Of a DNA stretch of 64,000 nucleotides, positions 1-64,000 are shown in pieces. The notes under the pieces were generated by a model. That model worked only from the letters and a program-made list of their open reading frames with translations, searched no databases and was not told the DNA's origin. The DNA is from Pleionea litopenaei. Lineage in GTDB: Bacteria; Pseudomonadota; Gammaproteobacteria; Enterobacterales; Kangiellaceae. Numbering within the stretch: position 1 is the first letter of the stretch; each line of letters opens with the position of its first letter. Location of the stretch: positions 1,242,501 to 1,306,500 of the forward strand of contig NZ_CP133548.1 in assembly GCF_031198435.1 (NCBI RefSeq), in the 5' to 3' direction. The position numbers and the translations under genes are program-made.

Positions 1-28
1 AGTGCCCACACAGATTACTTCATCTAAG

Positions 29-41
29 TTTTTAAAGAACA
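29..41 (-). promoter_or_regulatory. boxA-like antitermination site of an rRNA leader
   Basis: Read on the minus strand this is TGTTCTTTAAAAA, followed about 20 bases later by AATCTGTGTGGGCACT. That pairing is typical of gammaproteobacterial 16S leaders (boxA TGCTCTTTAACA followed by CTGTGTGGGCACT in E. coli). The 16S gene itself should lie beyond the left edge, transcribed leftwards. Confidence 0.8.
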
Positions 42-98
42 TGTTGACCGGAACTTGCCGCTTCAACTTAACGTTGCTTTCTCAACGTTGGGGCGCGA

Positions 99-126
99 AT
101 TATACGCCACCAGAACATCCTGTCAA
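99..126 (-). promoter_or_regulatory. rRNA operon promoter P2
   Basis: On the minus strand: -35 TTGACA (121–126), a 16-base spacer, and -10 TATAAT (99–104), followed by the GC-rich discriminator TCGCGCCCC. A perfect -35 and -10 with a GC-rich discriminator is the pattern of growth-rate and ppGpp-controlled rRNA promoters. It sits about 60 bases upstream of the boxA-like element. Confidence 0.8.
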
Positions 127-223
127 CACTTATTTTTAAGTTTGTTTCACTTCCTGTGAAACCGCTTGAAAACTGCCTTAAACTCTTTTGTTTAAAGGCC
201 TTGTTGCCTCAAGCGAGACGCGC

Positions 224-283
224 ATTATAAGGATAAATTTAAGCTTGGCAAGCATTAAAATAAAAAAAATTAAACTTTTTTTA
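224..283 (-). promoter_or_regulatory. rRNA operon promoter P1 with UP element
   Basis: On the minus strand: -35 TTGCCA (246–251), a 16-base spacer, -10 TATAAT (224–229) and the discriminator GCGCGTCTC. Directly upstream (about 254–283) is a nearly pure A/T tract in the position of an UP element, which binds the RNA polymerase alpha subunit. P1 and P2 are about 125 bases apart, the usual tandem arrangement of rrn promoters. The promoter region abuts the 3' end of msrQ. Confidence 0.8.
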
Positions 284-300
284 CATCGCCTATTTTATGC

Positions 301-897
301 TTAATTCTTGGCCAATTCAGGGCGATTTTGCTTAATTTTCCACCAAACCCGAGGCATTAATAGAGCAGCAAGTAGGAAACCATATAAAAGTGGCTCATTG
401 AGATCGGCTTTGACCTGCCAGAAATAATGTACCCAACCTAATATTGCAATGCCGTAAACCAATTGATGAAGTCTTTTCCAGTGACGTTTCAGTTTTCGTT
501 GCGCCCAAAGGTTTGATGTTGCAATTAAAGGGAGGGTCATTACAAAGGCAACTATTCCCAGAGTCAGGTAGGGCCTTTTTATCAGTTCAGAGCCGATCAT
601 CTCCCATTGCCATCCCAAGAACAGCCATATATAAGTGATCACATGTAAGAAGAGGTAAAACGCAAAGTAAAGCCCAAGCATACGACGGTAGTTAATTAGC
701 TTGTGCCATCGAAACCATCTCCTTAACGGCGTGATGGATAATGACCCCAGCAGAAAATAAAAACTCCACATGCCTAAACCATGCAATAGTGTCTCTTGCG
801 GATCAGCTCCAAGGGTCTGCCGGAATGCGCTTACTATATAATAGGCTAAAGGAAGCCACGCACAGAAATGGGCGATAACTTTAATGACTCGACTCAT
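301..897 (-). CDS. msrQ: MsrQ, heme-binding membrane subunit of the MsrPQ methionine sulfoxide reductase
   Basis: A 198-residue integral membrane protein of the YedZ/MsrQ family. The family passes electrons from the quinone pool or flavin reductase to periplasmic MsrP, which repairs oxidised methionines in envelope proteins. About six hydrophobic segments are visible. Conserved histidines in the second to fourth segments (HGLGMW, FLHVITY, LHQLVYG) are the likely heme ligands. Its ATG lies 2 bases after the msrP stop on the same strand, so the two form one operon. The 3' end borders the promoter region of an rRNA operon. Confidence 0.93.
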   Translation of the reverse strand: MSRVIKVIAHFCAWLPLAYYIVSAFRQTLGADPQETLLHGLGMWSFYFLLGSLSITPLRRWFRWHKLINYRRMLGLYFAFYLFLHVITYIWLFLGWQWEMIGSELIKRPYLTLGIVAFVMTLPLIATSNLWAQRKLKRHWKRLHQLVYGIAILGWVHYFWQVKADLNEPLLYGFLLAALLMPRVWWKIKQNRPELAKN

Positions 898-899
898 CT

Positions 900-1847
900 T
901 TAATACCAGCGAGACAGATCCAATCCGCGATATAACTCAGCCACATGCTCGCCGTAACCATTGAACATTTCAGTTTCAATGCGTTTGGTACCAAAAAACG
1001 ACTCATCAATAATACGACGCTCTTGCGCTTGGCTCCAACGGGGATGATTAACTTTAGGGTTAACGTTGGCGTAGAAGCCATACTCGGACGGAGCTGACTG
1101 TTGCCAAGTATTTACAGGCATCTTTTCTACTAGCTTTATCTTTACAATTGATTTGATGCTTTTGAACCCATACTTCCAAGGCACAACAAGACGCAATGGT
1201 GCTCCATTTTGATTAGGTAATGATTTATCAAACACGCCCGTTGCCAGAATCGTAAGGGGATGCATGGCCTCATCGATTCGTAATCCTTCGACATACGGCC
1301 AATCAAGACTAAAAAATCCCAGTGCTCCTCGCCTTTGCCCAGGCATTCTTTCTGGATCATAGAGCGTTTCAAACTGTACAAACTTCGCTTTAGATGTTGG
1401 TCTAGCGAGTGACAAAAGCTCTCTGAGCTCAAAGCCTCTCCATGGAATAACCATCGACCATGCTTCGACGCAACGTAAACGATAGATTCTCTCTCGTTGT
1501 TGAGTCTTCTTTAATACATCTTCGAACCCCAAAGTAATGGGTTTCTCAACCTCACCTTCAATCGCCACCTGCCAAGGTAACGGTTGAAAATCTTTAGCGA
1601 GCTTTGCAGGCCCCTCTTTACTCAAAGAAAACTCATAGAAGTTGTTATAGTGAGTCACCGAATATTCAGAAGTGAGTTTTTCTACAGTGGAGAATGGATC
1701 AGTCTCAGCCCTAACTAATGAAGGAGCAACCGCACTGAGTGCTAACCCTTTAAGAAATTGTCGACGATTTTGGTACAGACCTTCAGAAATAACGTCATTC
1801 TCAGGATGGTCATAGTTTGGTCGCGATTTTGAGTTCTTAATAAGCAT
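900..1847 (-). CDS. msrP: MsrP, periplasmic molybdopterin methionine sulfoxide reductase catalytic subunit
   Basis: A 315-residue protein of the YedY/MsrP family, which reduces methionine sulfoxide in periplasmic proteins using a Mo-molybdopterin cofactor. The N-terminus carries a twin-arginine signal (RRQFLKG, residues ~28–34), consistent with Tat export of the folded cofactor-loaded enzyme. The molybdenum-ligand cysteine is visible in RLRCVEAW, followed by the family segment MVIPWRGF and the later GAPLRLVVPWKYGFKSIK. It is the first gene of the msrP–msrQ operon. Length and motifs match the family with no sign of damage. Confidence 0.95.
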   Translation of the reverse strand: MLIKNSKSRPNYDHPENDVISEGLYQNRRQFLKGLALSAVAPSLVRAETDPFSTVEKLTSEYSVTHYNNFYEFSLSKEGPAKLAKDFQPLPWQVAIEGEVEKPITLGFEDVLKKTQQRERIYRLRCVEAWSMVIPWRGFELRELLSLARPTSKAKFVQFETLYDPERMPGQRRGALGFFSLDWPYVEGLRIDEAMHPLTILATGVFDKSLPNQNGAPLRLVVPWKYGFKSIKSIVKIKLVEKMPVNTWQQSAPSEYGFYANVNPKVNHPRWSQAQERRIIDESFFGTKRIETEMFNGYGEHVAELYRGLDLSRWY

Positions 1848-2050
1848 GTGTCATCCAGCGGTTGTGAGCAGGGAGCCATTCATCTTACAGTTTAGACGCA
1901 CATTCCCTGTGACTGTTACACACTTATACGAAAAAGACTGACCGCTAGAGTTTTTATAACGCCTGACTAGTTGACCATGCAGGCAAGTCTAATCGACTCA
2001 CCTGCATTTCTATAGGCGCCATTGACTGAAAGCGTCAGGACTGAAAATAA

Positions 2051-2875
2051 TCAGGAGGGCTTGGTCTCTTCTTCTTCAACACCATTGGAAGATTCTGCAA
2101 CGCTCTCTTCAACATCAACTGATTTCACTCGTTTTTGTCGACGAAGCATCAAATTTCGTTTTTGCCACAACGTCATAATTGGCCCACTTAATGCGTATCC
2201 ACCAAATACCGTGAACAAAACGACCGGGGGTTGATAAGCGATCAGTACAAAGACCAATACAATCACCAAAACGGCAATGAAGGGGACTTTTCCGCGCCAG
2301 TTAACTTCTTTGAAACTGTAATATCGCAAGTTACTTACCATTGCCAAGCCAAGTAAGATGGTCACTATTGAAATCCAAAACCCGTAGACTTTACCATCCA
2401 CCGATAGGTCAACGCCTAGCCAAACCATTCCGGCAAGAATTGCCGCAGCCGATGGAATTGCCAACCCTTGAAAATACTTTTTGTCAGCAATTCCAATTTG
2501 TGTGTTGAACCTAGCTAAGCGAAGAGCGCCACCGGCAACAAAAACAAACGCAGCTAACCAGCCGAGTTTGCCCTGATCGGCTAGAGCCCAATTATAAGTG
2601 ACCAACGCGGGAGCTATTCCAAAAGAAACAATATCGGCCATCGAATCATACTCAGCACCAAAATCCGACTGGGTGCCGGTCATTCTGGCTACGCGTCCAT
2701 CGAGTCCATCCATGATCATGGCAATAAAAATAGCAATGGCTGCTGGCTCAAACTGCCCTTTCATAGAGGCAACCACCGCATAAAACCCAGCAAACAGTCC
2801 TGCAGTGGTCAGTAAGTTTGGTAATAAGTAGATGCCTCGTCCGGGCGTCTTTTTGGGTACTTCATTTTGTGTCAT
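2051..2875 (-). CDS. pssA: CDP-diacylglycerol–serine O-phosphatidyltransferase
   Basis: A 274-residue multi-spanning membrane enzyme that makes phosphatidylserine from CDP-diacylglycerol and serine, the first committed step to phosphatidylethanolamine. The CDP-alcohol phosphatidyltransferase signature is intact: DGLDGRVARMTG followed by FGAEYDSMAD, giving the DG-x2-AR-x8-G-x3-D-x3-D pattern. Several hydrophobic helices follow, and the C-terminus is a charged, acidic tail. This is the integral-membrane type (Bacillus/Helicobacter-like), not the E. coli peripheral PssA. It stands alone on the minus strand. Confidence 0.92.
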   Translation of the reverse strand: MTQNEVPKKTPGRGIYLLPNLLTTAGLFAGFYAVVASMKGQFEPAAIAIFIAMIMDGLDGRVARMTGTQSDFGAEYDSMADIVSFGIAPALVTYNWALADQGKLGWLAAFVFVAGGALRLARFNTQIGIADKKYFQGLAIPSAAAILAGMVWLGVDLSVDGKVYGFWISIVTILLGLAMVSNLRYYSFKEVNWRGKVPFIAVLVIVLVFVLIAYQPPVVLFTVFGGYALSGPIMTLWQKRNLMLRRQKRVKSVDVEESVAESSNGVEEEETKPS

Positions 2876-3066
2876 AAAACCGTCTCAATTAGTAGCGCTT
2901 TAAACGCTCTCTGCTAATATTGCTAATAGTAAATTGAATCAACCACTTAGTGTACCGCGTATTTGCTCAATGATAAATGCGTCTGCGTGCAAAGCGATGT
3001 TGACAGAGACTTAGATTCTGTCAAGATACGCTCGCAAACAACCGCCAAAACGAAAAGACTTGAATC

Positions 3067-3345
3067 ATGCAACTGGCAGACAACGAAAAACTGGTCATTA
3101 TCGGATTGAATCAGGCAGGGCAAAAATTTCGGCCGTCCGACTGGGCAGAACGGCTGTGCGGCAGTTTATGCACTTTTCGAAACCGTCGAATGTACTACTC
3201 TCCCCTACTTAGGCCTGCGGTTATCGATGGTGTAAAGTGTGTCATCGTTGACGCCAAATTAGCCTCCGAGCAATCGGAGATGTTCCAGTATGTACTGGGC
3301 TTTGTGCAAGAAAATGCCCTAAAAACTGAGATCCAGGCCAAATAA
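3067..3345 (+). CDS. DUF3579-like small cytoplasmic protein
   Basis: A 92-residue soluble protein resembling DUF3579, a short family of unknown function in beta- and gammaproteobacteria. The segment FRPSDWAERLCGSLCTF followed by YSPLLRPAVIDGVKCVIVD is the recognisable part: it has a WAERL motif and ends in a short beta-rich region. No signal peptide or membrane segment is present. It is monocistronic between pssA (divergent) and the next secreted protein gene. The family assignment is by pattern memory, not a search. Confidence 0.75.
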   Translation: MQLADNEKLVIIGLNQAGQKFRPSDWAERLCGSLCTFRNRRMYYSPLLRPAVIDGVKCVIVDAKLASEQSEMFQYVLGFVQENALKTEIQAK

Positions 3346-3433
3346 TTACAACTTTTCGTTCCGTAGCTCTTAACTTTTAGCCTCTGAAAGCGCTATATTA
3401 ATAATATCACTTTGAATTTAAAGGTTTTTGGTA

Positions 3434-3880
3434 ATGATTAAAACATGGTTGCTCACCAGCATTGCTGTATTCGGACTCAGCGTTTTTGCCGCATCGGGTG
3501 TTCTCTATAAATGGAAAGATGCTGACGGCAACATTAAATACGGTGACCGACCACCCAAAGGAGTTCCTTACGAGCGTATCAAAGTACGCGACTCAAAAGG
3601 CAATGCACCGACGCCAATCACAGAAAAAATGGAAGCGAAAGAACAGGACAACAGTAATGTTCGAGAGCAACTTGATAAAGCACAGCAGCAAATGAACCAA
3701 GCGTGCAAAATTGCCAAAGCCAATATGAAGACGTTAGAAACCGCAACGCGCATTAAAATCACCGGAGAAGACGGAGAAGCTCGCCAAATGACCGAGGAAG
3801 AGCGAGAAAAGAAGAAAGCTGAGATGCAAGAGAAGATTAAGCAGTTTTGTGAAGAGTCAAATGACGCTAAGAAAAAGTAG
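3434..3880 (+). CDS. secreted DUF4124-domain protein
   Basis: A 148-residue exported protein. I start it at the ATG at 3434 because an AAAGG ribosome site lies 9 bases upstream; an in-frame TTG at 3428 has none. Residues 1–20 form a signal peptide (LLTSIAVFGLSVFAASG). The mature N-terminus VLYKWKDADGNIKYGDRPP is the DUF4124 motif, a short beta-hairpin domain common in proteobacterial envelope proteins. The rest is charged, predicted helical or coiled coil, and ends in lysines. Its function is unknown. A terminator shared with convergent clpB follows it. Confidence 0.8.
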   Translation: MIKTWLLTSIAVFGLSVFAASGVLYKWKDADGNIKYGDRPPKGVPYERIKVRDSKGNAPTPITEKMEAKEQDNSNVREQLDKAQQQMNQACKIAKANMKTLETATRIKITGEDGEARQMTEEEREKKKAEMQEKIKQFCEESNDAKKK

Positions 3881-3898
3881 CGCGCTAGAGACCGAATT

Positions 3899-3927
3899 AA
3901 AAAGCGAGCCGAGGCTCGCTTTTTTTA
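3899..3927. terminator. bidirectional rho-independent terminator
   Basis: An 8-bp perfect stem, AGCGAGCC / GGCTCGCT (3903–3920), with a 2-base loop. It has A's on the left and T's on the right, so it can end both the DUF4124 gene and clpB, which converge here. Confidence 0.85.
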
Positions 3928-3930
3928 TGT

Positions 3931-6501
3931 TTAGTGAAATACGATTTCATCGCCCTCACGTTGAACTTGAATAACATCTCCGGCATGGTATTTACCTTCA
4001 AGTATATTATTCGCTAACGGATTTTCTAACCACTGTTGAATCGCTCGCTTCAAAGGTCGAGCACCATACACAGGATCAAAACCACGCTCAGCAATCAGCG
4101 TTAAAGCATCTTCATCCACTTCAAGCTGCAAATTGTGCTCCGCTAAGCGAGCCGTTAAGTTTTTCATTTGAATCTTCGCAATGGCTTTCACTGCCGACTC
4201 AGGAAGCGAGTGGAAAACAACCGTTTCATCGACTCGGTTAATAAACTCTGGTCGGAAAAACTGACCAATCACTTCCATAATTTTTGTCTTAATGGCGGCA
4301 TAATCTCCGGTGCCGGAAGCCTCCATAATGACGTCTGAACCTAGGTTAGAGGTCATCACCACCACTGTATTTCTAAAATCTACCGTACGACCTTGCCCAT
4401 CGGTTAGTCGGCCATCTTCCAACACTTGCAACAGCACGTTGAAAACGTCTGGGTGTGCTTTTTCAACTTCATCGAGCAAAATAACCGAATAGGGTTTGCG
4501 TCGAACTGCCTCGGTTAAATAGCCTCCCTGATCATAGCCGACGTATCCTGGAGGAGCGCCGATCAAGCGCGATACTGAATGTTTTTCCATAAACTCAGAC
4601 ATATCGACACGAACCATGGCGTCTTCGCTATCAAACAGAAACTCGGCGAGCGACTTACACAGTTCTGTCTTACCAACCCCCGTTGGTCCAAGAAAGAGAA
4701 ATGAACCATTTGGTCGGTTTGGATCCGCTAAGCCAGCTCGAGATCGACGAATAGCATTGGCCACCGCAGTGACCGCTTCTTCTTGACCAACGACTCGTTG
4801 GTGCAATCCTTCTTCGATCTTGAGCAATTTTTCTCGCTCGCCTTCCAGCATTTTTGACACCGGAATGCCAGTCCACTTCGAAACCACTTCAGCAATTTCG
4901 TTGTCCGAGACCTTGTTACGCAGCAACGTCATGTCTTGCATTTCGACTTGAGTGGCCATATCAAGCTGCTTTTCAAGCTCAGGAATTTTACCGTATTGAA
5001 GCTCACTCATTCGACCAAGATCACTGGCCCGGCTCGCCGCCTCAAGCTCCAACCGAGCTCGCTCTAATTCTGTTTTGATGTGAGTCGTTCCTTGCAGCGC
5101 AGCTTTTTCAGCTGTCCAGATTTCATTGAGCTCTGAAAAATCTCTCTCAAGTTCATCGATTTGCTCTTCTAAGTCCGCCAAGCGCTTGATGGAACTGTCA
5201 TCTTTTTCTTTCTTGAGAGCTTCGCGTTGAATCTTCAATTGAATCATGCGTCGCTCTAATTTATCCATCTCTTCTGGCTTTGAGTCTATCTCCATACGAA
5301 TTCGGCTTGCCGCTTCATCAATCAAGTCAATGGCTTTGTCTGGTAACTGTCGATCAGAAATATAACGATGCGACAAGGTCGCGGCACTGACGATCGCTGG
5401 ATCGGTAATTTCTACTCCATGATGAACTTCGTAACGCTCTTTCAACCCGCGAAGAATCGCAATCGTGTCTTCAACACTGGGCTCGTCAACTTGTACTTTT
5501 TGGAAGCGACGCTCTAAGGCAGCATCTTTCTCAATGTATTTTCGATACTCATCGAGCGTCGTAGCGCCCACGCAGTGCAACTCGCCTCTTGCGAGGGCAG
5601 GCTTGAGCATATTTCCAGCATCCATTGCACCATCGGCCTTTCCGGCACCAACCATGGTGTGCAACTCATCAATAAATAGAATGATGCGCCCTTCTTGCTT
5701 CGCTAAATCATTAAGAACCGCTTTTAAGCGCTCTTCAAATTCACCGCGAAATTTTGCTCCGGCAATTAACGCTCCCATGTCCATCGACAATACGCGTTTA
5801 TTTTTTAAGCCTTCTGGCACTTCACCATTCACAATACGTTGTGCCAGCCCCTCAACAATGGCCGTTTTTCCGACACCTGGTTCTCCAATTAAGACTGGAT
5901 TATTCTTCGAGCGTCGTTGTAATACTTGAATGGTTCTTCGTATTTCATCATCACGACCAATCACCGGATCGAGCTTACCTTGCTCAGCGCGCTCGGTTAG
6001 GTCGACGGTGTATTTCTCTAACGCTTGGCGTTGCTCTTCGGCATTTGGGTCATCAATCGCTTGTCCGCCACGAACATCATTAATCGCCTGTTCAATGACC
6101 TCATGTTGCGCTCCGAGATCTTTTAAAATTTTACCCAGAGCACCTTTATCGGTCAGTGCCGCCAAAACGAATAGCTCAGATGAAATATATTGATCTTTAC
6201 GTTGTTGAGATAACTTGTCACATTGATTCAGCAAACGCGCTAAATCGTTAGAGATATGAATATCTCCCTCGTGCCCAGACACCTGCGGTAGCTGATCGAG
6301 CGCTTCGAGCAATTGCGATCGTAGCTGGTGCACATTGATCGACGCTTTGGTTAACAATGGCCGAACCGTGCCACCTTCTTGGTTTAACAGTGCCACCATC
6401 AAATGCAGCGGCTCAATGAACTGGTGGTCACGGCCAACTGCCAACGACTGAGCATCGGCAATGGCCAGTTGAAATTTACTGGTGAGTTTGTCCATTCGCA
6501 T
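3931..6501 (-). CDS. clpB: ClpB protein disaggregase (Hsp104 family AAA+ chaperone)
   Basis: An 856-residue hexameric ATPase that, together with DnaK, pulls proteins out of heat-shock aggregates. Order of parts: N-domain (~1–145), AAA-1 with Walker A GEPGVGKT (~204) and Walker B LFIDELHT, a coiled-coil M-domain (~405–525), then AAA-2 with GPTGVGKT (~603), [13 protein letters not shown] and the pore motif GYVGYDQGG. It aligns with E. coli ClpB from the first residue ([18 protein letters not shown]-like), which supports the ATG at 6501 over the internal ATG two codons later. A heat-shock-type promoter lies upstream, and a shared terminator follows the gene. Confidence 0.98.
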
Positions 6502-6536
6502 TGGATTGACCCCGTATAAAATTTAATCTCCTATTA

Positions 6537-6565
6537 AAATTGGGGCTATTCAAGTAAATTCAATA
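6537..6565 (-). promoter_or_regulatory. candidate sigma-32 (RpoH) promoter of clpB
   Basis: On the minus strand ATTGAAT is followed after about 12–13 bases by CCCCAATTT. This resembles the sigma-32 pattern CTTGAAA–N11–16–CCCCATNT and lies 36 bases upstream of the clpB start. clpB is heat-shock controlled in enterobacteria, so the placement makes sense. The -35 match is partial. Confidence 0.5.
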
Positions 6566-6593
6566 GATGAATTTGCGATATGACGGGATTAAT

Positions 6594-7280
6594 TTATTCA
6601 GAGACTACTTTTCGTCCGAGCAGTAAAGCGCCTATTTCAAGATCGATATCCGACGTTTCAAATTGAGGTGCATCAAATGGTGGAAACGAGGTTAAACGCG
6701 CTCGACCGCGCAGCACGACGCCGGTAAAAACACTTCCTTGACCGCGAACGCCTTCGATTCTCGATGGGTATACGGTACACGACAATTTATGAACCAATTT
6801 ACGCAACCCAGGTTTGATGTGAACTCTTTCTTCTGAGTCTAAATGAATTTTACCATGAGGGAATAACGCAACGACATCACCTTGATTAACACAGCGAATC
6901 ACCTCTCGAAACGCTTTATCGACCCGGCCTGAGCGGTCTACCGGAATACACTTCGCTAACTTAAATAACCAAGTTAACCCAAAACGTTCGTACTCTTCCT
7001 TGGCAATTAAAAACCGTAATGGTCGATGCGATGAAGCGATCAGTAAAAAGGGATCAAGACCTGAAATATGATTCGCAATGACAATGGCCCCCCCATTTTC
7101 CGGTAAGTTTATATTGTCCCCATCTAGGCGATGATAACCGCGACAAAAGATTCGAATCCAACCATCGATGGCATTGGTTAGCCAAAATCCCCAGTTAGCT
7201 TTATTAGCCATTAATCCGACAGCAACAAATATTCCGAAACTGGCGACAACTGCGATCACCACATACCACTCAACGGCCAC
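6594..7280 (-). CDS. PlsC-type lysophospholipid acyltransferase
   Basis: A 228-residue protein of the 1-acyl-glycerol-3-phosphate acyltransferase superfamily, which transfers fatty acids onto lysophospholipids or related acceptors. A membrane segment lies at residues ~5–24. The catalytic NHxxxxD motif is NHISGLDPFLL (~71–81), followed by a substrate-binding region (CIPVDRSGRVDKAFRE) and a FPHGKIHLD block in the place of the family's FPEGTRS. The HGK variant suggests it is not canonical PlsC. It starts at a GTG 3 bases after pgeF stops, with GGAG in front, so it is translationally linked to rluD–pgeF. Confidence 0.82.
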   Translation of the reverse strand: MAVEWYVVIAVVASFGIFVAVGLMANKANWGFWLTNAIDGWIRIFCRGYHRLDGDNINLPENGGAIVIANHISGLDPFLLIASSHRPLRFLIAKEEYERFGLTWLFKLAKCIPVDRSGRVDKAFREVIRCVNQGDVVALFPHGKIHLDSEERVHIKPGLRKLVHKLSCTVYPSRIEGVRGQGSVFTGVVLRGRARLTSFPPFDAPQFETSDIDLEIGALLLGRKVVSE

Positions 7281-7283
7281 GAC

Positions 7284-8000
7284 TTACTCCATCCAAATTA
7301 AACTGGCCATTCGACCAGTAGTGCCATCACGCCGATAAGAGAAAAACTCGTTTTCTCGATAGGTGCAATGATTGCTTTTAAACACGTTAACAGTCGCTTG
7401 ACGTAACTTATCCTCTGCAATACCAACCAGATCTCCCCAGTAGCCTTCGCTGTGTCGAATAAAGAAACGCTCATAGCTTGAATCGATTGAGGTAAAGTAA
7501 TCAACGACGTCTTGCTGTACTTCAAAACATGGTTGGCTTATCGCAGGTCCTATCCAAGCGGCTGTTGGGGAGGTTGGTTGAACGGTGTCAAGAAACTGTT
7601 CGATAATTCCATCGGCCAGTCCGCGCCAACCGGCATGAACAGCGCCCACCCATTGTCGTTTGGAGTCGACCAGTAGAATGGGCAGGCAATCAGCTGTCAT
7701 CACGGCACAAACACGCTTTGTGTTGCGTGTAAAACAAGCATCCGAAGGAACGCTAATCGCTGTTTGGTTATCGAGACAAACGACCTGAGTTGAGTGCGTT
7801 TGATTTAACCACAGCGGTTCTTCAGGCAACTGATATTTACCAACCAAAAGCCGACGGTTTTTTGTCACGCAGTGAGCATCGTCACCCACATGCATGGCAA
7901 GGTTGAAACTATCATAAGGCGTTTCACTAGCGCCCCCTAATCGAGTCGTTGTGAACGCATGAACACCTTCGAATGACCAGTTAGCTCGAACCACATGCAT
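7284..8000 (-). CDS. pgeF: PgeF (YfiH/laccase-domain) purine nucleoside phosphorylase-like protein
   Basis: A 238-residue multicopper-polyphenol-oxidase-fold protein. The family has purine nucleoside phosphorylase/adenosine deaminase activity, and in E. coli it (PgeF) edits peptidoglycan precursors that carry serine in place of alanine. Zn-binding motifs are visible: NQTHSTQVV, MTADCLPILL and GAVHAGWRG, whose His and Cys residues form the active site. It lies between rluD and the acyltransferase with only a few bases on either side. rluD–pgeF–clpB is also the E. coli order, though here an acyltransferase gene sits in between. Confidence 0.92.
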   Translation of the reverse strand: MHVVRANWSFEGVHAFTTTRLGGASETPYDSFNLAMHVGDDAHCVTKNRRLLVGKYQLPEEPLWLNQTHSTQVVCLDNQTAISVPSDACFTRNTKRVCAVMTADCLPILLVDSKRQWVGAVHAGWRGLADGIIEQFLDTVQPTSPTAAWIGPAISQPCFEVQQDVVDYFTSIDSSYERFFIRHSEGYWGDLVGIAEDKLRQATVNVFKSNHCTYRENEFFSYRRDGTTGRMASLIWME

Positions 8001-8002
8001 AC

Positions 8003-8965
8003 TTACACTCGTCCATTCTCTTGTTCTATGACCGATAACAGATGTTGATAATCTGCGGGCGCTTCAACTTCCCAATGTAGGAATTCTCCGCTGACCGGAT
8101 GCTCAAGACCGAGCTTTCGCGCGTGCAACGCCTGACGACGAAATCCACGAATGGCTTCTTTCAACTCATCAGAGGAACCGCTGGGTATAAAATTGTGTTT
8201 ACCATACAAGGCATCGCCTACCAACGGGTATTTCAGGTAGGCCATATGAACGCGAATCTGATGGGTCCGACCGGTCTCTAAATTGACCTTTAAATGGGTG
8301 AAGTTATTAAATTTATCTCTTAGACGGTAGTGTGTAATCGCTTCTTTTCCGTTAGGAACCACCGCCATTTGCAAACGGCTCGTCGGATGACGTCCGATTG
8401 GTGCTTCTATGGTTCCGCCAGAGACCATTTGCCCATGGCAAATGCATTGATATTCACGCTCGAAGGCTCTTTGCTGCAACTGTTCAACAAGCTTAGTGTG
8501 AGCCTCTAAGGTTCGAGCCACCACCAGCAACCCACTGGTGTCTTTATCAAGGCGATGCACGATTCCTGCGCGCGGTAAATGCCTTAGGTTTTCATCGAAA
8601 AACAACAGAGCATTAACAAGCGTACCGTCTCGATTGCCTGCGGCCGGGTGCACCACAAGACCGGCAGGTTTATTGATGACCAACAGGTGTGAATCTTGGT
8701 ATTGAATATCTAAAGGGATGTCTTGCGCTTCCCATTCACCGGCCACCTCAATTTCTGCATCAATACGAATTTGTTCGCCGCCAACCACTTTTTGGCGCCC
8801 CTTGGTCATAACTTGACCATCGACGGACACCAAGCCTTTTTTAATCCAGTCTTGTAACTTTGAACGAGAGACATCCTCACAGTGCTCCGCAATAGCTTGA
8901 TCAAGCCGCTGCCCGATCGCCGTTGAAGCAAGCTGAAACTCTTGGAAATAGTGCTGTTTTGACAT
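8003..8965 (-). CDS. rluD: RluD, 23S rRNA pseudouridine(1911/1915/1917) synthase
   Basis: A 320-residue pseudouridine synthase that modifies helix 69 of 23S rRNA, important for ribosome assembly and termination. It has an N-terminal S4 RNA-binding domain (~18–75, SKLQDWIKKGLVSVDG) and a catalytic domain whose aspartate lies in GIVHRLDKDTSGLLVVA (~135–151). The conserved LETGRTHQIRVHM and HARKLGLEHP segments are present. It is the first gene of the rluD–pgeF–acyltransferase operon and divergent from bamD, the arrangement seen in E. coli. Length is normal. Confidence 0.95.
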   Translation of the reverse strand: MSKQHYFQEFQLASTAIGQRLDQAIAEHCEDVSRSKLQDWIKKGLVSVDGQVMTKGRQKVVGGEQIRIDAEIEVAGEWEAQDIPLDIQYQDSHLLVINKPAGLVVHPAAGNRDGTLVNALLFFDENLRHLPRAGIVHRLDKDTSGLLVVARTLEAHTKLVEQLQQRAFEREYQCICHGQMVSGGTIEAPIGRHPTSRLQMAVVPNGKEAITHYRLRDKFNNFTHLKVNLETGRTHQIRVHMAYLKYPLVGDALYGKHNFIPSGSSDELKEAIRGFRRQALHARKLGLEHPVSGEFLHWEVEAPADYQHLLSVIEQENGRV

Positions 8966-9272
8966 ATTTTCTGCCTTCGAAGGAACCTTTCGAGCCTTCG
9001 CCTCTCTTAACTAGATGCCTTGTGGCAAACAATTACCAACTAAAATCACGGTAACCAGTGGCTAACGTACCCGTCAAGCAACAAATGGCTGCTCGTTACG
9101 TTAATAAGCATTGCATCAAATGCATATGCGATTATCGATTTTTAGTGACTCAATTAACACCAACACCGGGTTCGATCCTAAGAGCTATGGTAGAAAGTCA
9201 TTGGACTTAACCCTAGGCTCCGGTAGAATGAGGCCTATTGGAAACATGAATTCTAACGAACAATTAACGAGT
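8966..9272. other. 307-bp divergent intergenic region between rluD and bamD
   Basis: It must hold the promoters for both rluD and bamD. I see no hairpin terminator, RNA gene or convincing small ORF here. An open frame continues upstream from bamD but has no signal peptide or ribosome site in front. A GGAACCTTTC segment at 8981–8990 faintly resembles a sigma-E -35 box, but the matching -10 is weak. Confidence 0.5.
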
Positions 9273-10034
9273 ATGAAAAACTTTTACCTGATTATTTTAA
9301 TAACTGGCAGCTTACTGATTACTTCTTGTGCCAGCACGTCACCAGATGATGTAAAGGTTCCGCTTGCGGATGACTACTTCACATTATATGAAAAGTCACA
9401 AACCGCTCTGCGATCGGGTAACTATCAAACCGCGATTAAACAGCTAGAACAACTCGACAGTCTCTACCCTTTCGGACCTAATTCTCACCAAGCGCAGTTA
9501 TCTCTGATTTATGCGTACTTCAAAGTTCGAGACACGGCCAGTGCGACCGCGGCAGCAGACAGATTTATCCGCCAAAACCCTAATCATCCAGATGTTGATT
9601 ACGCCTACTATATGAAAGGTCGCATTAACTTTTCTGCTGAGATAGGTTTTTTCAAAGAATTGCTGTCAGCAGACTTATCTGAGCGCGATGCAACGACCGC
9701 GAGAACGGCATTCAATGATTTTGCCGAGCTGGTTAGAAAGTTCCCTAAGAGTAAATACGCTGAAGAAGCCCGTCAGCGCATGATATTTTTACGTAACCGA
9801 CTTGCACGTTATGAACTGCATGTTGCTAAGTACTACATGGAAAGACAATCTTATATAGCTGCTGCCAACCGTGCTCGCTACGTTGTTGAACATTATCCGA
9901 AAACAGACGCTATTCCTGACGCATTGATTGTTATGGTTACTGCTTACGACATTTTACAATTACCTGAGTTATCAAATAAGGCGCGGAATATACTCAAGTT
10001 AAACTACCCTGAAAAAGCGAAACAAGTACTTTAG
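9273..10034 (+). CDS. bamD: BamD, outer-membrane protein assembly lipoprotein
   Basis: A 253-residue lipoprotein and essential partner of BamA in inserting beta-barrel proteins into the outer membrane. The start is the ATG at 9273, because it places a lipoprotein signal (MKNFYLIILITGSLLITSC) directly at the N-terminus with lipobox ITSC. The frame is open further upstream to a TTG at 9111, but that would bury the signal. TPR-like helical repeats follow (YEKSQTALRSGNYQTAIKQLEQL; SQLSLIYAYFK-like and DYAYYMKGRINF segments). It is divergent from rluD and followed by a strong terminator. Confidence 0.94.
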   Translation: MKNFYLIILITGSLLITSCASTSPDDVKVPLADDYFTLYEKSQTALRSGNYQTAIKQLEQLDSLYPFGPNSHQAQLSLIYAYFKVRDTASATAAADRFIRQNPNHPDVDYAYYMKGRINFSAEIGFFKELLSADLSERDATTARTAFNDFAELVRKFPKSKYAEEARQRMIFLRNRLARYELHVAKYYMERQSYIAAANRARYVVEHYPKTDAIPDALIVMVTAYDILQLPELSNKARNILKLNYPEKAKQVL

Positions 10035-10064
10035 TGATCAGGTAAGTACATAAGCGTTAAGCAC

Positions 10065-10092
10065 AAAAAAGCCCCGATTTCGGGGCTTTTTA
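10065..10092. terminator. bidirectional rho-independent terminator
   Basis: AAAAAGCCCCGA / TCGGGGCTTTTT is a nearly perfect palindrome with a very small loop. A's and T's flank it on both sides. It separates bamD from convergent glnB. Confidence 0.9.
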
Positions 10093-10134
10093 TTATCATT
10101 GTTTACGCTGCCAATCTTTCGGCGGCCTTGCAAA

Positions 10135-10533
<399 letters not shown>

Positions 10534-10544
10534 TCAAAGTAAAC

Positions 10545-11390
10545 TTACTCTTGAAACATGTCATAAATTGTCGGAATTGGTTGACGTTTATGTTGTGTAT
10601 TCAGGAAAACCTCAATTAACCGATCATGCGCTTCTTGCTCAATCACCTTGCCTTCTAAAAAGTCATCAATCTGGTCATACGTTAGCCCTAGTGCGTGCTC
10701 ATCGTGTTTACCAGGATCAAGACATTCAAGATCGGCCGTTGGTGGCTTAACAATTAAGACTTCAGGAGCGCCTAGTTGAGCGGCAACTTGACGAACTTGA
10801 CGTTTATTTAGCCCGAATAATGGAATTAAGTCACAGGCACCATCGCCCCACTTAGTGAAAAAGCCGGTCAAATTTTCAGCGGAATGATCGGTTCCTAACA
10901 CCATGCCACCTAAAATGCCTGCAATCTCGTACTGCGCAACCATTCGAGCTCGCGCTTTAACATTCCCTTTTGCATAATCAATTTTTGACTCATCTTTGGG
11001 ATGCATATGATTATTATCCAAAGCATTAACGACTTGCTCATTTAATGCATCTACACTCGGTTTAATGTTGACCACCAAGGTTTTCGTAGGCTCAATGAAC
11101 TCAACCGCCATCATTGCTTCATGCTCGTCTTGTTGAGTACCATAGGGTAATCGTACCGCAATAAACTGAAAATTTGCCTTGGGGAAATCGTTATTTAATT
11201 CATTAACTGCTCGCTGTGCCAGTTTGCCGAGCGTTGCAGAGTCTATTCCACCGCTAATCCCCAACACTAAGGTCTTACAGCCTGCATTCACTAATTGTTG
11301 TTTGATAAACTGAGTTCGCCGTTCAATTTCATACTTAACGTCGATTTTTGGTAATACTTTTAACTCTTCAACAATCTGCTTTTGATTCAT
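10545..11390 (-). CDS. nadE: NH3-dependent NAD+ synthetase
   Basis: A 281-residue enzyme that amidates deamido-NAD+ with ammonia and ATP, the last step of NAD synthesis. The N-type ATP pyrophosphatase P-loop is [15 protein letters not shown] (~44–58). Further family motifs are [34 protein letters not shown] and KPPTADLE. It is the short form, without the glutaminase domain. I start at the ATG at 11390 ([10 protein letters not shown]), which aligns with the E. coli protein; an in-frame TTG at 11429 adds an unrelated extension. Ammonia use fits its neighbour glnB. Confidence 0.94.
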
Positions 11391-11663
11391 GGCTCTCACT
11401 CTTTGATGGCCGTTAAACGATAAGCTCAAAAATACACTCTAGAACGTAAAAAACGTCTTCAACAACTACGACCGACTGGTCTTTATTGCTTAGGATCTGC
11501 TCAAGCATCGTTCTATCAATATTTGCTGTATTATACTCATTTTAAAGCAGTTTCATAGCGGCTAGCAAAGTTGTCACTGCACCAAAAAGGTACTTTCAAT
11601 TAGTGAGAATTCAAAGTATCTTGTTTTCATTAACATGAGTGAGCAACCAGTCAATCGACGATA

Positions 11664-13250
11664 ATGAGCAATCAACTAAAAACCGAACATTTAAACACGT
11701 CTAAGCGCGCTCTGCAGATTTATACGCTGTATCGAGTCATCGTTGCGATTTCGTTGATTCTTTTGTTCCAATTTCGCGCGACGAGTATCATTACAGAACA
11801 GTCCTTACCCGGGCTGTTCCACTGGTCATCGATTGCGTATTTACTGTCTGGCTTTTTATTCTACTTTTTGAATCAAACGCTCAACGACCGCTTTCGAATT
11901 TTAGTTGAGCTACAAGTCTTCGTAGATATTATTTTATTAACCCTCTTAATGCATGCAAGCGGTGGTCTAACGACCGGTCTTGGCATTTTAATGGCCGTTT
12001 CAGTCACTACCGCTTGTCTACTCGTTGAAAGAACCAGCTCTATAGTTTTTGCCGCTATTGCAACAGCCGCCGTACTCGGAGAGGCGATTTATCTTAACTT
12101 GGCCGGCATCTCTAACTTTGACTCAGTCACTCAGGCAGGCCTACTCGGCGCTACATTCTTTGCAACTTCTTTATTCGCTCTGCTCACGGCGCGAAGACTT
12201 CGACAAAGCGAATTAGAAGCTGAAACCACCAGCATCGACCTCGCCAATATGGAAGCCATGAACGAAAAAATTATTCAGTTCATGAAAACGGGCGTGATCG
12301 TGATTAACCAGCAATTGCGTATTCAATTTATTAACACCGCTGCTTGGCAGTTACTTGATATGCCAGAGCACGTTCAAGGACAATATTTAAAACTGGTTAG
12401 TCCTGAGCTCGACAGAATCGTTAAACATTGGAAGCAATCAGGGCATGCTTTTTCGAGTTTCCGACACTCCCCTACCGGCAGTAAAATAGCCATCAAACTA
12501 ACCGACATTGACGGCGACAAAAATCAAGTGATTATTTTTGCAGAAGACACGACGCCGATGCGTCAGCAAGCGCAAAATTTAAAGTTAGCATCGTTGGGAC
12601 GTCTAACCGCAAGTATTGCACACGAGATTAGAAATCCCCTTGGTGCCATGAGCCATGCAGCACAACTACTTATTGAGTCTCCCGAATTAACGACGCCCGA
12701 TCGAAAGTTAGTGGATATGATTCAAAGCAACTCCATCAGAATCAACGCCATTATTGAAAATATCATGCAACTATCGCAGAGAAAAATCTCTGACGCTCAA
12801 ACATTTAAGCTCAAACCATTTATCGATAGCCTAGTTCAGGAGTTAAACCGTAACTCAAAAGAAACGCTAGAAATTTTTACGGATGTGAATCCTACTGACT
12901 TAGAAGTTAACTTTGATGTATCTCAGCTTAGACAAGTTGTCACCAATTTATCTGAAAACGGACTGAGATATTCGAAAGAACATACTGGAAAAGCGCAATT
13001 GAGCTTGGTTGCTGGAGTTAATTTTAAAAGCCAACGAGTTTTCTTAGATGTCATTGACCGCGGTGAAGGAATTACCAATGAAGTCGCACAAAACATTTTC
13101 GAGCCTTTCTTCACAACCAGCAGTAAAGGCACTGGATTAGGGCTATACGTTTCGAAAGAGTTATGCGAAGCGAATCAATCACAACTAGACTATATTCCAG
13201 TACCTTCTGGAGGAAGTTGCTTTCGAATAACCTTTGCAAGAGTTGAGTAA
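11664..13250 (+). CDS. pilS: PilS sensor histidine kinase for type IV pili
   Basis: A 528-residue membrane sensor kinase. It has six hydrophobic segments in residues ~17–175 (three hairpins, as in Pseudomonas PilS), a PAS-like region (~200–295), a HisKA domain with the phosphorylated His320 in ASIAHEIRNPLGAMSHAAQLL-like context, and a HATPase domain with the N box (NLSENGLRYS) and G boxes (DRGEGI, GTGLGLYVSKEL). In Pseudomonas, PilS senses pilin in the membrane and phosphorylates PilR. The pilR ATG starts 1 base after this stop. No pilA lies in the window. Confidence 0.92.
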   Translation: MSNQLKTEHLNTSKRALQIYTLYRVIVAISLILLFQFRATSIITEQSLPGLFHWSSIAYLLSGFLFYFLNQTLNDRFRILVELQVFVDIILLTLLMHASGGLTTGLGILMAVSVTTACLLVERTSSIVFAAIATAAVLGEAIYLNLAGISNFDSVTQAGLLGATFFATSLFALLTARRLRQSELEAETTSIDLANMEAMNEKIIQFMKTGVIVINQQLRIQFINTAAWQLLDMPEHVQGQYLKLVSPELDRIVKHWKQSGHAFSSFRHSPTGSKIAIKLTDIDGDKNQVIIFAEDTTPMRQQAQNLKLASLGRLTASIAHEIRNPLGAMSHAAQLLIESPELTTPDRKLVDMIQSNSIRINAIIENIMQLSQRKISDAQTFKLKPFIDSLVQELNRNSKETLEIFTDVNPTDLEVNFDVSQLRQVVTNLSENGLRYSKEHTGKAQLSLVAGVNFKSQRVFLDVIDRGEGITNEVAQNIFEPFFTTSSKGTGLGLYVSKELCEANQSQLDYIPVPSGGSCFRITFARVE

Positions 13251-13251
13251 A

Positions 13252-14607
13252 ATGAATAACAACAAAGTCTTAATTATTGACGATGAACCCGATTTATTAA
13301 AACTTCTCAGCATCACTCTCAACCGGATGGGTATCGAGTGTGATACAGCACATAATGTTGCCTCAGCAAAAACAAAAATCGACCAAAATGATTATCGCCT
13401 CTGCCTAACTGATATGCGGCTTCCCGATGGCAATGGCTTAACACTGGTGGATTACTTTATTGAACGACAGCCAGACTCTCCGATTGCCGTTATTACAGCT
13501 CACGGAAATATGGAAACTGCAATTGAAGCCATGAAGCGTGGCGCGTTCGACTTTATTTCGAAACCGGTCGACTTGGCAAATCTTAGGGCGGTCATTAACA
13601 GTGCTTTAAATGTCTCAACGGTTCAAAGCCATTCCGACTCGAAGGCTAACCCAGGTTTATCACGATTAATTGGACAAACTCCCGAAGTTGAATCTCTCAA
13701 ACAAATTATCCTTAAAGTTGCCAAGAGCCAAGCGCCTGTTTATATCAAAGGCGAGTCTGGTACCGGTAAAGAGTTAGTCGCGAATTTAATTCATGAAAAT
13801 AGCCCAAGAAAGAGTCAACCATTCATTGCGATAAACTGTGGAGCCATACCCAATGAATTAATGGAAAGCGAGTTCTTTGGTCACAAGAAAGGAAGCTTCA
13901 CAGGTGCTTCCAGTGACAAAGAAGGCTTATTCAAAGCGGCCGATGGTGGTACTTTGTTCTTAGATGAAATCGCTGACTTGCCTATGCCAATGCAGGTTAA
14001 ATTATTGCGCGCGATTCAAGAAAGAAGCGTTCGACCAGTCGGCTCTGAAGTAGAGATACCCGTCGATGTTCGTTTGCTGTCGGCCTCTCACAAAAATCTA
14101 GCAAAGCTAGTTTCTGAGAACTTATTTCGCCAAGACTTGTTTTATCGAATCAATGTTATCGAGGTGCAGGTTCCAGCATTAAGAGATCGCTCTAAAGATA
14201 TTCCTGAGTTGGTGTCACATTTCATTAAGCAGCTTTCAAATAGAAATGATATAGAGCCACCGAAAATAGATCCTAAAGTACTAGAGACTTTAGAAAGCTA
14301 CAGCTTCCCGGGAAATATCAGAGAACTAGAAAACATCATTGAGCGAGCGATTACCTTATCGAGCGGTGAAATGATCACCGTTGACGATATCTTTCTACAC
14401 TCAGCGGCAAAAGCGCAAAGTCACGATACAGTGCAAAGCCAAAGAAAAAGTCAATCATTAGATGAGTATTTAGAAACCATAGAACGCCAAGAACTACTGA
14501 GTGCTCTTGAACAAACAAAGGGGAACAAAACCGCTGCCGCAGAGTTGTTGGGAATAAGCTTCAGAGCGATGCGTTATAAGTGCAAGAAACACCTTATCGA
14601 TGATTGA
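13252..14607 (+). CDS. pilR: PilR, sigma-54-dependent response regulator for pilin transcription
   Basis: A 451-residue NtrC-family activator. It has a receiver domain (~1–120, phosphorylated Asp54 in LTDMRLPDG), an AAA+ domain (~138–365) with Walker A GESGTGKE (~168) and the sigma-54 contact loop GSFTGA (~214) in place of the more usual GAFTGA, and a Fis-type helix-turn-helix at the end (NKTAAAELLGISFRAMRYKCKK). The ATG at 13252 is used; an in-frame TTG at 13234 would overlap pilS. Together with PilS it should activate pilA from a -24/-12 promoter elsewhere. Immediately downstream the integron cassette array begins. Confidence 0.93.
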   Translation: MNNNKVLIIDDEPDLLKLLSITLNRMGIECDTAHNVASAKTKIDQNDYRLCLTDMRLPDGNGLTLVDYFIERQPDSPIAVITAHGNMETAIEAMKRGAFDFISKPVDLANLRAVINSALNVSTVQSHSDSKANPGLSRLIGQTPEVESLKQIILKVAKSQAPVYIKGESGTGKELVANLIHENSPRKSQPFIAINCGAIPNELMESEFFGHKKGSFTGASSDKEGLFKAADGGTLFLDEIADLPMPMQVKLLRAIQERSVRPVGSEVEIPVDVRLLSASHKNLAKLVSENLFRQDLFYRINVIEVQVPALRDRSKDIPELVSHFIKQLSNRNDIEPPKIDPKVLETLESYSFPGNIRELENIIERAITLSSGEMITVDDIFLHSAAKAQSHDTVQSQRKSQSLDEYLETIERQELLSALEQTKGNKTAAAELLGISFRAMRYKCKKHLIDD

Positions 14608-14737
14608 GCAAATCTTTTTAAATTGACTCGAATACGATACAAAGAACGCTCGCCTAATAGACGCGAGCTGTAGCGCTAACCCTCTTATTCTTTCCAAAAC
14701 AATAAGTAATTGAACCTTACGCATTCGCTGCTCCCTC

Positions 14738-14789
14738 GCTTAACACCTAGGCTAGGGGCCGGCGCTCTACTTCGTCCAACGCCTTAAGC
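14738..14789 (-). other. attC-like site, last of the array
   Basis: Minus strand: GCTTAAGGCGTTGG… to …GGTGTTAAGCG. The outer arms GCTTAA / TTAAGC pair, with an inner GGCG / GCGCC pairing. The next bases, GAGGGAGCAGCGAATG, would be the start of a further, truncated cassette that runs into the pilR end. Short for an attC, so less certain than the others. Confidence 0.4.
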
Positions 14790-14803
14790 TTTTTTTGGTG
14801 ACA

Positions 14804-15097
14804 CTACTCGTACTCCGATGTTTTATAACCCAAGTCCTGAATTTCCTCTCCAGAACTATTCTCAAATTTCGAGAAATGAATTTTTCCACATTTGGGACAA
14901 TTACTATTAGGCTCATCAAGTGCGCCGTAAATCGCATATTCCAAGTTGCTCGGATCCGGAAAGGTTGTTCCTACCTCATCACAAATAAGAACGATATATC
15001 CACAACTGGGGCACGATGCAAAGCATAGAGCTCCTTGCTCACTGCAGCACTCGCATCTTGGTGTAATCAAGCTAAACGATGCTGATTTTATTCCCAC
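14804..15097 (-). CDS. cassette gene: small zinc-ribbon-like protein
   Basis: A 97-residue unrecognised protein. It starts at a GTG with GAGGTGA 4–5 bases upstream. Cysteine pairs suggest a zinc site: CECC near residue 15, CPSCG (~30) and CPKCG (~72), the last two being typical zinc knuckles. It has no signal peptide. It is the last intact gene of the cassette array, followed by an attC-like palindrome. Small Cys-rich proteins of unknown role are common integron cassette contents; no specific function can be given. Confidence 0.65.
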   Translation of the reverse strand: MGIKSASFSLITPRCECCSEQGALCFASCPSCGYIVLICDEVGTTFPDPSNLEYAIYGALDEPNSNCPKCGKIHFSKFENSSGEEIQDLGYKTSEYE

Positions 15098-15145
15098 AGT
15101 TCACCTCACGCTTTTGCCACAGGCTGACTCTGCGAAGCAGTGATA

Positions 15146-15189
15146 GTCCAACGCAATTTATTATGCGGTTGTGCGCTAACTTGTTAGAT
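15146..15189 (-). other. attC-like site
   Basis: Minus strand: CTAACAAGTTAGCGC… ending GCGTTGGAC, with an inner stem CAACCGCA / TGCGTTGG. It overlaps the TAA stop of the gene at 15184–15762, as attC sites often do (TAACAA start). At 44 bp it is short, and the 3' core GTTGGAC is a normal GTTRRRY. Confidence 0.45.
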
Positions 15190-15762
15190 TGCTTCAGATA
15201 CATTGCTAGGTTTCATTTCTTGGATTTTACTAAGAGCCCACTCGACTTTTTCTGGTGAAGTTGGATGATCCTTGGGGTTACCGTCCCATTTTGGAAATAT
15301 TGCAAACTTTTTATTGTTGATATTGGCAATAAAATAGTTAACCAAAGCGCTCTGGTTGACAATCTCATAGTCGAAGTTATCAAATTTGCATCGATACTCT
15401 CCATTTAAACTACCCAAAACTAGATCGTCGCCTTCTCTGTAGAGCCCGCCAATATTTTCCGCCACAAAGCGAAACTTACCGGCTGTTTCAGGGCTTTCTA
15501 TATCGCAATATATGACAGGAGAGTCAACTTTTTTGCTGCCAGAGAAAGTTATTAGCTTATGCCCCAAAGTGATATTCAGGTCACCAAACTTCCAGAACAT
15601 AATGATGCCAATAACGCCTACTAAAATAGCTACTTTCCAATTGAAGAATGCTAATACTAATGCAATCGGAATAAGAATCATGCCTATCATTTGAAGCAGT
15701 GCAATCAACATCATTTGTGTTCTGAAATCTTTTTTATAGTATTGGTTGTGCTCTATGCTCAT
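15184..15762 (-). CDS. cassette gene: membrane protein of unknown function
   Basis: A 192-residue protein with two adjacent hydrophobic helices (~16–40 and ~42–60), then a soluble beta-rich domain of about 120 residues. The start is an ATG with AAGGAG 6 bases upstream. The topology resembles bacterial PH-domain-like or DUF-type membrane proteins (paired helices then a beta domain), but I cannot assign a family. The cassette begins with GTTAGGCG and ends at CTAACAAG, a partial match of cassette ends. It probably entered as a mobile cassette. Confidence 0.7.
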   Translation of the reverse strand: MSIEHNQYYKKDFRTQMMLIALLQMIGMILIPIALVLAFFNWKVAILVGVIGIIMFWKFGDLNITLGHKLITFSGSKKVDSPVIYCDIESPETAGKFRFVAENIGGLYREGDDLVLGSLNGEYRCKFDNFDYEIVNQSALVNYFIANINNKKFAIFPKWDGNPKDHPTSPEKVEWALSKIQEMKPSNVSEAI

Positions 15763-15786
15763 TTATTTCTCCTTGCTTTATTATTT

Positions 15787-15849
15787 CGCCTAACGTTTCG
15801 CTAAGAAGCGCTGTTGTTATCGACGTCCATTTTTGGCGCCTTGTTATAT
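15787..15849 (-). other. attC site
   Basis: Minus strand: ATATAACAAGGCGCC… with GGACGTCG, ending CGTTAGGCG. At 63 bp, with a TAACAAG 5' end and a perfect GTTAGGC 3' core, it is a normal attC. It overlaps the last 16 codons of the gene at 15801–16130, whose frame reads A-TAT-AAC through the place where a TAA stop is usual. Confidence 0.65.
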
Positions 15850-16130
15850 ATTTCTTTAGCGATGTTAGTAATCTCCACAACATCGCCTTCTTTAAAATGC
15901 ACTGAGTCTAATTCATTTTCTAGTGTAAAACTCCGGCAGTTGAACATTTGTTTGTCATCTTTATCAGTCTTTCTCGGAATGCCTATTTCTTTAACTGCTA
16001 TTCCGTTTAGCAGGTCGCCAGGTTTAAATTCAAACGTTTCACCTTCTGGATGTTCGGCAATCACAACGCTTCGCAGTCCTGTTTGTAATACGCAACGAAC
16101 CTTAAATTTTATAGAAGACGCTCCAGTCAA
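15801..16130 (-). CDS. cassette gene: small unrecognised protein running into attC
   Basis: A 109-residue soluble protein of unknown family. The best start is a TTG at 16130; no in-frame ATG with a ribosome site is seen. The sequence looks beta-rich (SIKFKVRCVL, RSVVIAEHPEGETFEFKPGDLLNGI, FKEGDVVEITNI), reminiscent of a small barrel, but this is impression only. The last ~16 residues (NKAPKMDVDNNSAS) are encoded by the attC itself, so the native stop may have been lost or the tail may be an add-on. Confidence 0.6.
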   Translation of the reverse strand: MTGASSIKFKVRCVLQTGLRSVVIAEHPEGETFEFKPGDLLNGIAVKEIGIPRKTDKDDKQMFNCRSFTLENELDSVHFKEGDVVEITNIAKEIYNKAPKMDVDNNSAS

Positions 16131-16154
16131 AACAAATTCCCTCTCATGAATAAT

Positions 16155-16214
16155 CCCTAATTCAAAAACTCAGGCTGCTGTTTAGCCTTATTTTTTGCAA
16201 TTTATTGTTATGGC
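16155..16214 (-). other. degenerate attC-like site
   Basis: Minus strand: GCCATAACAATAAATTGC… ending GAATTAGGG, with the inner stem AGGCT / AGCCT. The 5' end GCCATAAC is nearly complementary to GCTATGGGC at the start of the same cassette (16521–16529). The 3' core is ATTAGGG instead of GTTRRRY, so the site is probably decayed. Confidence 0.5.
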
Positions 16215-16513
16215 TGTTCTTCATCTGCAGCATTGAATTCCATAGTGTATTTGAGATCACGTTGCACTACCGCTACCCCATCTACATACTTTGGTTTGAA
16301 CTTCCATTTTAAAAGTGCAGCAATCGCAATTTTATCAAACACACCTTTCGGGTGAGACTCTATTATTTTTGGATTTACAGGTGCTCCTGTTTCATCTACA
16401 TCCATTATGAATTTAACATAGCCATTATCATGAGCATTGCTCGTTTCAATACTTCTTTCCGTTGAAGCGCAAGATGTTAAACATAGCAATACAATTAGTA
16501 AAAGATATTTCAT
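16208..16513 (-). CDS. cassette gene: lipoprotein with TonB C-terminal-like domain
   Basis: A 101-residue predicted lipoprotein. The ATG at 16513 gives a clean signal (MKYLLLIVLLCLTSC, lipobox LTSC); a GTG six codons upstream is less likely. The mature part, VKFIMDVDETGAPVNPKIIESHP and FDKIAIAALLKWKFKPKYVDGVAVVQRDLKYTMEF, is the beta–alpha–beta pattern of the TonB C-terminal (energy-transducing) domain, here detached from any TonB proline region. Such stand-alone TonB-C lipoproteins occur in many proteobacteria with unknown roles. It lies within the cassette array. Confidence 0.75.
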   Translation of the reverse strand: MKYLLLIVLLCLTSCASTERSIETSNAHDNGYVKFIMDVDETGAPVNPKIIESHPKGVFDKIAIAALLKWKFKPKYVDGVAVVQRDLKYTMEFNAADEEQP

Positions 16514-16521
16514 TTTTATAG

Positions 16522-16596
16522 CCCATAGCACTTGATTGAGCGGCAGAGAACGTACGTGCGAGTGAGCTACCGCGACACCAACCGCTGCTTATTTGC
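16522..16596 (-). other. attC-like site
   Basis: Minus strand: AAATAAGCAGCGGTTGG… ending CCGCTCAATCAAGTGCTATGGGC. Paired arms AGCGG / CCGCT and GCGG-AG / CT-CCGC fold the middle into an imperfect hairpin. The 3' core is GCT rather than GTT, so it is judged decayed. Confidence 0.45.
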
Positions 16597-17224
16597 TTGA
16601 ACTAACACCAAGAATTTTCTCTGAGGTCAAACATTCAATTCTGGTGTTATCCCAATCTAGTTTAAACGTGAATGATAATACTTCACTCTTCGGTTCTTTC
16701 CCCGTTCCAACTCTTCTTTTCCATAATGCTCTATGTTCTTGCATATTATCTAGATGAACTTCATCAGGCCAAGAATTTTCTCTGAAACTTCCATTTATAC
16801 TACATGTTGAAATTAGACGCTCTCTGTTAAATATGAATTCTTTCCAAACCTTAAGATCCTTACTTGCAAATAACTTGTCTCCCTTATGGCGATCACCTGC
16901 GATAAGTACATAAAGATTTTCAATTTTTAGTATTTGCTTGTTTGTATTAAATTGACAGCCAGAACATGAGGAGCTTCCAATTTTGTAATATTGACTCTCA
17001 CCGTCCGGCATTATTTCGTATTCTACATCGTAACCATAAGATTGATGATCCATCCATTCTTCACCATGAGATACTAGTGAGCCGCCGACTTCTTGGGGAA
17101 TAGTATGCTCGATAGAGCTACCGCTAAATATGAAAATAATAAAACCAACAAACGCCAGATACAAAAGAACCAGAATTACAATTGTACTTATAACGACTTT
17201 TAATAATGTACGTAACACTGGCAT
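16589..17224 (-). CDS. cassette gene: membrane-anchored protein of unknown function
   Basis: A 211-residue protein with one N-terminal transmembrane helix (~8–34) and an extracytoplasmic domain with a CSGCQ motif and several further cysteines. It has no recognised family. I use the ATG at 17224, 2 bases after the stop of the upstream gene; a TTG at 17230 overlapping that stop (TTGA) is an alternative. No attC separates it from the gene at 17227–17697, so both appear to travel as one two-gene cassette. Confidence 0.65.
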   Translation of the reverse strand: MPVLRTLLKVVISTIVILVLLYLAFVGFIIFIFSGSSIEHTIPQEVGGSLVSHGEEWMDHQSYGYDVEYEIMPDGESQYYKIGSSSCSGCQFNTNKQILKIENLYVLIAGDRHKGDKLFASKDLKVWKEFIFNRERLISTCSINGSFRENSWPDEVHLDNMQEHRALWKRRVGTGKEPKSEVLSFTFKLDWDNTRIECLTSEKILGVSSSK

Positions 17225-17226
17225 AT

Positions 17227-17697
17227 TCAATTATTCACATAACGCTTTAAGATGAGGTATGCGTGAAAATCTTTCTTACTTTCGTCGTTAAGTTTTAGTT
17301 TTTTTAACTTTTGCATCATACCTTCCACTTCCTCTGCACTAGGCCCAAACTCAATGTCGGAACCCTTCAGTTTATACCTCTCTAAAGGCCACGCAGAGCA
17401 CATGTTGACCGTCAGTTTATTCGAGTTGTCGATGAAAAGAATGTATCTAACAGCAGTACTCTTGTTTACATCACAAGAGTAACCTATACCAACAGAAACT
17501 CTCAGTTCGGATTGCAGAGGCTTTGGCCCTTTAAAGTGTTCTATTAACTCGAACTCAGCAATATTCTCGTCACGACTAAGCATATTGGCGACAAAAACAA
17601 CTTCGGAGGATTTATACAAATCGTCAATAGTCTCATCACATTGACAAGCGTTAGCCTCTATTATAATGAGTGAAAGTATAGCGAATATGTACTTCAT
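17227..17697 (-). CDS. cassette gene: secreted NTR/TIMP-like protein
   Basis: A 156-residue exported protein. After a signal peptide (~1–17, ending NA) the mature N-terminus is CQCDETIDDLYKSSEVVFVANML. A CxC at the very N-terminus followed by a 'vFvG'-type strand is the hallmark of the netrin/tissue-inhibitor-like (NTR) fold found in some bacterial secreted proteins. Two later cysteines could form disulfides. The C-terminal ~35 residues are helical and charged. It starts 5 bases after the attC-derived TTAAGT. Family assignment is tentative. Confidence 0.65.
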   Translation of the reverse strand: MKYIFAILSLIIIEANACQCDETIDDLYKSSEVVFVANMLSRDENIAEFELIEHFKGPKPLQSELRVSVGIGYSCDVNKSTAVRYILFIDNSNKLTVNMCSAWPLERYKLKGSDIEFGPSAEEVEGMMQKLKKLKLNDESKKDFHAYLILKRYVNN

Positions 17698-17702
17698 AAT
17701 TA

Positions 17703-17780
17703 ACTTAACCCTTACAACAGCCGACCAAAACCGAAACTAAGTCTACGTTTTTATGCCGACTGCTTATGATTGTTATAAGT
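17703..17780 (-). other. attC site
   Basis: Minus strand: ACTTATAACAATCATAAGC… ending GGGTTAAGT. Outer arms ACTTATAAC / GTTAAGT pair with one bulged base, and inner arms AGCAGTCGGC / GTCGGCTGTTG pair. At 78 bp, with a GTTRRRY 3' core, it is among the best attC sites here. Its 5' end is the exact complement of the first bases (GTTATAAGT) of the cassette it terminates. Confidence 0.8.
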
Positions 17781-17782
17781 GG

Positions 17783-18142
17783 TTACCACCATTTCAGCTG
17801 TAATTCCTTACGTTTTACAGGAATGTTTGGCCAAATAGTTAATGTGCTGTTATGAGTATAATACCTACCTACGAATTCCTCTGGCTTTAGTTTATCTTCA
17901 GCGATACCGACAAGTTTCTCATCGGAAACAAAATAGACTAGTATTTCGTCAGGCTCACCTTCGTACTGCTCAAAGATATTTTTTAATGTGGCATTTGCTT
18001 CATTTAAAGCCAAATGCGAAAGATCACTACAAACCACATACATTTCATCTGAAATTTCATATCCTTCAGCAACTTTGTCGCAAGTATTTGCCAATGTAAA
18101 GATAGGACAAATTGAAAGAAATAAAGCTAATACTCGACTCAT
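17783..18142 (-). CDS. cassette gene: small secreted protein of unknown function
   Basis: A 119-residue protein with a signal peptide (~1–18, FLSICPIFTLA|NTC) and two cysteines in the mature part (CDKVAEGY…VVCSDLSH). No family is recognised. The ribosome site AGGAGAG sits just inside the cassette start TTATAAGT. The predicted mature protein has a helical first half and a beta-rich, Trp-ended second half. It is bounded by two good attC sites, which makes it the clearest single-gene cassette in the array. Confidence 0.7.
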   Translation of the reverse strand: MSRVLALFLSICPIFTLANTCDKVAEGYEISDEMYVVCSDLSHLALNEANATLKNIFEQYEGEPDEILVYFVSDEKLVGIAEDKLKPEEFVGRYYTHNSTLTIWPNIPVKRKELQLKWW

Positions 18143-18150
18143 ACTCTCCT

Positions 18151-18212
18151 ACTTATAACGTTTGTAACCGTTGCGCGGGCGTTTTCGTGTCGACTGCCTG
18201 CATTTGTTAACC
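18151..18212 (-). other. attC site
   Basis: Minus strand: GGTTAACAAATGCAGGC… ending ACAAACGTTATAAGT. The inner arms GCAGGC / GCCCGC pair with one mismatch. The 5' end GGTTAAC is the exact complement of GTTAACC at the start of its own cassette (18510–18516). Length 62 bp. Confidence 0.75.
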
Positions 18213-18494
18213 CTGAATCTTAATGAAGGCATCATTTAGCTGGTAGTATCTTAATGCCTCCAACATTTGATCAGGATTTGGATTGCTAATTTGTTCGCAC
18301 AGATTCGTTTTAATCGACTGGATGTATTGAATAGTTAAAAAGTACTTCAAGTCATCAAATGTTTCACTAACGCCATCGTCTTCTATCAAAGCGACTCTAG
18401 AATCAAGTCGCATCACTCCATCAGCTACTAATAAAATACGATCCCAAGCAAAGGCATCAACTTTTTCGAAGACCTCTTTCAAATCACCTTTCAT
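18207..18494 (-). CDS. cassette gene: small acidic cytoplasmic protein
   Basis: A 95-residue protein with no signal peptide or membrane segment and no family I recognise. The sequence is acidic and mostly helical by eye (LKEVFEKVDAFAWDRILLVADGVMRLDSRVALIEDDGVSETF is its longest coherent stretch, shown here only as motif pieces LKEVFEK and DGVMRLDSR). Size and charge would fit an immunity or regulatory protein, but nothing in the sequence proves that. It lies between two matched attC sites, with the stop codon inside the downstream attC (TTAACAA). Confidence 0.6.
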   Translation of the reverse strand: MKGDLKEVFEKVDAFAWDRILLVADGVMRLDSRVALIEDDGVSETFDDLKYFLTIQYIQSIKTNLCEQISNPNPDQMLEALRYYQLNDAFIKIQG

Positions 18495-18509
18495 AGGTTG
18501 ACTCAGTTC

Positions 18510-18570
18510 GGTTAACGCCTATTCAAACGGCGCGGAGTGTTCGGCGTCCGTTTGAAAGACTTGTTAGGCG
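18510..18570 (-). other. attC site (best in the array)
   Basis: Minus strand: CGCCTAACAAGTC… ending AGGCGTTAACC. A perfect 9-bp inner stem, TTCAAACGG / CCGTTTGAA (18522–18530 and 18548–18556), and GCCTAAC / GTTAACC-type outer cores make this a textbook 61-bp attC. Confidence 0.85.
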
Positions 18571-18587
18571 ATTCAAAGTACTAAGGT

Positions 18588-18974
18588 TCAGGCCCCACAC
18601 GAGAAATAGCCCCAACGATGTTCGATCGGCAAGCACTCCATGCACAGATCTTCACCTTCGTGCGTTCCGCCATCCCAGATTATTGAGTTGTACTCGGAGT
18701 CTAAATCAATCCATAAATCTTCCTTGTTGAATCGGGCTGGATTCTTATCTCGATTGATCATGAGGTTATCGCAACGATCGCACTTCTTCGCTGACATCTT
18801 CGCCAATGGTACAAACCGGGTATCGTGATTTATGGCCTTTAAGCCGTATTTGGCTAAAAGCGCCTTCATTTCTTCATCAAGCGCTTCTAGCTTTTCATCG
18901 AAGGAACAACTCTCAATTTCTTCCGAGTTGGTTTCGAAGAAACTGTACAAGCGCCGGATCGCAAACTGTTTCAT
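18588..18974 (-). CDS. cassette gene: small Cys-pair (zinc-binding-like) protein
   Basis: A 128-residue soluble protein of unknown family. CxxC pairs CDRC (~63) and CMEC (~115), with a final SCGA, suggest a zinc site in the C-terminal half; the N-terminal half is helical and acidic. It is the first cassette gene of the array when read on the minus strand. Its cassette begins with GTTAGGTG and ends at CGCCTAAC, a match with one wobble difference. AAGGAAC precedes the ATG. Confidence 0.65.
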   Translation of the reverse strand: MKQFAIRRLYSFFETNSEEIESCSFDEKLEALDEEMKALLAKYGLKAINHDTRFVPLAKMSAKKCDRCDNLMINRDKNPARFNKEDLWIDLDSEYNSIIWDGGTHEGEDLCMECLPIEHRWGYFSCGA

Positions 18975-19432
18975 GGCTGATGTTCCTTGTTATTTCTTTC
19001 TTCACCTAACATCTTACTATGTCCTCAATGAGTGCCGAGGGACATTATTCAAAACGCCAATTACAACTGAGTTCCTCACTAAATTCAATGAGTTAGTGGA
19101 TATTATCGCAATTTCCAATTGCGTACTATGTGCACATTGACTGCAAAGTACGCAAAGCTACTAGGTTTTTCTTCAATAAATACTATCAGATAATATTTGG
19201 CTTGCTGTCTATGCGGAAAGCAGAATCGATGTTTTACTACCAGTTTAGTTAGTTCTATGCTCAGTCGGCTTGATGACTTATGAGAATGAAAAGTAAATTT
19301 AGACAACTACTGATGGCTTTTGTCTGTCAAAAAGGAGTTATTTTCTCTGACTATTTATTAAGCACTCTCTAGGTCAGTTAGCTCACTCAATAAGTTACCA
19401 TAGGTTCACCACTTAACCGCATGGACGCGAAT
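18975..19432. other. gene-poor boundary between the cassette array and fimT
   Basis: At 19009–19016 the minus strand reads GTTAGGTG, the start of the first cassette. Just outside (about 19020–19065) lies an inverted repeat ATGTCC…GGACAT that could be a decayed attC or attI. The rest shows no integrase, terminator or convincing gene. A 67-codon minus-strand frame at 19103–19306 has no ribosome site or recognisable product. The fimT promoter must lie here but is not obvious. Confidence 0.5.
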
Positions 19433-19981
19433 ATGAAGATACGAGCCTTTACTCTGCTAGAGATGCTTTTCGTTGTTTCTATCGTTGCTATTGTAAGTTT
19501 ATTGATTGCTCCAAACTTTAATAATTTAAGAGCGAAACAGCGCGTAACCGTCGAAGTTAATGCGCTATTGGGAGCTCTCAATTACGCTCGCTTATTATCA
19601 ATATCGAAAAAACGTCCGGTGACTATTTGTGGAACTTTGGATGGAACCCATTGCAGTAGAAGTTGGAGTCAAGAATACATAGTGTTTCTCGATCAAAATA
19701 ACGATGCCCAAAGAGACGAGTTTGAGACCATGGTATTCAGTCACCGTCCAAAAAAAGACTTCCTTGATATTACTTGGTCAGCCTTTGGCAGAAAAAACTA
19801 CATTCGTTATTTACCCACTGGCATCACGGCACATCACAACGGCACATTTAAACTGTGTCACCAAAAGCTCAGCCTTATCCGAGCAATTTCTATTGCTAAA
19901 AGCGGTCGAGCTCGTGCATCAAAAGATAGTGATAAAGATGGCATTCACGAGCTAGGAGAAGGAAAGCCGATAGACTGTTGA
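19433..19981 (+). CDS. FimT/GspH-type pseudopilin
   Basis: A 182-residue type IV pilin-like protein. The class III signal is MKIRA|FTLLEMLFVVSIVAIVSLLIA: a five-residue leader, then Phe+1, Glu+5 and a hydrophobic helix. Residue -1 is Ala, not the usual Gly. The C-terminal domain, with C…C pairs and DQNNDAQRD, matches the FimT/GspH fold of minor pseudopilins that prime pilus assembly or bind DNA. An upstream ATG at 19421 adds four residues but has no ribosome site. pilSR lie 4.8 kb away across the cassette array. The other minor pilin genes are absent. Confidence 0.85.
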   Translation: MKIRAFTLLEMLFVVSIVAIVSLLIAPNFNNLRAKQRVTVEVNALLGALNYARLLSISKKRPVTICGTLDGTHCSRSWSQEYIVFLDQNNDAQRDEFETMVFSHRPKKDFLDITWSAFGRKNYIRYLPTGITAHHNGTFKLCHQKLSLIRAISIAKSGRARASKDSDKDGIHELGEGKPIDC

Positions 19982-19985
19982 TTGA

Positions 19986-21443
19986 CTAAGGCAGCTGCAA
20001 AACTTTCACGTTATTAAATCCACCGAGGTTTAAATGATGCGCTTGCACCTTACTCATTACCCCTTTGTCGCAAAACAGCAGATAGTTATTGGACTGATCA
20101 AGGTCAGGAAAACGCTTGGATAACGAATAGAAAGGTATTTTGATAATTTGATTGTTTGTTAAATGCAATGGGTTTTGTTCTTGCTCTTCTGGGTGACGAA
20201 TATCGATAACCACATCGCTTAATGCTGGGATCTCAACACAAGCAACTTGAGTATCGGTATCAACACCGTCTAAAACTTTTTCAATCGATTGAACCACTCG
20301 ATTATTAATAGCATTATCAAGGACGGAAAAGTCGAACGATTCTTCCGCTTTTTCAATCGCTGCTGCTTTCACTTTGGTCGACGGACGTTGCGAAATAACA
20401 CCACAATACTCAGGCATATTGGCGGCAAACTCTTCGGTACCAATTCGTTTTGCTTGGGCAATGATGTCTTGTTTATCCATGGCGACTAGAGGTCGTAACA
20501 CCATCGCATTGGTTGCTGAGTCAATCAGTTTCAAATTGGTGATGGTTTGGCTCGACACTTGCCCGATGGCCTCGCCGGTTATCAAGGTTTCTATGGCTAG
20601 CTCAGAAGCTAAACTTTCTGCGGCACGAAACATCATTCGCTTTAATGCAACGCCCATGACCGCAGGTTCCATCGATTTAAGAATTTCTTCAACAACCGGT
20701 TCAAAGGGTACTGAGATAAATTTTACCTTGTGCGACGCTGCGTACTTATTCCAGAGAAAATAAGCGACCTGCTTCACACCTATTTCATGCGCAGAGCCCC
20801 CTAAATTGAAAAAGCAGAAGTGGGTTTTAACTCCCCTCTTAATCATCTGAAAGCTCGCGACACCCGAGTCATATCCACCAGAAATTAATGAAACCACCGA
20901 CTCTTGCTGCCCAATAGGATAACCACCAAGCCCAGCTATTTTTTCTTTTATGAAAAAGGCTTTAGTGCCATCAACTTCTAACCGCAGTTCAATATCAGGA
21001 GATCTTAATCGCACACCATTTGACTGTCCCACCGTTAACAGGTGGTGACCAAGCTCGCGTTCAAGTTCAATAGAGGTAAAGGAGTGCTTGCCTTTACGTT
21101 TCGCTCGCACACAAAAGGTCTTATCAATAATCTGATCAGAAAATCGCTGAACGCCTTGTGCGACTAAATCGTCGAAAGACTCAAACTCAACTTCATCCAC
21201 AACCAAAAAAAAGTCGATTCCTGGTATGCAGGCAATTTTCTCTTTGATATTAAATTGGGTATCGGCAGGTAAGTCGTTAGGCAGCTTTATTTCTATATGG
21301 TCCCAGCGTCGATAAACCTTGGTCTCAGGAACTTGGGCTTTTAGGAGGTTCTCAAGATTATAGTGGAGTTGCTTGGTAATTAACTTTCGTACTGGTCGAC
21401 TTTTAATAATGATTTCGTGGAACAGCTTAACCACAATTTTCAT
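19986..21443 (-). CDS. thiI: ThiI, tRNA 4-thiouridine synthase/sulfurtransferase
   Basis: A 485-residue enzyme that makes 4-thiouridine at tRNA position 8 and, in gammaproteobacteria, also supplies sulfur for the thiamine thiazole. Parts: an N-terminal ferredoxin-like plus THUMP region (~1–165), a PP-loop domain with SLISGGYDSGVAS (~182), and a C-terminal rhodanese domain with the persulfide cysteine in LLFCDKGVMS. The rhodanese domain marks the bifunctional E. coli type. The ATG at 21443 (MKIVVKLFHE) matches the family start; a TTG at 21467 is ignored. Its 3' end lies 4 bases from convergent fimT. Confidence 0.95.
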   Translation of the reverse strand: MKIVVKLFHEIIIKSRPVRKLITKQLHYNLENLLKAQVPETKVYRRWDHIEIKLPNDLPADTQFNIKEKIACIPGIDFFLVVDEVEFESFDDLVAQGVQRFSDQIIDKTFCVRAKRKGKHSFTSIELERELGHHLLTVGQSNGVRLRSPDIELRLEVDGTKAFFIKEKIAGLGGYPIGQQESVVSLISGGYDSGVASFQMIKRGVKTHFCFFNLGGSAHEIGVKQVAYFLWNKYAASHKVKFISVPFEPVVEEILKSMEPAVMGVALKRMMFRAAESLASELAIETLITGEAIGQVSSQTITNLKLIDSATNAMVLRPLVAMDKQDIIAQAKRIGTEEFAANMPEYCGVISQRPSTKVKAAAIEKAEESFDFSVLDNAINNRVVQSIEKVLDGVDTDTQVACVEIPALSDVVIDIRHPEEQEQNPLHLTNNQIIKIPFYSLSKRFPDLDQSNNYLLFCDKGVMSKVQAHHLNLGGFNNVKVLQLP

Positions 21444-21515
21444 AAGTGAGCTCTGGCAATGTGACAAAGCCCACTATTTTACTGAATTATCGATAAAATG
21501 AGAATCTGAAAACGC

Positions 21516-22106
21516 TTATGCGCGAATTAATCCGACAAACTGACCTTCGATGGTCAGCTCTTCCGGAGAGACCTCAATCGGCTGGAATTCTGAGTTTTCG
21601 GGATAAAGCACTGCTTTTCCATTCTTTCGACCCAGTCGTTTGACCGTGACTTCGTCGTCTAACCGGGCAACGACAATTTGGCCTAAGTCCGCGGTCTGAG
21701 TCTTTCTTACGGCGATAAGATCACCATCTAATATGCCAGCGTCTTTCATACTGTCACCACGAACTCGCAACAAAAAGGTGGGTTTCTTGCGACGTAAAAC
21801 TTCGGGGATCGTAACGTATCGTTCGACATTCTCTACGGCTTCAATCGGAATACCTGCAGCTACTGAACCAACGAGCGGCAACTCTTCAACTTCACCCGCT
21901 AGAATCTGAATTCCACGTGTTTTCTCGCTGTGTAAACGAATAGCTCCTTTTTTAGCGAGCGCTTTCAAATGATCGGCAGCAGCTTTGGTTGAGCTTACGC
22001 CGAGCAATTCAGCCAATTCGGCATGGGTTGGCGCGATGCCATTTTCTTCAATAAACTCGCGCAGAACATCCAGTACTTCCTGTTGACGCATGGTTAACTC
22101 ACGCAC
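21516..22106 (-). CDS. lexA: LexA, SOS-response repressor
   Basis: A 196-residue self-cleaving repressor. It starts at a GTG with AAGGGGA upstream, and its length and alignment fit E. coli LexA from residue 1. The cleavage bond Ala84-Gly85 (VAAG), nucleophile Ser119 (GDSMKD) and Lys156 (VTVKRL) are all in the canonical positions. The recognition helix (residues 39–46) reads STKAAADH in place of SPNAAEEH, so Asn41, Glu44 and Glu45, which read CTGT in E. coli, are replaced. That predicts a different operator. The promoter carries no CTGT-N8-ACAG box but has another 16-bp palindrome. Confidence 0.96.
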   Translation of the reverse strand: MRELTMRQQEVLDVLREFIEENGIAPTHAELAELLGVSSTKAAADHLKALAKKGAIRLHSEKTRGIQILAGEVEELPLVGSVAAGIPIEAVENVERYVTIPEVLRRKKPTFLLRVRGDSMKDAGILDGDLIAVRKTQTADLGQIVVARLDDEVTVKRLGRKNGKAVLYPENSEFQPIEVSPEELTIEGQFVGLIRA

Positions 22107-22138
22107 GGCAATTCCCCTTCAATGAAATAGTATGTGAA

Positions 22139-22167
22139 TAAATACTACTTATTTAAGTAGATTGCAA
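22139..22167 (-). promoter_or_regulatory. lexA promoter with a candidate non-canonical LexA operator
   Basis: On the minus strand: -35 TTGCAA (22162–22167), a 17-base spacer, and -10 TATTTA (22139–22144). The spacer is filled by CTACTTAAATAAGTAG (22145–22160), a palindrome broken only in its central two bases. It has the length of a LexA box and the ideal place to block RNA polymerase. It would give lexA autorepression with an operator unlike the E. coli one. Confidence 0.6.
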
Positions 22168-22184
22168 GTTTTTACGTGAAAAGA

Positions 22185-22931
22185 TCACTTATCATTCAAC
22201 GATAAATGCTCAGTATTCGGGTCTACGAGTTCCTTCTCGACTTTCTGTTGAGGAATTTTCTCACCAGCTTCTGCCATCGATAAACTTGAAACATCGACTT
22301 CTTTTTGCGCATATTCTCGTTCCGGAGACAGCCTGCCAAGCTCACCGAGCGTCAAATCCGAGGTATCTATTTCCACGGCTTCTTGTTGTCGCTTTTCTCC
22401 TAGCGTAGCTCCAACTTCTGCGATATTTAATCCAGAAAGATCAGGCTCAGGGATTGCCTCTGCTTTCTCGATGGCAGGCAGCACTTCACCGGCCGACGCA
22501 ACACTCCAATCACCATCGTCCGCAGCCTCTGCTTGACTTACTGACGCGGTTTCCACCGGTGTTGCACTTGCAGTGGTATGCTCTGAAGATGTCGAACTAA
22601 CAGGGCTGGCGTTGTTAGCACTGGCAGTATCAGTGCTCGCAGGGTTGATCGCAGGCTGCTGATTAGTGGTTTTCGCGACTGATTCCACTGTATGACTTTC
22701 TTGTTTACGCAGTAAAGCGAGTGCACCGGCTTGTTTCAAAGCCGATTGATACTTCATTGCTTGTGCGTAATCTAACGCTTTTTTTATCGTGACCTCTTGG
22801 CCAGAGAACAGTCGCTCGATTTGAGCCGGTTGAGTTTTGAATAAACGAGCTAAGTTCTGCTTAACCTCATCCATGCTTTTAGAGGGAACCGTACGTCCCG
22901 CAAAAACAATATCGAACTTTCCTTCAACCAT
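22185..22931 (-). CDS. repeat-containing protein of unknown function
   Basis: A 248-residue soluble protein. Residues ~1–75 (FDIVFAGRTVPSKSMDEVKQNLARLF, QIERLFSGQEVTIKKALDYAQA) form a compact domain I have seen at the N-terminus of proteobacterial membrane and envelope proteins of unknown role. A long Ser/Thr/Ala-rich linker follows (~80–150). The C-terminus holds four spaced repeats of the pattern D-x-S-x-L-x-[ILM]-x-E-x-G (LSGLNIAEVG, TSDLTLGELG, VSSLSMAEAG, TEHLSLND). It lies directly upstream of lexA on the same strand, but lexA has its own promoter. Confidence 0.6.
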   Translation of the reverse strand: MVEGKFDIVFAGRTVPSKSMDEVKQNLARLFKTQPAQIERLFSGQEVTIKKALDYAQAMKYQSALKQAGALALLRKQESHTVESVAKTTNQQPAINPASTDTASANNASPVSSTSSEHTTASATPVETASVSQAEAADDGDWSVASAGEVLPAIEKAEAIPEPDLSGLNIAEVGATLGEKRQQEAVEIDTSDLTLGELGRLSPEREYAQKEVDVSSLSMAEAGEKIPQQKVEKELVDPNTEHLSLNDK

Positions 22932-23008
22932 ACTTATCTACCGTAATAAAGCTATGCATAACAATGATTTATACTAGCCTGAGAGTTTTCAATCGGGAAG
23001 TCAAGGAA

Positions 23009-23269
23009 CTAAAGCAGAAACTTGAGGCCAATACCCTCTTTCGTAATTCGAACGACCTCTGCCTGTAATTTAGGCATAGTTTCAGGGAAACCGACCGCTT
23101 GAATCGTCACGACGGTGCCGGGAGCGAGTGATTGAAGCTTTTGCGACTCAACAAAAGCACCAAAGTCACTGAGCTCTCGAGTCTGCGCTTTAACGACGCC
23201 CAATGTCTCTGAAGTAACTTCAACATCAGTTTTTATCGGCGTGCGGATTGCATTACGGCGTTCTGGCAT
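23009..23269 (-). CDS. small PilZ-domain c-di-GMP-binding protein
   Basis: An 86-residue stand-alone PilZ domain. The two c-di-GMP-binding motifs are present: RRNAIR (RxxxR) at residues ~4–9 and LSDFGAF ((D/N)xSxxG-like) at ~33–39. The rest is the expected six-stranded barrel. Stand-alone PilZ proteins act as c-di-GMP receptors for motility, pili or exopolysaccharide. It is the smallest of three PilZ genes within 2.3 kb. Partner and output are not shown by the sequence. Confidence 0.85.
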   Translation of the reverse strand: MPERRNAIRTPIKTDVEVTSETLGVVKAQTRELSDFGAFVESQKLQSLAPGTVVTIQAVGFPETMPKLQAEVVRITKEGIGLKFLL

Positions 23270-23397
23270 ATGATAAAATCAATACTTTTCAATCAGTTTA
23301 GACCATAATTGAGCTAATCAACCAGCTAATATTGCCGTTGTAATCACAATTGAGCTCAGTTTACAATTTAACAGTAAGCGACTAAGGCAGTAAAAAA

Positions 23398-23964
23398 ATG
23401 ACAGCTCCCGACGACAACCCTTTTCTAAATGAGTTTCAAGATGTTGTACCACTTGAACAAGACAAAGTTCCTTTGAAGAAACCCGCGCTGTCGTCGTCTA
23501 CGCTAGCAAATCGACAAGAGGCGGCTGTATCAAAACACTATAAAGACTTTAATTATCTCGTGGACTCTGAAGTGCCCCTCGTAGAGCCAGAGCAAATTTT
23601 GGAGTTTCGAATTGATGGCCTACAAACCGGAGTATTCAAAAAGCTTCGACAAGGAAAATACACCATTGAAGGTCATCTAGACCTGCATCGGCATACAGTC
23701 GCAGAAGCCCGAAGCGCTCTTTTTCAATTTATCCAGAAGTCATTGAAGCTTGAATGTCGAACACTCTTGGTGACCCATGGCAAAGGTGCTCGCTCAGTAC
23801 CTCCGGCGAGAATAAAAAGCTATGTCGACTATTGGCTCAAGCAGGTTCCAGAAGTAATGGCCTATCACTCAGCTCAAAAGCACCATGGAGGAACGGGGTC
23901 GGTTTACGTACTGCTTCGAAAATCACCAACCCAACGGCAACAGAACAAAGAAAAGTATCAGTAG
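23398..23964 (+). CDS. Smr-domain protein (SmrA/YdaL-like)
   Basis: A 188-residue protein with a C-terminal Smr (MutS2-related) domain at ~95–180. Motifs LDLHRHTVAEARSALFQFI (LDxH), LLVTHGKGARS (the TGxG-like THGKG) and AQKHHGGTGSVYVLLRK are typical. Such domains nick DNA or RNA, and E. coli SmrA/SmrB-type proteins cut DNA or collided-ribosome mRNA. The N-terminal ~90 residues, including the conserved VPLVEPEQIL segment, match the gammaproteobacterial small-protein form. It converges with the next gene, their stop codons abutting. Confidence 0.88.
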   Translation: MTAPDDNPFLNEFQDVVPLEQDKVPLKKPALSSSTLANRQEAAVSKHYKDFNYLVDSEVPLVEPEQILEFRIDGLQTGVFKKLRQGKYTIEGHLDLHRHTVAEARSALFQFIQKSLKLECRTLLVTHGKGARSVPPARIKSYVDYWLKQVPEVMAYHSAQKHHGGTGSVYVLLRKSPTQRQQNKEKYQ

Positions 23965-24342
23965 CTATTGCTTTGGTTGGCCAAGAAGTTGTTGTTTTTC
24001 TTGCTCAGTCAGTGACTTTTGGACTTTGAAGTCCATATCTCCTAACCGAATTTCTTTAACATTAGGTACGTTCTCGGGACGTTGATAGCTAACGTGTGGG
24101 GTACCGTATTCATCGACCCAGCGGTATACAATTCGCTCAGACTCAGCGGCGGAGAGCGCCATTAACTTTACCGGCTCCTGGCTGAATACTTTAAAACTAT
24201 CTTTCGCCAAGACGGCAAGAGACTCCGTTTTCACAAAGTTCTTCCCGACGATTTCCCATTGACCAGGGTTTTGACGCTCTAAATAAGCGCCATACAGTAC
24301 CATGCCAATAACAGCGACCAAAATAATCGAGAAAACTTTCAT
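23965..24342 (-). CDS. membrane-anchored DUF4124-domain protein
   Basis: A 125-residue protein with an N-terminal hydrophobic segment (~3–21) that is probably an uncleaved anchor, since no clear cleavage site follows. The central segment IVYRWVDEYGTPHVSYQRPENV is a DUF4124 motif like that in the protein at 3434–3880. The C-terminus is charged and Gln-rich. Function is unknown. Its stop codon directly adjoins that of the Smr gene. Confidence 0.75.
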   Translation of the reverse strand: MKVFSIILVAVIGMVLYGAYLERQNPGQWEIVGKNFVKTESLAVLAKDSFKVFSQEPVKLMALSAAESERIVYRWVDEYGTPHVSYQRPENVPNVKEIRLGDMDFKVQKSLTEQEKQQLLGQPKQ

Positions 24343-24553
24343 AACAAAAACCTATTCAAGCGTGTACTAATCACCGAGCGAACGTGTATTAAACACCAAG
24401 AAACATTGCTTTACCCAGTAACCGAAAATACTTCGAGCATCTATTTACAAATAATGTTTTCGAAATATTCTTAAAAGTAACTATATCTTTGGGGTCTAAG
24501 GATCGCAAGGAATGGATTTTGCTCACCCTCAATAATAGAAGTAAACGACAGGC

Positions 24554-24898
24554 CTAATCAAACAGCTCCTGCCAAAGTTTGATATCAGAATGCTCTGCAT
24601 CTAATAATTCAAATCCACAATGATAGGTGGGCTCAGAGTCAATTTGATTGCACCACTTAACCTCGCCAGTCAGTAAGTACTTAAGACTATCTTGGTTAAA
24701 GTCGATTAGTAACTCTAGGTAAGCCCCAACATCGATGGGGTAATTCGTAGATACCTTAATTCCTCGACGAGAAATGTCTGCGGTGGTGCATTTCACCACC
24801 AAGCCGTTCTCATCATTGACCGATGACGAAAGAACTTCAATGAACACCACTTCTTCTCGAACAACCCGTTGTTCGCCACGTAACTCTAGTTTTTCCAT
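24554..24898 (-). CDS. PilZ-domain protein
   Basis: A 114-residue PilZ-like protein. RGEQRVVR supplies the RxxxR motif and TTADISRRGIKVST the DxSxxG motif. It ends with KYLLTGEVKWCNQID…PTYHCGFELLD, closely matching its downstream paralogue (VRWCLEVDEIPTYHAGIHF), so the pair arose by duplication. The W-C and PTYH-x-G motif is shared by a subset of PilZ proteins. It is probably a cytoplasmic c-di-GMP receptor. Confidence 0.82.
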   Translation of the reverse strand: MEKLELRGEQRVVREEVVFIEVLSSSVNDENGLVVKCTTADISRRGIKVSTNYPIDVGAYLELLIDFNQDSLKYLLTGEVKWCNQIDSEPTYHCGFELLDAEHSDIKLWQELFD

Positions 24899-24942
24899 TC
24901 GGTCACTCTTTAATCAGGCTTTTCCCAGAACATGGTTAGCGG

Positions 24943-25296
24943 TCAAACCACGCAGTTTTTCAGCCACTTAGCAAAATCTTCACTGCTATCTTCTACGAAG
25001 TGGATACCCGCATGATAGGTCGGTATTTCATCAACTTCAAGACACCATCTAACTTGTCCCATTAGATGATATCGAGTTTGACTAGGTGGGGAGATTAAGT
25101 CAATCACTAACACTTGTCCCACTGGGAGCGGCTCAGACGAGGTAAACTTTGCTCCACGACAACTGACATCGGCGACGCGACTCGCATGCAGCCTCTCTCT
25201 TCCGTCTAACTCGACCAGTTGATACTTAATATAGAGCTCGTCTTGGGGTGGTAGGCGCTCATCTGAGCGATATTCGGTGAGTGTATTCCGTTCCAT
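24943..25296 (-). CDS. PilZ-domain protein, paralogue of the adjacent gene
   Basis: A 117-residue PilZ-like protein. RSDER serves as RxxxR and VADVSCRGAKFTSS as DxSxxG. Its C-terminal half is clearly homologous to the neighbour at 24554–24898, which starts 44 bases after this gene ends. The two are likely one transcript, with this gene first. An AGGAGGTATAGC ribosome site precedes the ATG. c-di-GMP binding is predicted from the motifs only. Confidence 0.82.
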   Translation of the reverse strand: MERNTLTEYRSDERLPPQDELYIKYQLVELDGRERLHASRVADVSCRGAKFTSSEPLPVGQVLVIDLISPPSQTRYHLMGQVRWCLEVDEIPTYHAGIHFVEDSSEDFAKWLKNCVV

Positions 25297-25363
25297 GCTA
25301 TACCTCCTGTAAAGTCACTGCCTAAAGTATAGCTTAATTTTTGCGTCTCAGTAGAAGACCTGA

Positions 25364-26119
25364 TTATCGGTGTTTTAGTTGGACCACCCGACTCACTTGC
25401 GGTAACAGACTCAAAAAAGCCGAGAAAGCGCGGTCGGCCGCATGTCGGGCAAAATCGTAGTGGTATAACGTGTCCTTCCAGACTTGCTCAGCGTACAGTT
25501 TAGCTCCACTTTGCCCCATATTTGCCATTTCGCTTTGGTGCTGTGGCAAGCGCAACCAACGCTGAATAAGTGCTAAGTTCGCCTCAAGATGAAACTGCAA
25601 CCCATAAATATTCTCGCCAATTTTAAACCCTTGGTTAAGGCAATGATCGTTCTCGGCAAGTCGAACTGCATTTGCCGGTAAATCGAATGTATAGCCATGC
25701 CATTGAAATACCCGCGATAACTCACGTAATCCAGAAAACACAGGGTCTTCTAGGGCCTGCTCGGTTAATTTAATCGGTTGCCAACCAATTTCAGCGCTAG
25801 CAGCAGGATAAACCGCCGCACCAAAACTCGAAGCAATTAACTGAGCGCCTAGGCAGATACCCAAAATCGGTATTCCCTTCTCTGCCGCTTGGCGAATATA
25901 TACTTGCTCTTGAGTAAGATGGGGGTACACCGACTCTTGACCAATATTCATTGGTCCGCCGAGTACCACCAGCGCATCGTAATTATCTAAGTTAACTTGG
26001 GCTTTTGGCTCGCGGCCGAAATTGACATAACGAATACGGTGTTTTAGCGCCCGAATTTTAGGATCCAGCAAACCGAGCGGCTCGTAAGGAACATGCTGAA
26101 AAACTAATACTCGTGCCAT
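25364..26119 (-). CDS. class I glutamine amidotransferase (GuaA-GATase-like)
   Basis: A 251-residue stand-alone GATase1 domain. The nucleophile elbow is ILGICLGAQLIASSFGA (Cys ~97), and the His/Glu of the triad lie in YGLQFHLEAN. GGPMNIGQE near residue 56 is the oxyanion region. This family is similar to the GMP-synthase glutaminase domain and includes gamma-glutamyl hydrolases of polyamine catabolism, but there are no such genes nearby. The substrate cannot be told from the sequence. It is monocistronic. Confidence 0.82.
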   Translation of the reverse strand: MARVLVFQHVPYEPLGLLDPKIRALKHRIRYVNFGREPKAQVNLDNYDALVVLGGPMNIGQESVYPHLTQEQVYIRQAAEKGIPILGICLGAQLIASSFGAAVYPAASAEIGWQPIKLTEQALEDPVFSGLRELSRVFQWHGYTFDLPANAVRLAENDHCLNQGFKIGENIYGLQFHLEANLALIQRWLRLPQHQSEMANMGQSGAKLYAEQVWKDTLYHYDFARHAADRAFSAFLSLLPQVSRVVQLKHR

Positions 26120-26428
26120 AACACTACCCTTTTCATTGCTTTAGAAAATCGATAATCGGTCGTCATTCGACGTTTAATCAGTCGATTAATTATCAAGTAT
26201 TCGCTCAAAATTACCTCAAAATAACCTCAAAATATTGTTGGAAACCCTTAACTATCGAAAGCGACTCTCGAACGTCGGTGTCACTATTATGCCAACCTCG
26301 TTATAATTCCATTAATACTCTTGTGTAATAACACCCAACCTACGGCTTATAAGTGACGGTTGATTAAGTGTTTCGAGAGTGTCAATCGAAACAAGCTAAC
26401 CAATATGACCAAAGATAGGGAAATCACC
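26120..26428. other. 309-bp divergent intergenic region
   Basis: This lies between the GATase and the DUF748 gene and must hold both promoters. A short tandem TACCTCAAAA/TAACCTCAAAA occurs at about 26211–26231. The frame of the DUF748 gene is open back to a TTG at 26360 but without a ribosome site. No RNA or terminator is seen. Confidence 0.4.
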
Positions 26429-28882
26429 ATGTTCAACAAAAGCTCACTAAGTTTTCGACGTCATCCATTTCGAAGCAGCTTGTTGGTAGTAATATTACTC
26501 ATAATCTTGGCCATTGTATTTAACTCATTGTTGGTTCGACTCTACCTATTGCACTGGTTTGAGGCGCAAGGTGCCAAAGTTAACGTCGACGACATCACTT
26601 TGTCACTTTGGAACGCCACGTTTACTCTCGATAATCTAGAAACTTCGCAAAATAATCAGTCGCTTAATGTCGAACGTTTAGAACTCGCATGGCAATGGCA
26701 GCCGCTGCTTGAAAACCACTTGATCATTGACCGTGTCGTCGTCGAAGGGTTAACACTGGATATTGATGCTACGGATCAAAGCGCTCTTGTGATAGGCAGC
26801 TTAGCAAGCACTCAACCACAAAACTCTCAAGCTGCCGTTACGACCGAAGCTTCAACCAATACTCCTTGGCAAATAACGCTACATGAGCTGGGCATTGACT
26901 ATGATCAGGTATGCGTCAAGCTACCTGAGTCAGCGCTACAGCAAATGCCGAAAAATTACTTGGGGACTTCAGAAACCGGCGAACTTTGTATTGACCAAAC
27001 GATGAACTTCAAAGGTTTAGCCAAAGCTACCTTGGCAGATAAGCTTGCTCTCTCGATGCAAGGTAATCTAGCATGGCACGATGTTCAATTTCAGTTAAAT
27101 CAAAACACTTTTTTCAGCACTGACAAGTTCGCACTCAATGGCTTAACTTATTCCGAACAAACGCTCAAGAGTTCGTCCCTCGAATTTACCAACCTTTTGA
27201 TTAGCGAGCCACAAAAAGAGAAGGCACTTAACGCTCAACTTGGGCAATTTAAATTGGTCGATCTCCACTTGTTATTTGGTGAGCAAAAAATTGCATTTGA
27301 ACAGTTGGATGCTACTGACTTTTCCTTTTTAAAAAACAACATTCAAGATTCCAATGCGCTGTTAAACTTTTCCAATTTCGCCATTCAACAATTTCAACAC
27401 GACCTTAAGAATACTTCGATGGCGTCTTTTTCGCTGCAAGAACTGGCATTTGTGCAGGTCGATGCTGATGGTCAGACAACGTGGCAACAACTCTTATCGT
27501 CGACCAAACACATTTCACCACCCAACTATCTTACACAACTAAAAGATTTTAGGGCGACAGGTATAAGCATGAATGACGATGAGCTGTCGAATAAAAGTTA
27601 CTTGAAATTCGATCAGATCAAACTCTCTGATTTACAGCAGTATCTTAATTTAAACGAACAGGGCAAGACTGCCTATCATACGGCTTTTGAAGGATTGTTT
27701 TTTGAAAATTCAGCGTTGGAAAGTTCTGCTACTAAAGAGCCTTCTTCTGAGGAGTCTGTTTCTGAAAGTTCTGTTTCTCAAAGATCTGACTCAAGCGTAC
27801 AAAAGCGGTCTGCAGACCAATCAAATGAGACACAAGAACCCACAAGCTCAGCAACAAGCTCGCCTCTGATCGTCGAGGTGTCGGAGTTTTTGCTCGACGG
27901 GAATTCATACGTCATTTTCAATGATGCACACTATCGCCTTAAACATCCGATAGTCGTTAGCGGCATGGAAAGTCGTCTATCAGATTTCAACACACTCAAT
28001 CGACCCATCGATATTTATTATCACGCCTCGATAAATGATACCGGTGATACCGAACTCACAGGGCAGATTGCAATCAATGGGTCTCAATTGAGTACTGACT
28101 TAAAGCTTCGAGTTTCCGATTTAGATTTAGTGCCCTTCTCTCCTTATTCGGCTCGGTTTGTAGGCTACCGAGTTGAGCGCGGCCAGCTAAACCTAAACTC
28201 CAATATCAAGCTTAAAGACCAACTTATGGATAGCGAATTTGACTTTGTGTTAAACAAGCTTGATCTAGAAGATACAGAAGAGCACGAGCATCATGAGCTC
28301 AACCAAGATCTTGGCGTTCCACTACCCACAGCGTTGAGTTTATTGAAAAACAGTGATGATAAAATTGAATTAAACATTCCGTTAGAAGGTCCTATCAATG
28401 AATTAAATACATCGATAGGCGATGTCATTTCAACCATCTCTATCAAAGCGATAAAAACCGCCGTACTTTATCAATATACGCCGTTTGGGCTGCTGATTCT
28501 GGCCGATGGAATAATAGACTTAGGGGCAGGATTGACTTTCGAACCCTTGGTTTTTGAACCTGGCTCGATAACCCTGACAAACTCACATCGAGAACAATTA
28601 GCGACACTGGCCAAGTTAACGCAGCAGAAACCAAACATTTCGTTGGTACTCTGTGGCATGGTCGCCCAGGCAGACCTGATGCAACCCGACTCAAAAGAAC
28701 CGCCTGCACCATTGACGGAGGAACAGAGAGACCGTTTGATAAACTTAGCTAAACAGCGCCAGTCTCTCGTGTTGAGTACCTTAATCGGCGAATTTGAAGT
28801 CAACAAAGGCCAATTATTAACTTGTAACCCAAGTGCAAAAAATGCGTTAAAAAATGTGCCAGAAGTGCAGGTTACGCTATAG
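26429..28882 (+). CDS. DUF748 (AsmA-like) large envelope protein
   Basis: An 817-residue protein. I start it at the ATG at 26429 because AGGGAA lies 8 bases upstream; the ATG at 26405 has no such site. An N-terminal transmembrane helix (~14–35) anchors a large periplasmic beta-rich domain related to AsmA/DUF748 proteins, which are thought to span the periplasm and move or organise lipids. A Ser-rich linker (~425–475) interrupts the domain. The C-terminus, FEPGSITLTNSHREQLATLAKLTQ…LCGMV, looks OmpA-like. Paired DUF748 motifs VPFSPYSARFVGYRVERGQL and IDLGAGLTFEPLVFEPGS are visible. Confidence 0.82.
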   Translation: MFNKSSLSFRRHPFRSSLLVVILLIILAIVFNSLLVRLYLLHWFEAQGAKVNVDDITLSLWNATFTLDNLETSQNNQSLNVERLELAWQWQPLLENHLIIDRVVVEGLTLDIDATDQSALVIGSLASTQPQNSQAAVTTEASTNTPWQITLHELGIDYDQVCVKLPESALQQMPKNYLGTSETGELCIDQTMNFKGLAKATLADKLALSMQGNLAWHDVQFQLNQNTFFSTDKFALNGLTYSEQTLKSSSLEFTNLLISEPQKEKALNAQLGQFKLVDLHLLFGEQKIAFEQLDATDFSFLKNNIQDSNALLNFSNFAIQQFQHDLKNTSMASFSLQELAFVQVDADGQTTWQQLLSSTKHISPPNYLTQLKDFRATGISMNDDELSNKSYLKFDQIKLSDLQQYLNLNEQGKTAYHTAFEGLFFENSALESSATKEPSSEESVSESSVSQRSDSSVQKRSADQSNETQEPTSSATSSPLIVEVSEFLLDGNSYVIFNDAHYRLKHPIVVSGMESRLSDFNTLNRPIDIYYHASINDTGDTELTGQIAINGSQLSTDLKLRVSDLDLVPFSPYSARFVGYRVERGQLNLNSNIKLKDQLMDSEFDFVLNKLDLEDTEEHEHHELNQDLGVPLPTALSLLKNSDDKIELNIPLEGPINELNTSIGDVISTISIKAIKTAVLYQYTPFGLLILADGIIDLGAGLTFEPLVFEPGSITLTNSHREQLATLAKLTQQKPNISLVLCGMVAQADLMQPDSKEPPAPLTEEQRDRLINLAKQRQSLVLSTLIGEFEVNKGQLLTCNPSAKNALKNVPEVQVTL

Positions 28883-29048
28883 TAAGAGTCTTAACGATAA
28901 ACCGCCAAAAGAATGAGCTTCAGGCTGAGTTCAGTTAGGCTTTTACATTGATTCGCCAACAACTGGAGTTCGAGTTATCTTTTGATGCAGGTCAATAATT
29001 TAACCATCACTTAACGGTATGCTGCAACGCAAATTAAAGAGGTGAACA

Positions 29049-29927
29049 ATGAAAAAAATATTGGTTGTTGCTGAAAAAGATTCAAAAAACTTGATTGCAC
29101 TGCATCGCGCTTTAGCGCTTGCAAAAGAAACGAATGTAGAAATTGATTTAGTTGGTTTTGTTCACGCTCCTGGTGTGGATAGTTCAGATATATTATCTGA
29201 GCAAGAAAAACAAAAAGTTCGCCAAACCATGATCGATGAAAAAAAGACCTGGCTGAAAGAGAAACTTAAGTCAATAAAGTTGGCCAATACCCAACTGCAT
29301 TGGGAAGTGTTGTGGGAGAAATCCGTACACTTGTGGGTCATCGATCGTTGCAAACAAAAACCCTACGATTTAGTCATTAAAACGGGGCATCGCAGTGAGA
29401 CATTGATGTACACCCCGACCGACTGGCATTTAATTCGTCAGTGCAGCGCGCCAGTTATGATCGTTTCCAGTAAGAAATGGCAGAAGAAACAATGCATCAT
29501 GGCCTCCGTTGACTTAGTCACGGATACACCTTCAAAAATCAAATTAAATAAACAAGTTATCCGTCAAGCGCAAAAGCTATCGGAAATTACAGGGCAAGAT
29601 GTTGTCTATGTTTATTGTGTTGTTATTCCACGAATACTCAGTGATCTTGAAGTGTTAGATGATAAAAAGATTGTTCAAAAAGCCAAGCAGAAGGCATTGC
29701 ATCATTTATCCTCTGACTATAAAAAATTCGATATTGATGTCGACCAGGTTCGAATGATTCGAGGATCAGTCGACAAAGCCGTCAATCGAGCGGCTCGTAA
29801 AGAAGGGGCTGATATCGTGGTGATGGGGACCATGGGAAGAAAAGGCATTAAAGGCAAATTCATCGGAAACACCGCTGAAGCAGTACTTCATAATTTAGAA
29901 ACCGACGTGTTAACGGTTAAAATTTAA
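29049..29927 (+). CDS. UspE-like tandem universal stress protein
   Basis: A 292-residue protein with two universal-stress (USP) domains in tandem (~1–140 and ~150–292), as in E. coli UspE (about 316 residues). The second domain has the ATP-binding GTMGRKGIKGKFIGNTAEAVL (G-2x-G-9x-G(S/T)-like); the first has a degenerate loop (KTGHRSETLMYTPTDW). USP proteins support survival under starvation and oxidative stress. It is monocistronic, with GAGGTG 6 bases before the ATG and a hairpin after the stop. Confidence 0.88.
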   Translation: MKKILVVAEKDSKNLIALHRALALAKETNVEIDLVGFVHAPGVDSSDILSEQEKQKVRQTMIDEKKTWLKEKLKSIKLANTQLHWEVLWEKSVHLWVIDRCKQKPYDLVIKTGHRSETLMYTPTDWHLIRQCSAPVMIVSSKKWQKKQCIMASVDLVTDTPSKIKLNKQVIRQAQKLSEITGQDVVYVYCVVIPRILSDLEVLDDKKIVQKAKQKALHHLSSDYKKFDIDVDQVRMIRGSVDKAVNRAARKEGADIVVMGTMGRKGIKGKFIGNTAEAVLHNLETDVLTVKI

Positions 29928-29955
29928 CCAAGACCTCAAATTGAGTGATAATTCT

Positions 29956-29979
29956 AGGGCAGAGGATTCTCTCTGCCCT
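29956..29979 (+). terminator. possible hairpin terminator after the USP gene
   Basis: AGGGCAGAG / CTCTGCCCT makes a 9-bp perfect stem with a 6-base loop. The T-tract after it is poor, so termination may be weak. Confidence 0.4.
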
Positions 29980-30059
29980 ACTTGGCTTTAATTTAACCCA
30001 TCGTTCAGGCATAATGGCTTCTAAACCTACCTATTTAATTATCAATAAAGAAGATTTTT

Positions 30060-30542
30060 ATGACAATTACTAAAGACAAAGTCGTTTCTATGCATTACAC
30101 GGTAAAAAACACCAGTGGCGACGTGATTGATACCTCTGAAGGACGCGATCCACTCATGTACATGCAAGGTCATCGCAACATTATTCCTGGCCTAGAAAAC
30201 GCCCTTGAAGGAAAAGCAGCTGGCGATAAAGTTGAAGCGACCATCGAACCAGCACAAGCCTATGGCGAAGTGGTAGAAGAGTTAATTCAAGAAGTTCCAC
30301 GCAGCGCTTTTGAAGGTGTTGAGACACTAGAAGTAGGAATGAACTTCCAAGCGCAGTCAGAGCAAGGCCCAGTTAACGTCGTGATCACTAAAGTTGAAGA
30401 CGACAAAGTTACTGTTGACGGAAATCACCCACTTGCAGGTCAAACGTTAGAGTTCAATGTTGAAGTCGTTGAGATTCGCGACGCAACAGAAGAAGAGATC
30501 GCTCACGGACACGCCCACGGCGTTGGTGGACATCAGCACTAA
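30060..30542 (+). CDS. slyD: SlyD, FKBP-type peptidyl-prolyl isomerase and nickel chaperone
   Basis: A 160-residue cytoplasmic folding helper. It has an FKBP domain (~1–70 and ~130–145) with the inserted IF domain (~75–125), the SlyD layout. Motifs: VVSMHYTVKNTSGDVIDTSEG, PGLENALEGKAAGDK and HPLAGQTLEFNVEV. The C-terminal His-rich tail (AHGHAHGVGGHQH) can bind Ni(II), though it is shorter than the E. coli tail and has no cysteines. It stands alone and is followed by a strong terminator. Confidence 0.92.
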   Translation: MTITKDKVVSMHYTVKNTSGDVIDTSEGRDPLMYMQGHRNIIPGLENALEGKAAGDKVEATIEPAQAYGEVVEELIQEVPRSAFEGVETLEVGMNFQAQSEQGPVNVVITKVEDDKVTVDGNHPLAGQTLEFNVEVVEIRDATEEEIAHGHAHGVGGHQH

Positions 30543-30561
30543 TTAGCTGAGATGATCGAAG

Positions 30562-30590
30562 AAAAGGCGAGTCATTTACTCGCCTTTTTT
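30562..30590 (+). terminator. rho-independent terminator after slyD
   Basis: AAAAGGCGAGT / ACTCGCCTTTT forms an 11-bp stem with a 5–7-base loop, followed by six T's. It is symmetrical enough to work for both strands. Confidence 0.85.
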
Positions 30591-30674
30591 ATTACTTATT
30601 TTTTATGGCTATTCAATCCGTCACAACCAATGACTGTGCCTTATCATTTGAAACGCCATTAATGCCACGTCTGA

Positions 30675-31730
30675 TTATAAATACGGTTGAATCAATTCAA
30701 GTGCTGTCTTATCACATGGCTCTAGTTCTACATCGGTTTCGGCGAGTGGTGTGACGCGATCGCCCCACTTCACAATCGCGGCTCCCCAGGTTAAGCCGGC
30801 CCCAAACGCAGGAATCGCCACATTGGCTCCTGGTTTGATTAGTCCTTGTTCAACGGCTTCACACAAAGCAACCGGAATGGTTGCGGCGGAAGTGTTCGCA
30901 TAGCGCTCGACATTAACCATGACTTTTTCCATGGGCACTTTTAGTCGCTTCGCAACCGCATCAATAATTCTTAAATTCGCTTGATGCGGAACAACCACAT
31001 CAATATCGGCAATCGGCATATCTGCGCGAGCTAAGGCTTCTTCAGTAGCCAACACCATCCCCCGAGTTGCACGTTTAAAAATCTCCTGCCCTTCAAAATC
31101 CCAAGAGATCCTTGAGTAGGTATCTAACGTCCGATCAAATCCTGAGCCAAAATTCGTGATCGCCAAGGTCTCTCGTACTTCTCCGTAACATCCCATTTTA
31201 CTGGATAAGACGCCTATTGGCTCTTCCGTTGCTTCGATCACAACGGCTCCCGCTCCGTCACCAAATAACACAGAGACACCGCGGTTATGCCAATCCAATG
31301 CCCACGACAACTTTTCGCCACCGATAACGACAACCTTCTTCATGACATTGTTGCGAATTAATGACGCTGCATTCGACAAAGCGAATAAAAAGCTACAACA
31401 AGCGCTGTTTAGATCCATCGCGGCGGCCGATTCATTCCCCAACTTTTTTTGAACATATGAGGCACAGTTTGGGGCAAGCGTTGTTGGTGTTGTCGTTCCA
31501 AAGATGATGCCGTCGATATCATTCGGCTCTAATCCAGCGCAAGCAATGGCTCGTGCCGCAGCAACATAAGCAAGTTCATCAACGTCGACATGAGAAATTC
31601 TTCGCTCTCGCATTCCAGTCCGAGAAAAGATCCATTCATCACTGGTATCTAAAAAAGTGGCCAAATCATCATTGGTCATAATGGCAGGTGGCATGCATTT
31701 TCCCCACCCGGTAATGGTTGCGTACGGCAT
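30675..31730 (-). CDS. FabH-like beta-ketoacyl-ACP synthase III
   Basis: A 351-residue thiolase-fold condensing enzyme. The Cys-His-Asn triad is Cys111 (LNSACCSFLFALS), His in VVPHQANLRI, and Asn in ERYANTSAAT. It is longer than the housekeeping FabH (~317) and carries CCSF where FabH has CAGF. No fab cluster lies nearby. This suggests a second KAS III with its own acyl starter, for branched-chain or secondary lipid synthesis, rather than the essential initiation enzyme. Which acyl-CoA it uses cannot be inferred. Confidence 0.87.
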   Translation of the reverse strand: MPYATITGWGKCMPPAIMTNDDLATFLDTSDEWIFSRTGMRERRISHVDVDELAYVAAARAIACAGLEPNDIDGIIFGTTTPTTLAPNCASYVQKKLGNESAAAMDLNSACCSFLFALSNAASLIRNNVMKKVVVIGGEKLSWALDWHNRGVSVLFGDGAGAVVIEATEEPIGVLSSKMGCYGEVRETLAITNFGSGFDRTLDTYSRISWDFEGQEIFKRATRGMVLATEEALARADMPIADIDVVVPHQANLRIIDAVAKRLKVPMEKVMVNVERYANTSAATIPVALCEAVEQGLIKPGANVAIPAFGAGLTWGAAIVKWGDRVTPLAETDVELEPCDKTALELIQPYL

Positions 31731-31891
31731 AACGACTCTAATTCATATCTATAAAGCAGGCTAGTTTAAAGAACTTTGTTCAATTCACTGCTCCAACCTG
31801 CCATAAAATTTAAGGTTCCTGATAATCGCCAACGCAAACTGTGAGCAATTTGGTATAATGTCCCTTTTCCAAAAACCGAAGGATTTTTTGA

Positions 31892-32260
31892 ATGAGCTCT
31901 GACTTTCCTGATATGACGCTAGATCAAGACAACTTATTTCGCGAAGAAGTATTCACTGACCAAAAGATTGGTACCATTCGTATCATGACTCCAATAACCA
32001 TTGATGGTGACCGAGATGAAAGTCGTGAATTGCAATACATTGGGCAAACTCAGGTGATGACTCCAGCGGGTGCTTTACCGCTGACTTTCGAACTCGAAGC
32101 TAGCAATCTTAAAGAAGCCATTGCAGCTTTCTCTGAGGGCGCTAAACAAGCTATGGAACGCACTATGGAAGAGCTTCGAGAAATGCGTCGGCAACAAGCA
32201 TCATCAATCGTTGTACCAGGGCAAGAGTCTATGGGCGGTGGCAAGATTCAAATGCCCTAG
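31892..32260 (+). CDS. conserved cytoplasmic protein of unknown function
   Basis: A 122-residue soluble protein. GAAGGATT precedes the ATG. The first half is beta-rich (GTIRIMTPITIDGDRDESRELQYIGQTQVMTPAGALPLTFE); the second is a charged helix (LKEAIAAFSEGAKQAMERTMEEL), then a Gly/Met tail. I recall similar small proteins in Pseudomonas-type genomes annotated as hypothetical, but cannot name a family. It is monocistronic and divergent from the FabH-like gene. (Motif pieces are given only to mark its two halves.). Confidence 0.6.
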   Translation: MSSDFPDMTLDQDNLFREEVFTDQKIGTIRIMTPITIDGDRDESRELQYIGQTQVMTPAGALPLTFELEASNLKEAIAAFSEGAKQAMERTMEELREMRRQQASSIVVPGQESMGGGKIQMP

Positions 32261-32438
32261 TAAGCGGGCGGTACTCTTATAAACTGAATCCTCGAAGGCA
32301 AACACCTCATAAACTGAATCTTAGCGGGCTTGTGCTTACTTGGCTTAACTTCGCACCTTTAAAACTTTTTAGAGGTTAAGCCTCGGTTCAGTTTACATCG
32401 ACTATTCTGGTACTCAGAATCAACAAGGGTATCAGACT

Positions 32439-32813
32439 ATGCGAGCTATCAAGATCATTTCCCTCATTACTTTAACCGCAATGTTAAGCGGCTGTGTGGT
32501 TGGCGCTCATCATCGAGTCGGTCACGGCCATCATCGCAGTAGCGTACATTTACACGGACATGTTAGAGGTTCTCAAGCAGCTGGGGCCTTAATCGCAGGT
32601 GCAATCATCGGTAGCGTAATCACCGCTGCTGCCCATGCTGATGATCGTGATGAGCGCAGAGAAGCAAAAGCTCCGGCTCCTAATGCCTCAGACTCACCCC
32701 GCGGTCCGCATTATTACCGAAGCGCCGATGGACGTTGTTTCTGGGTCGTTCCTCGAGCCGATGGTGCAGAGACTCGAGAGCTTATCGAAGATCGTTTTTG
32801 TGAAGAGAACTAA
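32439..32813 (+). CDS. His-rich lipoprotein of unknown function
   Basis: A 124-residue predicted lipoprotein (signal MRAIKIISLITLTAMLSGC, lipobox LSGC). The mature N-terminus is rich in histidine and glycine (GAHHRVGHGHHRSSVHLHGH), followed by a small hydrophobic glycine-zipper-like stretch (AAGALIAGAIIGSVITAAAHA) and a C-terminal part with two cysteines (GRCFWVVPRADG…DRFCEEN). Metal binding by the His cluster is possible but untested. It is followed by a strong hairpin shared with convergent hlyIII. Confidence 0.72.
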   Translation: MRAIKIISLITLTAMLSGCVVGAHHRVGHGHHRSSVHLHGHVRGSQAAGALIAGAIIGSVITAAAHADDRDERREAKAPAPNASDSPRGPHYYRSADGRCFWVVPRADGAETRELIEDRFCEEN

Positions 32814-32833
32814 GCTGACGCATGAAATATCAA

Positions 32834-32865
32834 CAGAAAAGCTCAATTTAGTTTGAGCTTTTCTG
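32834..32865. terminator. bidirectional hairpin terminator
   Basis: A 13-bp perfect stem, CAGAAAAGCTCAA / TTGAGCTTTTCTG, between the convergent lipoprotein and hemolysin-III-family genes. T-rich segments lie within the stem and after it. Confidence 0.7.
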
Positions 32866-32875
32866 CTTTACTATT

Positions 32876-33541
32876 TCACAGTACAAAGTAATAGATAGAG
32901 AAAAAGTGACAGCTACAACCAGCCAAAACAAAACAATGCCAAATGGCGTGGGTGTATCTGAGTTGCTTGGCGACATAAAACACCACACCGACGCTGAAGC
33001 AAATCCCGCCGGCGAGTAATAGCCATAAACCGGCTCCCGGAACTGACTGATACAGTGGGTAGGCCAATATAACCACTAGCCAGCCCATCAACAGATAAAG
33101 CGCGACCGACACTTTTGGCAAGCGGTGACGCACCAACCACTTAAAGATTAATCCGGCAAACGCCAACAACCAAATCACTACCGCACCAGTCACACCTATC
33201 CAATTGTCTAAAGAAACCAACATAAAGGGTGTATAGGTGCCAGCGATAAGCAGGTAAATGGCTGAGTGATCAATCAGCTTCAAGCTCTCTTTGGCCCTTT
33301 CGTGTCGAATACCATGGTATAAAGTTGACGCCAAAAACATGGCGATTAAGGTCGCTCCATAGATGGCAACGCTGGTTATTGCCATGGCACCGTCAGCGCG
33401 TAATATTAGAAATACAAGACCGGCGATAGCCACAAGAAATCCAACACCATGAGAAAGCACGTTCAGTAACTCTTCTCGACGAGAGTATTCTGCTTGACGG
33501 CTTGAAACGCTGGTAAGCTCATTATCAAGCTGATTAGTCAT
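32876..33541 (-). CDS. hemolysin III / YqfA (PAQR-like) family membrane protein
   Basis: A 221-residue protein with seven hydrophobic helices. The PAQR/hemolysin III signatures are present: SHGVGFLVAIAG near the N-terminus, STLYHGI (first metal-ligand His), IDHSAIYLLIAGTYTPF, and the C-terminal AIWHCFVLAGCSCHFF with the paired histidines. These residues coordinate zinc in the PAQR fold, whose members include receptors and ceramidases. The bacterial role is unclear, and the haemolysin name is historical. It is monocistronic. Confidence 0.9.
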   Translation of the reverse strand: MTNQLDNELTSVSSRQAEYSRREELLNVLSHGVGFLVAIAGLVFLILRADGAMAITSVAIYGATLIAMFLASTLYHGIRHERAKESLKLIDHSAIYLLIAGTYTPFMLVSLDNWIGVTGAVVIWLLAFAGLIFKWLVRHRLPKVSVALYLLMGWLVVILAYPLYQSVPGAGLWLLLAGGICFSVGVVFYVAKQLRYTHAIWHCFVLAGCSCHFFSIYYFVL

Positions 33542-33703
33542 AACTTATGACCTCTAAATAAAATAATTTGCAGACCCTTACAGACTAACTTTTTAGCGAA
33601 CACTTGTACACTGAAAATCTTAATAATCTTGCGGTTTTGTGATGAATACCCTTAGATTCCATTTTACTTAGTCTGATTGATCACAAATCGATGTTCACTG
33701 ACG

Positions 33704-34153
33704 CTAACCGACTGCAAATATTTCAGAAAAGTCGTTAAACCCTTTAAATTCTAGGGCATTACTTGACGGGTCGAGCAGAAATAAAGTGCCTTGCTCTCCT
33801 GGCTGGCCAGCGAAACGTATATAAGGCTCAATGACAAATTCAACCTTTTCGGCGGTTAAATGGTCGGCTAATTGACGCCATTCAGACATGGTTAGTATCA
33901 CGCCAAAGTGAGGAACCGGTACAGAATGACCGTCTACAGGGTTGTGCGCCAGTCCTCCCGCCATATCATTCGACACTTGATGCAAGACCAACTGATGGCC
34001 GTATAAATTCAGATCAACCCAATGATCGGAACGGCGACCGAGCGACACTGGAAATAATCGCTGATAAAAATCAAGAGATTCCTTTAAATTTAAAACCGGA
34101 ATAGCCAAGTGAAAAGGACGAACTGACTGAGAATTAGCTGAATCTTGTGACAT
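33704..34153 (-). CDS. VOC-superfamily (glyoxalase/dioxygenase-fold) protein
   Basis: A 149-residue single-domain VOC protein. HLAIPVLNLKESLDFYQRLF opens the first beta-alpha-beta unit; HQLVLHQV (metal-ligand His), HFGVILTMSEW (second His) and LFLLDPSSNALEFKGF (ligand Glu) complete a VOC metal site. Proteins of this exact type are often annotated as glyoxalases with unknown substrate. The ATG at 34153 has AAGG about 7 bases upstream; an in-frame TTG at 34180 is less likely. It stands alone. Confidence 0.82.
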   Translation of the reverse strand: MSQDSANSQSVRPFHLAIPVLNLKESLDFYQRLFPVSLGRRSDHWVDLNLYGHQLVLHQVSNDMAGGLAHNPVDGHSVPVPHFGVILTMSEWRQLADHLTAEKVEFVIEPYIRFAGQPGEQGTLFLLDPSSNALEFKGFNDFSEIFAVG

Positions 34154-34478
34154 AGGGAGCCTTGTAAATGTGGAGTTCAAAGAACATACAGTTAAATATT
34201 CCGAGGGAGAAACGACACTGCCTTATCAATTCAAATCTTACTCTAACCCGATTAAAGGACTCAATACTTAACAATAACTTGCTCTTTTCAGAGGATGAAA
34301 ATAAAAAACTGGAGCGAATGTGGAAGACTTTCGGTGACCTTACTTTATTAGAGCTACCCCTTTATTAGAATCATAACTTCTATTGCCACCCATCATTTTA
34401 TTGCATTTGCAATATATTTGATTCACAATAAAAACCCATTAAACATTGAAAATGACCTCTCTCTTTTAGGAGTCCACT

Positions 34479-35069
34479 ATGCCACTCGTCACTCCCCTAG
34501 CGGCCGATCATGATCATGACGTTGCTGAACTCGCTAAGTTTTTTAATGAAACCCTCGGCTTCTGTCCGAACAGTGTGCTCACCATGCAAAGACGGCCCGC
34601 CATTGCCCGTGCATTTATTCAATTGAACAAGGCAGTCATGGAAAATCAAGGACGTGTAACCAGTGAGCAAAAGCGGCTAATTGGATACTTAACCTCAGCC
34701 AATACGGGCTGTCGTTATTGCGAAGCTCACACTATCTTAGCGGCTCAGAGATATGGCGGAAGCGATGAGCGCTTGCAGAATATCTGGAATTTTCGCGACA
34801 GCGACCTGTACAGCGCAGCAGAAAAGGCCGCATTTGAATTTGCCCTGGCCGCTTCCGCCGTCCCTAACGCGGTCGACGAGGCGATTCAAACTTCGCTGCA
34901 TCAGCATTGGGATGAAGGTGAGATTGTTGAAATTCTTGGCGTAATCGCACTGTTTGGGTATCTTAATCGCTGGAATGACAGCATGGGCACGACGATGGAA
35001 GATGGCGCAGTCGCCGCGGGAGAAGCATTATTAAGTCATTCTGGCTGGGAGCGCGGTAAGCATCAATAA
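34479..35069 (+). CDS. carboxymuconolactone decarboxylase/AhpD-family protein
   Basis: A 196-residue all-helical protein. The active-site CxxCxxH is NTGCRYCEAHTILAAQRYG, with Cys78, Cys81 and His84. This is the AhpD-like proton-relay dithiol, so a peroxidase or disulfide-reductase role is plausible. The layout (FNETLGFCPNSVLTMQRRP at the start, IALFGYLNRWNDSMGTTME at the end) matches the 'uncharacterized peroxidase-related' branch. AGGAG lies 8 bases before the ATG. No partner peroxiredoxin is adjacent. Confidence 0.85.
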   Translation: MPLVTPLAADHDHDVAELAKFFNETLGFCPNSVLTMQRRPAIARAFIQLNKAVMENQGRVTSEQKRLIGYLTSANTGCRYCEAHTILAAQRYGGSDERLQNIWNFRDSDLYSAAEKAAFEFALAASAVPNAVDEAIQTSLHQHWDEGEIVEILGVIALFGYLNRWNDSMGTTMEDGAVAAGEALLSHSGWERGKHQ

Positions 35070-35198
35070 GTCATCTCAATTAAAAATAATCTGTTAAGTA
35101 TCGCCAAAAGTACGGCAGTTTTGCATCCTTGTTAACGTTATATTCAGCAAAATCGCTTACCATAGAGCCCTCATTGGACATCAAAGGAATGTTTAATT

Positions 35199-35630
35199 AT
35201 GAAACATACATCAATTATTAAAACGCTTGGACTATCAATTGCTGCCTGTGGTTTGGCTGTTGCTTCCGCTGCTGAGTTACCGATCAATCCTGGTTTATGG
35301 GAAACCACGACAACGGGAACCAACCCAATGACCGGCAAGAATGAAACCAAAACCGAAACCGAATGTGTCAAAGAACGCTCGATCAGTACTGCTGAGTTTA
35401 TGCAAGATGAAAAATCATGCAAAGCCACCAAAGATGAAGTGAGTGGGAACACATTAAGCTTTGCCATTCAATGTACTGTGCAAGGTGTTGCTACCGAGAT
35501 GTCGGGAAGCATCACTGCGGATGACAATTCCAGTACCGGTAATATGAATATTGCGATGACCATGGGCGGACAAACTCGCAACATGGATATGAAGTGGACG
35601 GCTAAACGTCTTGGTAGTTGTGACGAATAG
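35199..35630 (+). CDS. secreted DUF3617-domain protein
   Basis: A 143-residue exported protein. The signal peptide (~1–25) is cut near ASA|AELP. The mature start INPGLWETTTTG is the DUF3617 hallmark (PGLWE), and the fixed cysteines in ECVKE, KSCKAT and IQCTV suggest disulfides. Family members are small periplasmic beta-rich proteins of unknown function. AAGGAATG precedes the ATG. A terminator follows about 80 bases downstream. Confidence 0.85.
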   Translation: MKHTSIIKTLGLSIAACGLAVASAAELPINPGLWETTTTGTNPMTGKNETKTETECVKERSISTAEFMQDEKSCKATKDEVSGNTLSFAIQCTVQGVATEMSGSITADDNSSTGNMNIAMTMGGQTRNMDMKWTAKRLGSCDE

Positions 35631-35712
35631 TAGTTGTGACAAGTAATTCTCGATAGCGAAAACTTAAACAACTCAACGTTTCCGTTTTCCAAACTTATCA
35701 CTTTTCGCGCCC

Positions 35713-35742
35713 AAAGAGAGATCGGTTCGATCTCTCTTTTTT
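35713..35742 (+). terminator. rho-independent terminator
   Basis: AAAGAGAGATCG / CGATCTCTCTTT with a GTT loop and a T-run; a strong terminator for the DUF3617 gene. Confidence 0.85.
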
Positions 35743-35848
35743 ATGCCAGTAATAATATCAACATCCACCAGCACTCTTCGTTCTAAAAATGCGGTTAAGC
35801 CAAACAAAATACGTTAGACTTAATACAACTTTGCCCAATTGGTAAGCA

Positions 35849-36511
35849 ATGTTGAAACTTAATCTTCATCGTCGTATTACTTTAGTCCTCCAGCTTATTT
35901 TATTAGTTGAAGTGGTGATTGCTCTCTATACCCAGCAATGGATGACCGCCACCATTACTTGCGGCATTATTCTAGTCACCCTCAGTCCTTTCTTTTTACG
36001 CAAAGTTTGGGGCGTCTACATTCCACCAGAGTTTGCGCTATTAACGATCAGTTTTGTGTTTGCTTCTTTATTTTTAGGCGAAGTTCATGATTACTACGCT
36101 CGATTTTGGTGGTGGGACATCGCACTGCATTCTTGCTCGGGTGCACTACTGGGCATCATTGGCTTTCTTCTTGTTTACCTATTGAATGAAACCAAAAATA
36201 TCGGCGTCAATATGAAAGCTGGATTTGTCGCCTTCTTTGCATTTTTGTTCGCCATTGGCGTCGGCGCACTCTGGGAAATTTTCGAGTTCACAATGGATAG
36301 CCTTTTCGGAATGACGATGCAAAAACCCATGCTCAATGATCCCTCAGGCCTTACCGATACTATGTGGGATTTAATTGTCGATACCTTAGGGGCATTATTC
36401 ATCAGCATTTTAGGCTATGGCTATTTAAAAACAGCTCAGAAAAAATCTTTTCTTGAACGTTGGATCCACGCTTTTATTGTTAACAACCCTCGCTTGTTTA
36501 AAAACTCATAA
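35849..36511 (+). CDS. DUF2238-like multi-spanning membrane protein
   Basis: A 220-residue protein with about six membrane helices. YYARFWWWDIALHSCSGALLGIIGF and GVGALWEIFEFTMDSLFGM followed by DTMWDLIVDTLGAL resemble the DUF2238/YjdF-like membrane family, in which His, Glu and Asp within helices may form a polar site. Function is unknown. GGTAAGCA precedes the ATG weakly. It is monocistronic, with a 424-bp gene-free stretch after it. Confidence 0.75.
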   Translation: MLKLNLHRRITLVLQLILLVEVVIALYTQQWMTATITCGIILVTLSPFFLRKVWGVYIPPEFALLTISFVFASLFLGEVHDYYARFWWWDIALHSCSGALLGIIGFLLVYLLNETKNIGVNMKAGFVAFFAFLFAIGVGALWEIFEFTMDSLFGMTMQKPMLNDPSGLTDTMWDLIVDTLGALFISILGYGYLKTAQKKSFLERWIHAFIVNNPRLFKNS

Positions 36512-36935
36512 ATCAATATTCCATAGTGCGATTGTAAAACCGCTTTAATATGAAGTGGAATCCTCGAATTTCTTATCGTTTCGTTCAAGTTAATGTCTAG
36601 TGACTAGTGCACGTATCTCTTTTCGATGATTATTTTGTAACTTTGTCCATCAGAGTGTTATTCGCATCACAAAATAACCAGAAAGCGCTGTTGCTTGATT
36701 AAATATTGCGCTACATCTTTTTTCCAAAATCTTAATTCGATATAAAAATCAGGTTTATTGAAAAATATAGCATTCATAAATATGTCATCGCGACGTCATG
36801 TCTGGCGCCTAATTTAACGAAGCAAAAATTTTTTAATAATAAAATGCAGGACCAAGTTATCCCAATAAAAGATAACCATCGAACCAAGATCCATTACTAA
36901 CTCCGTTCCTTATTACCAACAAAGGATGATTGACT
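36512..36935. other. gene-free 424-bp stretch
   Basis: AT-rich. It holds the promoter of the nuclease gene, probably, and an AAAGGA ribosome site at 36921. I see no RNA gene, terminator hairpin or coding frame of note. Confidence 0.4.
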
Positions 36936-38705
36936 ATGAACGGCTTTACCTTTAAAAAAATATTCATACTAATTCCAGTTTATCTAATCACTTCTCTCTC
37001 TACTACATTGACTTACGCGGCACCACCCAGTGGTTACTACGATAACATTAATGTTTCCTCTGGCCAGAGCTTACATGATTCGTTGCACGCCATTATTGAC
37101 GATCATCAACGGTACCCTTACTCATCTAGTGTTACCGACACTTGGGATATCCTAGAACAAGCGGATCAAGACCCTAGTAACTCGAGTCGTGTGATTGCTA
37201 TTTACGAGAATGCCTCATACGCCAAGCAAGGTGGTGGCAACTCTTACTACAACCGTGAACACAGCTGGCCCAAGTCTTACGGCTTTCCGGATGATCATCC
37301 TGGCAATTATCCCTACACCGACACACACCATTTATTTATTTCAAACATTGATTACAATTCAGCGCGAGCTAACAAGCCTTTTGCAAATTGTGCGAGCAGT
37401 TGCGAAGCATGGCCAACGCAGGCGAATAATGGAAGTGGCGGGAGCCCAAGCGAACAAAACTTAACGTCAGGCGATTTCACTCAAGGAAAATGGCAAGCTT
37501 GGTCAGGTCGACGCGGAGATGTAGCACGGGCGTTGATGTATATGGCGGTTCGATATGATGGAGGGACTCATGGTCAAACTGGCCATAGTGAACCTGATTT
37601 GCGACTGACGGATGACTTATCTTTAATTGCCTCATCATCCACTGGCAGCAACTTAAGCGTGGCCTACATGGGTTTGAAGAGTATATTGCTGCAATGGCAT
37701 CAACAAGATCCGGTTGACGACCAAGAGCGTCAACGTAACGATGTGATTTATAGTTTTCAAGGCAATCGAAATCCCTTTGTTGATCACCCGGAATTTGCCA
37801 CCTGTGTTTTCAACAACCAATGTGATCATCTAGGTGGAGGATCTGAACCACCGTCACCAATACAAAGTATCTGGATTAATGAGATTCACTATGACAATTC
37901 GGGTAGCGATAGTAACGAAGCGATTGAAGTTGCAGGAACGGCAGGAACCAATTTATCAGGATGGGCATTGGTTGCCTACAACGGTAATGGTGGAAAGCAA
38001 TACAAGACCATTAATCTAGGTGGAAGCATTCCTAATCAAAGCAATGGCTATGGAACCTTAAGTTTTCTTGCTAGCGGACTGCAAAACGGTAGCCCTGATG
38101 GCATTGCACTCGTTAATAACTCAGGACAGGTGATTCAATTTTTAAGTTATGAAGGTAGCTTTGTTGCAACCGACGGACCAGCGAACGGTGAAACGTCAGT
38201 GCAATTACCGGTTAGTGAAACCAGCAGTACGCCAACTGGTTACTCATTGCAATTGACTGGAAGTGGTCAGAGTTACCAAGACTTTACTTGGCAATCGCCC
38301 TCCTTCGCTTCTTTCGGTAATGTAAATTCACAACAACAATTTACCGGCAGCACGCCACCAACAACCCCTCCATTGGTTTACCAAGATACCAATGTCTACC
38401 CGCTTCCTGATCGAGTGATCTTGTACACCGATTTAGACGTTCAGCTCAACCAAGCGAGTGGTCAGGTGACGGTTGCAGTTGATATCGATCACACTTATCG
38501 TGGCGATATCAGCTTGCAACTAACCTCACCGGGTGGAGAAATCTTTACGCTCAAAAGTAACAACGGCCAAGATGGCGCGCAAAATATCAACGCCACTTAC
38601 TCCGTTACTTATAACTCAAGCAGTCAGGGCATTTGGACGTTAAGAGTTATTGACCATTACAATGGTGACAGCGGACAACTTAACCAATGGTCACTTTCAT
38701 TCTAA
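36936..38705 (+). CDS. secreted EndA-type endonuclease I with lamin-tail and P domains
   Basis: A 589-residue exported nuclease. The ATG at 36936 has AAAGGA 9 bases upstream; the TTG at 36930 is ignored. Order: signal peptide (~1–28); endonuclease I (His-Me finger) domain (~30–290) with YNREHSWPKSYGF, TDTHHLFISNIDYNSAR and the closing GNRNPFVDHPEF; lamin-tail-like domain (~308–435) with WINEIHYDNSGSDSNEAIEV; and a C-terminal proprotein-convertase P domain (~480–589) ending LNQWSLSF. The extra domains suggest cell-surface or substrate attachment. It likely degrades extracellular DNA for nutrients. Confidence 0.9.
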   Translation: MNGFTFKKIFILIPVYLITSLSTTLTYAAPPSGYYDNINVSSGQSLHDSLHAIIDDHQRYPYSSSVTDTWDILEQADQDPSNSSRVIAIYENASYAKQGGGNSYYNREHSWPKSYGFPDDHPGNYPYTDTHHLFISNIDYNSARANKPFANCASSCEAWPTQANNGSGGSPSEQNLTSGDFTQGKWQAWSGRRGDVARALMYMAVRYDGGTHGQTGHSEPDLRLTDDLSLIASSSTGSNLSVAYMGLKSILLQWHQQDPVDDQERQRNDVIYSFQGNRNPFVDHPEFATCVFNNQCDHLGGGSEPPSPIQSIWINEIHYDNSGSDSNEAIEVAGTAGTNLSGWALVAYNGNGGKQYKTINLGGSIPNQSNGYGTLSFLASGLQNGSPDGIALVNNSGQVIQFLSYEGSFVATDGPANGETSVQLPVSETSSTPTGYSLQLTGSGQSYQDFTWQSPSFASFGNVNSQQQFTGSTPPTTPPLVYQDTNVYPLPDRVILYTDLDVQLNQASGQVTVAVDIDHTYRGDISLQLTSPGGEIFTLKSNNGQDGAQNINATYSVTYNSSSQGIWTLRVIDHYNGDSGQLNQWSLSF

Positions 38706-38755
38706 TCGTGCCGACTTAATTACAAGCAGTACGACTGAACATGACACAGCGACAG

Positions 38756-38779
38756 TGGCAGCAGCAATGCTGCCATTTT
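38756..38779 (+). terminator. probable terminator after the nuclease gene
   Basis: TGGCAGC / GCTGCCA with a six-base loop, followed by TTTTGATT. Moderate strength. Confidence 0.55.
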
Positions 38780-39423
38780 GATTAATCTGAACTTTTCAAT
38801 TGAACGACTTTAAATTCTTCAACCAGTTGGCTAACTCTCACCAGCGAAAAATCTCTAATCGAAATTTTCAAATTAAATCCTGTTGACTCCACTATTGTAA
38901 AGATCATTGAAAAGCAATATATTAGGTGAAGCTTATCCACAACACTCTAAAGTATGGACAGCTTTATCTCTGAGTGTGGTTAGCTTTGACATAAGGAATT
39001 GATGATATTTAAATAATTGGTCTCCAAAATATTTCGAATGACCTTTCTAGCAGACGTACTTATAGCAAACTTATAAATAAAAGACATGCACAGGTGATTT
39101 TACAATCTCTAGAATTTATTAACGTGTAATAAATCAACTAAACACTCGCCCTCATTATGCGTAGCGACTTTCTTATTTCGCGCGCGGTGAACTGCTTCTG
39201 AACATTAACTAACGATTTTTGAGTACTTAAGTCTTGAAGGACCAATGACTTGAGCAACTTAAAATAGGTTTTACATAGCGCCCTCTCATATCAGGCAATG
39301 TGTAAAAAACGCCGTTGTTATTTTGCTCCTAAGGTTTAAGGACAGTTTATCAACAGCCAACTAACTAAACGTCAATGCCTACCTTTGAGTTTAGTTTCTA
39401 TTATTAATAAAGGAGATATACAA
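38780..39423. other. gene-free stretch of about 640 bp
   Basis: No coding frame with a ribosome site is visible. It includes one perfect TTATCCACA (38933–38941) and an imperfect inverted repeat around it (CCACAACACTC … GAGTGTGG). Nothing else marks an origin. The promoter for the downstream three-gene operon should be in its right part; AAAGGAGATATAC sits just before the first ATG. Confidence 0.4.
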
Positions 39424-39624
39424 ATGAAAAACTTAAAAAAATTATTATTTACATCAGCGTCCGCTTTCTTTTTTACCTTGGGCGGCAGTGTAGCCGTTGC
39501 AGATACCACTTCTAGTGTATGCACTCGAACTCACTGTACCCACTGCATTAATAACTTTTGTGTTTCTTGCGACTTAAATACAGGCAGTTGCCGACCAGTT
39601 GCTCGAAAAGAAGCATCACAATAA
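39424..39624 (+). CDS. small secreted Cys-rich peptide
   Basis: A 66-residue precursor. The ATG at 39424 has AAAGGAG about 8 bases upstream. A signal peptide (~1–27, cleaved near AVA|DTT) leaves a mature peptide of about 39 residues with six cysteines in the pattern C-x4-C-x2-C-x4-C-x2-C-x6-C, plus two histidines. That could be a disulfide-knotted or metal-binding peptide. No family is recognised. It is the first of three genes in one direction, with short gaps and similar ribosome sites, so an operon is likely. Confidence 0.68.
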   Translation: MKNLKKLLFTSASAFFFTLGGSVAVADTTSSVCTRTHCTHCINNFCVSCDLNTGSCRPVARKEASQ

Positions 39625-39677
39625 AATAAGAAGGGAAGGCAGCTTATGCCTTCCCCACTAAGAAAAGGAATATTTCA

Positions 39678-40169
39678 ATGACGTTCATTATTCGAATCAG
39701 TTTAATCATAAGTCTTAGCCTAGTGAATGCCATGACTTTCGCGGCAGAAATAAAAACTTGGCAGGCGCCAATCAGTAAACTCGCGCTGATTGCTCAAGAA
39801 ATCAGCGATGATCCAATAACGCCTGTTGTACTCACCAATCGAGGCAAAGAACTCTACATTGTTGATACGCCTGAAGGAGCACCTTTACAACTTAAAGCAG
39901 ACGTTAAAAGCTTAAAGAATCAGAACAGCAGCAGTATAGATTCTGTCTTAGCGTTACTCGGATTGACTAACCAAGCAATGCAAGAAGTCAGTCGTAGCCT
40001 TAAAGACAAACAAGTCATTATAGCGATTGAGTACAGAAGCCCGGGTTGTACTGAATGCGACAAAAGACTTGAGCAACTCAAGAACCTAAGTGATGACTTC
40101 TATGTCATAGTTTATAATATTAGCGCTCAAGCCAAGTCAACTGAACCAGTGAACCATACGGTTGAGTAA
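39678..40169 (+). CDS. exported CxxC protein of unknown function
   Basis: A 163-residue protein with a signal peptide (~1–23, ending TFAA|EIK). Near the C-terminus, YRSPGCTECDKRLEQLKNLSDDFYVIVYN has a CTEC pair in a strand–CxxC–helix–strand context that resembles a minimal thioredoxin-like redox site. No full thioredoxin fold is evident before it. Operon position between a six-Cys peptide and a coiled-coil protein suggests a role in handling the peptide's cysteines, but that is inference. AAGGAAT precedes the ATG. Confidence 0.65.
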   Translation: MTFIIRISLIISLSLVNAMTFAAEIKTWQAPISKLALIAQEISDDPITPVVLTNRGKELYIVDTPEGAPLQLKADVKSLKNQNSSSIDSVLALLGLTNQAMQEVSRSLKDKQVIIAIEYRSPGCTECDKRLEQLKNLSDDFYVIVYNISAQAKSTEPVNHTVE

Positions 40170-40201
40170 CCATAAAGAATCGCTCAAAGGAGTCAGTATA
40201 A

Positions 40202-40927
40202 ATGACTAAAACACTTTTGCTTTCTGGAGCATTGATTATTTCGGTTGGTACGAATATTTATTTAAGCCTTAGCGACGAGCATTCTCAAAAAATGTCCACA
40301 ATGGCTCAAGAAATAGAAATATTGAGTGAGAATAATGCTCGGCTTTCTAATCGCTTAACATCACTGAATGAGCACTATGCCACCCTGGCATCTCAGATTA
40401 ATCGTTTAACAACCGACGCCGTTCAGACAGTCACAAGCTCTGATGTACAGGTGAAGCCGTCTGATGTTGCATCAGACATTCAAGCAAGCCTAGAAGTAGA
40501 GAATGAATCCAGTGAAGAAAGTCACAGCACAACGAACGAAAACAGTGATTTTATGGAGCAGTTTGCGCAGAAAAAAATGGAAGACGCCAATTACGACCCA
40601 ACCCAGTCTATTGGCGAGCAGTTTGACAATCAGAGTATTGATTTTCAGTGGGCGTCTTCTTATGAGCAAAATCTAAATGAACTATTTCAAACTAATGAAG
40701 CTCTCGCGAACATGCCGCTAAAGGGTGTGTCTTGCAAAGAGACAATTTGCAAAGTTGCGATTTATGCCAACGACATAGATTCCTTTAGCGTAGCAAACAA
40801 TTTAGCTAAGTCTCTGGCCAACCAAAGCTGGCGTGATCCTGATGCGAGTTTTGTGTTTGATAACCAACCCACTGACGGGGTGATTAATATTTTTATTGGT
40901 AAAGACGGTAATAGCTTTCAGCTGTAG
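40202..40927 (+). CDS. membrane-anchored coiled-coil protein with a Cys-pair C-terminal domain
   Basis: A 241-residue protein. An N-terminal hydrophobic segment (~4–22) acts as an anchor or signal, followed by a coiled coil (~30–62: EIEILSENNARLSNRLTSL), an acidic Ser/Glu-rich linker and a C-terminal domain with GVSCKETICKVAIYAND. The two cysteines in CKETICKV flank a strand and probably form a disulfide; this motif recurs in unannotated periplasmic proteins. An AAAGGAG site precedes the ATG. It is the last gene of the three-gene operon. Confidence 0.65.
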   Translation: MTKTLLLSGALIISVGTNIYLSLSDEHSQKMSTMAQEIEILSENNARLSNRLTSLNEHYATLASQINRLTTDAVQTVTSSDVQVKPSDVASDIQASLEVENESSEESHSTTNENSDFMEQFAQKKMEDANYDPTQSIGEQFDNQSIDFQWASSYEQNLNELFQTNEALANMPLKGVSCKETICKVAIYANDIDSFSVANNLAKSLANQSWRDPDASFVFDNQPTDGVINIFIGKDGNSFQL

Positions 40928-41025
40928 CTTTTCGTGCCTATGTATGTCGCACTAGAGTGTCTAGACTTAGCGCTGATATCGTTAAGTCTAGGGCCGCCTT
41001 AATCAAGTTTTCGACGGCTTTCAAT

Positions 41026-41355
41026 TTACTTCATTTCAACCGTGTAGGCTTCACAAACACCGGCAATTTTATTAACTTCATCGTACCAAATTTTAACCGT
41101 TTTATTCTGAGATTGCGCAGACAATATTGTCGATACAAAGTAGTCATTGTTGCTTTTAATCATCACCCAAGGGCAATTCTCGTGGAAAGGCGTATCTAAT
41201 TTGAGAAGCAACACATTTCGATTTTCAACAGGATGCTGAGTGCTATCGGATGTTGCTCGTAAAACACTCACTTTGCCCTCAGTTGATTCCGACAAAACGT
41301 GATTCGATAGCAGAAAAAATGCCATTAAAGTGAACGATTTAAATACCAATTTCAT
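41026..41355 (-). CDS. small secreted protein of unknown function
   Basis: A 109-residue exported protein. The ATG at 41355 has AAGGATAT upstream and gives a signal peptide (~1–20, cut near VLS|EST). The mature part is beta-rich with two cysteines (ENCPWVMIKSNND; GVCEAYTVEMK), probably a single disulfide. No family is recognised. It converges with the coiled-coil gene of the preceding operon. Confidence 0.65.
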   Translation of the reverse strand: MKLVFKSFTLMAFFLLSNHVLSESTEGKVSVLRATSDSTQHPVENRNVLLLKLDTPFHENCPWVMIKSNNDYFVSTILSAQSQNKTVKIWYDEVNKIAGVCEAYTVEMK

Positions 41356-41618
41356 AAATATCCTTAGGTCAAGTAGTAAACAATATTTCAGCAAATATTA
41401 GCGTGGTGGAGATTTCACCATTTACGGACTGACGCTCTTAGCGACCGACACTCTTACTTAAGCACGCAATAAGCACAAATAGGCAAAAGTCAGCCTCAAT
41501 GGAAACGCAGTGGCGCAATTTTATATTAATCGAAGAGGTAAATCATCAGATTGCGCATTAATTCAGTTACGATTCAGATTAGCGGGTTATACTGTAAAAA
41601 AATTAAGGAATGACCAAT

Positions 41619-42581
41619 ATGCTCGTAAAAACCCTATTTCCAGCGGCCTGTTTGGTCGTTAGTGCGGTTGCATCATTCATTGTGAGCGCAGACGGTAGCG
41701 ATAATAAGCTCCCCACTCACGAAACATCAAACGAAGCGCCGTTTTTAGCCGTTCAGGAGCTCGGCAAAAAAGACTACCAAGCGGTGATTGACCTCAACCA
41801 AATTGCCTGTTTTGCTCGCTCAAATAAGGGCGTTCACGGTCCAAAAGAAATGCATGGCATCACGTTGAAAAAAGACTTCTTTAATTTTATTACTCCACAA
41901 GCGAATCAAACCCTACCATTTTACGGTTCTGATCGTCGGTTCTCATTCCGTAATGACGAAGCTCTTGCTCAACCGCTTAACGGTGACTGTCGGATCATTG
42001 CTCAGTTGTGGGCAAAAGCACCGACAGGCACATTGACCGTTTCGGCTCAACAAAACGTTTTCCGAGCGACCGAGAAAATAAATCCAAATTATTGTGAACA
42101 AGCAGTCTATGTTGAACATAAAATCTCACTCTTCGGTCAACCAATTTCTTGGCAAGCAAAAATCACCGAGACCAATAGATTAATCAGCGAAGGAAAGTGT
42201 CCGATTATCGAGCTACCGAAAATTGTACAGGTACCGACTTATTTAACGGCAGCCAGTGATTTTGCACTGAGTTGTCGTCGCGACCTCAATCAGTTAGAGC
42301 AATTTAAATTGAGCTTTAAATCTAAACATCTCAGTAAAAGCGAGTTCTGGTCAGGCAACTCATTCGAAAGTTTTGAAGACTGTGAAAACCGATTAAATCA
42401 ACTCATCGAGAAACACAATCAACAACCCACCAGTGATATAAAAATAGCATCAACCCTGTCTACGGAGACTAACACGAACGTGAAGATGCCTGACTCGATA
42501 GTTTTATCATTGCTTCGGTATGATTTTACAACCGAAGTATTGGGTGAAACCTTTAACGGAAGTACTCAGGTATATTTCTAG
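41619..42581 (+). CDS. exported protein of unknown function
   Basis: A 320-residue protein. The ATG at 41619 is chosen because AAGGA lies 10 bases upstream; the ATG at 41610 would be only 1 base from it. A signal peptide (~1–24) is followed by a domain with six or more cysteines spread through the chain. The middle part (QTLPFYGSDRRFSFRNDEAL, GDCRIIAQLWAKAPTG) looks beta-rich, and a charged helical segment follows. No family or neighbour gives a clue. Confidence 0.6.
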   Translation: MLVKTLFPAACLVVSAVASFIVSADGSDNKLPTHETSNEAPFLAVQELGKKDYQAVIDLNQIACFARSNKGVHGPKEMHGITLKKDFFNFITPQANQTLPFYGSDRRFSFRNDEALAQPLNGDCRIIAQLWAKAPTGTLTVSAQQNVFRATEKINPNYCEQAVYVEHKISLFGQPISWQAKITETNRLISEGKCPIIELPKIVQVPTYLTAASDFALSCRRDLNQLEQFKLSFKSKHLSKSEFWSGNSFESFEDCENRLNQLIEKHNQQPTSDIKIASTLSTETNTNVKMPDSIVLSLLRYDFTTEVLGETFNGSTQVYF

Positions 42582-42587
42582 ATATCG

Positions 42588-43109
42588 TTACCGAGGCGTC
42601 GTTAAAAAGCGCCTCATCACAATATCGGTTTGTCGATCGCTTCCGAGAACGAAGGTATGTTTACCGACGGCCTCAAAATCGAATTTTTGGTAGAACTTAA
42701 TGGCGCGCGGATTTTCTTCCCAGACACCCAACCAAACAAGATCACAGCCTTGCTCAGCTAGGTGATTCAAACATTCTTGCATCAGTGTTTGAGCGATACC
42801 CTTTCCATGGAAGTTTTGATCGATATATAATCGATGAATCTCTCCCGGCTGAGTTGCCACAATGCAGGCTGGCGAAGTACTTTCTCTCAGTTGTGCATAA
42901 CCGATTAATTGGTTTTGACTTTCCACCACCAAAGTAATGCGACTCGGATCAGAAATCTCTTGCCTCTGAATCTTCTCGCCATAGTTAGTACGACAGTGGA
43001 CGTCCATATCTTCTGGCGTATTGGTACTCGCAAACGTTGCTCGAAAGGTTCTTTCGGCTAAAGTGGCTAATTCAGCCGCATCAGCAAGAGTTGAAGCTCT
43101 TATATTCAT
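42588..43109 (-). CDS. GNAT-family N-acetyltransferase
   Basis: A 173-residue single-domain acetyltransferase. The acetyl-CoA-binding motif A is LYIDQNFHGKGIAQTLMQECL (Q/R-x2-G-x-G/A at HGKGIA), motif B is GVWEENPRAIKFYQKFDFE, and the start NIRASTLADAAELATLAERTF is typical of the family. Length is normal. Substrate is unknown. It lies between two oppositely oriented genes, so it is monocistronic. Confidence 0.9.
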   Translation of the reverse strand: MNIRASTLADAAELATLAERTFRATFASTNTPEDMDVHCRTNYGEKIQRQEISDPSRITLVVESQNQLIGYAQLRESTSPACIVATQPGEIHRLYIDQNFHGKGIAQTLMQECLNHLAEQGCDLVWLGVWEENPRAIKFYQKFDFEAVGKHTFVLGSDRQTDIVMRRFLTTPR

Positions 43110-43220
43110 CGTTATTGCTCCAATAAACTATTATTCTGTCCGCTTTAAAGGTATAACTTTCTTATCCTCAGCATATACTGACCACACTGGCGTAGCAATG
43201 CTCAGCATAAGGAGTGTTAC

Positions 43221-44072
43221 ATGGCGACCCAACTCAAGGCAAAAGAACACGATATTGGCGGGCTTATCGTCAAAAGGCTCTTACCTCAAAAAGACCAACG
43301 CATGGTGGGCCCATTTATTTTCTTTGACCAAATGGGACCCGGCGAATTTCTCGCTGGCCAAGGCATTAATGTCAGGCCACACCCGCATATTGGGTTATCG
43401 ACGCTGACCTATTTATTCGAAGGCAGTATTTTACACCGTGATTCTCTGGGTAATAACCTTGAAATACATCCCGGTGATGTCAACTGGATGACGGCAGGTA
43501 AAGGTATTGTTCACTCTGAGCGAGAAACCTTTGAAGTTCGCGCTAATCCGCACTCAATCAGTGGCCTGCAATGCTGGATCGCTTTACCTGAATCATTAGC
43601 CGAGTTAGTGCCCTCTTTCGTGCATGTTAAAAAGCACAACTTACCCACCATTATTCACGAAAATATTATGATGCGGCTGATCGTCGGCGAAGCCTACGGT
43701 GTAAGTTCGCCAGTTAAGACCTACACCCCGATGTTTTATCTCGATATTGTTGCCGGTGAAGGCAGCGTAATACAGCAACCCAACGCTTCGCAAGAAACCG
43801 CTCTTTTTATTGTGAGTGGCAAGCTTAAAATCGACACTCAGATCTTCGGCCCAGGAGACTTCGTATTACTCAATGAAAAGGACAGCCTAGAGCAAGTCGA
43901 ATGCGGTCGCTTTATTATGCTTGGAGGTGATCGCTTTGATAAAACACCTTATGTCTTTTGGAACTTCGTTTCATTTAGCAAAGAGCGCATAGAACAAGCG
44001 AAAGAAGACTGGAAAAATGGACGCTTCCCTAAGATTCCCGGCGATGATAAAGAGTTTATTGAGCTCGAATAA
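43221..44072 (+). CDS. pirin-family cupin protein
   Basis: A 283-residue bicupin of the pirin family. The N-terminal metal-binding histidines occur in RPHPHIGLSTLTYLFEGSI and HRDSLG, with VHSERE further on. The C-terminal pirin_C domain begins around IVGEAYGVSSPVKTYTPMFYLD. Family members bind Fe(II) and include quercetin dioxygenases and regulators of pyruvate metabolism; no specific role can be chosen here. AAGGAGTG precedes the ATG, and a terminator follows. Confidence 0.9.
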   Translation: MATQLKAKEHDIGGLIVKRLLPQKDQRMVGPFIFFDQMGPGEFLAGQGINVRPHPHIGLSTLTYLFEGSILHRDSLGNNLEIHPGDVNWMTAGKGIVHSERETFEVRANPHSISGLQCWIALPESLAELVPSFVHVKKHNLPTIIHENIMMRLIVGEAYGVSSPVKTYTPMFYLDIVAGEGSVIQQPNASQETALFIVSGKLKIDTQIFGPGDFVLLNEKDSLEQVECGRFIMLGGDRFDKTPYVFWNFVSFSKERIEQAKEDWKNGRFPKIPGDDKEFIELE

Positions 44073-44141
44073 TACTAAGTAATATTGATACTAAGAGATG
44101 TTAATGCTAAGAGCATATTGATATTAAGTATAAAGTTGGAA

Positions 44142-44175
44142 TAAAAGCGAGCGTTAATTTTTGCTCGCTTTTTTC
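44142..44175. terminator. bidirectional rho-independent terminator
   Basis: AAAAGCGAGC / GCTCGCTTTT with a 10-base loop, ending in TTTT. It separates pirin from the convergent LpxO-like gene. Confidence 0.85.
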
Positions 44176-44222
44176 ATGTCACCTTTGACTAGGACCATTA
44201 ATATACGCATTAAACAGTAGTT

Positions 44223-45125
44223 TTAACTTAAGAATATCCAGTAAATAAGTAACAAGTACAAGCTGTATTGAACCACATAATATAAGGGTACATTAAACGC
44301 CTTTAACTTCTTTCCAAGCAACCGAACTTTGTATATTCCGCCAAAAAGTTTATTTAACAGGCCTACTTTATCGCCTTTCATATTCTTTGAAGCAGTCGAG
44401 GCTAATAGCGTGTAAGACATAAACGTATTGAGCCAATCAATCAAGAAAAAGCTTACTGGTCTCTTCACGTCGAGAAATAGAATGATTCTATTTTGATCGG
44501 TGTTATTCTCGGCATGATGAAGATAGGTTTCGTCAAACATGACGGCCTCACCATCTTTCCAAAAATATTTTTCACCATCAACTTTGATATAACAATCTTC
44601 TGAATTCGGCGTTGAGAGGCCCAAGTGATAACGAAGTGAACCCGCGTAGGGATCACGATGTCGAACCAAGCAAGCGCCCGGTGGCAGCATCGCAAACATA
44701 GCGCCCTTGACGGTTGGAATGGTTGAAAGTAGCTCTACTGTTTTTGGGCATAGCTGCTTAGCAGATTTTAAATCAGAGCCGTACCATTTTATATAAAAGC
44801 GCTTCCAGCCGGTCTTAAAAAAGGAGTTAAAGCCTATGTCATCTAAATCATCCGATGCTTTAATTCTCGACTCACTGGTTAATTGTAACGCCTCGTCGCG
44901 TATCAGCTCCCAATGATCTTCGAGCACTTTTAGCTGTGCGAAATCTTGAGTATTTAAAAAAGGAGTATTTTTAACCGAAGAAAAAAGATAAAACAGACAG
45001 TTTATCGGACCGAGAATATTAGAATGATCTCTCACCTTAAACAGAAGGCTTTCGTGTTTAACTTTACCGCGGTTTTGAATATAGATCCCGCAGATGACAA
45101 AAATGACTAAAACGGTAATACCCAA
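44223..45125 (-). CDS. lpxO: LpxO-like lipid A / aspartyl-asparaginyl beta-hydroxylase
   Basis: A 300-residue Fe(II)/2-oxoglutarate dioxygenase. The N-terminal membrane segment and HSNILGPINCLFYLFS block match Salmonella LpxO, which puts a 2-hydroxyl on the 3'-secondary acyl chain of lipid A. The double-stranded beta-helix ligands are HRDPYAGSLRYHLGLSTP (His, Asp) and LHHAENN (His). The family's C-terminal tail and a last hydrophobic segment are present. It starts at a TTG with AGGACA upstream; no in-frame ATG gives the right N-terminus. Membrane-located. Confidence 0.82.
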   Translation of the reverse strand: MGITVLVIFVICGIYIQNRGKVKHESLLFKVRDHSNILGPINCLFYLFSSVKNTPFLNTQDFAQLKVLEDHWELIRDEALQLTSESRIKASDDLDDIGFNSFFKTGWKRFYIKWYGSDLKSAKQLCPKTVELLSTIPTVKGAMFAMLPPGACLVRHRDPYAGSLRYHLGLSTPNSEDCYIKVDGEKYFWKDGEAVMFDETYLHHAENNTDQNRIILFLDVKRPVSFFLIDWLNTFMSYTLLASTASKNMKGDKVGLLNKLFGGIYKVRLLGKKLKAFNVPLYYVVQYSLYLLLIYWIFLS

Positions 45126-45388
45126 GGTCTTGTCCTAGTGACGTTCGAGCTAAATAATATGAGATATTGCTAATATTACTTGGCTCTCTCCTCATTGTCA
45201 CTCACTAGTTAGTACAGCTATTAGAATATGGTTAGAATGAGTAAGTCCGCTAAAAAACCGAGTTTATTAACCAATATGAATCATTGATAACCTTCAACGA
45301 CATTGATAGGGTCACAGGTGAACTTATAAGCTCTAAATGGAACAATATAAGGTCTAAATCGAAAAATTGACATTAAGGAATACATTGC

Positions 45389-45823
45389 ATGAGAGCCTTA
45401 ACTGCCTACCTAAGAGCAGAACAGCTTGTAATTCACACGTCTTCTTCAACAGAAGCTGGCTTTTGGGTCGCTTGCAACCCTGTTATTGTGACAACTATAG
45501 ATGAGGCTCCTGAAGTTATTGGCCATATTGCTAAGTATATGCTTCCGTACTCGAGAACGAATATTAGGACTCCGCCCCCAAATGAAATGAATGCAACAAG
45601 TGTTTTGAAAGCGGCTGGCGTTAAAACTTGGGCTTCTCTCTCAAAAAATGCGTTATGCGTATCTATAGAAGAAAATGGAGCGCAAATTACATTTGTTCCT
45701 GCTAGAAACGTTAGTGCTCGACTAGGTTTCGAAGAGCTCACTGAGAAAGCTTTTTCATTACTCTCACCGAGTGCTCAAGCGTTAGGAAAGGCTTTATTAG
45801 ACGCCTTTGATCTTGCAGAATAG
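45389..45823 (+). CDS. small cytoplasmic protein of unknown function
   Basis: A 144-residue soluble protein. TTAAGGAA precedes the ATG. It has no signal or membrane segment. The mixed alpha/beta composition (FWVACNPVIVTTIDEAPEVIGHIAKYML, ALCVSIEENGAQITFVPARN) and the size are reminiscent of immunity proteins of contact-dependent toxin systems, but no toxin gene lies nearby and I do not recognise the family. It is followed by about 220 bp without a gene. Confidence 0.55.
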   Translation: MRALTAYLRAEQLVIHTSSSTEAGFWVACNPVIVTTIDEAPEVIGHIAKYMLPYSRTNIRTPPPNEMNATSVLKAAGVKTWASLSKNALCVSIEENGAQITFVPARNVSARLGFEELTEKAFSLLSPSAQALGKALLDAFDLAE

Positions 45824-46048
45824 CCTCACTTTTTAGCTCCGCATACGCTGCAACAATGTTTGAAAGCAAGCAATATTATTAATAATATGAAAATAATGGC
45901 TGTCCCAGATTTACAGCACTAAATTCCAGGCAATGTATCTGTTTGCCAAGAGCCTTCAAAACTTCTAGATAAGTGCTCTATTGAAACCAAATTGACGTAT
46001 TTAATTTGCATCAACTCGACCGCCCATTGACTTGCCTGAGAGATTCGT

Positions 46049-46876
46049 ATGAGAAAGTTTACCTCGATAGTTTTGCTAATTTTATTCAACTGGCTCTTCC
46101 ACCAAACAGCTCTGGCGCAGAATGAAAAGACCGTTGTCGTGCCTTTGCCATCGGTCGATGATTTTAGTAAAGGTAACGATGGCTGGAGTTTTGGATTGGG
46201 TTTCGGCATTGAATATGAATCGGCCTACGAGGGGTCAGATGAGTTCGGCTTCGAAGTCCAGCCCGCTGGTGCTGTCCAATGGCGAAACGGAAATGATACT
46301 TTCTACTGGGCAGGTGAAGCCCTCGGCTGGCGGGGTCTTCGCTCTGACACATGGCTATTAGAAGCGGCCATCGCTTTTGACGAAGGTCGAGAAGAAGGTG
46401 ATTCCGACGACGGTTACCTGAACGGGCTCGGAGATCAAGAAGAAGGTACCGAGATAGTACTGCAAGCCCGTCGAGCTTTGGATGACAACTGGCGCAACTG
46501 GCTTATTAGCCGAATTGTTACTGGTGACAATGGCAACCTTGGACTCTTCGGCATTGGGCACCGTTTCGGAGTGCAAAATGACGGAACGGGCTCAGACCTC
46601 TCTTTTGTCGTTGTGTTTCATGACAGCGAATACGCAAACAACGGCTTTGGCATTACCGCGGCGCAATCCATTGCCTCAGGATTAGATGAGACACAATTAA
46701 GTGGCGGGCTACGCTCTTTTGCCCTCGACTACACTTATCGTTATTACCTCAACAACAATTGGCAAATCTTTGGCGAGGCATTCTACGAACGCTTTAGTAG
46801 TGAAATTGAGAATAGCCCTATTGCTCGCAGCAATTTTGAAGCTGAAGTCAGTGTCGGATTTATTTATCTGTTTTAG
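46049..46876 (+). CDS. MipA/OmpV-family outer-membrane protein
   Basis: A 275-residue beta-barrel. The signal peptide (~1–23) ends ALA|QNE. FGLGFGIEYESAYEGSDEFGFEVQPAGAVQW is the characteristic MipA/OmpV start, with repeated amphipathic strands through to the C-terminal aromatic FIYLF, the signal recognised by BamA. MipA scaffolds murein synthesis in E. coli, while OmpV-type members mediate adhesion or uptake; the role here is not fixed. It ends just before the 115-bp tRNA-derived repeats. Confidence 0.88.
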   Translation: MRKFTSIVLLILFNWLFHQTALAQNEKTVVVPLPSVDDFSKGNDGWSFGLGFGIEYESAYEGSDEFGFEVQPAGAVQWRNGNDTFYWAGEALGWRGLRSDTWLLEAAIAFDEGREEGDSDDGYLNGLGDQEEGTEIVLQARRALDDNWRNWLISRIVTGDNGNLGLFGIGHRFGVQNDGTGSDLSFVVVFHDSEYANNGFGITAAQSIASGLDETQLSGGLRSFALDYTYRYYLNNNWQIFGEAFYERFSSEIENSPIARSNFEAEVSVGFIYLF

Positions 46877-46895
46877 TTTTATTAACATTCCGCCC

Positions 46896-47101
46896 TCCAC
46901 ACCGTGTGACGAGCTTGAGTTCCGTGGAATAAACACAAAAAAGCCGACGGTTAAGTCGGCTTTTTAAATATGGTACCAGAGGATGAACTCGATGGTCCGA
47001 CATCTCGGCCGGCACACCGTGTGACGAATTTGAGTTCCGTGGAATAAACACAAAAAAGCCGACGGTTAAGTCGGCTTTTTAAATATGGTACCAGAGGACG
47101 G
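46896..47101. repeat. tRNA-Leu 3'-end/terminator repeats, left copy of the island flank
   Basis: One partial and one full 115-bp unit (full unit 46974–47088), then a 16-base exact copy of the tRNA-Leu 3' end (TGGTACCAGAGGACGG, 47086–47101). Each unit holds a tRNA 3'-like end, a spacer and the GCCGAC/GTCGGC terminator. Compare the right-hand copies at 51716–52057. Confidence 0.85.
46936..46966. terminator. rho-independent terminator (copy in repeat unit)
   Basis: AAAAAGCCGAC / GTCGGCTTTTT with a short loop; it also serves as the terminator after mipA. Further copies lie at 47051–47081, 51910–51940 and 52025–52055. The copy at 51793–51823 has GTCGAC, which weakens its stem. Confidence 0.75.
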
Positions 47102-47332
47102 TATTACATATCCCCTAAATTTCAATATATTAGATTAACTCTGTAGCATTTTTGTATCAATTAAATCTGCTATAGTCCTCACCAGGAATATGTAGAGTAA
47201 GCAAAAACTAGGATTGCCCATTCTATTATTTTTATACTAATTGCTATGAGTTGACGAAGAACCATCGCAACACTATAGTGCTAGGAGATGGGGCTATGTA
47301 CAAAAAGCAAACTAATAATAAGGAGAGTTACA

Positions 47333-47740
47333 TTGAAGAAATTAGTATCTACATTAGCTTTACTATTCACCTTCTCCATTTTGGCAGGATGTGTTGCAAC
47401 TAATAACACACCTGTAACGACTCGAAATTCTGAATTAACTCAGGGAAATGTCCAGATGAATCTTTCTGTTGGAAAAACAACAAAAGCGGACGTCCTCGAA
47501 AAATTTGGAGCTCCAAACATCACGACTAGGGACTCTGCAGGAAGAGAGGTATGGACATATCAAAGAGCTGCTCAAGTTTCTCAGTCAAGTTCGAGTTCAA
47601 CTGGATGGACTATTATTTTTGTAAATGGTTCCAGTAAAGCAGCCGGTTTTGAATCATCATCAAGAATGATGACTTTGATTATTAAATTCGATGCTGAAGA
47701 CAAAGTAACCGACTTTCGTAGCAGAACCTCTAACTTTTAA
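47333..47740 (+). CDS. SmpA/OmlA(BamE)-like lipoprotein
   Basis: A 135-residue predicted lipoprotein. A TTG at 47333 with AAGGAGAG in front gives a clean signal (LKKLVSTLALLFTFSILAGC, lipobox LAGC). The mature domain NLSVGKTTKADVLEKFGAPNITT…REVWTYQRA is the SmpA/OmlA-type fold: 'G-x-T-x-x-x-V-x-x-x-x-G-x-P' followed by a W-x-Y strand, as in BamE. It is one of several such island or phage lipoproteins and not the core BamE. It pairs with the next lipoprotein 12 bases downstream. Confidence 0.75.
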   Translation: MKKLVSTLALLFTFSILAGCVATNNTPVTTRNSELTQGNVQMNLSVGKTTKADVLEKFGAPNITTRDSAGREVWTYQRAAQVSQSSSSSTGWTIIFVNGSSKAAGFESSSRMMTLIIKFDAEDKVTDFRSRTSNF

Positions 47741-47752
47741 AATGGAATTAAT

Positions 47753-48235
47753 ATGAAAATCATTATAAATATTTGCGTAATTGCTTTAATGGTCAGCTTA
47801 ACATCAGCTTGTAAAACTACGGGAATGACTTCTTCTCTTACTCCTTTAGAAATTCAGTCACTTCAAACAAGAGAGTATGAATCGACGAAAAAAATAGTTT
47901 TCCCTAGTGTGATTTCAGTCTTCCAAGATCTTGGATATACGATAGAAAATGCGGACATTGAAACAGGACTCATTAAATCAATGAGTGCGACTAAAAATAA
48001 TGGCTTTCTTACTTTTATGACCGGAGCAACCGAAAACACACAAACAGTTGCGAACGCATTTATTGAAGAAATTGGAGGAATTGTCAGAGTTAGATTGACC
48101 TTTGTGACTCGCACTCGTAGCTCCTCTGCTTATGGAGCACAAGACCAAAGTGATCATCAAATTTTAGATGCAAAGCCATATCAAAATGCATTCGAAAGAA
48201 TAGAAAATGCTATGTTCATACGTTCTGCTGATTAA
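47753..48235 (+). CDS. lipoprotein of unknown function
   Basis: A 160-residue predicted lipoprotein (signal ~1–19, lipobox TSAC). LEIQSLQTREYESTKKIVFPSVISVFQDLGYTIENADIETGLI is the pattern of a small family of envelope lipoproteins in which a Q-T-R-x-Y/F stretch precedes a 'v-f-q-d-l-G-y' helix (DUF4156-like in layout). It follows the SmpA-like gene by 12 bases, so both are probably one operon. A strong terminator follows. Confidence 0.7.
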   Translation: MKIIINICVIALMVSLTSACKTTGMTSSLTPLEIQSLQTREYESTKKIVFPSVISVFQDLGYTIENADIETGLIKSMSATKNNGFLTFMTGATENTQTVANAFIEEIGGIVRVRLTFVTRTRSSSAYGAQDQSDHQILDAKPYQNAFERIENAMFIRSAD

Positions 48236-48257
48236 GTAAACTATATTAATTAACATA

Positions 48258-48287
48258 AAAAAAGGGCTTCAATTGAAGCCCTTTTTT
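48258..48287 (+). terminator. rho-independent terminator
   Basis: A 30-base perfect palindrome, AAAAAAGGGCTTCAA / TTGAAGCCCTTTTTT. It ends the two-lipoprotein operon and can also stop the convergent antitoxin transcript. Confidence 0.9.
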
Positions 48288-48348
48288 AGGTTAATTAGTT
48301 TTGAGACGAAGCAGAGGAAAGCACAATCGCTTCCCTCATAGTGAGATA

Positions 48349-48690
48349 CTATCCACACATTGCTTGCTGCTCGTCATTTGCATCATAAGCCTCTGTTTCA
48401 TCACCCTGCTCTAAAGCCGCAAACTCTCGCGCCATTTTTTTCAGTTCACATGTCGCGAAACGACGAAGTACCTGCTTCATTAAAGGTTGATAACCGATAT
48501 CATTCATTTTCGCGATTAGTTTTAAGTCATCTAACAGAGTTTTTTGCATTCTAATCGAGATCATTTGAAGCTCAAGAGCTGCATCTATTTCTTTAGGGTC
48601 TGTATTTGAGACTCGTACATGCTCTTCACTTCTACCCAGCTCTCCATTATCCCACTGCTCAACGTTGTTGTAGATGTCTACTTCATTCAT
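48349..48690 (-). CDS. BrnA/CopG-like antitoxin
   Basis: A 113-residue acidic protein. The central LQMISIRMQKTLLDDLKLIAKMNDIGYQPLMKQVLRRF matches the ribbon-helix-helix end of BrnA/CopG-type antitoxins (strand ISIRM, then two helices). The N-terminal half would wrap the toxin. It lies 74 bases downstream of the toxin gene on the same strand, in toxin-first order as in BrnT/BrnA. It should repress its own operon, and a palindromic operator pair is visible upstream of the toxin. Confidence 0.75.
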   Translation of the reverse strand: MNEVDIYNNVEQWDNGELGRSEEHVRVSNTDPKEIDAALELQMISIRMQKTLLDDLKLIAKMNDIGYQPLMKQVLRRFATCELKKMAREFAALEQGDETEAYDANDEQQAMCG

Positions 48691-48764
48691 CTGGTTTTCT
48701 CCTGTTGTGAATAGGTGTCAATCTCCACCTTCACCACACAAATTATTTGTGTATTTTATATGCT

Positions 48765-49046
48765 TTAAGCAAATTTATTATATATTTCTATTTCTTTAGC
48801 GTTAGCTTCGTACGCAGACTTGATATGAATATCTCTGCCTACCGCTACAAAAACAATTTTAAGTTTTCTACCATAATCCGTATCGGCAATAAACCACTGA
48901 GAAGGAGGAATAGTTTTGTGCTCCTCTCTAATATCTTCGAGGAACCCTCTCTCTCTATTAGCGAAGCAATCATGAACTTCTTGAATGCTAACTTTATGTT
49001 TTGTCGAAAGTTTTCTCTCGACTTTATTACTAACCTTTAAAGCCAA
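48765..49046 (-). CDS. BrnT/RelE-like toxin
   Basis: A 93-residue basic protein. It starts at a TTG preceded by GAGGG. HKVSIQEVHDCFANRERGFLEDIREEHKTIPPSQWFIADTDYGRKLKIVF followed by IKSAYEANAKEIEIYNK is a family often annotated near BrnT toxins: a compact RNase-type fold with conserved K/R and an aromatic strand. Members sit next to CopG/BrnA-like antitoxins, as here. Activity (mRNA cleavage) is inferred from the family only. Confidence 0.72.
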   Translation of the reverse strand: MALKVSNKVERKLSTKHKVSIQEVHDCFANRERGFLEDIREEHKTIPPSQWFIADTDYGRKLKIVFVAVGRDIHIKSAYEANAKEIEIYNKFA

Positions 49047-49363
49047 GCATTTCCCTCTTCCTTAATTTTGTATATACATAGTATATACGTTGGGCACTTT
49101 AATTAACAACTTGAATTGTATATAAATCTTTCAGTTTCACCATATTTACTAGATATTGTGATGAATGTCATAAAAAAACCCTAAATAAGCGAAAATATGG
49201 TTATTTAAAACATTTTTTTATCTTTTTTCATATTAAAGTCGTTTATTTTCAGAGCCTTAGAACAAAATCTCTGCATAAAAATGTCAAAGGACACCTTTAA
49301 AGATTATCTATCTTTGATATTTCTATATCGACTTCACCAAAGAAAACTAAAGTAAAATCATAA
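49047..49363. promoter_or_regulatory. toxin–antitoxin promoter region with a double palindromic operator
   Basis: Two GTATATAC palindromes at 49070–49077 and 49081–49088, 11 bp apart start to start (one helical turn), lie upstream of the toxin gene. This is the spacing expected for a ribbon-helix-helix antitoxin dimer pair. The rest of this 317-bp stretch is AT-rich, with no gene seen. Confidence 0.5.
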
Positions 49364-50125
49364 CTAATTCGTAATCGCCCAAAAGCCAAAGCCTCCTGGA
49401 GTCGGGTAAATAGCTTCATTAAAACTTGCAAGAGGAACTCTATCGTTAGCAGGAACAGAATTAAGGCTAACATAAATGACCGCGACACTCGCTGACGAGC
49501 TAGCTATCGGATTTGATCCAGTAATAGGATTCCCTTGCGACCAGACTCCGTTAATCGAAATCCAAATCTCATCTGCATCAAAGTCGATAGCATAGCCAAT
49601 CACATCTCCTGTTGTATAAGAAGCTGATGGAAATAGTCCAACACCAGAGCCATTACTTGAAATAAATCCATTTGGACGATGTTGTAAATTACCTGAGGAA
49701 GATCCAACACCTTGTACTCTGATCCCCATTCCTAATGTATGCGAAGTGTCCGCTTCAAACAAAACTTCAATGTACCATTTTCCAGTACTTTTCGGGCTCA
49801 ACGATTCAATAATAATATTGCTGGTCGATAAACCTTGATTGTCAGCCTCTGCTGTTCGATCATCATTTGTGAGGATAAGGTTAGAACCGCCATAAGAAGT
49901 TGCACTACATTTATTGGCATTGACTGGCTCAGTTGCAGGCTCTTGCTGAATAATATCACCCAAGATAGTACCCGCAGAGATAACATTCACGATACCTTCG
50001 GGATTGTAAACAGCCGCACTGGCTACGCTAACATCTCGATAATCAACCTCATTATCGACACCGTCGAGACTGGTATTGCCAAGCAGGGACTTATCTCCAC
50101 ACTTTGAAGTATTAGTTACAGTCAA
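49364..50125 (-). pseudogene. truncated gene with a SPRY-like C-terminal domain
   Basis: A 253-codon frame with no proper start: the frame opens at a stop (TAG ACT TTG), with no ribosome site or signal peptide. The C-terminal half, STGKWYIEVLFEADTSHTLGMGI, GDVIGYAIDFDADEIWISINGVW and GGFGFWAIT, is a SPRY-like beta sandwich (KWYFEV…GDVIGCALD…). Such domains occur in phage tail and structural proteins and in large secreted proteins. I read it as the 3' part of a longer gene that lost its front when the island was trimmed. Confidence 0.6.
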
Positions 50126-50370
50126 AGTCTATCTATTAGACGACTTAAACCAAGTTATTCAAATTTATATATCAAAAAAATTAGTAATATTACTAAACAC
50201 TTTTTTTGATCTATAAATCAAAAGCAAGCATCATTTACTCGTTTTCTTTTAAAAATATTTCCGCTATCATTCTAAAATATGAACCTAAGACTCTTCGGAT
50301 GTATTTTAACTTGAAGGTGATATGATTCTTATATCTGTGAAATATGAGAGTCATCGGAGAAGATATTAAT

Positions 50371-51224
50371 ATGGATTTTTATCAAAAATTAAACGTCAAT
50401 AAAATAAGAAGCAACAATGAAACCAAAAAACTTCATAAAACTTTGCTTTTCAATGTATTCTTCTGGGGTGGCCTAGCAATTGCTGCGATGGTTTCAATAT
50501 TGATACTTTCTAATCAAGACCTAGCCTTTTGCTTCAATTCGGAGTGCTTTTCTTATTTCAAAAACATATTTAGCTTTCCTATTGAGAATCTATCTGCGAC
50601 ATTAATTATTGTCGGATTTTTAGCACTGTTAAATAAAAGCAATCAGACCTCTCATCAAATAGACATTTCGATAAATCAAAACATATTTAGAATTTCATCG
50701 ACCATAAAGAGGAATTTTATAACACTCTAACAAGCCTAGAAAAAGACTATGATATTGAGTTTACAAACAAGACAATTCTATACAGAAGTATCTTTCCTGA
50801 TAACAACACTCAAAATGTCGAATTTACGTCACAAGCTACCGAAGGTCATGCTCCAATTTTAAATTATATTGCAGATTTATTTAATACGGTGATTGACGAC
50901 TATAATAATTATCATAAAAAACTTAAATTAAAACAAGAAATCAATACAGCGGACTTTATTAACTGGCTAGAATGTTTAGCTCTACTTTCAAAAACGCTTT
51001 TGATACAACCTAAGATCCCTCGAAAATTAAAACCAGAATTGCATAACATGCTACATCACGATCTTCACAAATATATTCCTCATAACATTTCCCAGTACTT
51101 ATTTTCACTAGAGAATTCTCTTTGTGATATCATAAGATTCTGTTTTCCCTTGAAATCCGAAGAGTTTGTGATTAGACACCCTATTGCCTCGATTAAACTC
51201 GACAATTTATTCCCTGACTTCTAA
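50371..51224 (+). pseudogene. frameshifted gene: membrane protein of unknown function
   Basis: Two frames that together read as one protein. The first (ATG 50371, GGAGA upstream) encodes MDFYQKLNVNKIRSNNETK with two membrane helices (~27–50, ~75–92) and runs to a stop at 50728. The second frame continues from about 50691 as NFIDHKEEFYNTLTSLEKD… to the stop at 51222. The switch lies near 50680–50700, suggesting a one-base indel there. The full product would be about 280 residues, membrane-anchored with a helical cytoplasmic part. A programmed frameshift or sequencing error is possible. Confidence 0.6.
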
Positions 51225-51712
51225 ACCACGGAATAAAGCTAGCCTCTGAAATAATTCCAAATATTAGAGCAAATCTGTTAAAGAAAGCTAGCTACTTCAA
51301 CTGTTTCCCATTAAGCCACAAAACACTACAAACTACTAAGACACCGACAAGAACTATCAGATGTATTCCATAGCTGTCCATCAATATATCAAAGCTTTTC
51401 GTGCTAGGGTAAAGTTTCAAAGCACCTGTTAAAACTTTCATTTCTGGCTGGCACTACTGAACTACCTAACCATAAAAGATGGAATAGTGCTCATCCAATC
51501 TTTGTAATATCTCAAGATAACGCTCCTATTCGACAGATAACGAATCATTTAAAAGTTAAGTTATCTATTTTTCTTTCTGAGTACACAAAGTTGAAGTTCC
51601 AGCTGTCGAAGTAATATAAGTTACCGCGTTTGAAAAGGTGTTTGTGCCCCAAATGAAGCTATTTCTGAGGGCTGAAATAGAAAATCCGATATTATACGGA
51701 CTTCAGAAGATT
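51225..51712. other. gene-free stretch at the right end of the island
   Basis: About 490 bp of AT-rich sequence with no ribosome site or long frame. It leads directly into the 115-bp repeat cluster. Probably decayed island DNA. Confidence 0.45.
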
Positions 51713-51715
51713 TGG

Positions 51716-52060
51716 CACCAGAGGATGTGCTCGATGGTCCGACATTTCGGCCGGCACACCGTGTGACGAATTTGAGTTCCGTGGAATAAACACAAAAAAG
51801 CCGACGGTTAAGTCGACTTTTTAAATATGGTACCAGAGGATGTGCTCGATGGTCCGACATTTCGGCCGGCACACCGCGTGACGAGTTTGAGTTCCGAGGA
51901 ATAAGAACAAAAAAGCCGACGGTTAAGTCGGCTTTTTAAATATGGTACCAGAGGATGTGCTCGATGGTCCGACATTTCGGCCGGCACACCGCGTGACGAG
52001 TTTGAGTTCCGAGGAATAAGAACAAAAAAGCCGACGGTTAAGTCGGCTTTTTAAATATGG
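51716..52060. repeat. three tandem 115-bp tRNA-Leu 3'-end/terminator units
   Basis: Units start at 51716, 51831 and 51946; the next period begins in the real tRNA at 52061. Each unit: CCAGAGGA (tRNA acceptor end), CTCGATGGTCCGAC, about 50 bp of spacer, the GCCGAC/GTCGGC terminator, TTTTTAAATATGG. The last two units are identical to each other. The first matches the left-flank units (GTGTGACGAATTTGAGTTCC, GGAATAAACAC) better than its neighbours. Confidence 0.9.
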
Positions 52061-52144
52061 TACCAGAGGACGGACTCGAACCGTCACACCCGCAAAGGCG
52101 GGGGATTTTGAATCCCCTGTGTCTACCAATTCCACCACTCTGGC
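52058..52144 (-). tRNA. tRNA-Leu (anticodon CAA)
   Basis: An 87-base cloverleaf on the minus strand: acceptor GCCAGAG/CTCTGGT, D-arm with TGGTGGAATTGGTAGACA, anticodon stem GGGGA/TCCCC with loop TTCAAAA (anticodon CAA, reading UUG), a long variable arm (GCCTTTGCGGGTGT) as in class II tRNAs, T-arm GACGGTTCGAGTCCGTC, and an encoded CCA. It is transcribed leftwards and followed by its terminator, then by repeated copies of the same 3' end and terminator. Confidence 0.95.
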
Positions 52145-52332
52145 ATTTTGCATTTACTACAGCCACTTGGTAGCGCTTGCGCTTGGCTGAAGCTCGCGAT
52201 TACTCACGAGCGGGCAATTATAATCAATCGACTGACGAATGCAACACTCTTATGGCTGCAAGCGGCAACAATTTCGCAATCGTAGAAAACTTAGCCAGTT
52301 TTCTACGACCACCGCGCTTAATCCCCTAGCGA

Positions 52333-53346
52333 TTAGGCGTTAAAGTACTCTCGATACCAGGCTACGAAATTCTCGATGCCCTGCTCCACCGACGTATTCG
52401 GCTTAAATCCGACGGCTTTTTCTAGCTCAGAAACGTCGGCACAGGTACTCGGAACATCACCGGGTTGAATCGGCATTAAGTTTTTAACAGCAGGCTTTCC
52501 AACCGCTTTTTCAATCGCGTTCACAAAATCCATAAGCTTCACCGGATTGTTGTTACCGATATTAAATACTCGATATTTGCAGAAACTGGTCGCTGGATCT
52601 GGATCGTCACCGGTCCACTCGGGGTTGCCCTCGGGCGGATGATCTAATACACGAACAATGCCTTCAACGATGTCGTCGATGTAGGTGAAATCTCGAATCA
52701 TATCGCCATTGTTGTAAATATCGATACTGGTTCCTTCTAATATGCCTTTGGTAAACAAAAACAAGGCCATATCCGGACGTCCCCAAGGACCGTATACGGT
52801 AAAGAATCGTAGCCCGGTTGTTTTCATACCATAAAGGTTGGAGTAGGTATGAGACATTAATTCATTGGCTTTTTTGCTCGCCGCATACAATGAAACAGGA
52901 TGGTCAACATTGTGATGTTCAGAGAATGGTTGCAGAGTGTTGGCGCCATAGACCGAACTTGAAGACGCATACACTAAATGATTCACGTTATTGTGACGAC
53001 AGCCCTCTAATATATTGAGGTGCCCAACTATGTTTGCTTCCATGTAAACATGAGGGTTTTCAATTGAGTAACGAACTCCAGCTTGAGCCGCTAAATGGAC
53101 CACATCATCAAACTTTTCAGCGGCAAATAACTCTGCCATGGGCTCTTTATGCGACACATCCATCTTTTGAAAAGAAAAGCCTTCTCTCGCTTTCAGACGA
53201 TCCAGCCGCGCTAACTTCAGATTAACATCGTAGTAGTCATTTAAATTATCGATGCCAACAACGGTGTCGCCACGATCCAACAAATAATGACTAACGTGTG
53301 AACCGATAAAGCCAGCGGCACCGGTTACTAAAACTTTTCTACTCAT
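52333..53346 (-). CDS. UDP-glucuronate 4-epimerase-like SDR (CapI/LspL type)
   Basis: A 337-residue short-chain-dehydrogenase epimerase. It has the NAD-binding [10 protein letters not shown] (~8–17), the catalytic Tyr/Lys in [13 protein letters not shown], and the family-specific [17 protein letters not shown] and [15 protein letters not shown]. These mark the UDP-GlcA/UDP-GalA 4-epimerases of capsule and O-antigen pathways. It lies 28 bases downstream of the nucleotide-sugar dehydrogenase, so the pair likely makes a UDP-uronic acid. A related epimerase specificity (UDP-GlcNAc type) cannot be ruled out. Confidence 0.88.
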
Positions 53347-53374
53347 AATTCTGTCTCAACTTTCTTGTACCGTA

Positions 53375-54661
53375 TTAAATTCGCGATAAGTGAAACTCTG
53401 ATTGAGCAAAAGCTTCACGATCTAAAATACCTTTCACATCAAACACATGAGCTCCTGAACTAAGCCTATCAGAAAAGTCTTTTAGTTCCCAACCACAGTA
53501 CTCTCGGTGAGCAACGGCAACAATCATGAGGTCGATATTTACTAATTCAGCACAATCTGCAAGTTCAACTTGGTATTCATGTAGCGCTTCCGTTTTTGAT
53601 GCCATTGGATCATGAACGATCGGCTCAACTCCGAACGAGCGTAACTCATCGATGATGTCTATAACTTTCGAGTTTCTTAAATCCGGACAGTTTTCTTTGA
53701 AGGTCAAACCTAACACTGCGACCTTAGCTTTAGAGACATCTTTACCGGCCCTTATTAATTTTTTAACCGCATTTTGTACGATCACCTTGCCCATATCATC
53801 ATTGATCTTACGACCCGCCAAAATTACTTCAGGGTGATGTCCAATTAACTCAGCCTTGTGAGTTAAATAATAGGGATCGACACCGATACAGTGACCACCC
53901 ACTAGGCCCGGACGAAAAGGTAAGAAATTCCATTTAGTTCCGGCTGCCTCGAGTACATCGAGTGTATCAATATTCATTTTTTGGAAAATCAACGAGAGCT
54001 CATTCATCAAAGCAATATTCAAATCACGTTGCGTGTTTTCGATGACTTTAGCCGCTTCAGCAACTTTTATTGAGCTTGCTTTGTAAACACCGGCAGTCAC
54101 CACGCTCTCATAAACAGCAGCAACAATGTCTAACGTTGCCGCATCTTGCCCGGATACAATTTTAGTGATTTTGGTGAAGGTATGCTCTTTATCACCCGGG
54201 TTGATTCGTTCGGGTGAATAACCCACGGTAAAATCAACGCCGCAGCGTAATCCTGACTCGGCTTCTAAAATGGGCACGCAATCTTCTTCGGTAGCGCCCG
54301 GATACACCGTCGACTCAAAGACTACAATGTCGCCTTTTTTCAACGCTCGTCCAACGGTTTTCGAGGCCGAAAGCATTGGACGCAAGTCTGGTTTACGCGC
54401 TTCATTAATCGGTGTTGGAACGGCTACAATATGAAAATCTGCTTGACGCAAAACATCAACAGAATCGGTAAACACAATCGAAGTTTGTTTCAATTCTGTC
54501 GGTTCGACTTCAAGAGTTTTATCGATACCCTCTTGAAGCTCGGCAATTCGTTGGGGGTCAATATCGAAACCAATGACTGGCTGTTGATGGCCGAAGGCTA
54601 CCGCTACAGGTAATCCAACATAGCCTAACCCGATAACACTCACTTTCCTTTTATGCTGCAT
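53375..54661 (-). CDS. UDP-sugar 6-dehydrogenase of the TviB/WbpO type
   Basis: A 428-residue NAD-dependent UDP-sugar dehydrogenase. It has a Rossmann fold VIGLGYVGLPVAVAFG (~7–22), the catalytic Cys in GLVGGHCIGVDPYYLTHKA (~258–275), and a C-terminal UDPGDH_C domain (KVAVLGLTFKENCPDLRNSKVIDI). The sequence resembles TviB/WbpO, which oxidise UDP-GlcNAc or UDP-GalNAc to uronic acids, more than the Glc-6-dehydrogenase Ugd. ATG at 54661 with AAAGGAC upstream; a longer frame to 54727 is not used. It is the first gene of the two-gene operon. Confidence 0.88.
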   Translation of the reverse strand: MQHKRKVSVIGLGYVGLPVAVAFGHQQPVIGFDIDPQRIAELQEGIDKTLEVEPTELKQTSIVFTDSVDVLRQADFHIVAVPTPINEARKPDLRPMLSASKTVGRALKKGDIVVFESTVYPGATEEDCVPILEAESGLRCGVDFTVGYSPERINPGDKEHTFTKITKIVSGQDAATLDIVAAVYESVVTAGVYKASSIKVAEAAKVIENTQRDLNIALMNELSLIFQKMNIDTLDVLEAAGTKWNFLPFRPGLVGGHCIGVDPYYLTHKAELIGHHPEVILAGRKINDDMGKVIVQNAVKKLIRAGKDVSKAKVAVLGLTFKENCPDLRNSKVIDIIDELRSFGVEPIVHDPMASKTEALHEYQVELADCAELVNIDLMIVAVAHREYCGWELKDFSDRLSSGAHVFDVKGILDREAFAQSEFHLSRI

Positions 54662-54795
54662 TGTCCTTTCTCTTAATATCGAGTAGTCACGACTATCGTG
54701 ACTATTTGCAAAAGCGCATTGTACCACGACATAGATTCATTTTAAGTATTTTGCTACTCTTCGCACCAGAATTAATTACTGAAAAGTATACTGCT

Positions 54796-55290
54796 ATGAG
54801 TCAACACGCTGAGACCTCAACCATAACCGTAAAACCTGCTTCACCGTGGAAGCGACTATTCGCTTGGGTTTACGATTGGCTACCAGCGGCAGGCGTATTT
54901 GTACTAACCTTTGCCATCGGCTTAGGGGTCGCCAACCTAGTATTCATCGATATGCCAGCGGCAGAGGTTTCAGATCTGGTTCGAGACCACCCGCTTTGGA
55001 TTGCCTATCTAATTTTAGGGGTCACCAGCTATTATCTCTACTGCTGGATAAAAGGTGGTCAAACGGTCGGCATGCGTACCTGGCGAATTAAGCTCGTTAA
55101 GGCAAACGGAGATAACCTGTCTCTGACTGATTCTCTCATCCGAGCTTTTCTATCCTGCGGAGGCCTGGCTAATTTCTGGTCGCTTATTGATGATGAGTAT
55201 CGCGGCTGGCACGACATTGCAGTCAACGCTTTTGTGGTTCAATTGCCGAAAACAGCCCCGACGAAAGAGCAGCAAAAGCCTCTCATTTAA
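54796..55290 (+). CDS. RDD-family membrane protein
   Basis: A 164-residue protein of the RDD family. It has about three membrane helices and the conserved Arg/Asp positions (WKRLFAWVYDWLPAAG at the start, with the Asp; GMRTWRIKLV; WHDIAVNAFVV near the end). Members are proposed transport or protective proteins, with no fixed role. The ATG at 54796 begins the family-like MSQHAETS; the frame is open back to 54661 but those residues do not resemble the family. It is divergent from the UDP-sugar operon. Confidence 0.85.
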   Translation: MSQHAETSTITVKPASPWKRLFAWVYDWLPAAGVFVLTFAIGLGVANLVFIDMPAAEVSDLVRDHPLWIAYLILGVTSYYLYCWIKGGQTVGMRTWRIKLVKANGDNLSLTDSLIRAFLSCGGLANFWSLIDDEYRGWHDIAVNAFVVQLPKTAPTKEQQKPLI

Positions 55291-55322
55291 AACACTATCA
55301 AGGGTTCGGGTATGAATGATAA

Positions 55323-56393
55323 TCAGCTAGCACGTCGCAATAGCCAAAAAGCCAGCCCCGCAAATAGCACCGCCGGAATTAATGCGCCAAACAACGGCGG
55401 TAGCTGATAAACCAAACTGATCGGGCCAAAGAAGTTGTTAACAATATGAAACCCGAAACCGACCACAATGCCTGACATAAGTCGTGCGCCCATGCTGACC
55501 GAGCGCATCGGCCCGAAAACAAATGAGCTCGCTAATACGATCATCACGATGAGCGCGAAGGGTTGGGTGATTTTTTTCCAATACTCGAGTTGATAACGCC
55601 GACTATCAAGAAGGTTATTGTCTAAATAGGCTTGGTATTCTTTTAATCCCTGCAGGTTCAGCATTTCAGGTTCAATTTGCAGCACTTGAATGTGTTGCGG
55701 GCTTAGCTCTCCTTGCCAACTCAAGGTTGTTGTTCGCTCAAACTCAACACGTTCGTCGCTCGGTGTCGCTATCGATACATTCTCTAACACCCAACGACCG
55801 TCCGAGAAATGGGCTTTATCGGCAGAAATCTGCTGCACTAATTGAGCCTGTTCATTAAAGCGCAAGATAGTAAGTTTGCGTAATTCATCGCTGCGTAAAA
55901 TACTGCCAATATTAATAAAGTCACTGCCGCTTCGCGCCCATACGCCGCGTTGTGATTGTTGCAACTGATTATCGCTGAGCGCAGCCGCTCGTTTACTCGT
56001 TGCTAATTGACTGGTTTGTGGTGCCAACCACTCCCCAGAAACAAAAACAACTATCATCAACAAAACGGTTGCTTTGACAGCACTGCCAACAATTCGTAAT
56101 GTCTTAATGCCTGCGGCACGCATAACCGTCAGTTCATTTTGTTGCGCCAGTGTTCCTAACGCTGAAAGCCCACCGATCAACACGCCCATGGGAAAAAACT
56201 CATAAATTCGCGATGGCACAAGAAGTAGTGCATAGTAAAGCGCATCAACAAACTGATAATGCCCTTCGCCAATTTTTGACGCTTCGTCGAGCAATGTGAA
56301 CAGAGTTCTTAGCCCAACTAAAACCAACAAAGTAAACAGCACGCTGAGCAACACTTGGCGACCGATGTAGCGGTCAAGAATGGTTAACTTCAC
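55323..56393 (-). CDS. lptG: LptG, LPS transport permease
   Basis: A 356-residue YjgP/YjgQ permease that with LptF and LptB2 powers extraction of lipopolysaccharide from the inner membrane. LTILDRYIGRQVLL at the N-terminus, six membrane helices, a periplasmic beta-jellyroll (~135–270) and RYQLEYWKKITQPFALIVMIVLASSFVFG are all as in E. coli LptG. It starts at a GTG overlapping the lptF stop by 4 bases (GTGA), with GAGGG upstream, so translation is coupled. Earlier in-frame codons lie inside lptF. Confidence 0.93.
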   Translation of the reverse strand: MKLTILDRYIGRQVLLSVLFTLLVLVGLRTLFTLLDEASKIGEGHYQFVDALYYALLLVPSRIYEFFPMGVLIGGLSALGTLAQQNELTVMRAAGIKTLRIVGSAVKATVLLMIVVFVSGEWLAPQTSQLATSKRAAALSDNQLQQSQRGVWARSGSDFINIGSILRSDELRKLTILRFNEQAQLVQQISADKAHFSDGRWVLENVSIATPSDERVEFERTTTLSWQGELSPQHIQVLQIEPEMLNLQGLKEYQAYLDNNLLDSRRYQLEYWKKITQPFALIVMIVLASSFVFGPMRSVSMGARLMSGIVVGFGFHIVNNFFGPISLVYQLPPLFGALIPAVLFAGLAFWLLRRAS

Positions 56394-57475
56394 GACGACG
56401 CCCTCACTTTTGATTTCCCTACTCGGCGATGGCTGTGTCGATAAAGCCACAGAGCATATCCAAAATAAGCCGCATGTATTGGCCACATGCCTACTGCGCC
56501 GGGCAACTTTCGGTCTTCAATTAAACCTTTCACCAGCAACAGCAAAACCGTGTAGCTCATGTAGACCAAAAGAGCCGGAAACATCTTGGCGTACTTACCC
56601 TGGCGAGGCTCTACTCGCGCAAGCGGTACTGACATCAGAAGCAATAATGTAACACTGATAGGAACACTCAAGCGCCAATGAAGTTCGGCCCAAGTCTCGG
56701 CATTGAGGTCCGATAATAAGTCGATGGTTGAAACCGAACGCAATTTAACCTTGCGCTCGCGCGCGAGGGAAGGCGACATAGCCATTTGATAGTCGCCAAA
56801 GGCCGTGACTTGCCAGTCAGCCGATGATTCAGAGAAGCGATACATCTCACCGTCACGAAGTGACAAAATGGGCTGCTCAAGTTCCGTATCGATAAAAGCA
56901 TTTTGCGTCGATAAGATTTGCCAATAAGGTTGCTCATCAGTGGGCAGCTGAGCATATAGCAATTGCGATAGAACGCCCTTATCGGACGCAGACGCGTACA
57001 ATACAGCACTGCCATCACTGGTCATTTGAAATTTGCCTGGAGTTAACAAAGACAGTTCTGATTGTTTATCCTGTTCGCTCAGAAGCGACTGCTGCTTTTG
57101 TGCCGACCACGGCGTAACCACTAGGGTAAATAACGCCGCTATAATAGATAAGCCTATCGCCAAAGGCAGTAATAATTTGACCAACTGCCGGTCACCAACA
57201 CCGACACTTTTCATCACGGTCAATTCGTGATCGACATAGAGCTGGCCGAAAGCCAACAACACTCCGAGAAACAACGCAAGGGGCAGTAAGAAGCCAAGCA
57301 AAGGTGGCATTTGTAAGCCGACCATCCAGAACAACAGGTCAGGCCCAATTTTGCCATCCACCACCTCGCCCAGATAGCGCACCATTTGTTGACTTAAAAA
57401 AATCAACATCAAAACCACCAAAATAGCCAGTGCGGAGGAAATAACCTCTTTCTGTAAATAGCGTTTTAGGCGCAC
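56390..57475 (-). CDS. lptF: LptF, LPS transport permease
   Basis: A 361-residue permease partner of LptG. LKRYLQKEVISSALAILVVLMLIFLSQQMVRYLGEVVDGKIG is the conserved first helix region of LptF; MKSVGVGDRQLVKLLLPLAI and the late VEPRQGKYAKMFPALLVYMSY (PRQGR-like) follow. The GTG at 57475 gives the right N-terminus (the frame is open to 57604 but that part is unlike the family). It is divergent from pepA, as in E. coli, and overlaps lptG by 4 bases. (Motifs shown are landmarks only.). Confidence 0.93.
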   Translation of the reverse strand: MRLKRYLQKEVISSALAILVVLMLIFLSQQMVRYLGEVVDGKIGPDLLFWMVGLQMPPLLGFLLPLALFLGVLLAFGQLYVDHELTVMKSVGVGDRQLVKLLLPLAIGLSIIAALFTLVVTPWSAQKQQSLLSEQDKQSELSLLTPGKFQMTSDGSAVLYASASDKGVLSQLLYAQLPTDEQPYWQILSTQNAFIDTELEQPILSLRDGEMYRFSESSADWQVTAFGDYQMAMSPSLARERKVKLRSVSTIDLLSDLNAETWAELHWRLSVPISVTLLLLMSVPLARVEPRQGKYAKMFPALLVYMSYTVLLLLVKGLIEDRKLPGAVGMWPIHAAYFGYALWLYRHSHRRVGKSKVRASS

Positions 57476-57662
57476 AGAGGCCCCCCAAAACTTATACTTT
57501 TGATGATTTTTTCGCTCATCTGGTTTAAACTCGTCGTTTTTACAGGTTTCTAATCGAGAATCGCGGCCAATATACCACGAACGCTCGACGATAATCAGTC
57601 TCAAACGTAAAAAACCATTAACTCAAGTTTGAGATGAACCAACCCATTAGTCAGGAGTCATT

Positions 57663-59171
57663 ATGGAATTTCACGTTAAAAGCGGGAGTCCGGAGAAACA
57701 ACGCAGTGCCTGCATTGTCATCGGTGTTTTCGAACCACGAAAACTAAGCCCAGTTGGCGAGCAACTCGATCAAGTCAGTGACGGTTACATCAGTAACATT
57801 CTTCGTCGCGGTGATCTCGAAGGCAAACCCGGTCAAGTGCTGTTACTTCATAATGTACCCAATACACTGTGTGATCGTGTGCTGTTAATTGGCTGTGGTA
57901 AAGAACGTGATTTTGGCGAGTCACAGTACAAAAAGATCATTACTAAAGCGATTGCCACGCTCAACGATACCGGATCGATGGAGGCCGTGTGCTTCTTAAG
58001 CGAATTAAACGTTCGCGGGCGCGATACCCATTGGAAAGTCAAACACGCCGTTGAAACGACTCAAAACGCTCTGTACACCTTCGATCAATTAAAATCTAAG
58101 ACTGACACTGCGCGTCGTCCGCTACGAAAATTAGTGTTCAATGTCACCACGCGCCGAGACCTAACCATTGGTGAGCAAGCTATTGCAGAAGGCTTGGCGG
58201 TCGCAGAAGGGGTAAAATTGGCGAAAGATTTAGCCAATATGCCACCTAATATTTGCCATCCAACGTACCTTGCCGAACAAGCTCAAGCGATTGCTGACGA
58301 ACACGATAAAGTCACCTGTGAAGTGCTTGAAGAGAGCGACATGCTCGAGTTGGGCATGGGCGCTTTTATGGCGGTTGCTCAAGGTTCAGCAGAACCGGCA
58401 AAATTGATTACCCTACACTACCAAGGAGCTAGCGATGACCAAAACCCGATCACTCTGGTTGGCAAAGGGTTAACTTTTGACAGTGGTGGTATTTCAATTA
58501 AGCCATCAGAGGCGATGGATGAAATGAAATACGATATGGGCGGAGCTGCCGGTGTCATCGGTGCGTTTCTCGCCGTCGTGAAATTACAGCTGCCGGTTAA
58601 CGTGGTGATGGCCATTGCCGCCGCAGAGAACATGCCGGGCGGCCACGCGTGTCGACCAGGCGATGTCGTGACCTCCATGAGCGGTCAAACCATTGAGATT
58701 TTGAATACCGATGCAGAAGGACGATTGGTCTTGTGTGACACGCTCTCGTACGTTGAAAAGTTTAACCCTGACGTGGTGATCGACGTTGCGACCCTCACTG
58801 GCGCGTGCGTCATTGCTTTAGGGGCTCATGCAACGGGCTTGTTAAGCAATCACAACCCTCTCGCCCACGATCTCCTTAACGCTGGTGAAACAGCCGACGA
58901 TCGCGCATGGCGCTTACCGCTTTGGGATGAATACCAAGAGCAACTGAATACCAATTTCGCCGACATGGCCAACATTGGTGGTCGTCCAGCGGGCACCATA
59001 ACGGCCGCTTGCTTCTTATCGCGTTTCACTAAGAAGTACCAATGGGCGCATTTAGACATCGCGGGTACGGCGTGGCGAGGCGGCAAAGACAAAGGCGCAA
59101 CCGGTCGCCCAGTCTCAATGCTTACTCAATACATCATCGACCGAGCCAATGCCCGAGCTAACAAAGAGTAA
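57663..59171 (+). CDS. pepA: leucyl aminopeptidase (PepA)
   Basis: A 502-residue M17 di-zinc aminopeptidase, a cytoplasmic hexamer that trims N-terminal residues from peptides; in E. coli PepA is also a DNA-binding partner in Xer recombination and carAB control. The signature [12 protein letters not shown] (~348) supplies metal ligands; [15 protein letters not shown] and [18 protein letters not shown] are further conserved. AGGAGTC is 3 bases before the ATG. It opens pepA–holC–valS, an old gammaproteobacterial cluster, divergent from lptFG. Confidence 0.95.
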
Positions 59172-59182
59172 TCACCAAGCTT

Positions 59183-59614
59183 ATGACTCAAGTAGAGTTT
59201 TATATTATGGAAGACGAAAGGCCGCGCGCGGCTTTTCGTCACTCCGTAGCGTTAATTCAAAAAGCGTTTCAAAGCAATCGCAAAGTATTTATTCACACCG
59301 AATCTAAACGCGATGCCGAGGCGATGGATGAAATTCTTTGGACTCAAGATCCGAGCAGTTTTCTGCCGCACACACTGCACGGCGATGCTCCGGGCATTAA
59401 CGCACCTATAGAAATCGGCTATGGCGAACTCCCCTCTTTACGTCCAGACATACTGATTAACTTGACCTCTGAAGTTCCCCATTTTCACGGTCAATTTGAA
59501 CGGTTAATTGAATTTGTCTGCGGCGACGAAGAACGGAAAGAAAAAGCGCGCGAGCGCTTCAAATTCTATCGCGACCGCGGTTACCCTCTTCAGCACTACA
59601 AAGTCGAATCGTAA
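59183..59614 (+). CDS. holC: DNA polymerase III chi subunit
   Basis: A 143-residue protein of the DNA polymerase III clamp loader, which links the polymerase to single-stranded-DNA-binding protein. VEFYIMEDERPRAAFRHSVALI and DEILWTQDPSSFLPHTL are typical (E. coli: FLPHG). GDEERKEKARERFKFYRDRGYPLQHYKV is the conserved end. It lies 11 bases after pepA, in the standard pepA–holC–valS order. (Landmark motifs only.). Confidence 0.93.
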   Translation: MTQVEFYIMEDERPRAAFRHSVALIQKAFQSNRKVFIHTESKRDAEAMDEILWTQDPSSFLPHTLHGDAPGINAPIEIGYGELPSLRPDILINLTSEVPHFHGQFERLIEFVCGDEERKEKARERFKFYRDRGYPLQHYKVES

Positions 59615-59770
59615 CGCCTTCTCTCCGTTCGACAGGCTTGAATAGATTGGCCGGCTTTAAAATCACGGCTTTTTTCGTAAATATGGCGGCAAACACTGGC
59701 GAGTAATGGCTTGAGCCCTTAGAATAACCGCCCCAAACCTATAACCTCATTTGAATAAAAGACAGGCATT

Positions 59771-62602
59771 ATGGACAAGGCATATAACCCAGCTGATATC
59801 GAACAAAAGTGGTACTCTGAGTGGGAGCAAAAGAATTACTTTGCCCCTTCTGGTACAGGCGATCCCTATTGCATTTTGATCCCACCACCGAACGTTACTG
59901 GTAGCTTGCATATGGGCCATGCCTTTCAGCATACCATCATGGATACGCTTACCCGTTACCATCGAATGAAAGGTGATAATACACTTTGGCAAGTAGGTAC
60001 TGACCATGCGGGTATTGCCACCCAAATGGTGGTTGAGCGAAATTTAGAGCGCGATGGCATTAGTCGACAAGACTTAGGTCGAGAAGCCTTTGTTGAAAAA
60101 GTATGGGAATGGAAAGAACATTCAGGCGGAACCATTACCCAGCAAATGCGTCGCCTAGGTAACTCAACCGATTGGTCTCGAGAAGCCTTCACGATGGACG
60201 ATAACTGTTCGAATGCCGTTCAAGAAGTCTTTATTCAACTGTATCAAGAAGGCATTATTTATCGCGGTAAACGTTTGGTGAATTGGGACCCTAAGTTTCA
60301 TACCGCGATTTCAGATTTAGAAGTAGAAAACGTCGAAGAAAAAGGCTTTCTGTGGCATTTTCGTTACCCGCTCGCCAATGGCGCGACGACCCATGATGGT
60401 AAAGACTATTTAGTGGTTGCGACCACACGCCCTGAAACCATGCTCGGCGACACGGCCGTTGCCGTTCACCCAGACGATGAGCGCTACCAAGATCTGATTG
60501 GCAAAACCGTGATGCTGCCCTTGGTTAACCGTGAAATACCTATTGTGGCCGACGACTATGTTGATCGCGAATTTGGTACCGGGTGCGTTAAAATTACACC
60601 GGCTCACGACTTTAACGATTACGAAGTCGGCAAGCGTCACAGCACGCCGTTAATTAATATCTTTAGTGCCGACGCTTCAATTTTAGAAGCCGCCGAAGCC
60701 TTCGACTTTAAGGGACAAATTCGAACCGACATCAACCTTACATTACCTGAAGGCTACGCCGGACTCGACCGCTTCGATGCACGTAAAAAGGTCGTCGCTG
60801 ATTTTGAGTCACTCGGGCTACTCGAAGAAATTAAAGACCATACTTTACAAGTTCCACGCGGCGATCGCAGTAATACTGTGGTTGAGCCTTATCTAACCGA
60901 TCAATGGTACGTTGCTGTTGAGTCACTTGCCAAACCTGCGATTGAAGCCGTTGAAAGTGGCGAGATTAAATTCGTTCCTGAAAACTGGAACAAAACCTAC
61001 TTCCAATGGATGTATAACATTCAAGACTGGTGTATCAGTCGTCAGCTATGGTGGGGTCACCGAATTCCAGCTTGGTACGATCAAAACGGCAACGTTTATG
61101 TTGGTCGTGACGAGGAAGACGTACGAAGTCGTCATCAACTCGATAAGAGCATAGAGTTAACGCAAGACGATGATGTTCTCGATACTTGGTTTTCATCGGC
61201 GCTTTGGCCATTTGCAACGCTTGGATGGCCCGAAAATACCGATGAATTAAAAACCTTTGTTCCCTCTTCAGTTTTGGTTACCGGCTTTGACATTATTTTC
61301 TTTTGGGTTGCCCGAATGATTATGATGACGAAAAAGTTCATCGGAAAAGTTCCCTTTAAAGAAATCTATATCACCGGACTCATTCGCGATGAACAAGGTC
61401 AAAAAATGTCGAAGTCAAAAGGCAACGTACTCGATCCGATTGACCTTATTGATGGCATAGACGTTGATGGTTTAGTCGCAAAACGAACCACTGGATTAAT
61501 GAACCCCAAAGAAGCTGAAAAAATTGCGAAAAGAACTCGTAAACAGTTCGGTGAAGGAATTGAGGCTTATGGTACCGATGCTTTGCGGTTTACCTTCTGT
61601 GCCCTCGCCTCGACCAGTCGTGATATCAATTTTGATTTAGGTCGCGTCGAAGGTTACCGTAATTTCTGCAATAAAATTTGGAACGCTGCCCGCTACGTAT
61701 TGATGAATACTGAGGGTCAAGATTGCGGAGTCAGCGGAGAACTAGACTTAAGTTTAGCTGATCGCTGGATCTGGTCTCGATTACAAGACACCATTGCTAC
61801 CTTTGAGTCTCAAATCGCTAAATATCGATTCGATCTCGCGGCGAACGCTGTGTATGAATTTATCTGGGATGAATACTGTTCGTGGTACCTAGAACTATCA
61901 AAACCTGTGTTAACGGGTGACGAATACTCAGACGCACAAAAACGAGGCACTCGCCATACATTGATCAATGTACTTGAACAGGTCACCCGCTTAATTCACC
62001 CTGTCATGCCGTTTATCAGTGAAGAAATCTGGCAAAAAGTTGCGCCTATGGCAGGTATTGAAGCGGCAACTATTATGACGCAGCCCTTCCCTGTTTACTC
62101 AAACGATCGGGTTGACCCATCGGCCAATGATGATATTCATTGGTTAAAACAAGTGGTTGTTGGGGTACGAAACATTCGTGGCGAAATGAACATTTCTCCG
62201 GCGAAATCGGTTCCTTTGCTCATTGCCAACGGCAGTGAGCAAGACCAGAGCAGACTGGAACAAAATAAACCGGTTTTGAGCAGCTTGGCAAAACTAGAGT
62301 CGATTGTTTGGCTTAACCAAGGCGATGAGAAACCCATGTCTTCTACTTCGCTAGTAGACCAGATGGAACTCTTGATCCCCATGGCTGGTCTAATCGATGT
62401 TACTGCCGAACAAACTCGCTTAAGTAAAGAGCTAGACAAGCTTGAGAAAGACATTCAGCGAATCGATGGAAAGCTTTCTAATGCCAGCTTTGTTGATAAA
62501 GCACCCGCTGCGGTCGTTGAAAAAGAGCGCGCTAAAAAGCACGAAATAGAGCAGGCTAAAAATAAACTTGAACAGCAACTTGAACAACTAAAAGCCTTAT
62601 AA
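59771..62602 (+). CDS. valS: valyl-tRNA synthetase
   Basis: A 943-residue class I synthetase. The HIGH motif is [15 protein letters not shown] (~43), KMSKS is [14 protein letters not shown] (~553), the editing (CP1) domain spans about 180–400, and an anticodon-binding region is followed by the C-terminal coiled coil of ValRS (~875–943, [19 protein letters not shown]). Start, length and motif order match E. coli ValS. It lies 156 bases after holC. No T-box leader is visible, as expected for a gammaproteobacterium. Confidence 0.97.
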
Positions 62603-62664
62603 AATGCATAGACCCGTGTACGGCGAAAGGTTACTCGGGTCTAATTTACATTGGGCGTTCAACC

Positions 62665-63234
62665 ATGATTAAGCCATTACCGGTCAATGTTTTTTTAACT
62701 ATGCTCTGCGTATTAATTGCCAGTCAATGGCTCTATGCGCAAGAGCCTGCTCGACCTGAAAAACATTCATCAAACGACTCGCGCAAGGTTGAAGCGCCAA
62801 AAAACACAGCCCCAAAAAAAGCAGCTCGAGAAACAGTAGCTCAAGATGCATTAGGTCAAGAGACATTAGATCAAGAAACATTAGTTCAAGAAACAAGCAC
62901 TCGCATTATTGACTCACATCGGCAAGTACAACGTTGTGTCTTGTTGAAATTAAACCAACAAATAAAAGTGAGTTTTTCTAGCAGCGAACCCTTGGAGTTT
63001 TTTGTCGAGCTACGTTCTGTCGATCAACGTTCTGTCGCTCAACAAAACAGTGAAAACTCAACAAGGGTTATCGGCAAGCAACTAACTCACAAAATGAAGG
63101 GATTAGTGGTCACCGCAAAAAGCTCGGGCCAATACTGCTTTATATGGCGAAACCCTCAAGATAAAGGCGTAAAAATAACAACGTCCTATCATCGTGATGA
63201 CAAACTACCGTCTGCTGAAGTTATCCAGCAGTAA
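62665..63234 (+). CDS. exported protein with a pentapeptide repeat tract
   Basis: A 189-residue protein with a signal peptide (~1–27, ending LYAQ). Residues ~58–77 are four five-residue repeats (VAQDA, LGQET, LDQET, LVQET), encoded by perfect 15-bp units, which make a tract that can gain or lose units in frame. The C-terminal half is beta-rich with two cysteines (VQRCVLL, GQYCFIWR). No family is recognised. It follows valS by 62 bases and precedes the VanZ-like gene by 23, so the two may be co-transcribed. Confidence 0.65.
   Translation: MIKPLPVNVFLTMLCVLIASQWLYAQEPARPEKHSSNDSRKVEAPKNTAPKKAARETVAQDALGQETLDQETLVQETSTRIIDSHRQVQRCVLLKLNQQIKVSFSSSEPLEFFVELRSVDQRSVAQQNSENSTRVIGKQLTHKMKGLVVTAKSSGQYCFIWRNPQDKGVKITTSYHRDDKLPSAEVIQQ
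62836..62895 (+). repeat. four 15-bp in-frame tandem repeats
   Basis: Units GTAGCTCAAGATGCA, TTAGGTCAAGAGACA, TTAGATCAAGAAACA and TTAGTTCAAGAAACA, inside the gene at 62665–63234. The third and fourth differ at one base. Confidence 0.9.
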
Positions 63235-63257
63235 CACAGAATTTGAAGGAATAAACC

Positions 63258-63635
63258 ATGTCGATTTTTAACTATTTACCTAAAATCGGACATCCATTTT
63301 GGAAAGTCAGCGCGATAATCTCTTGTGTGATCTTGCTCTACTTAACGCTCACACCGTCGGTGGGTATCGTTATCAACGTGAGTCATATCGATAAGCTCTA
63401 TCACTTTATTGCCTTCGCTGGTGTTACCTTTTTATTAATGTCGGCTTTCGTTCAAATTAATCGCTGGATGATTGGCTTTCTTATGCTGGCACTAGGGTTA
63501 CTGATTGAAATTATTCAGTACCAAATTCCTGGGAGAGATTTCAGTGGGTTAGATTGGCTTGCCGATGCGTTCGGCACTTTTGTCGTTCTAATGATTTTTC
63601 AAAAGCGCCGAGTGGAACCTCAAACTTTAAACTGA
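63258..63635 (+). CDS. VanZ-like family membrane protein
   Basis: A 125-residue protein with four membrane helices. The family landmarks are HIDKLYHFIAFAGVTFLL (helix 2) and LGLLIEIIQYQIPGRDFSGLDWLADAFGTF (E-x2-Q…GR-x2-D…D-x2-A-N/D-x2-G), the VanZ pattern. In vanA operons VanZ gives some teicoplanin resistance, but stand-alone chromosomal members have no known role. A GAAGGAAT site precedes the ATG. Its last 16 bases overlap the end of the convergent chemotaxis gene. Confidence 0.88.
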   Translation: MSIFNYLPKIGHPFWKVSAIISCVILLYLTLTPSVGIVINVSHIDKLYHFIAFAGVTFLLMSAFVQINRWMIGFLMLALGLLIEIIQYQIPGRDFSGLDWLADAFGTFVVLMIFQKRRVEPQTLN

Positions 63636-64000
63636 GCAACAACCTGTTCTAACTCAGTTGCCATATGCTGCAACTGCTCACTTGCTTGATTTAATCGGTC
63701 GGCTCTTTCCGATGCCGACTCAGTTCGTTCGTGTATATCGGTCATTCTTTTAACAATAATTGATGCGACACTTTGCTGTTCGTCCGTCGACCGAGCAATT
63801 TCCATATTCATAGAATTGATTCGGTTAATGGTTTCAGAAATGGTCGACAAACTTTCGCCAGCTTCTCCGGCACTCGAAACACTTTGTTCAGCTTGTTGAG
63901 TGCTTGAAGACATAACACCAACTGCTGATCGCGCCGCCGATTGCAGTTTTTCAATAATCTTATGAATTTCTTCAGTCGACTCTTGAGTACGCGACGCTAA
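63620..64000 (-). CDS. methyl-accepting chemotaxis protein, C-terminal end (cut by window edge)
   Basis: The last 126 residues of a receptor. The visible part is the trailing arm of the coiled-coil signalling domain: LASRTQESTEEIHKIIEKLQ…ISETINRINSMNMEIARSTDEQQSVASIIVKRMTDIHERTE, where the first stretch is just past the hairpin tip that contacts CheA/CheW. The final HMATELEQVVAQFKV is typical of Pseudomonas- and Vibrio-like MCPs. There is no C-terminal CheR-binding pentapeptide. The sensor domain lies beyond the right edge. Confidence 0.92.
   Translation of the reverse strand, partial: LASRTQESTEEIHKIIEKLQSAARSAVGVMSSSTQQAEQSVSSAGEAGESLSTISETINRINSMNMEIARSTDEQQSVASIIVKRMTDIHERTESASERADRLNQASEQLQHMATELEQVVAQFKV

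Follow-up and report, generated by a model that had tools for sequence, protein, structure and literature searches.

The question raised by this locus is whether the run of small genes that separates pilSR from a fimT-like gene is an integron cassette array without its integrase and, if so, how it came to stand there. In the usage of IntegronFinder 2.0 (PMC9024848) such a structure, a cluster of attC sites lacking an integron integrase, is called a CALIN, and the initial annotation had applied this term here, describing nine small genes of one direction with very short gaps. In the window, by which we mean the whole 64 kb stretch that was analysed, we indeed found nine open reading frames (ORFs) of 95-213 aa spanning 14804-18974, all on the minus strand and separated by gaps of -4 to 93 bp. 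The array, its genes and its flanks are as follows:

13252..14607, plus strand: pilR, left flank, with synteny kept in all 16 relatives examined
14804..19010, minus strand: CALIN cassette array, first cassette start to last gene end, with seven attC matches in register with nine co-oriented ORFs
19004..19010, minus strand: GTTAGGT, noted by eye as the probable left boundary of the first cassette; agrees with the partner box of attC 1 (18510-18569)
18588..18974, minus strand: gene 1, 128 aa, Cys-rich (ORF list)
18207..18494, minus strand: gene 2, 95 aa, DUF7716 (Pfam PF24832, E 2.1e-14)
17783..18142, minus strand: gene 3, 119 aa, N-terminus signal-peptide-like by eye, no family assigned (ORF list, Pfam)
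17227..17697, minus strand: gene 4, 156 aa, secreted-like, with a CxC motif (ORF list)
16589..17230, minus strand: gene 5, 213 aa, membrane-anchored-like by eye, no family assigned (ORF list, Pfam)
16208..16531, minus strand: gene 6, 107 aa, lipoprotein-like, TonB C-terminal domain (Pfam PF03544, E 3.6e-10)
15801..16130, minus strand: gene 7, 109 aa, no family assigned (ORF list, Pfam)
15184..15762, minus strand: gene 8, 192 aa, membrane protein by eye, no family assigned (ORF list, Pfam)
14804..15097, minus strand: gene 9, 97 aa, with paired Cys motifs that resemble a zinc ribbon by eye (ORF list, Pfam)
19421..19981, plus strand: fimT-like gene, right flank (Pfam GspH, E 1.7e-14; synteny in relatives)

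The attC sites were sought with a covariance model (R1) built from 25 training sites, none of them from the window: relatives supplied 12 and the two integrons of this genome that carry intI the other 13, and the attC fold of the model is backed by covariation within this set. The full 64 kb was scanned on both strands with filters off. The top seven matches all fell inside the array, all on the minus strand, at seven of the eight gene junctions:

18510..18569, minus strand: attC 1, canonical and best preserved, 41.5 bits, E 1.7e-7
18153..18212, minus strand: attC 2, degenerate, 21.2 bits, E 0.011
17703..17778, minus strand: attC 3, degenerate, 21.5 bits, E 0.009
17237..17293, minus strand: attC 4, degenerate, overlapping the 3' end of gene 4, 19.9 bits, E 0.022
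16148..16213, minus strand: attC 5, degenerate, 17.5 bits, E 0.082
15788..15849, minus strand: attC 6, overlapping the 3' end of gene 7, 27.8 bits, E 2.9e-4
15103..15189, minus strand: attC 7, GTT of the right box altered, 27.3 bits, E 3.9e-4

Palindromes of the attC type had been proposed between most of the genes. This was borne out at the seven junctions but neither between genes 5 and 6 (16532-16588) nor for the distal palindrome at 14738-14803, and in these two places as well as in the proximal segment 19004-19098 R1 gave no match. The site at 18510-18569 shows the complete attC fold, with R and L boxes, unpaired spacer and extrahelical base, and 12 of its 12 model pairs are intact. The six weaker sites have zero to four model pairs broken and one of them was matched with its centre skipped. 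A strict pattern taken from the best site, and chosen after seeing it, matched the window a single time and none of 100 shuffles. Neither a hand-coded palindrome scorer nor a loose pattern discriminated (41 in the window, 41 in the reversed control), and the covariance model was used instead. A short-attC pattern run genome-wide disclosed no new clusters (14 and 18 matches compared to 11 and 10 in the control).

Could an ordinary cluster of small genes carry hairpins that resemble attC by chance? Six of the seven sites score just 17.5-27.8 bits, four of them at most 5 bits above the best false match (the next R1 match, at 27226 within an unrelated gene, 17.0 bits), and one junction has no match at all. 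Nevertheless we consider this reading extremely improbable. It is contradicted by the window scan, in which the seven best matches of 64 kb share the array, the strand of all nine ORFs and the register of the genes, three of them at E < 0.001 in 64 kb and the best at E 1.7e-7. Moreover 50 kb of other chromosome returned zero R1 matches at E up to 10 (default filters). Background-level attC scores, named beforehand as grounds for giving up the claim, were not what we observed: the R1 matches stood above background. With at least two attC sites and no nearby integrase the array fits the CALIN definition, and it is a real CALIN, partly decayed.

Neither mark of a complete integron, an intI in cis and an attI by the first cassette, was found at the array. 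The nearest match over the cut-off of the TIGR02249 profile lies ~248 kb away, and remnants of intI or of an integron end, sought in the flanks of the array, were not found. The statement that no intI is visible thus holds for the locus; for the genome it does not, as the whole-genome search detected two integron integrases, ~248 and ~737 kb from the array. The best score of the attI matrix in 18975-19420, next to the first cassette, was -2.0, in line with the earlier remark that no attI is visible, though other types of attI would escape this matrix. For calibration, the genome's eight attI sites score 29-40, or 20-37 if they are kept out of the matrix, and noise reaches 14.3. An attI suspected by eye at 19004 was rejected by the same matrix.

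The content of the array is largely made up of proteins without a known family. For the predicted TonB-C lipoprotein, gene 6, the TonB C-terminal domain was confirmed. The zinc-ribbon assignment of gene 9 stayed below the Pfam cut-off (E 0.15) even though the paired Cys motifs are visible, and the label NTR-like secreted protein for gene 4 was not confirmed, as searches of Pfam, NCBIfam and PDB gave no match of weight. A single-sequence structure model of gene 4 was unusable (mean pLDDT 38.4), and the protein weakly resembles a cassette protein of the array at 3.389 Mb (phmmer E 0.005, 96 ORFs). For gene 1 no family exceeded the cut-off and there was only a weak match to phrog_2670 (E 0.001). 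The DUF7716 assignment of gene 2 was absent from the initial annotation. PADLOC and PHROGs assigned a firm function to none of the array genes, searches of plasmid and phage DNA gave no match, and Rfam found only a tRNA in the window. Consensus promoters within the array were not above chance (5 found, 12.5 expected). Single genes may still serve, if transcribed. Among 369 Gammaproteobacteria, including the array's own genome, a conserved order of the nine genes turned up nowhere else, so that the second outcome named against the claim, the same order in distant relatives, did not occur either; only the TonB domain matched outside the own genome.

We then turn to how the array arrived. An empty site in close relatives had been named as a sign of insertion, and in 16 of the 16 relatives examined (flanks were fetched for 16 of the 40 relatives searched) pilR and fimT are uninterrupted, 101-389 bp apart without cassette genes, compared to 4,813 bp here. 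Judging by this interval, the array is therefore an insertion in this lineage. The array flanks are too diverged from the relatives to define a base-level empty site, junctions or a GTT-like insertion site. The order pilS, pilR, fimT, thiI, lexA is retained around the array, and by eye we saw no transposase among the listed ORFs of the array and its flanks. Both observations speak against the idea that a chromosomal rearrangement or an insertion-sequence event severed the array from another one and moved it here. Such a relocation would be in keeping with the IS110-, IS3- and IS481-like elements (families named by eye) that lie within or next to arrays elsewhere in the genome, and we hold it to be very unlikely.

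The array is probably a decaying integron cassette array that has lost its integrase and attI, most likely the relic of a former integron at pilR-fimT. An integron platform would once have occupied the site and taken up cassettes singly via attI x attC recombination, until a later deletion of intI and attI froze the array. This is supported by the attC matches at seven of the eight junctions, by the uninterrupted pilR-fimT interval of the relatives examined, by the orientation with replication that all arrays of the genome share, and by other arrays that appear to be half-way along: six keep attI without intI, one of these next to an intI fragment, and the intI of integron B is broken. That no remnant of attI, integron end or intI was found here, unlike at those six arrays, counts against a former intI at this site and favours a different course, in which the array was without an integrase of its own from the start. 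A remote IntI would have seeded a cassette excised elsewhere at a chromosomal site other than attI (an attG site) between pilR and fimT, and later cassettes would have been added at its attC or at neighbouring sites. Such integration was reported by Loot 2024, as cited in excerpts of PMC12444791 and in the reference list of PMC11023631, and the genome encodes an intact-looking IntI. On the other hand no cassettes are clearly shared with the intI-bearing arrays, and pilR and fimT are separated by ~540-610 bp of DNA outside the cassettes, where relatives have 101-389 bp, a difference that points to more than a clean insertion. We regard seeding at attG as possible but unlikely. Under the former-integron reading the well-preserved attC at 18510-18569 may still recombine in trans via the intact-looking IntI ~248 kb off.

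In order to place the array we compared it to the others of its genome, where about eleven arrays or remnants occur, two intI-bearing integrons included and nine without intI. The IntI ~248 kb away, of integron A, looks intact, and that of integron B is broken by an insertion sequence of which another copy is 99.9% identical. Of the nine arrays or remnants without integrase, six retain attI, among them those near 0.095, 0.364 and 4.091 Mb (the window array does not); one of these six adjoins an intI fragment, and several keep conserved integron ends. These outer ends might point to platforms that once moved as whole units; that they are terminal inverted repeats was unsupported (E 0.096 for the best match and 0.36-0.73 for the remaining six). 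Counting attC above a limit of 21.8 bits, the median was 27.8 bits in the window array (3 sites) and 30.7 in the genome's other integrase-less arrays (18 sites). In the array at 3.389 Mb the median over 12 matches was near 19 bits. By these medians the window array does not stand out as especially decayed and is typical of its genome. In relatives the median was 36.5 bits in integrase-less arrays and 35.4 beside intI (p 0.64), based on 92 of 182 matches after excluding training loci, single-match loci, short contigs and locus L166. As attC sites are no weaker in these integrase-less arrays, weak attC are not simply due to a missing intI in cis. The nine proteins gave no blastp match at E 0.01 to proteins of the other arrays and three weak phmmer matches (E 0.005-0.04). 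Both this and the attC comparison in relatives count against the former-integron reading.

With about eleven arrays or remnants on one chromosome, the window array is an ordinary element and it is the genome that is unusual. Taken alone, the array contributes nine cassette genes, most of them unknown, to a class that is well known. More can be learned from the genome around it, where the stages of decay can be read side by side (intact IntI, IS-broken IntI, IntI fragment, attI only, nothing). Like the CALINs of PMC9024848, the array is chromosomal and combines at least two attC with short co-oriented genes mostly of no known function and no nearby intI, but six of its seven attC are degenerate as scored by R1. 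It shares with sedentary chromosomal integrons of the Vibrio type a similar attC build, orientation with replication and a store of genes of unknown function; it differs in having no intI or attI in cis and only nine genes, and the genome in having about eleven arrays or remnants in place of one large array. The dispersed CALINs of Xanthomonas are likewise integrase-less arrays at several chromosomal loci distant from intI. The excerpts of PMC12444791 report their positions and do not mention attI at them, whereas here six of nine keep attI and several keep conserved ends. We tentatively raise the rather doubtful idea of a distributed integron in Pleionea and its family. One intact-looking IntI would serve many intI-less, attI-bearing platforms in trans. 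Cassettes would be stored at about ten sites and shuffled between them, with the orientation limiting their loss, and in this system the window array would represent a spent platform. With its decay stages, its six attI-bearing arrays without intI and their common orientation, the genome makes the origin of CALINs and a possible ongoing exchange of cassettes in trans open to direct testing within a single marine family.

In this genome each of the 11 arrays or remnants runs with replication, the orientation given for 25 of 30 sedentary integrons in an excerpt of PMC5371416. For the relatives we fetched 40 loci and tested 30 by the GC skew of their flanks, ten being excluded because their contigs measured only 3.2-8.3 kb; L166 was then dropped for insufficient flank. 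In 22 of the remaining 29 the array runs with replication: 7 of 7 in genus g1, 5 of 5 in g3, 0 of 1 in g4 and 10 of 16 in g5. The seven exceptions are thus one in g4 (G007) and six in g5, and for one exception (L176) the skew is near zero. L195 was counted as agreeing by its plus-strand matches, with a disagreeing minus-strand match (33.1 bits) left out. The flanks started 1.5 kb beyond the outermost attC matches, so unrecognised cassettes inside them could bias the count towards agreement. Experiments on other integrons have shown that excision is lowered when the attC bottom strand lies on the leading-strand template. The orientation with replication puts the recombining bottom strand on that template, and by analogy the resulting lower excision would favour the persistence of the relic.

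We aligned 25 attC sites, 13 from the two intI-bearing integrons of the genome (A and B) and 12 from integrons of relatives, and built from this alignment a covariance model, R1, with no window sequence among its training sites. The attC fold is backed by covariation, with 85.7% of the cells paired compared to 66.3% in shuffles and 28-42% when the partners were slid. The invariance of the ends in the training set is partly a matter of selection because the sites were chosen via their conserved ends. Across both strands of the 64 kb, with filters off, the top seven R1 matches all fell on the minus strand inside the nine-gene array (14804..19010, minus strand), where they occupy 7 of the 8 gene junctions. 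One is a canonical attC (41.5 bits, E 1.7e-7) and two further sites reached E near 3e-4. The remaining four are weak (17.5-21.5 bits, against 17.0 bits for the best false match elsewhere in the window) and gain credit because of their position in the array. R1 matched neither the junction of genes 5 and 6 nor the stretches past gene 9 and ahead of gene 1. In another 50 kb of chromosome, scanned with default filters, it had zero matches at E up to 10. The initial annotation had described nine small co-oriented genes between pilSR and a fimT-like gene, with attC-type palindromes between most of them; the ORFs are present and the R1 matches bear out the palindromes.

We searched 40 relatives with FimT and fetched the fimT surroundings for 16 of them. 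In all 16 pilS, pilR and fimT are adjacent, with thiI next in 15, and the pilR-fimT gap measures 101-389 bp (between tblastn ends) compared to 4,813 bp here. None of the nine window proteins was matched in these 16 loci at E up to 1e-5. The interval is thus cassette-free in every relative compared, which supports the proposed insertion, even if the junction is not visible base by base because the intergenic DNA is too diverged. A joined nine-protein query against 369 Gammaproteobacteria (own genome included, at most two candidates scored per genome) matched 45 genomes, the own genome among them, and among the matches listed all those outside it lie over the TonB domain. On this evidence the set of nine seems not to be an ancient operon kept by descent.

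Curated families were reached only by gene 6 (16208..16531, minus strand; TonB C-terminal domain) and gene 2 (18207..18494, minus strand; DUF7716). For gene 6 the earlier label is confirmed, with NCBIfam in agreement. The NTR-like label of gene 4 (17227..17697, minus strand) gained no support from family and PDB searches or from a low-confidence structure model. PADLOC and PHROGs added nothing firm for the cassette genes. In a comparison covering 96 ORFs, gene 4 showed weak similarity (E 0.005) to a protein encoded by a cassette of the array at 3.389 Mb.

The array is one of eleven such loci in the genome:

1.007 Mb, integron A
1.987-1.999 Mb, integron B
1.257-1.261 Mb, window array
near 0.095, 0.364, 1.388, 1.451, 1.669, 1.708, 3.389 and 4.091 Mb, other arrays or remnants

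This count joins the R1 search, the fetched stretches and the end profiles. The whole-genome R1 search scored 150 of its 869 first-look candidates and yielded at least 30 matches with E up to 10, so R1 counts are lower bounds. TIGR02249 exceeded its cut-off twice, with 424 bits at C1:1007984 and 391 bits at C1:1999013. The first of these two intI genes is about 248 kb and the second about 737 kb distant from the window array, and both adjoin cassettes with readable attC. The 1.388 Mb remnant is based on one R1 match (21.0 bits), an attI and a distal end, and the 1.451 Mb remnant, with zero R1 matches, was recognised by its conserved distal end plus a single small ORF. A match at 4.251 Mb falls inside a gene and was dropped as an array. 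Two cassette proteins (L150:7404-7955 and L152:8366-8923) are 69% identical over 183 aa in arrays about 1.3 Mb apart, and a shorter relative is present in integron B.

For Xanthomonas, PMC12444791 reports seven CALIN loci that are separate from intI. In the part of the literature covered by our search, no publication mentions both Pleionea and integron, and two mention Kangiella and integron, one time each and, judged by title, on unrelated subjects; this does not prove absence.

We compared attC scores using only sites above about 21.8 bits. In relatives the sites of integrase-less arrays are as strong as those beside intI, with medians of 36.5 (n=66) and 35.4 (n=26; p 0.64). The other integrase-less arrays of this genome have weaker sites than the relatives' integrase-less arrays (median 30.7, n=18; p 0.0015), and the window array, with a median of 27.8 for its three sites above the threshold and 21.5 for all seven, fits among them.

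Eight arrays of the genome share an attI motif directly before the first cassette, and only A and B among them have intI beside it. The other six (0.095, 0.364, 1.388, 1.669, 3.389 and 4.091 Mb) carry, in no particular order, the following sites directly before the first cassette:

L150:6006-6035, attI-like site
L149:4877-4906, attI-like site
L155:3394-3423, attI-like site
L154:3895-3924, attI-like site
L152:9392-9421, attI-like site
L151:6200-6229, attI-like site

These six orphan sites could still receive cassettes through the action of a remote IntI. A matrix built from the eight sites found attI in 4 of 6 intI-bearing loci of relatives outside its building set (31.8-37.9 bits), compared to a best chance match of 14.3 in 976 kb of scanned strands. 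Of the remaining two, L069 gave none and L070 could yield none because it begins at intI itself. The matrix also found no attI at the window array, 1.451 or 1.708 Mb. Integrase-less arrays of relatives carry the same motif in L163, L167, L169, L170 and L199 (26.9-35.0 bits), and the draft genome G004, which has such an array, showed no intI at E up to 1e-40. Of 40 genomes of the family, among them that of the window, 36 have attC matches (E up to 0.001) but 21 have an intI at E up to 1e-40.

The 1.669 Mb array adjoins a piece of intI that is about 47 codons long. The intI of integron B (L011:3993-6100) is broken by an insertion sequence, and the interruption looks recent because this element and a copy at 0.372 Mb (L150:11739-12946) share 99.9% identity across 1,208 bp. 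Towards their 3' ends (L009:4731-4862 and L011:4766-4897) the intI genes of A and B agree at 124 of 132 positions, compared to only 76% identity across a 738-base stretch over most of each gene, which suggests recent gene conversion.

The sequence after the last attC is common to A, B, 0.364, 1.388, 1.451, 1.669 and 4.091 Mb, over about 108-138 bp (in no particular order below):

L009:3041-3166, conserved distal end
L016:11692-11829, conserved distal end
L150:8204-8328, conserved distal end
L151:5154-5279, conserved distal end
L152:4497-4607, conserved distal end
L155:6177-6309, conserved distal end
L158:6920-7027, conserved distal end

Sequence outside intI or attI is likewise common to A, B, 1.669, 3.389 and 4.091 Mb. 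Judged from this sequence conservation, the ends may mark a unit that spread whole integrons; compared as inverted repeats, they were not shown to be such. Neither end was found at the window array.

Within each half of the contig the arrays point one way. Their directions would place the origin at about 2.5-3.0 Mb and the terminus at about 0.5-0.9 Mb; dnaA lies at 2.777 Mb, and the single dif-like site at 0.689 Mb. All eleven loci are co-directional with replication, the attC bottom strand being the leading-strand template, and GC skew is consistent with these directions of replication in the window and at all 22 loci compared from this genome. In relatives, 22 of 29 arrays are co-directional by GC skew (one-sided binomial p 0.004); among arrays with more than one site the figure is 19 of 25. 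By local GC skew L174, L175, L176, L178, L185 and L197 (genus g5) and L171 (g4) apparently run against replication; no tested array of genera g1 and g3 does so. Two papers report that 25 of 30 sedentary integrons are co-directional with replication (PMC5371416) and that excision in Vibrio cholerae rises on inversion (PMC11023631). The orientation rule is therefore already known, and the observation added here is that many integrase-less arrays within a single genome follow it.
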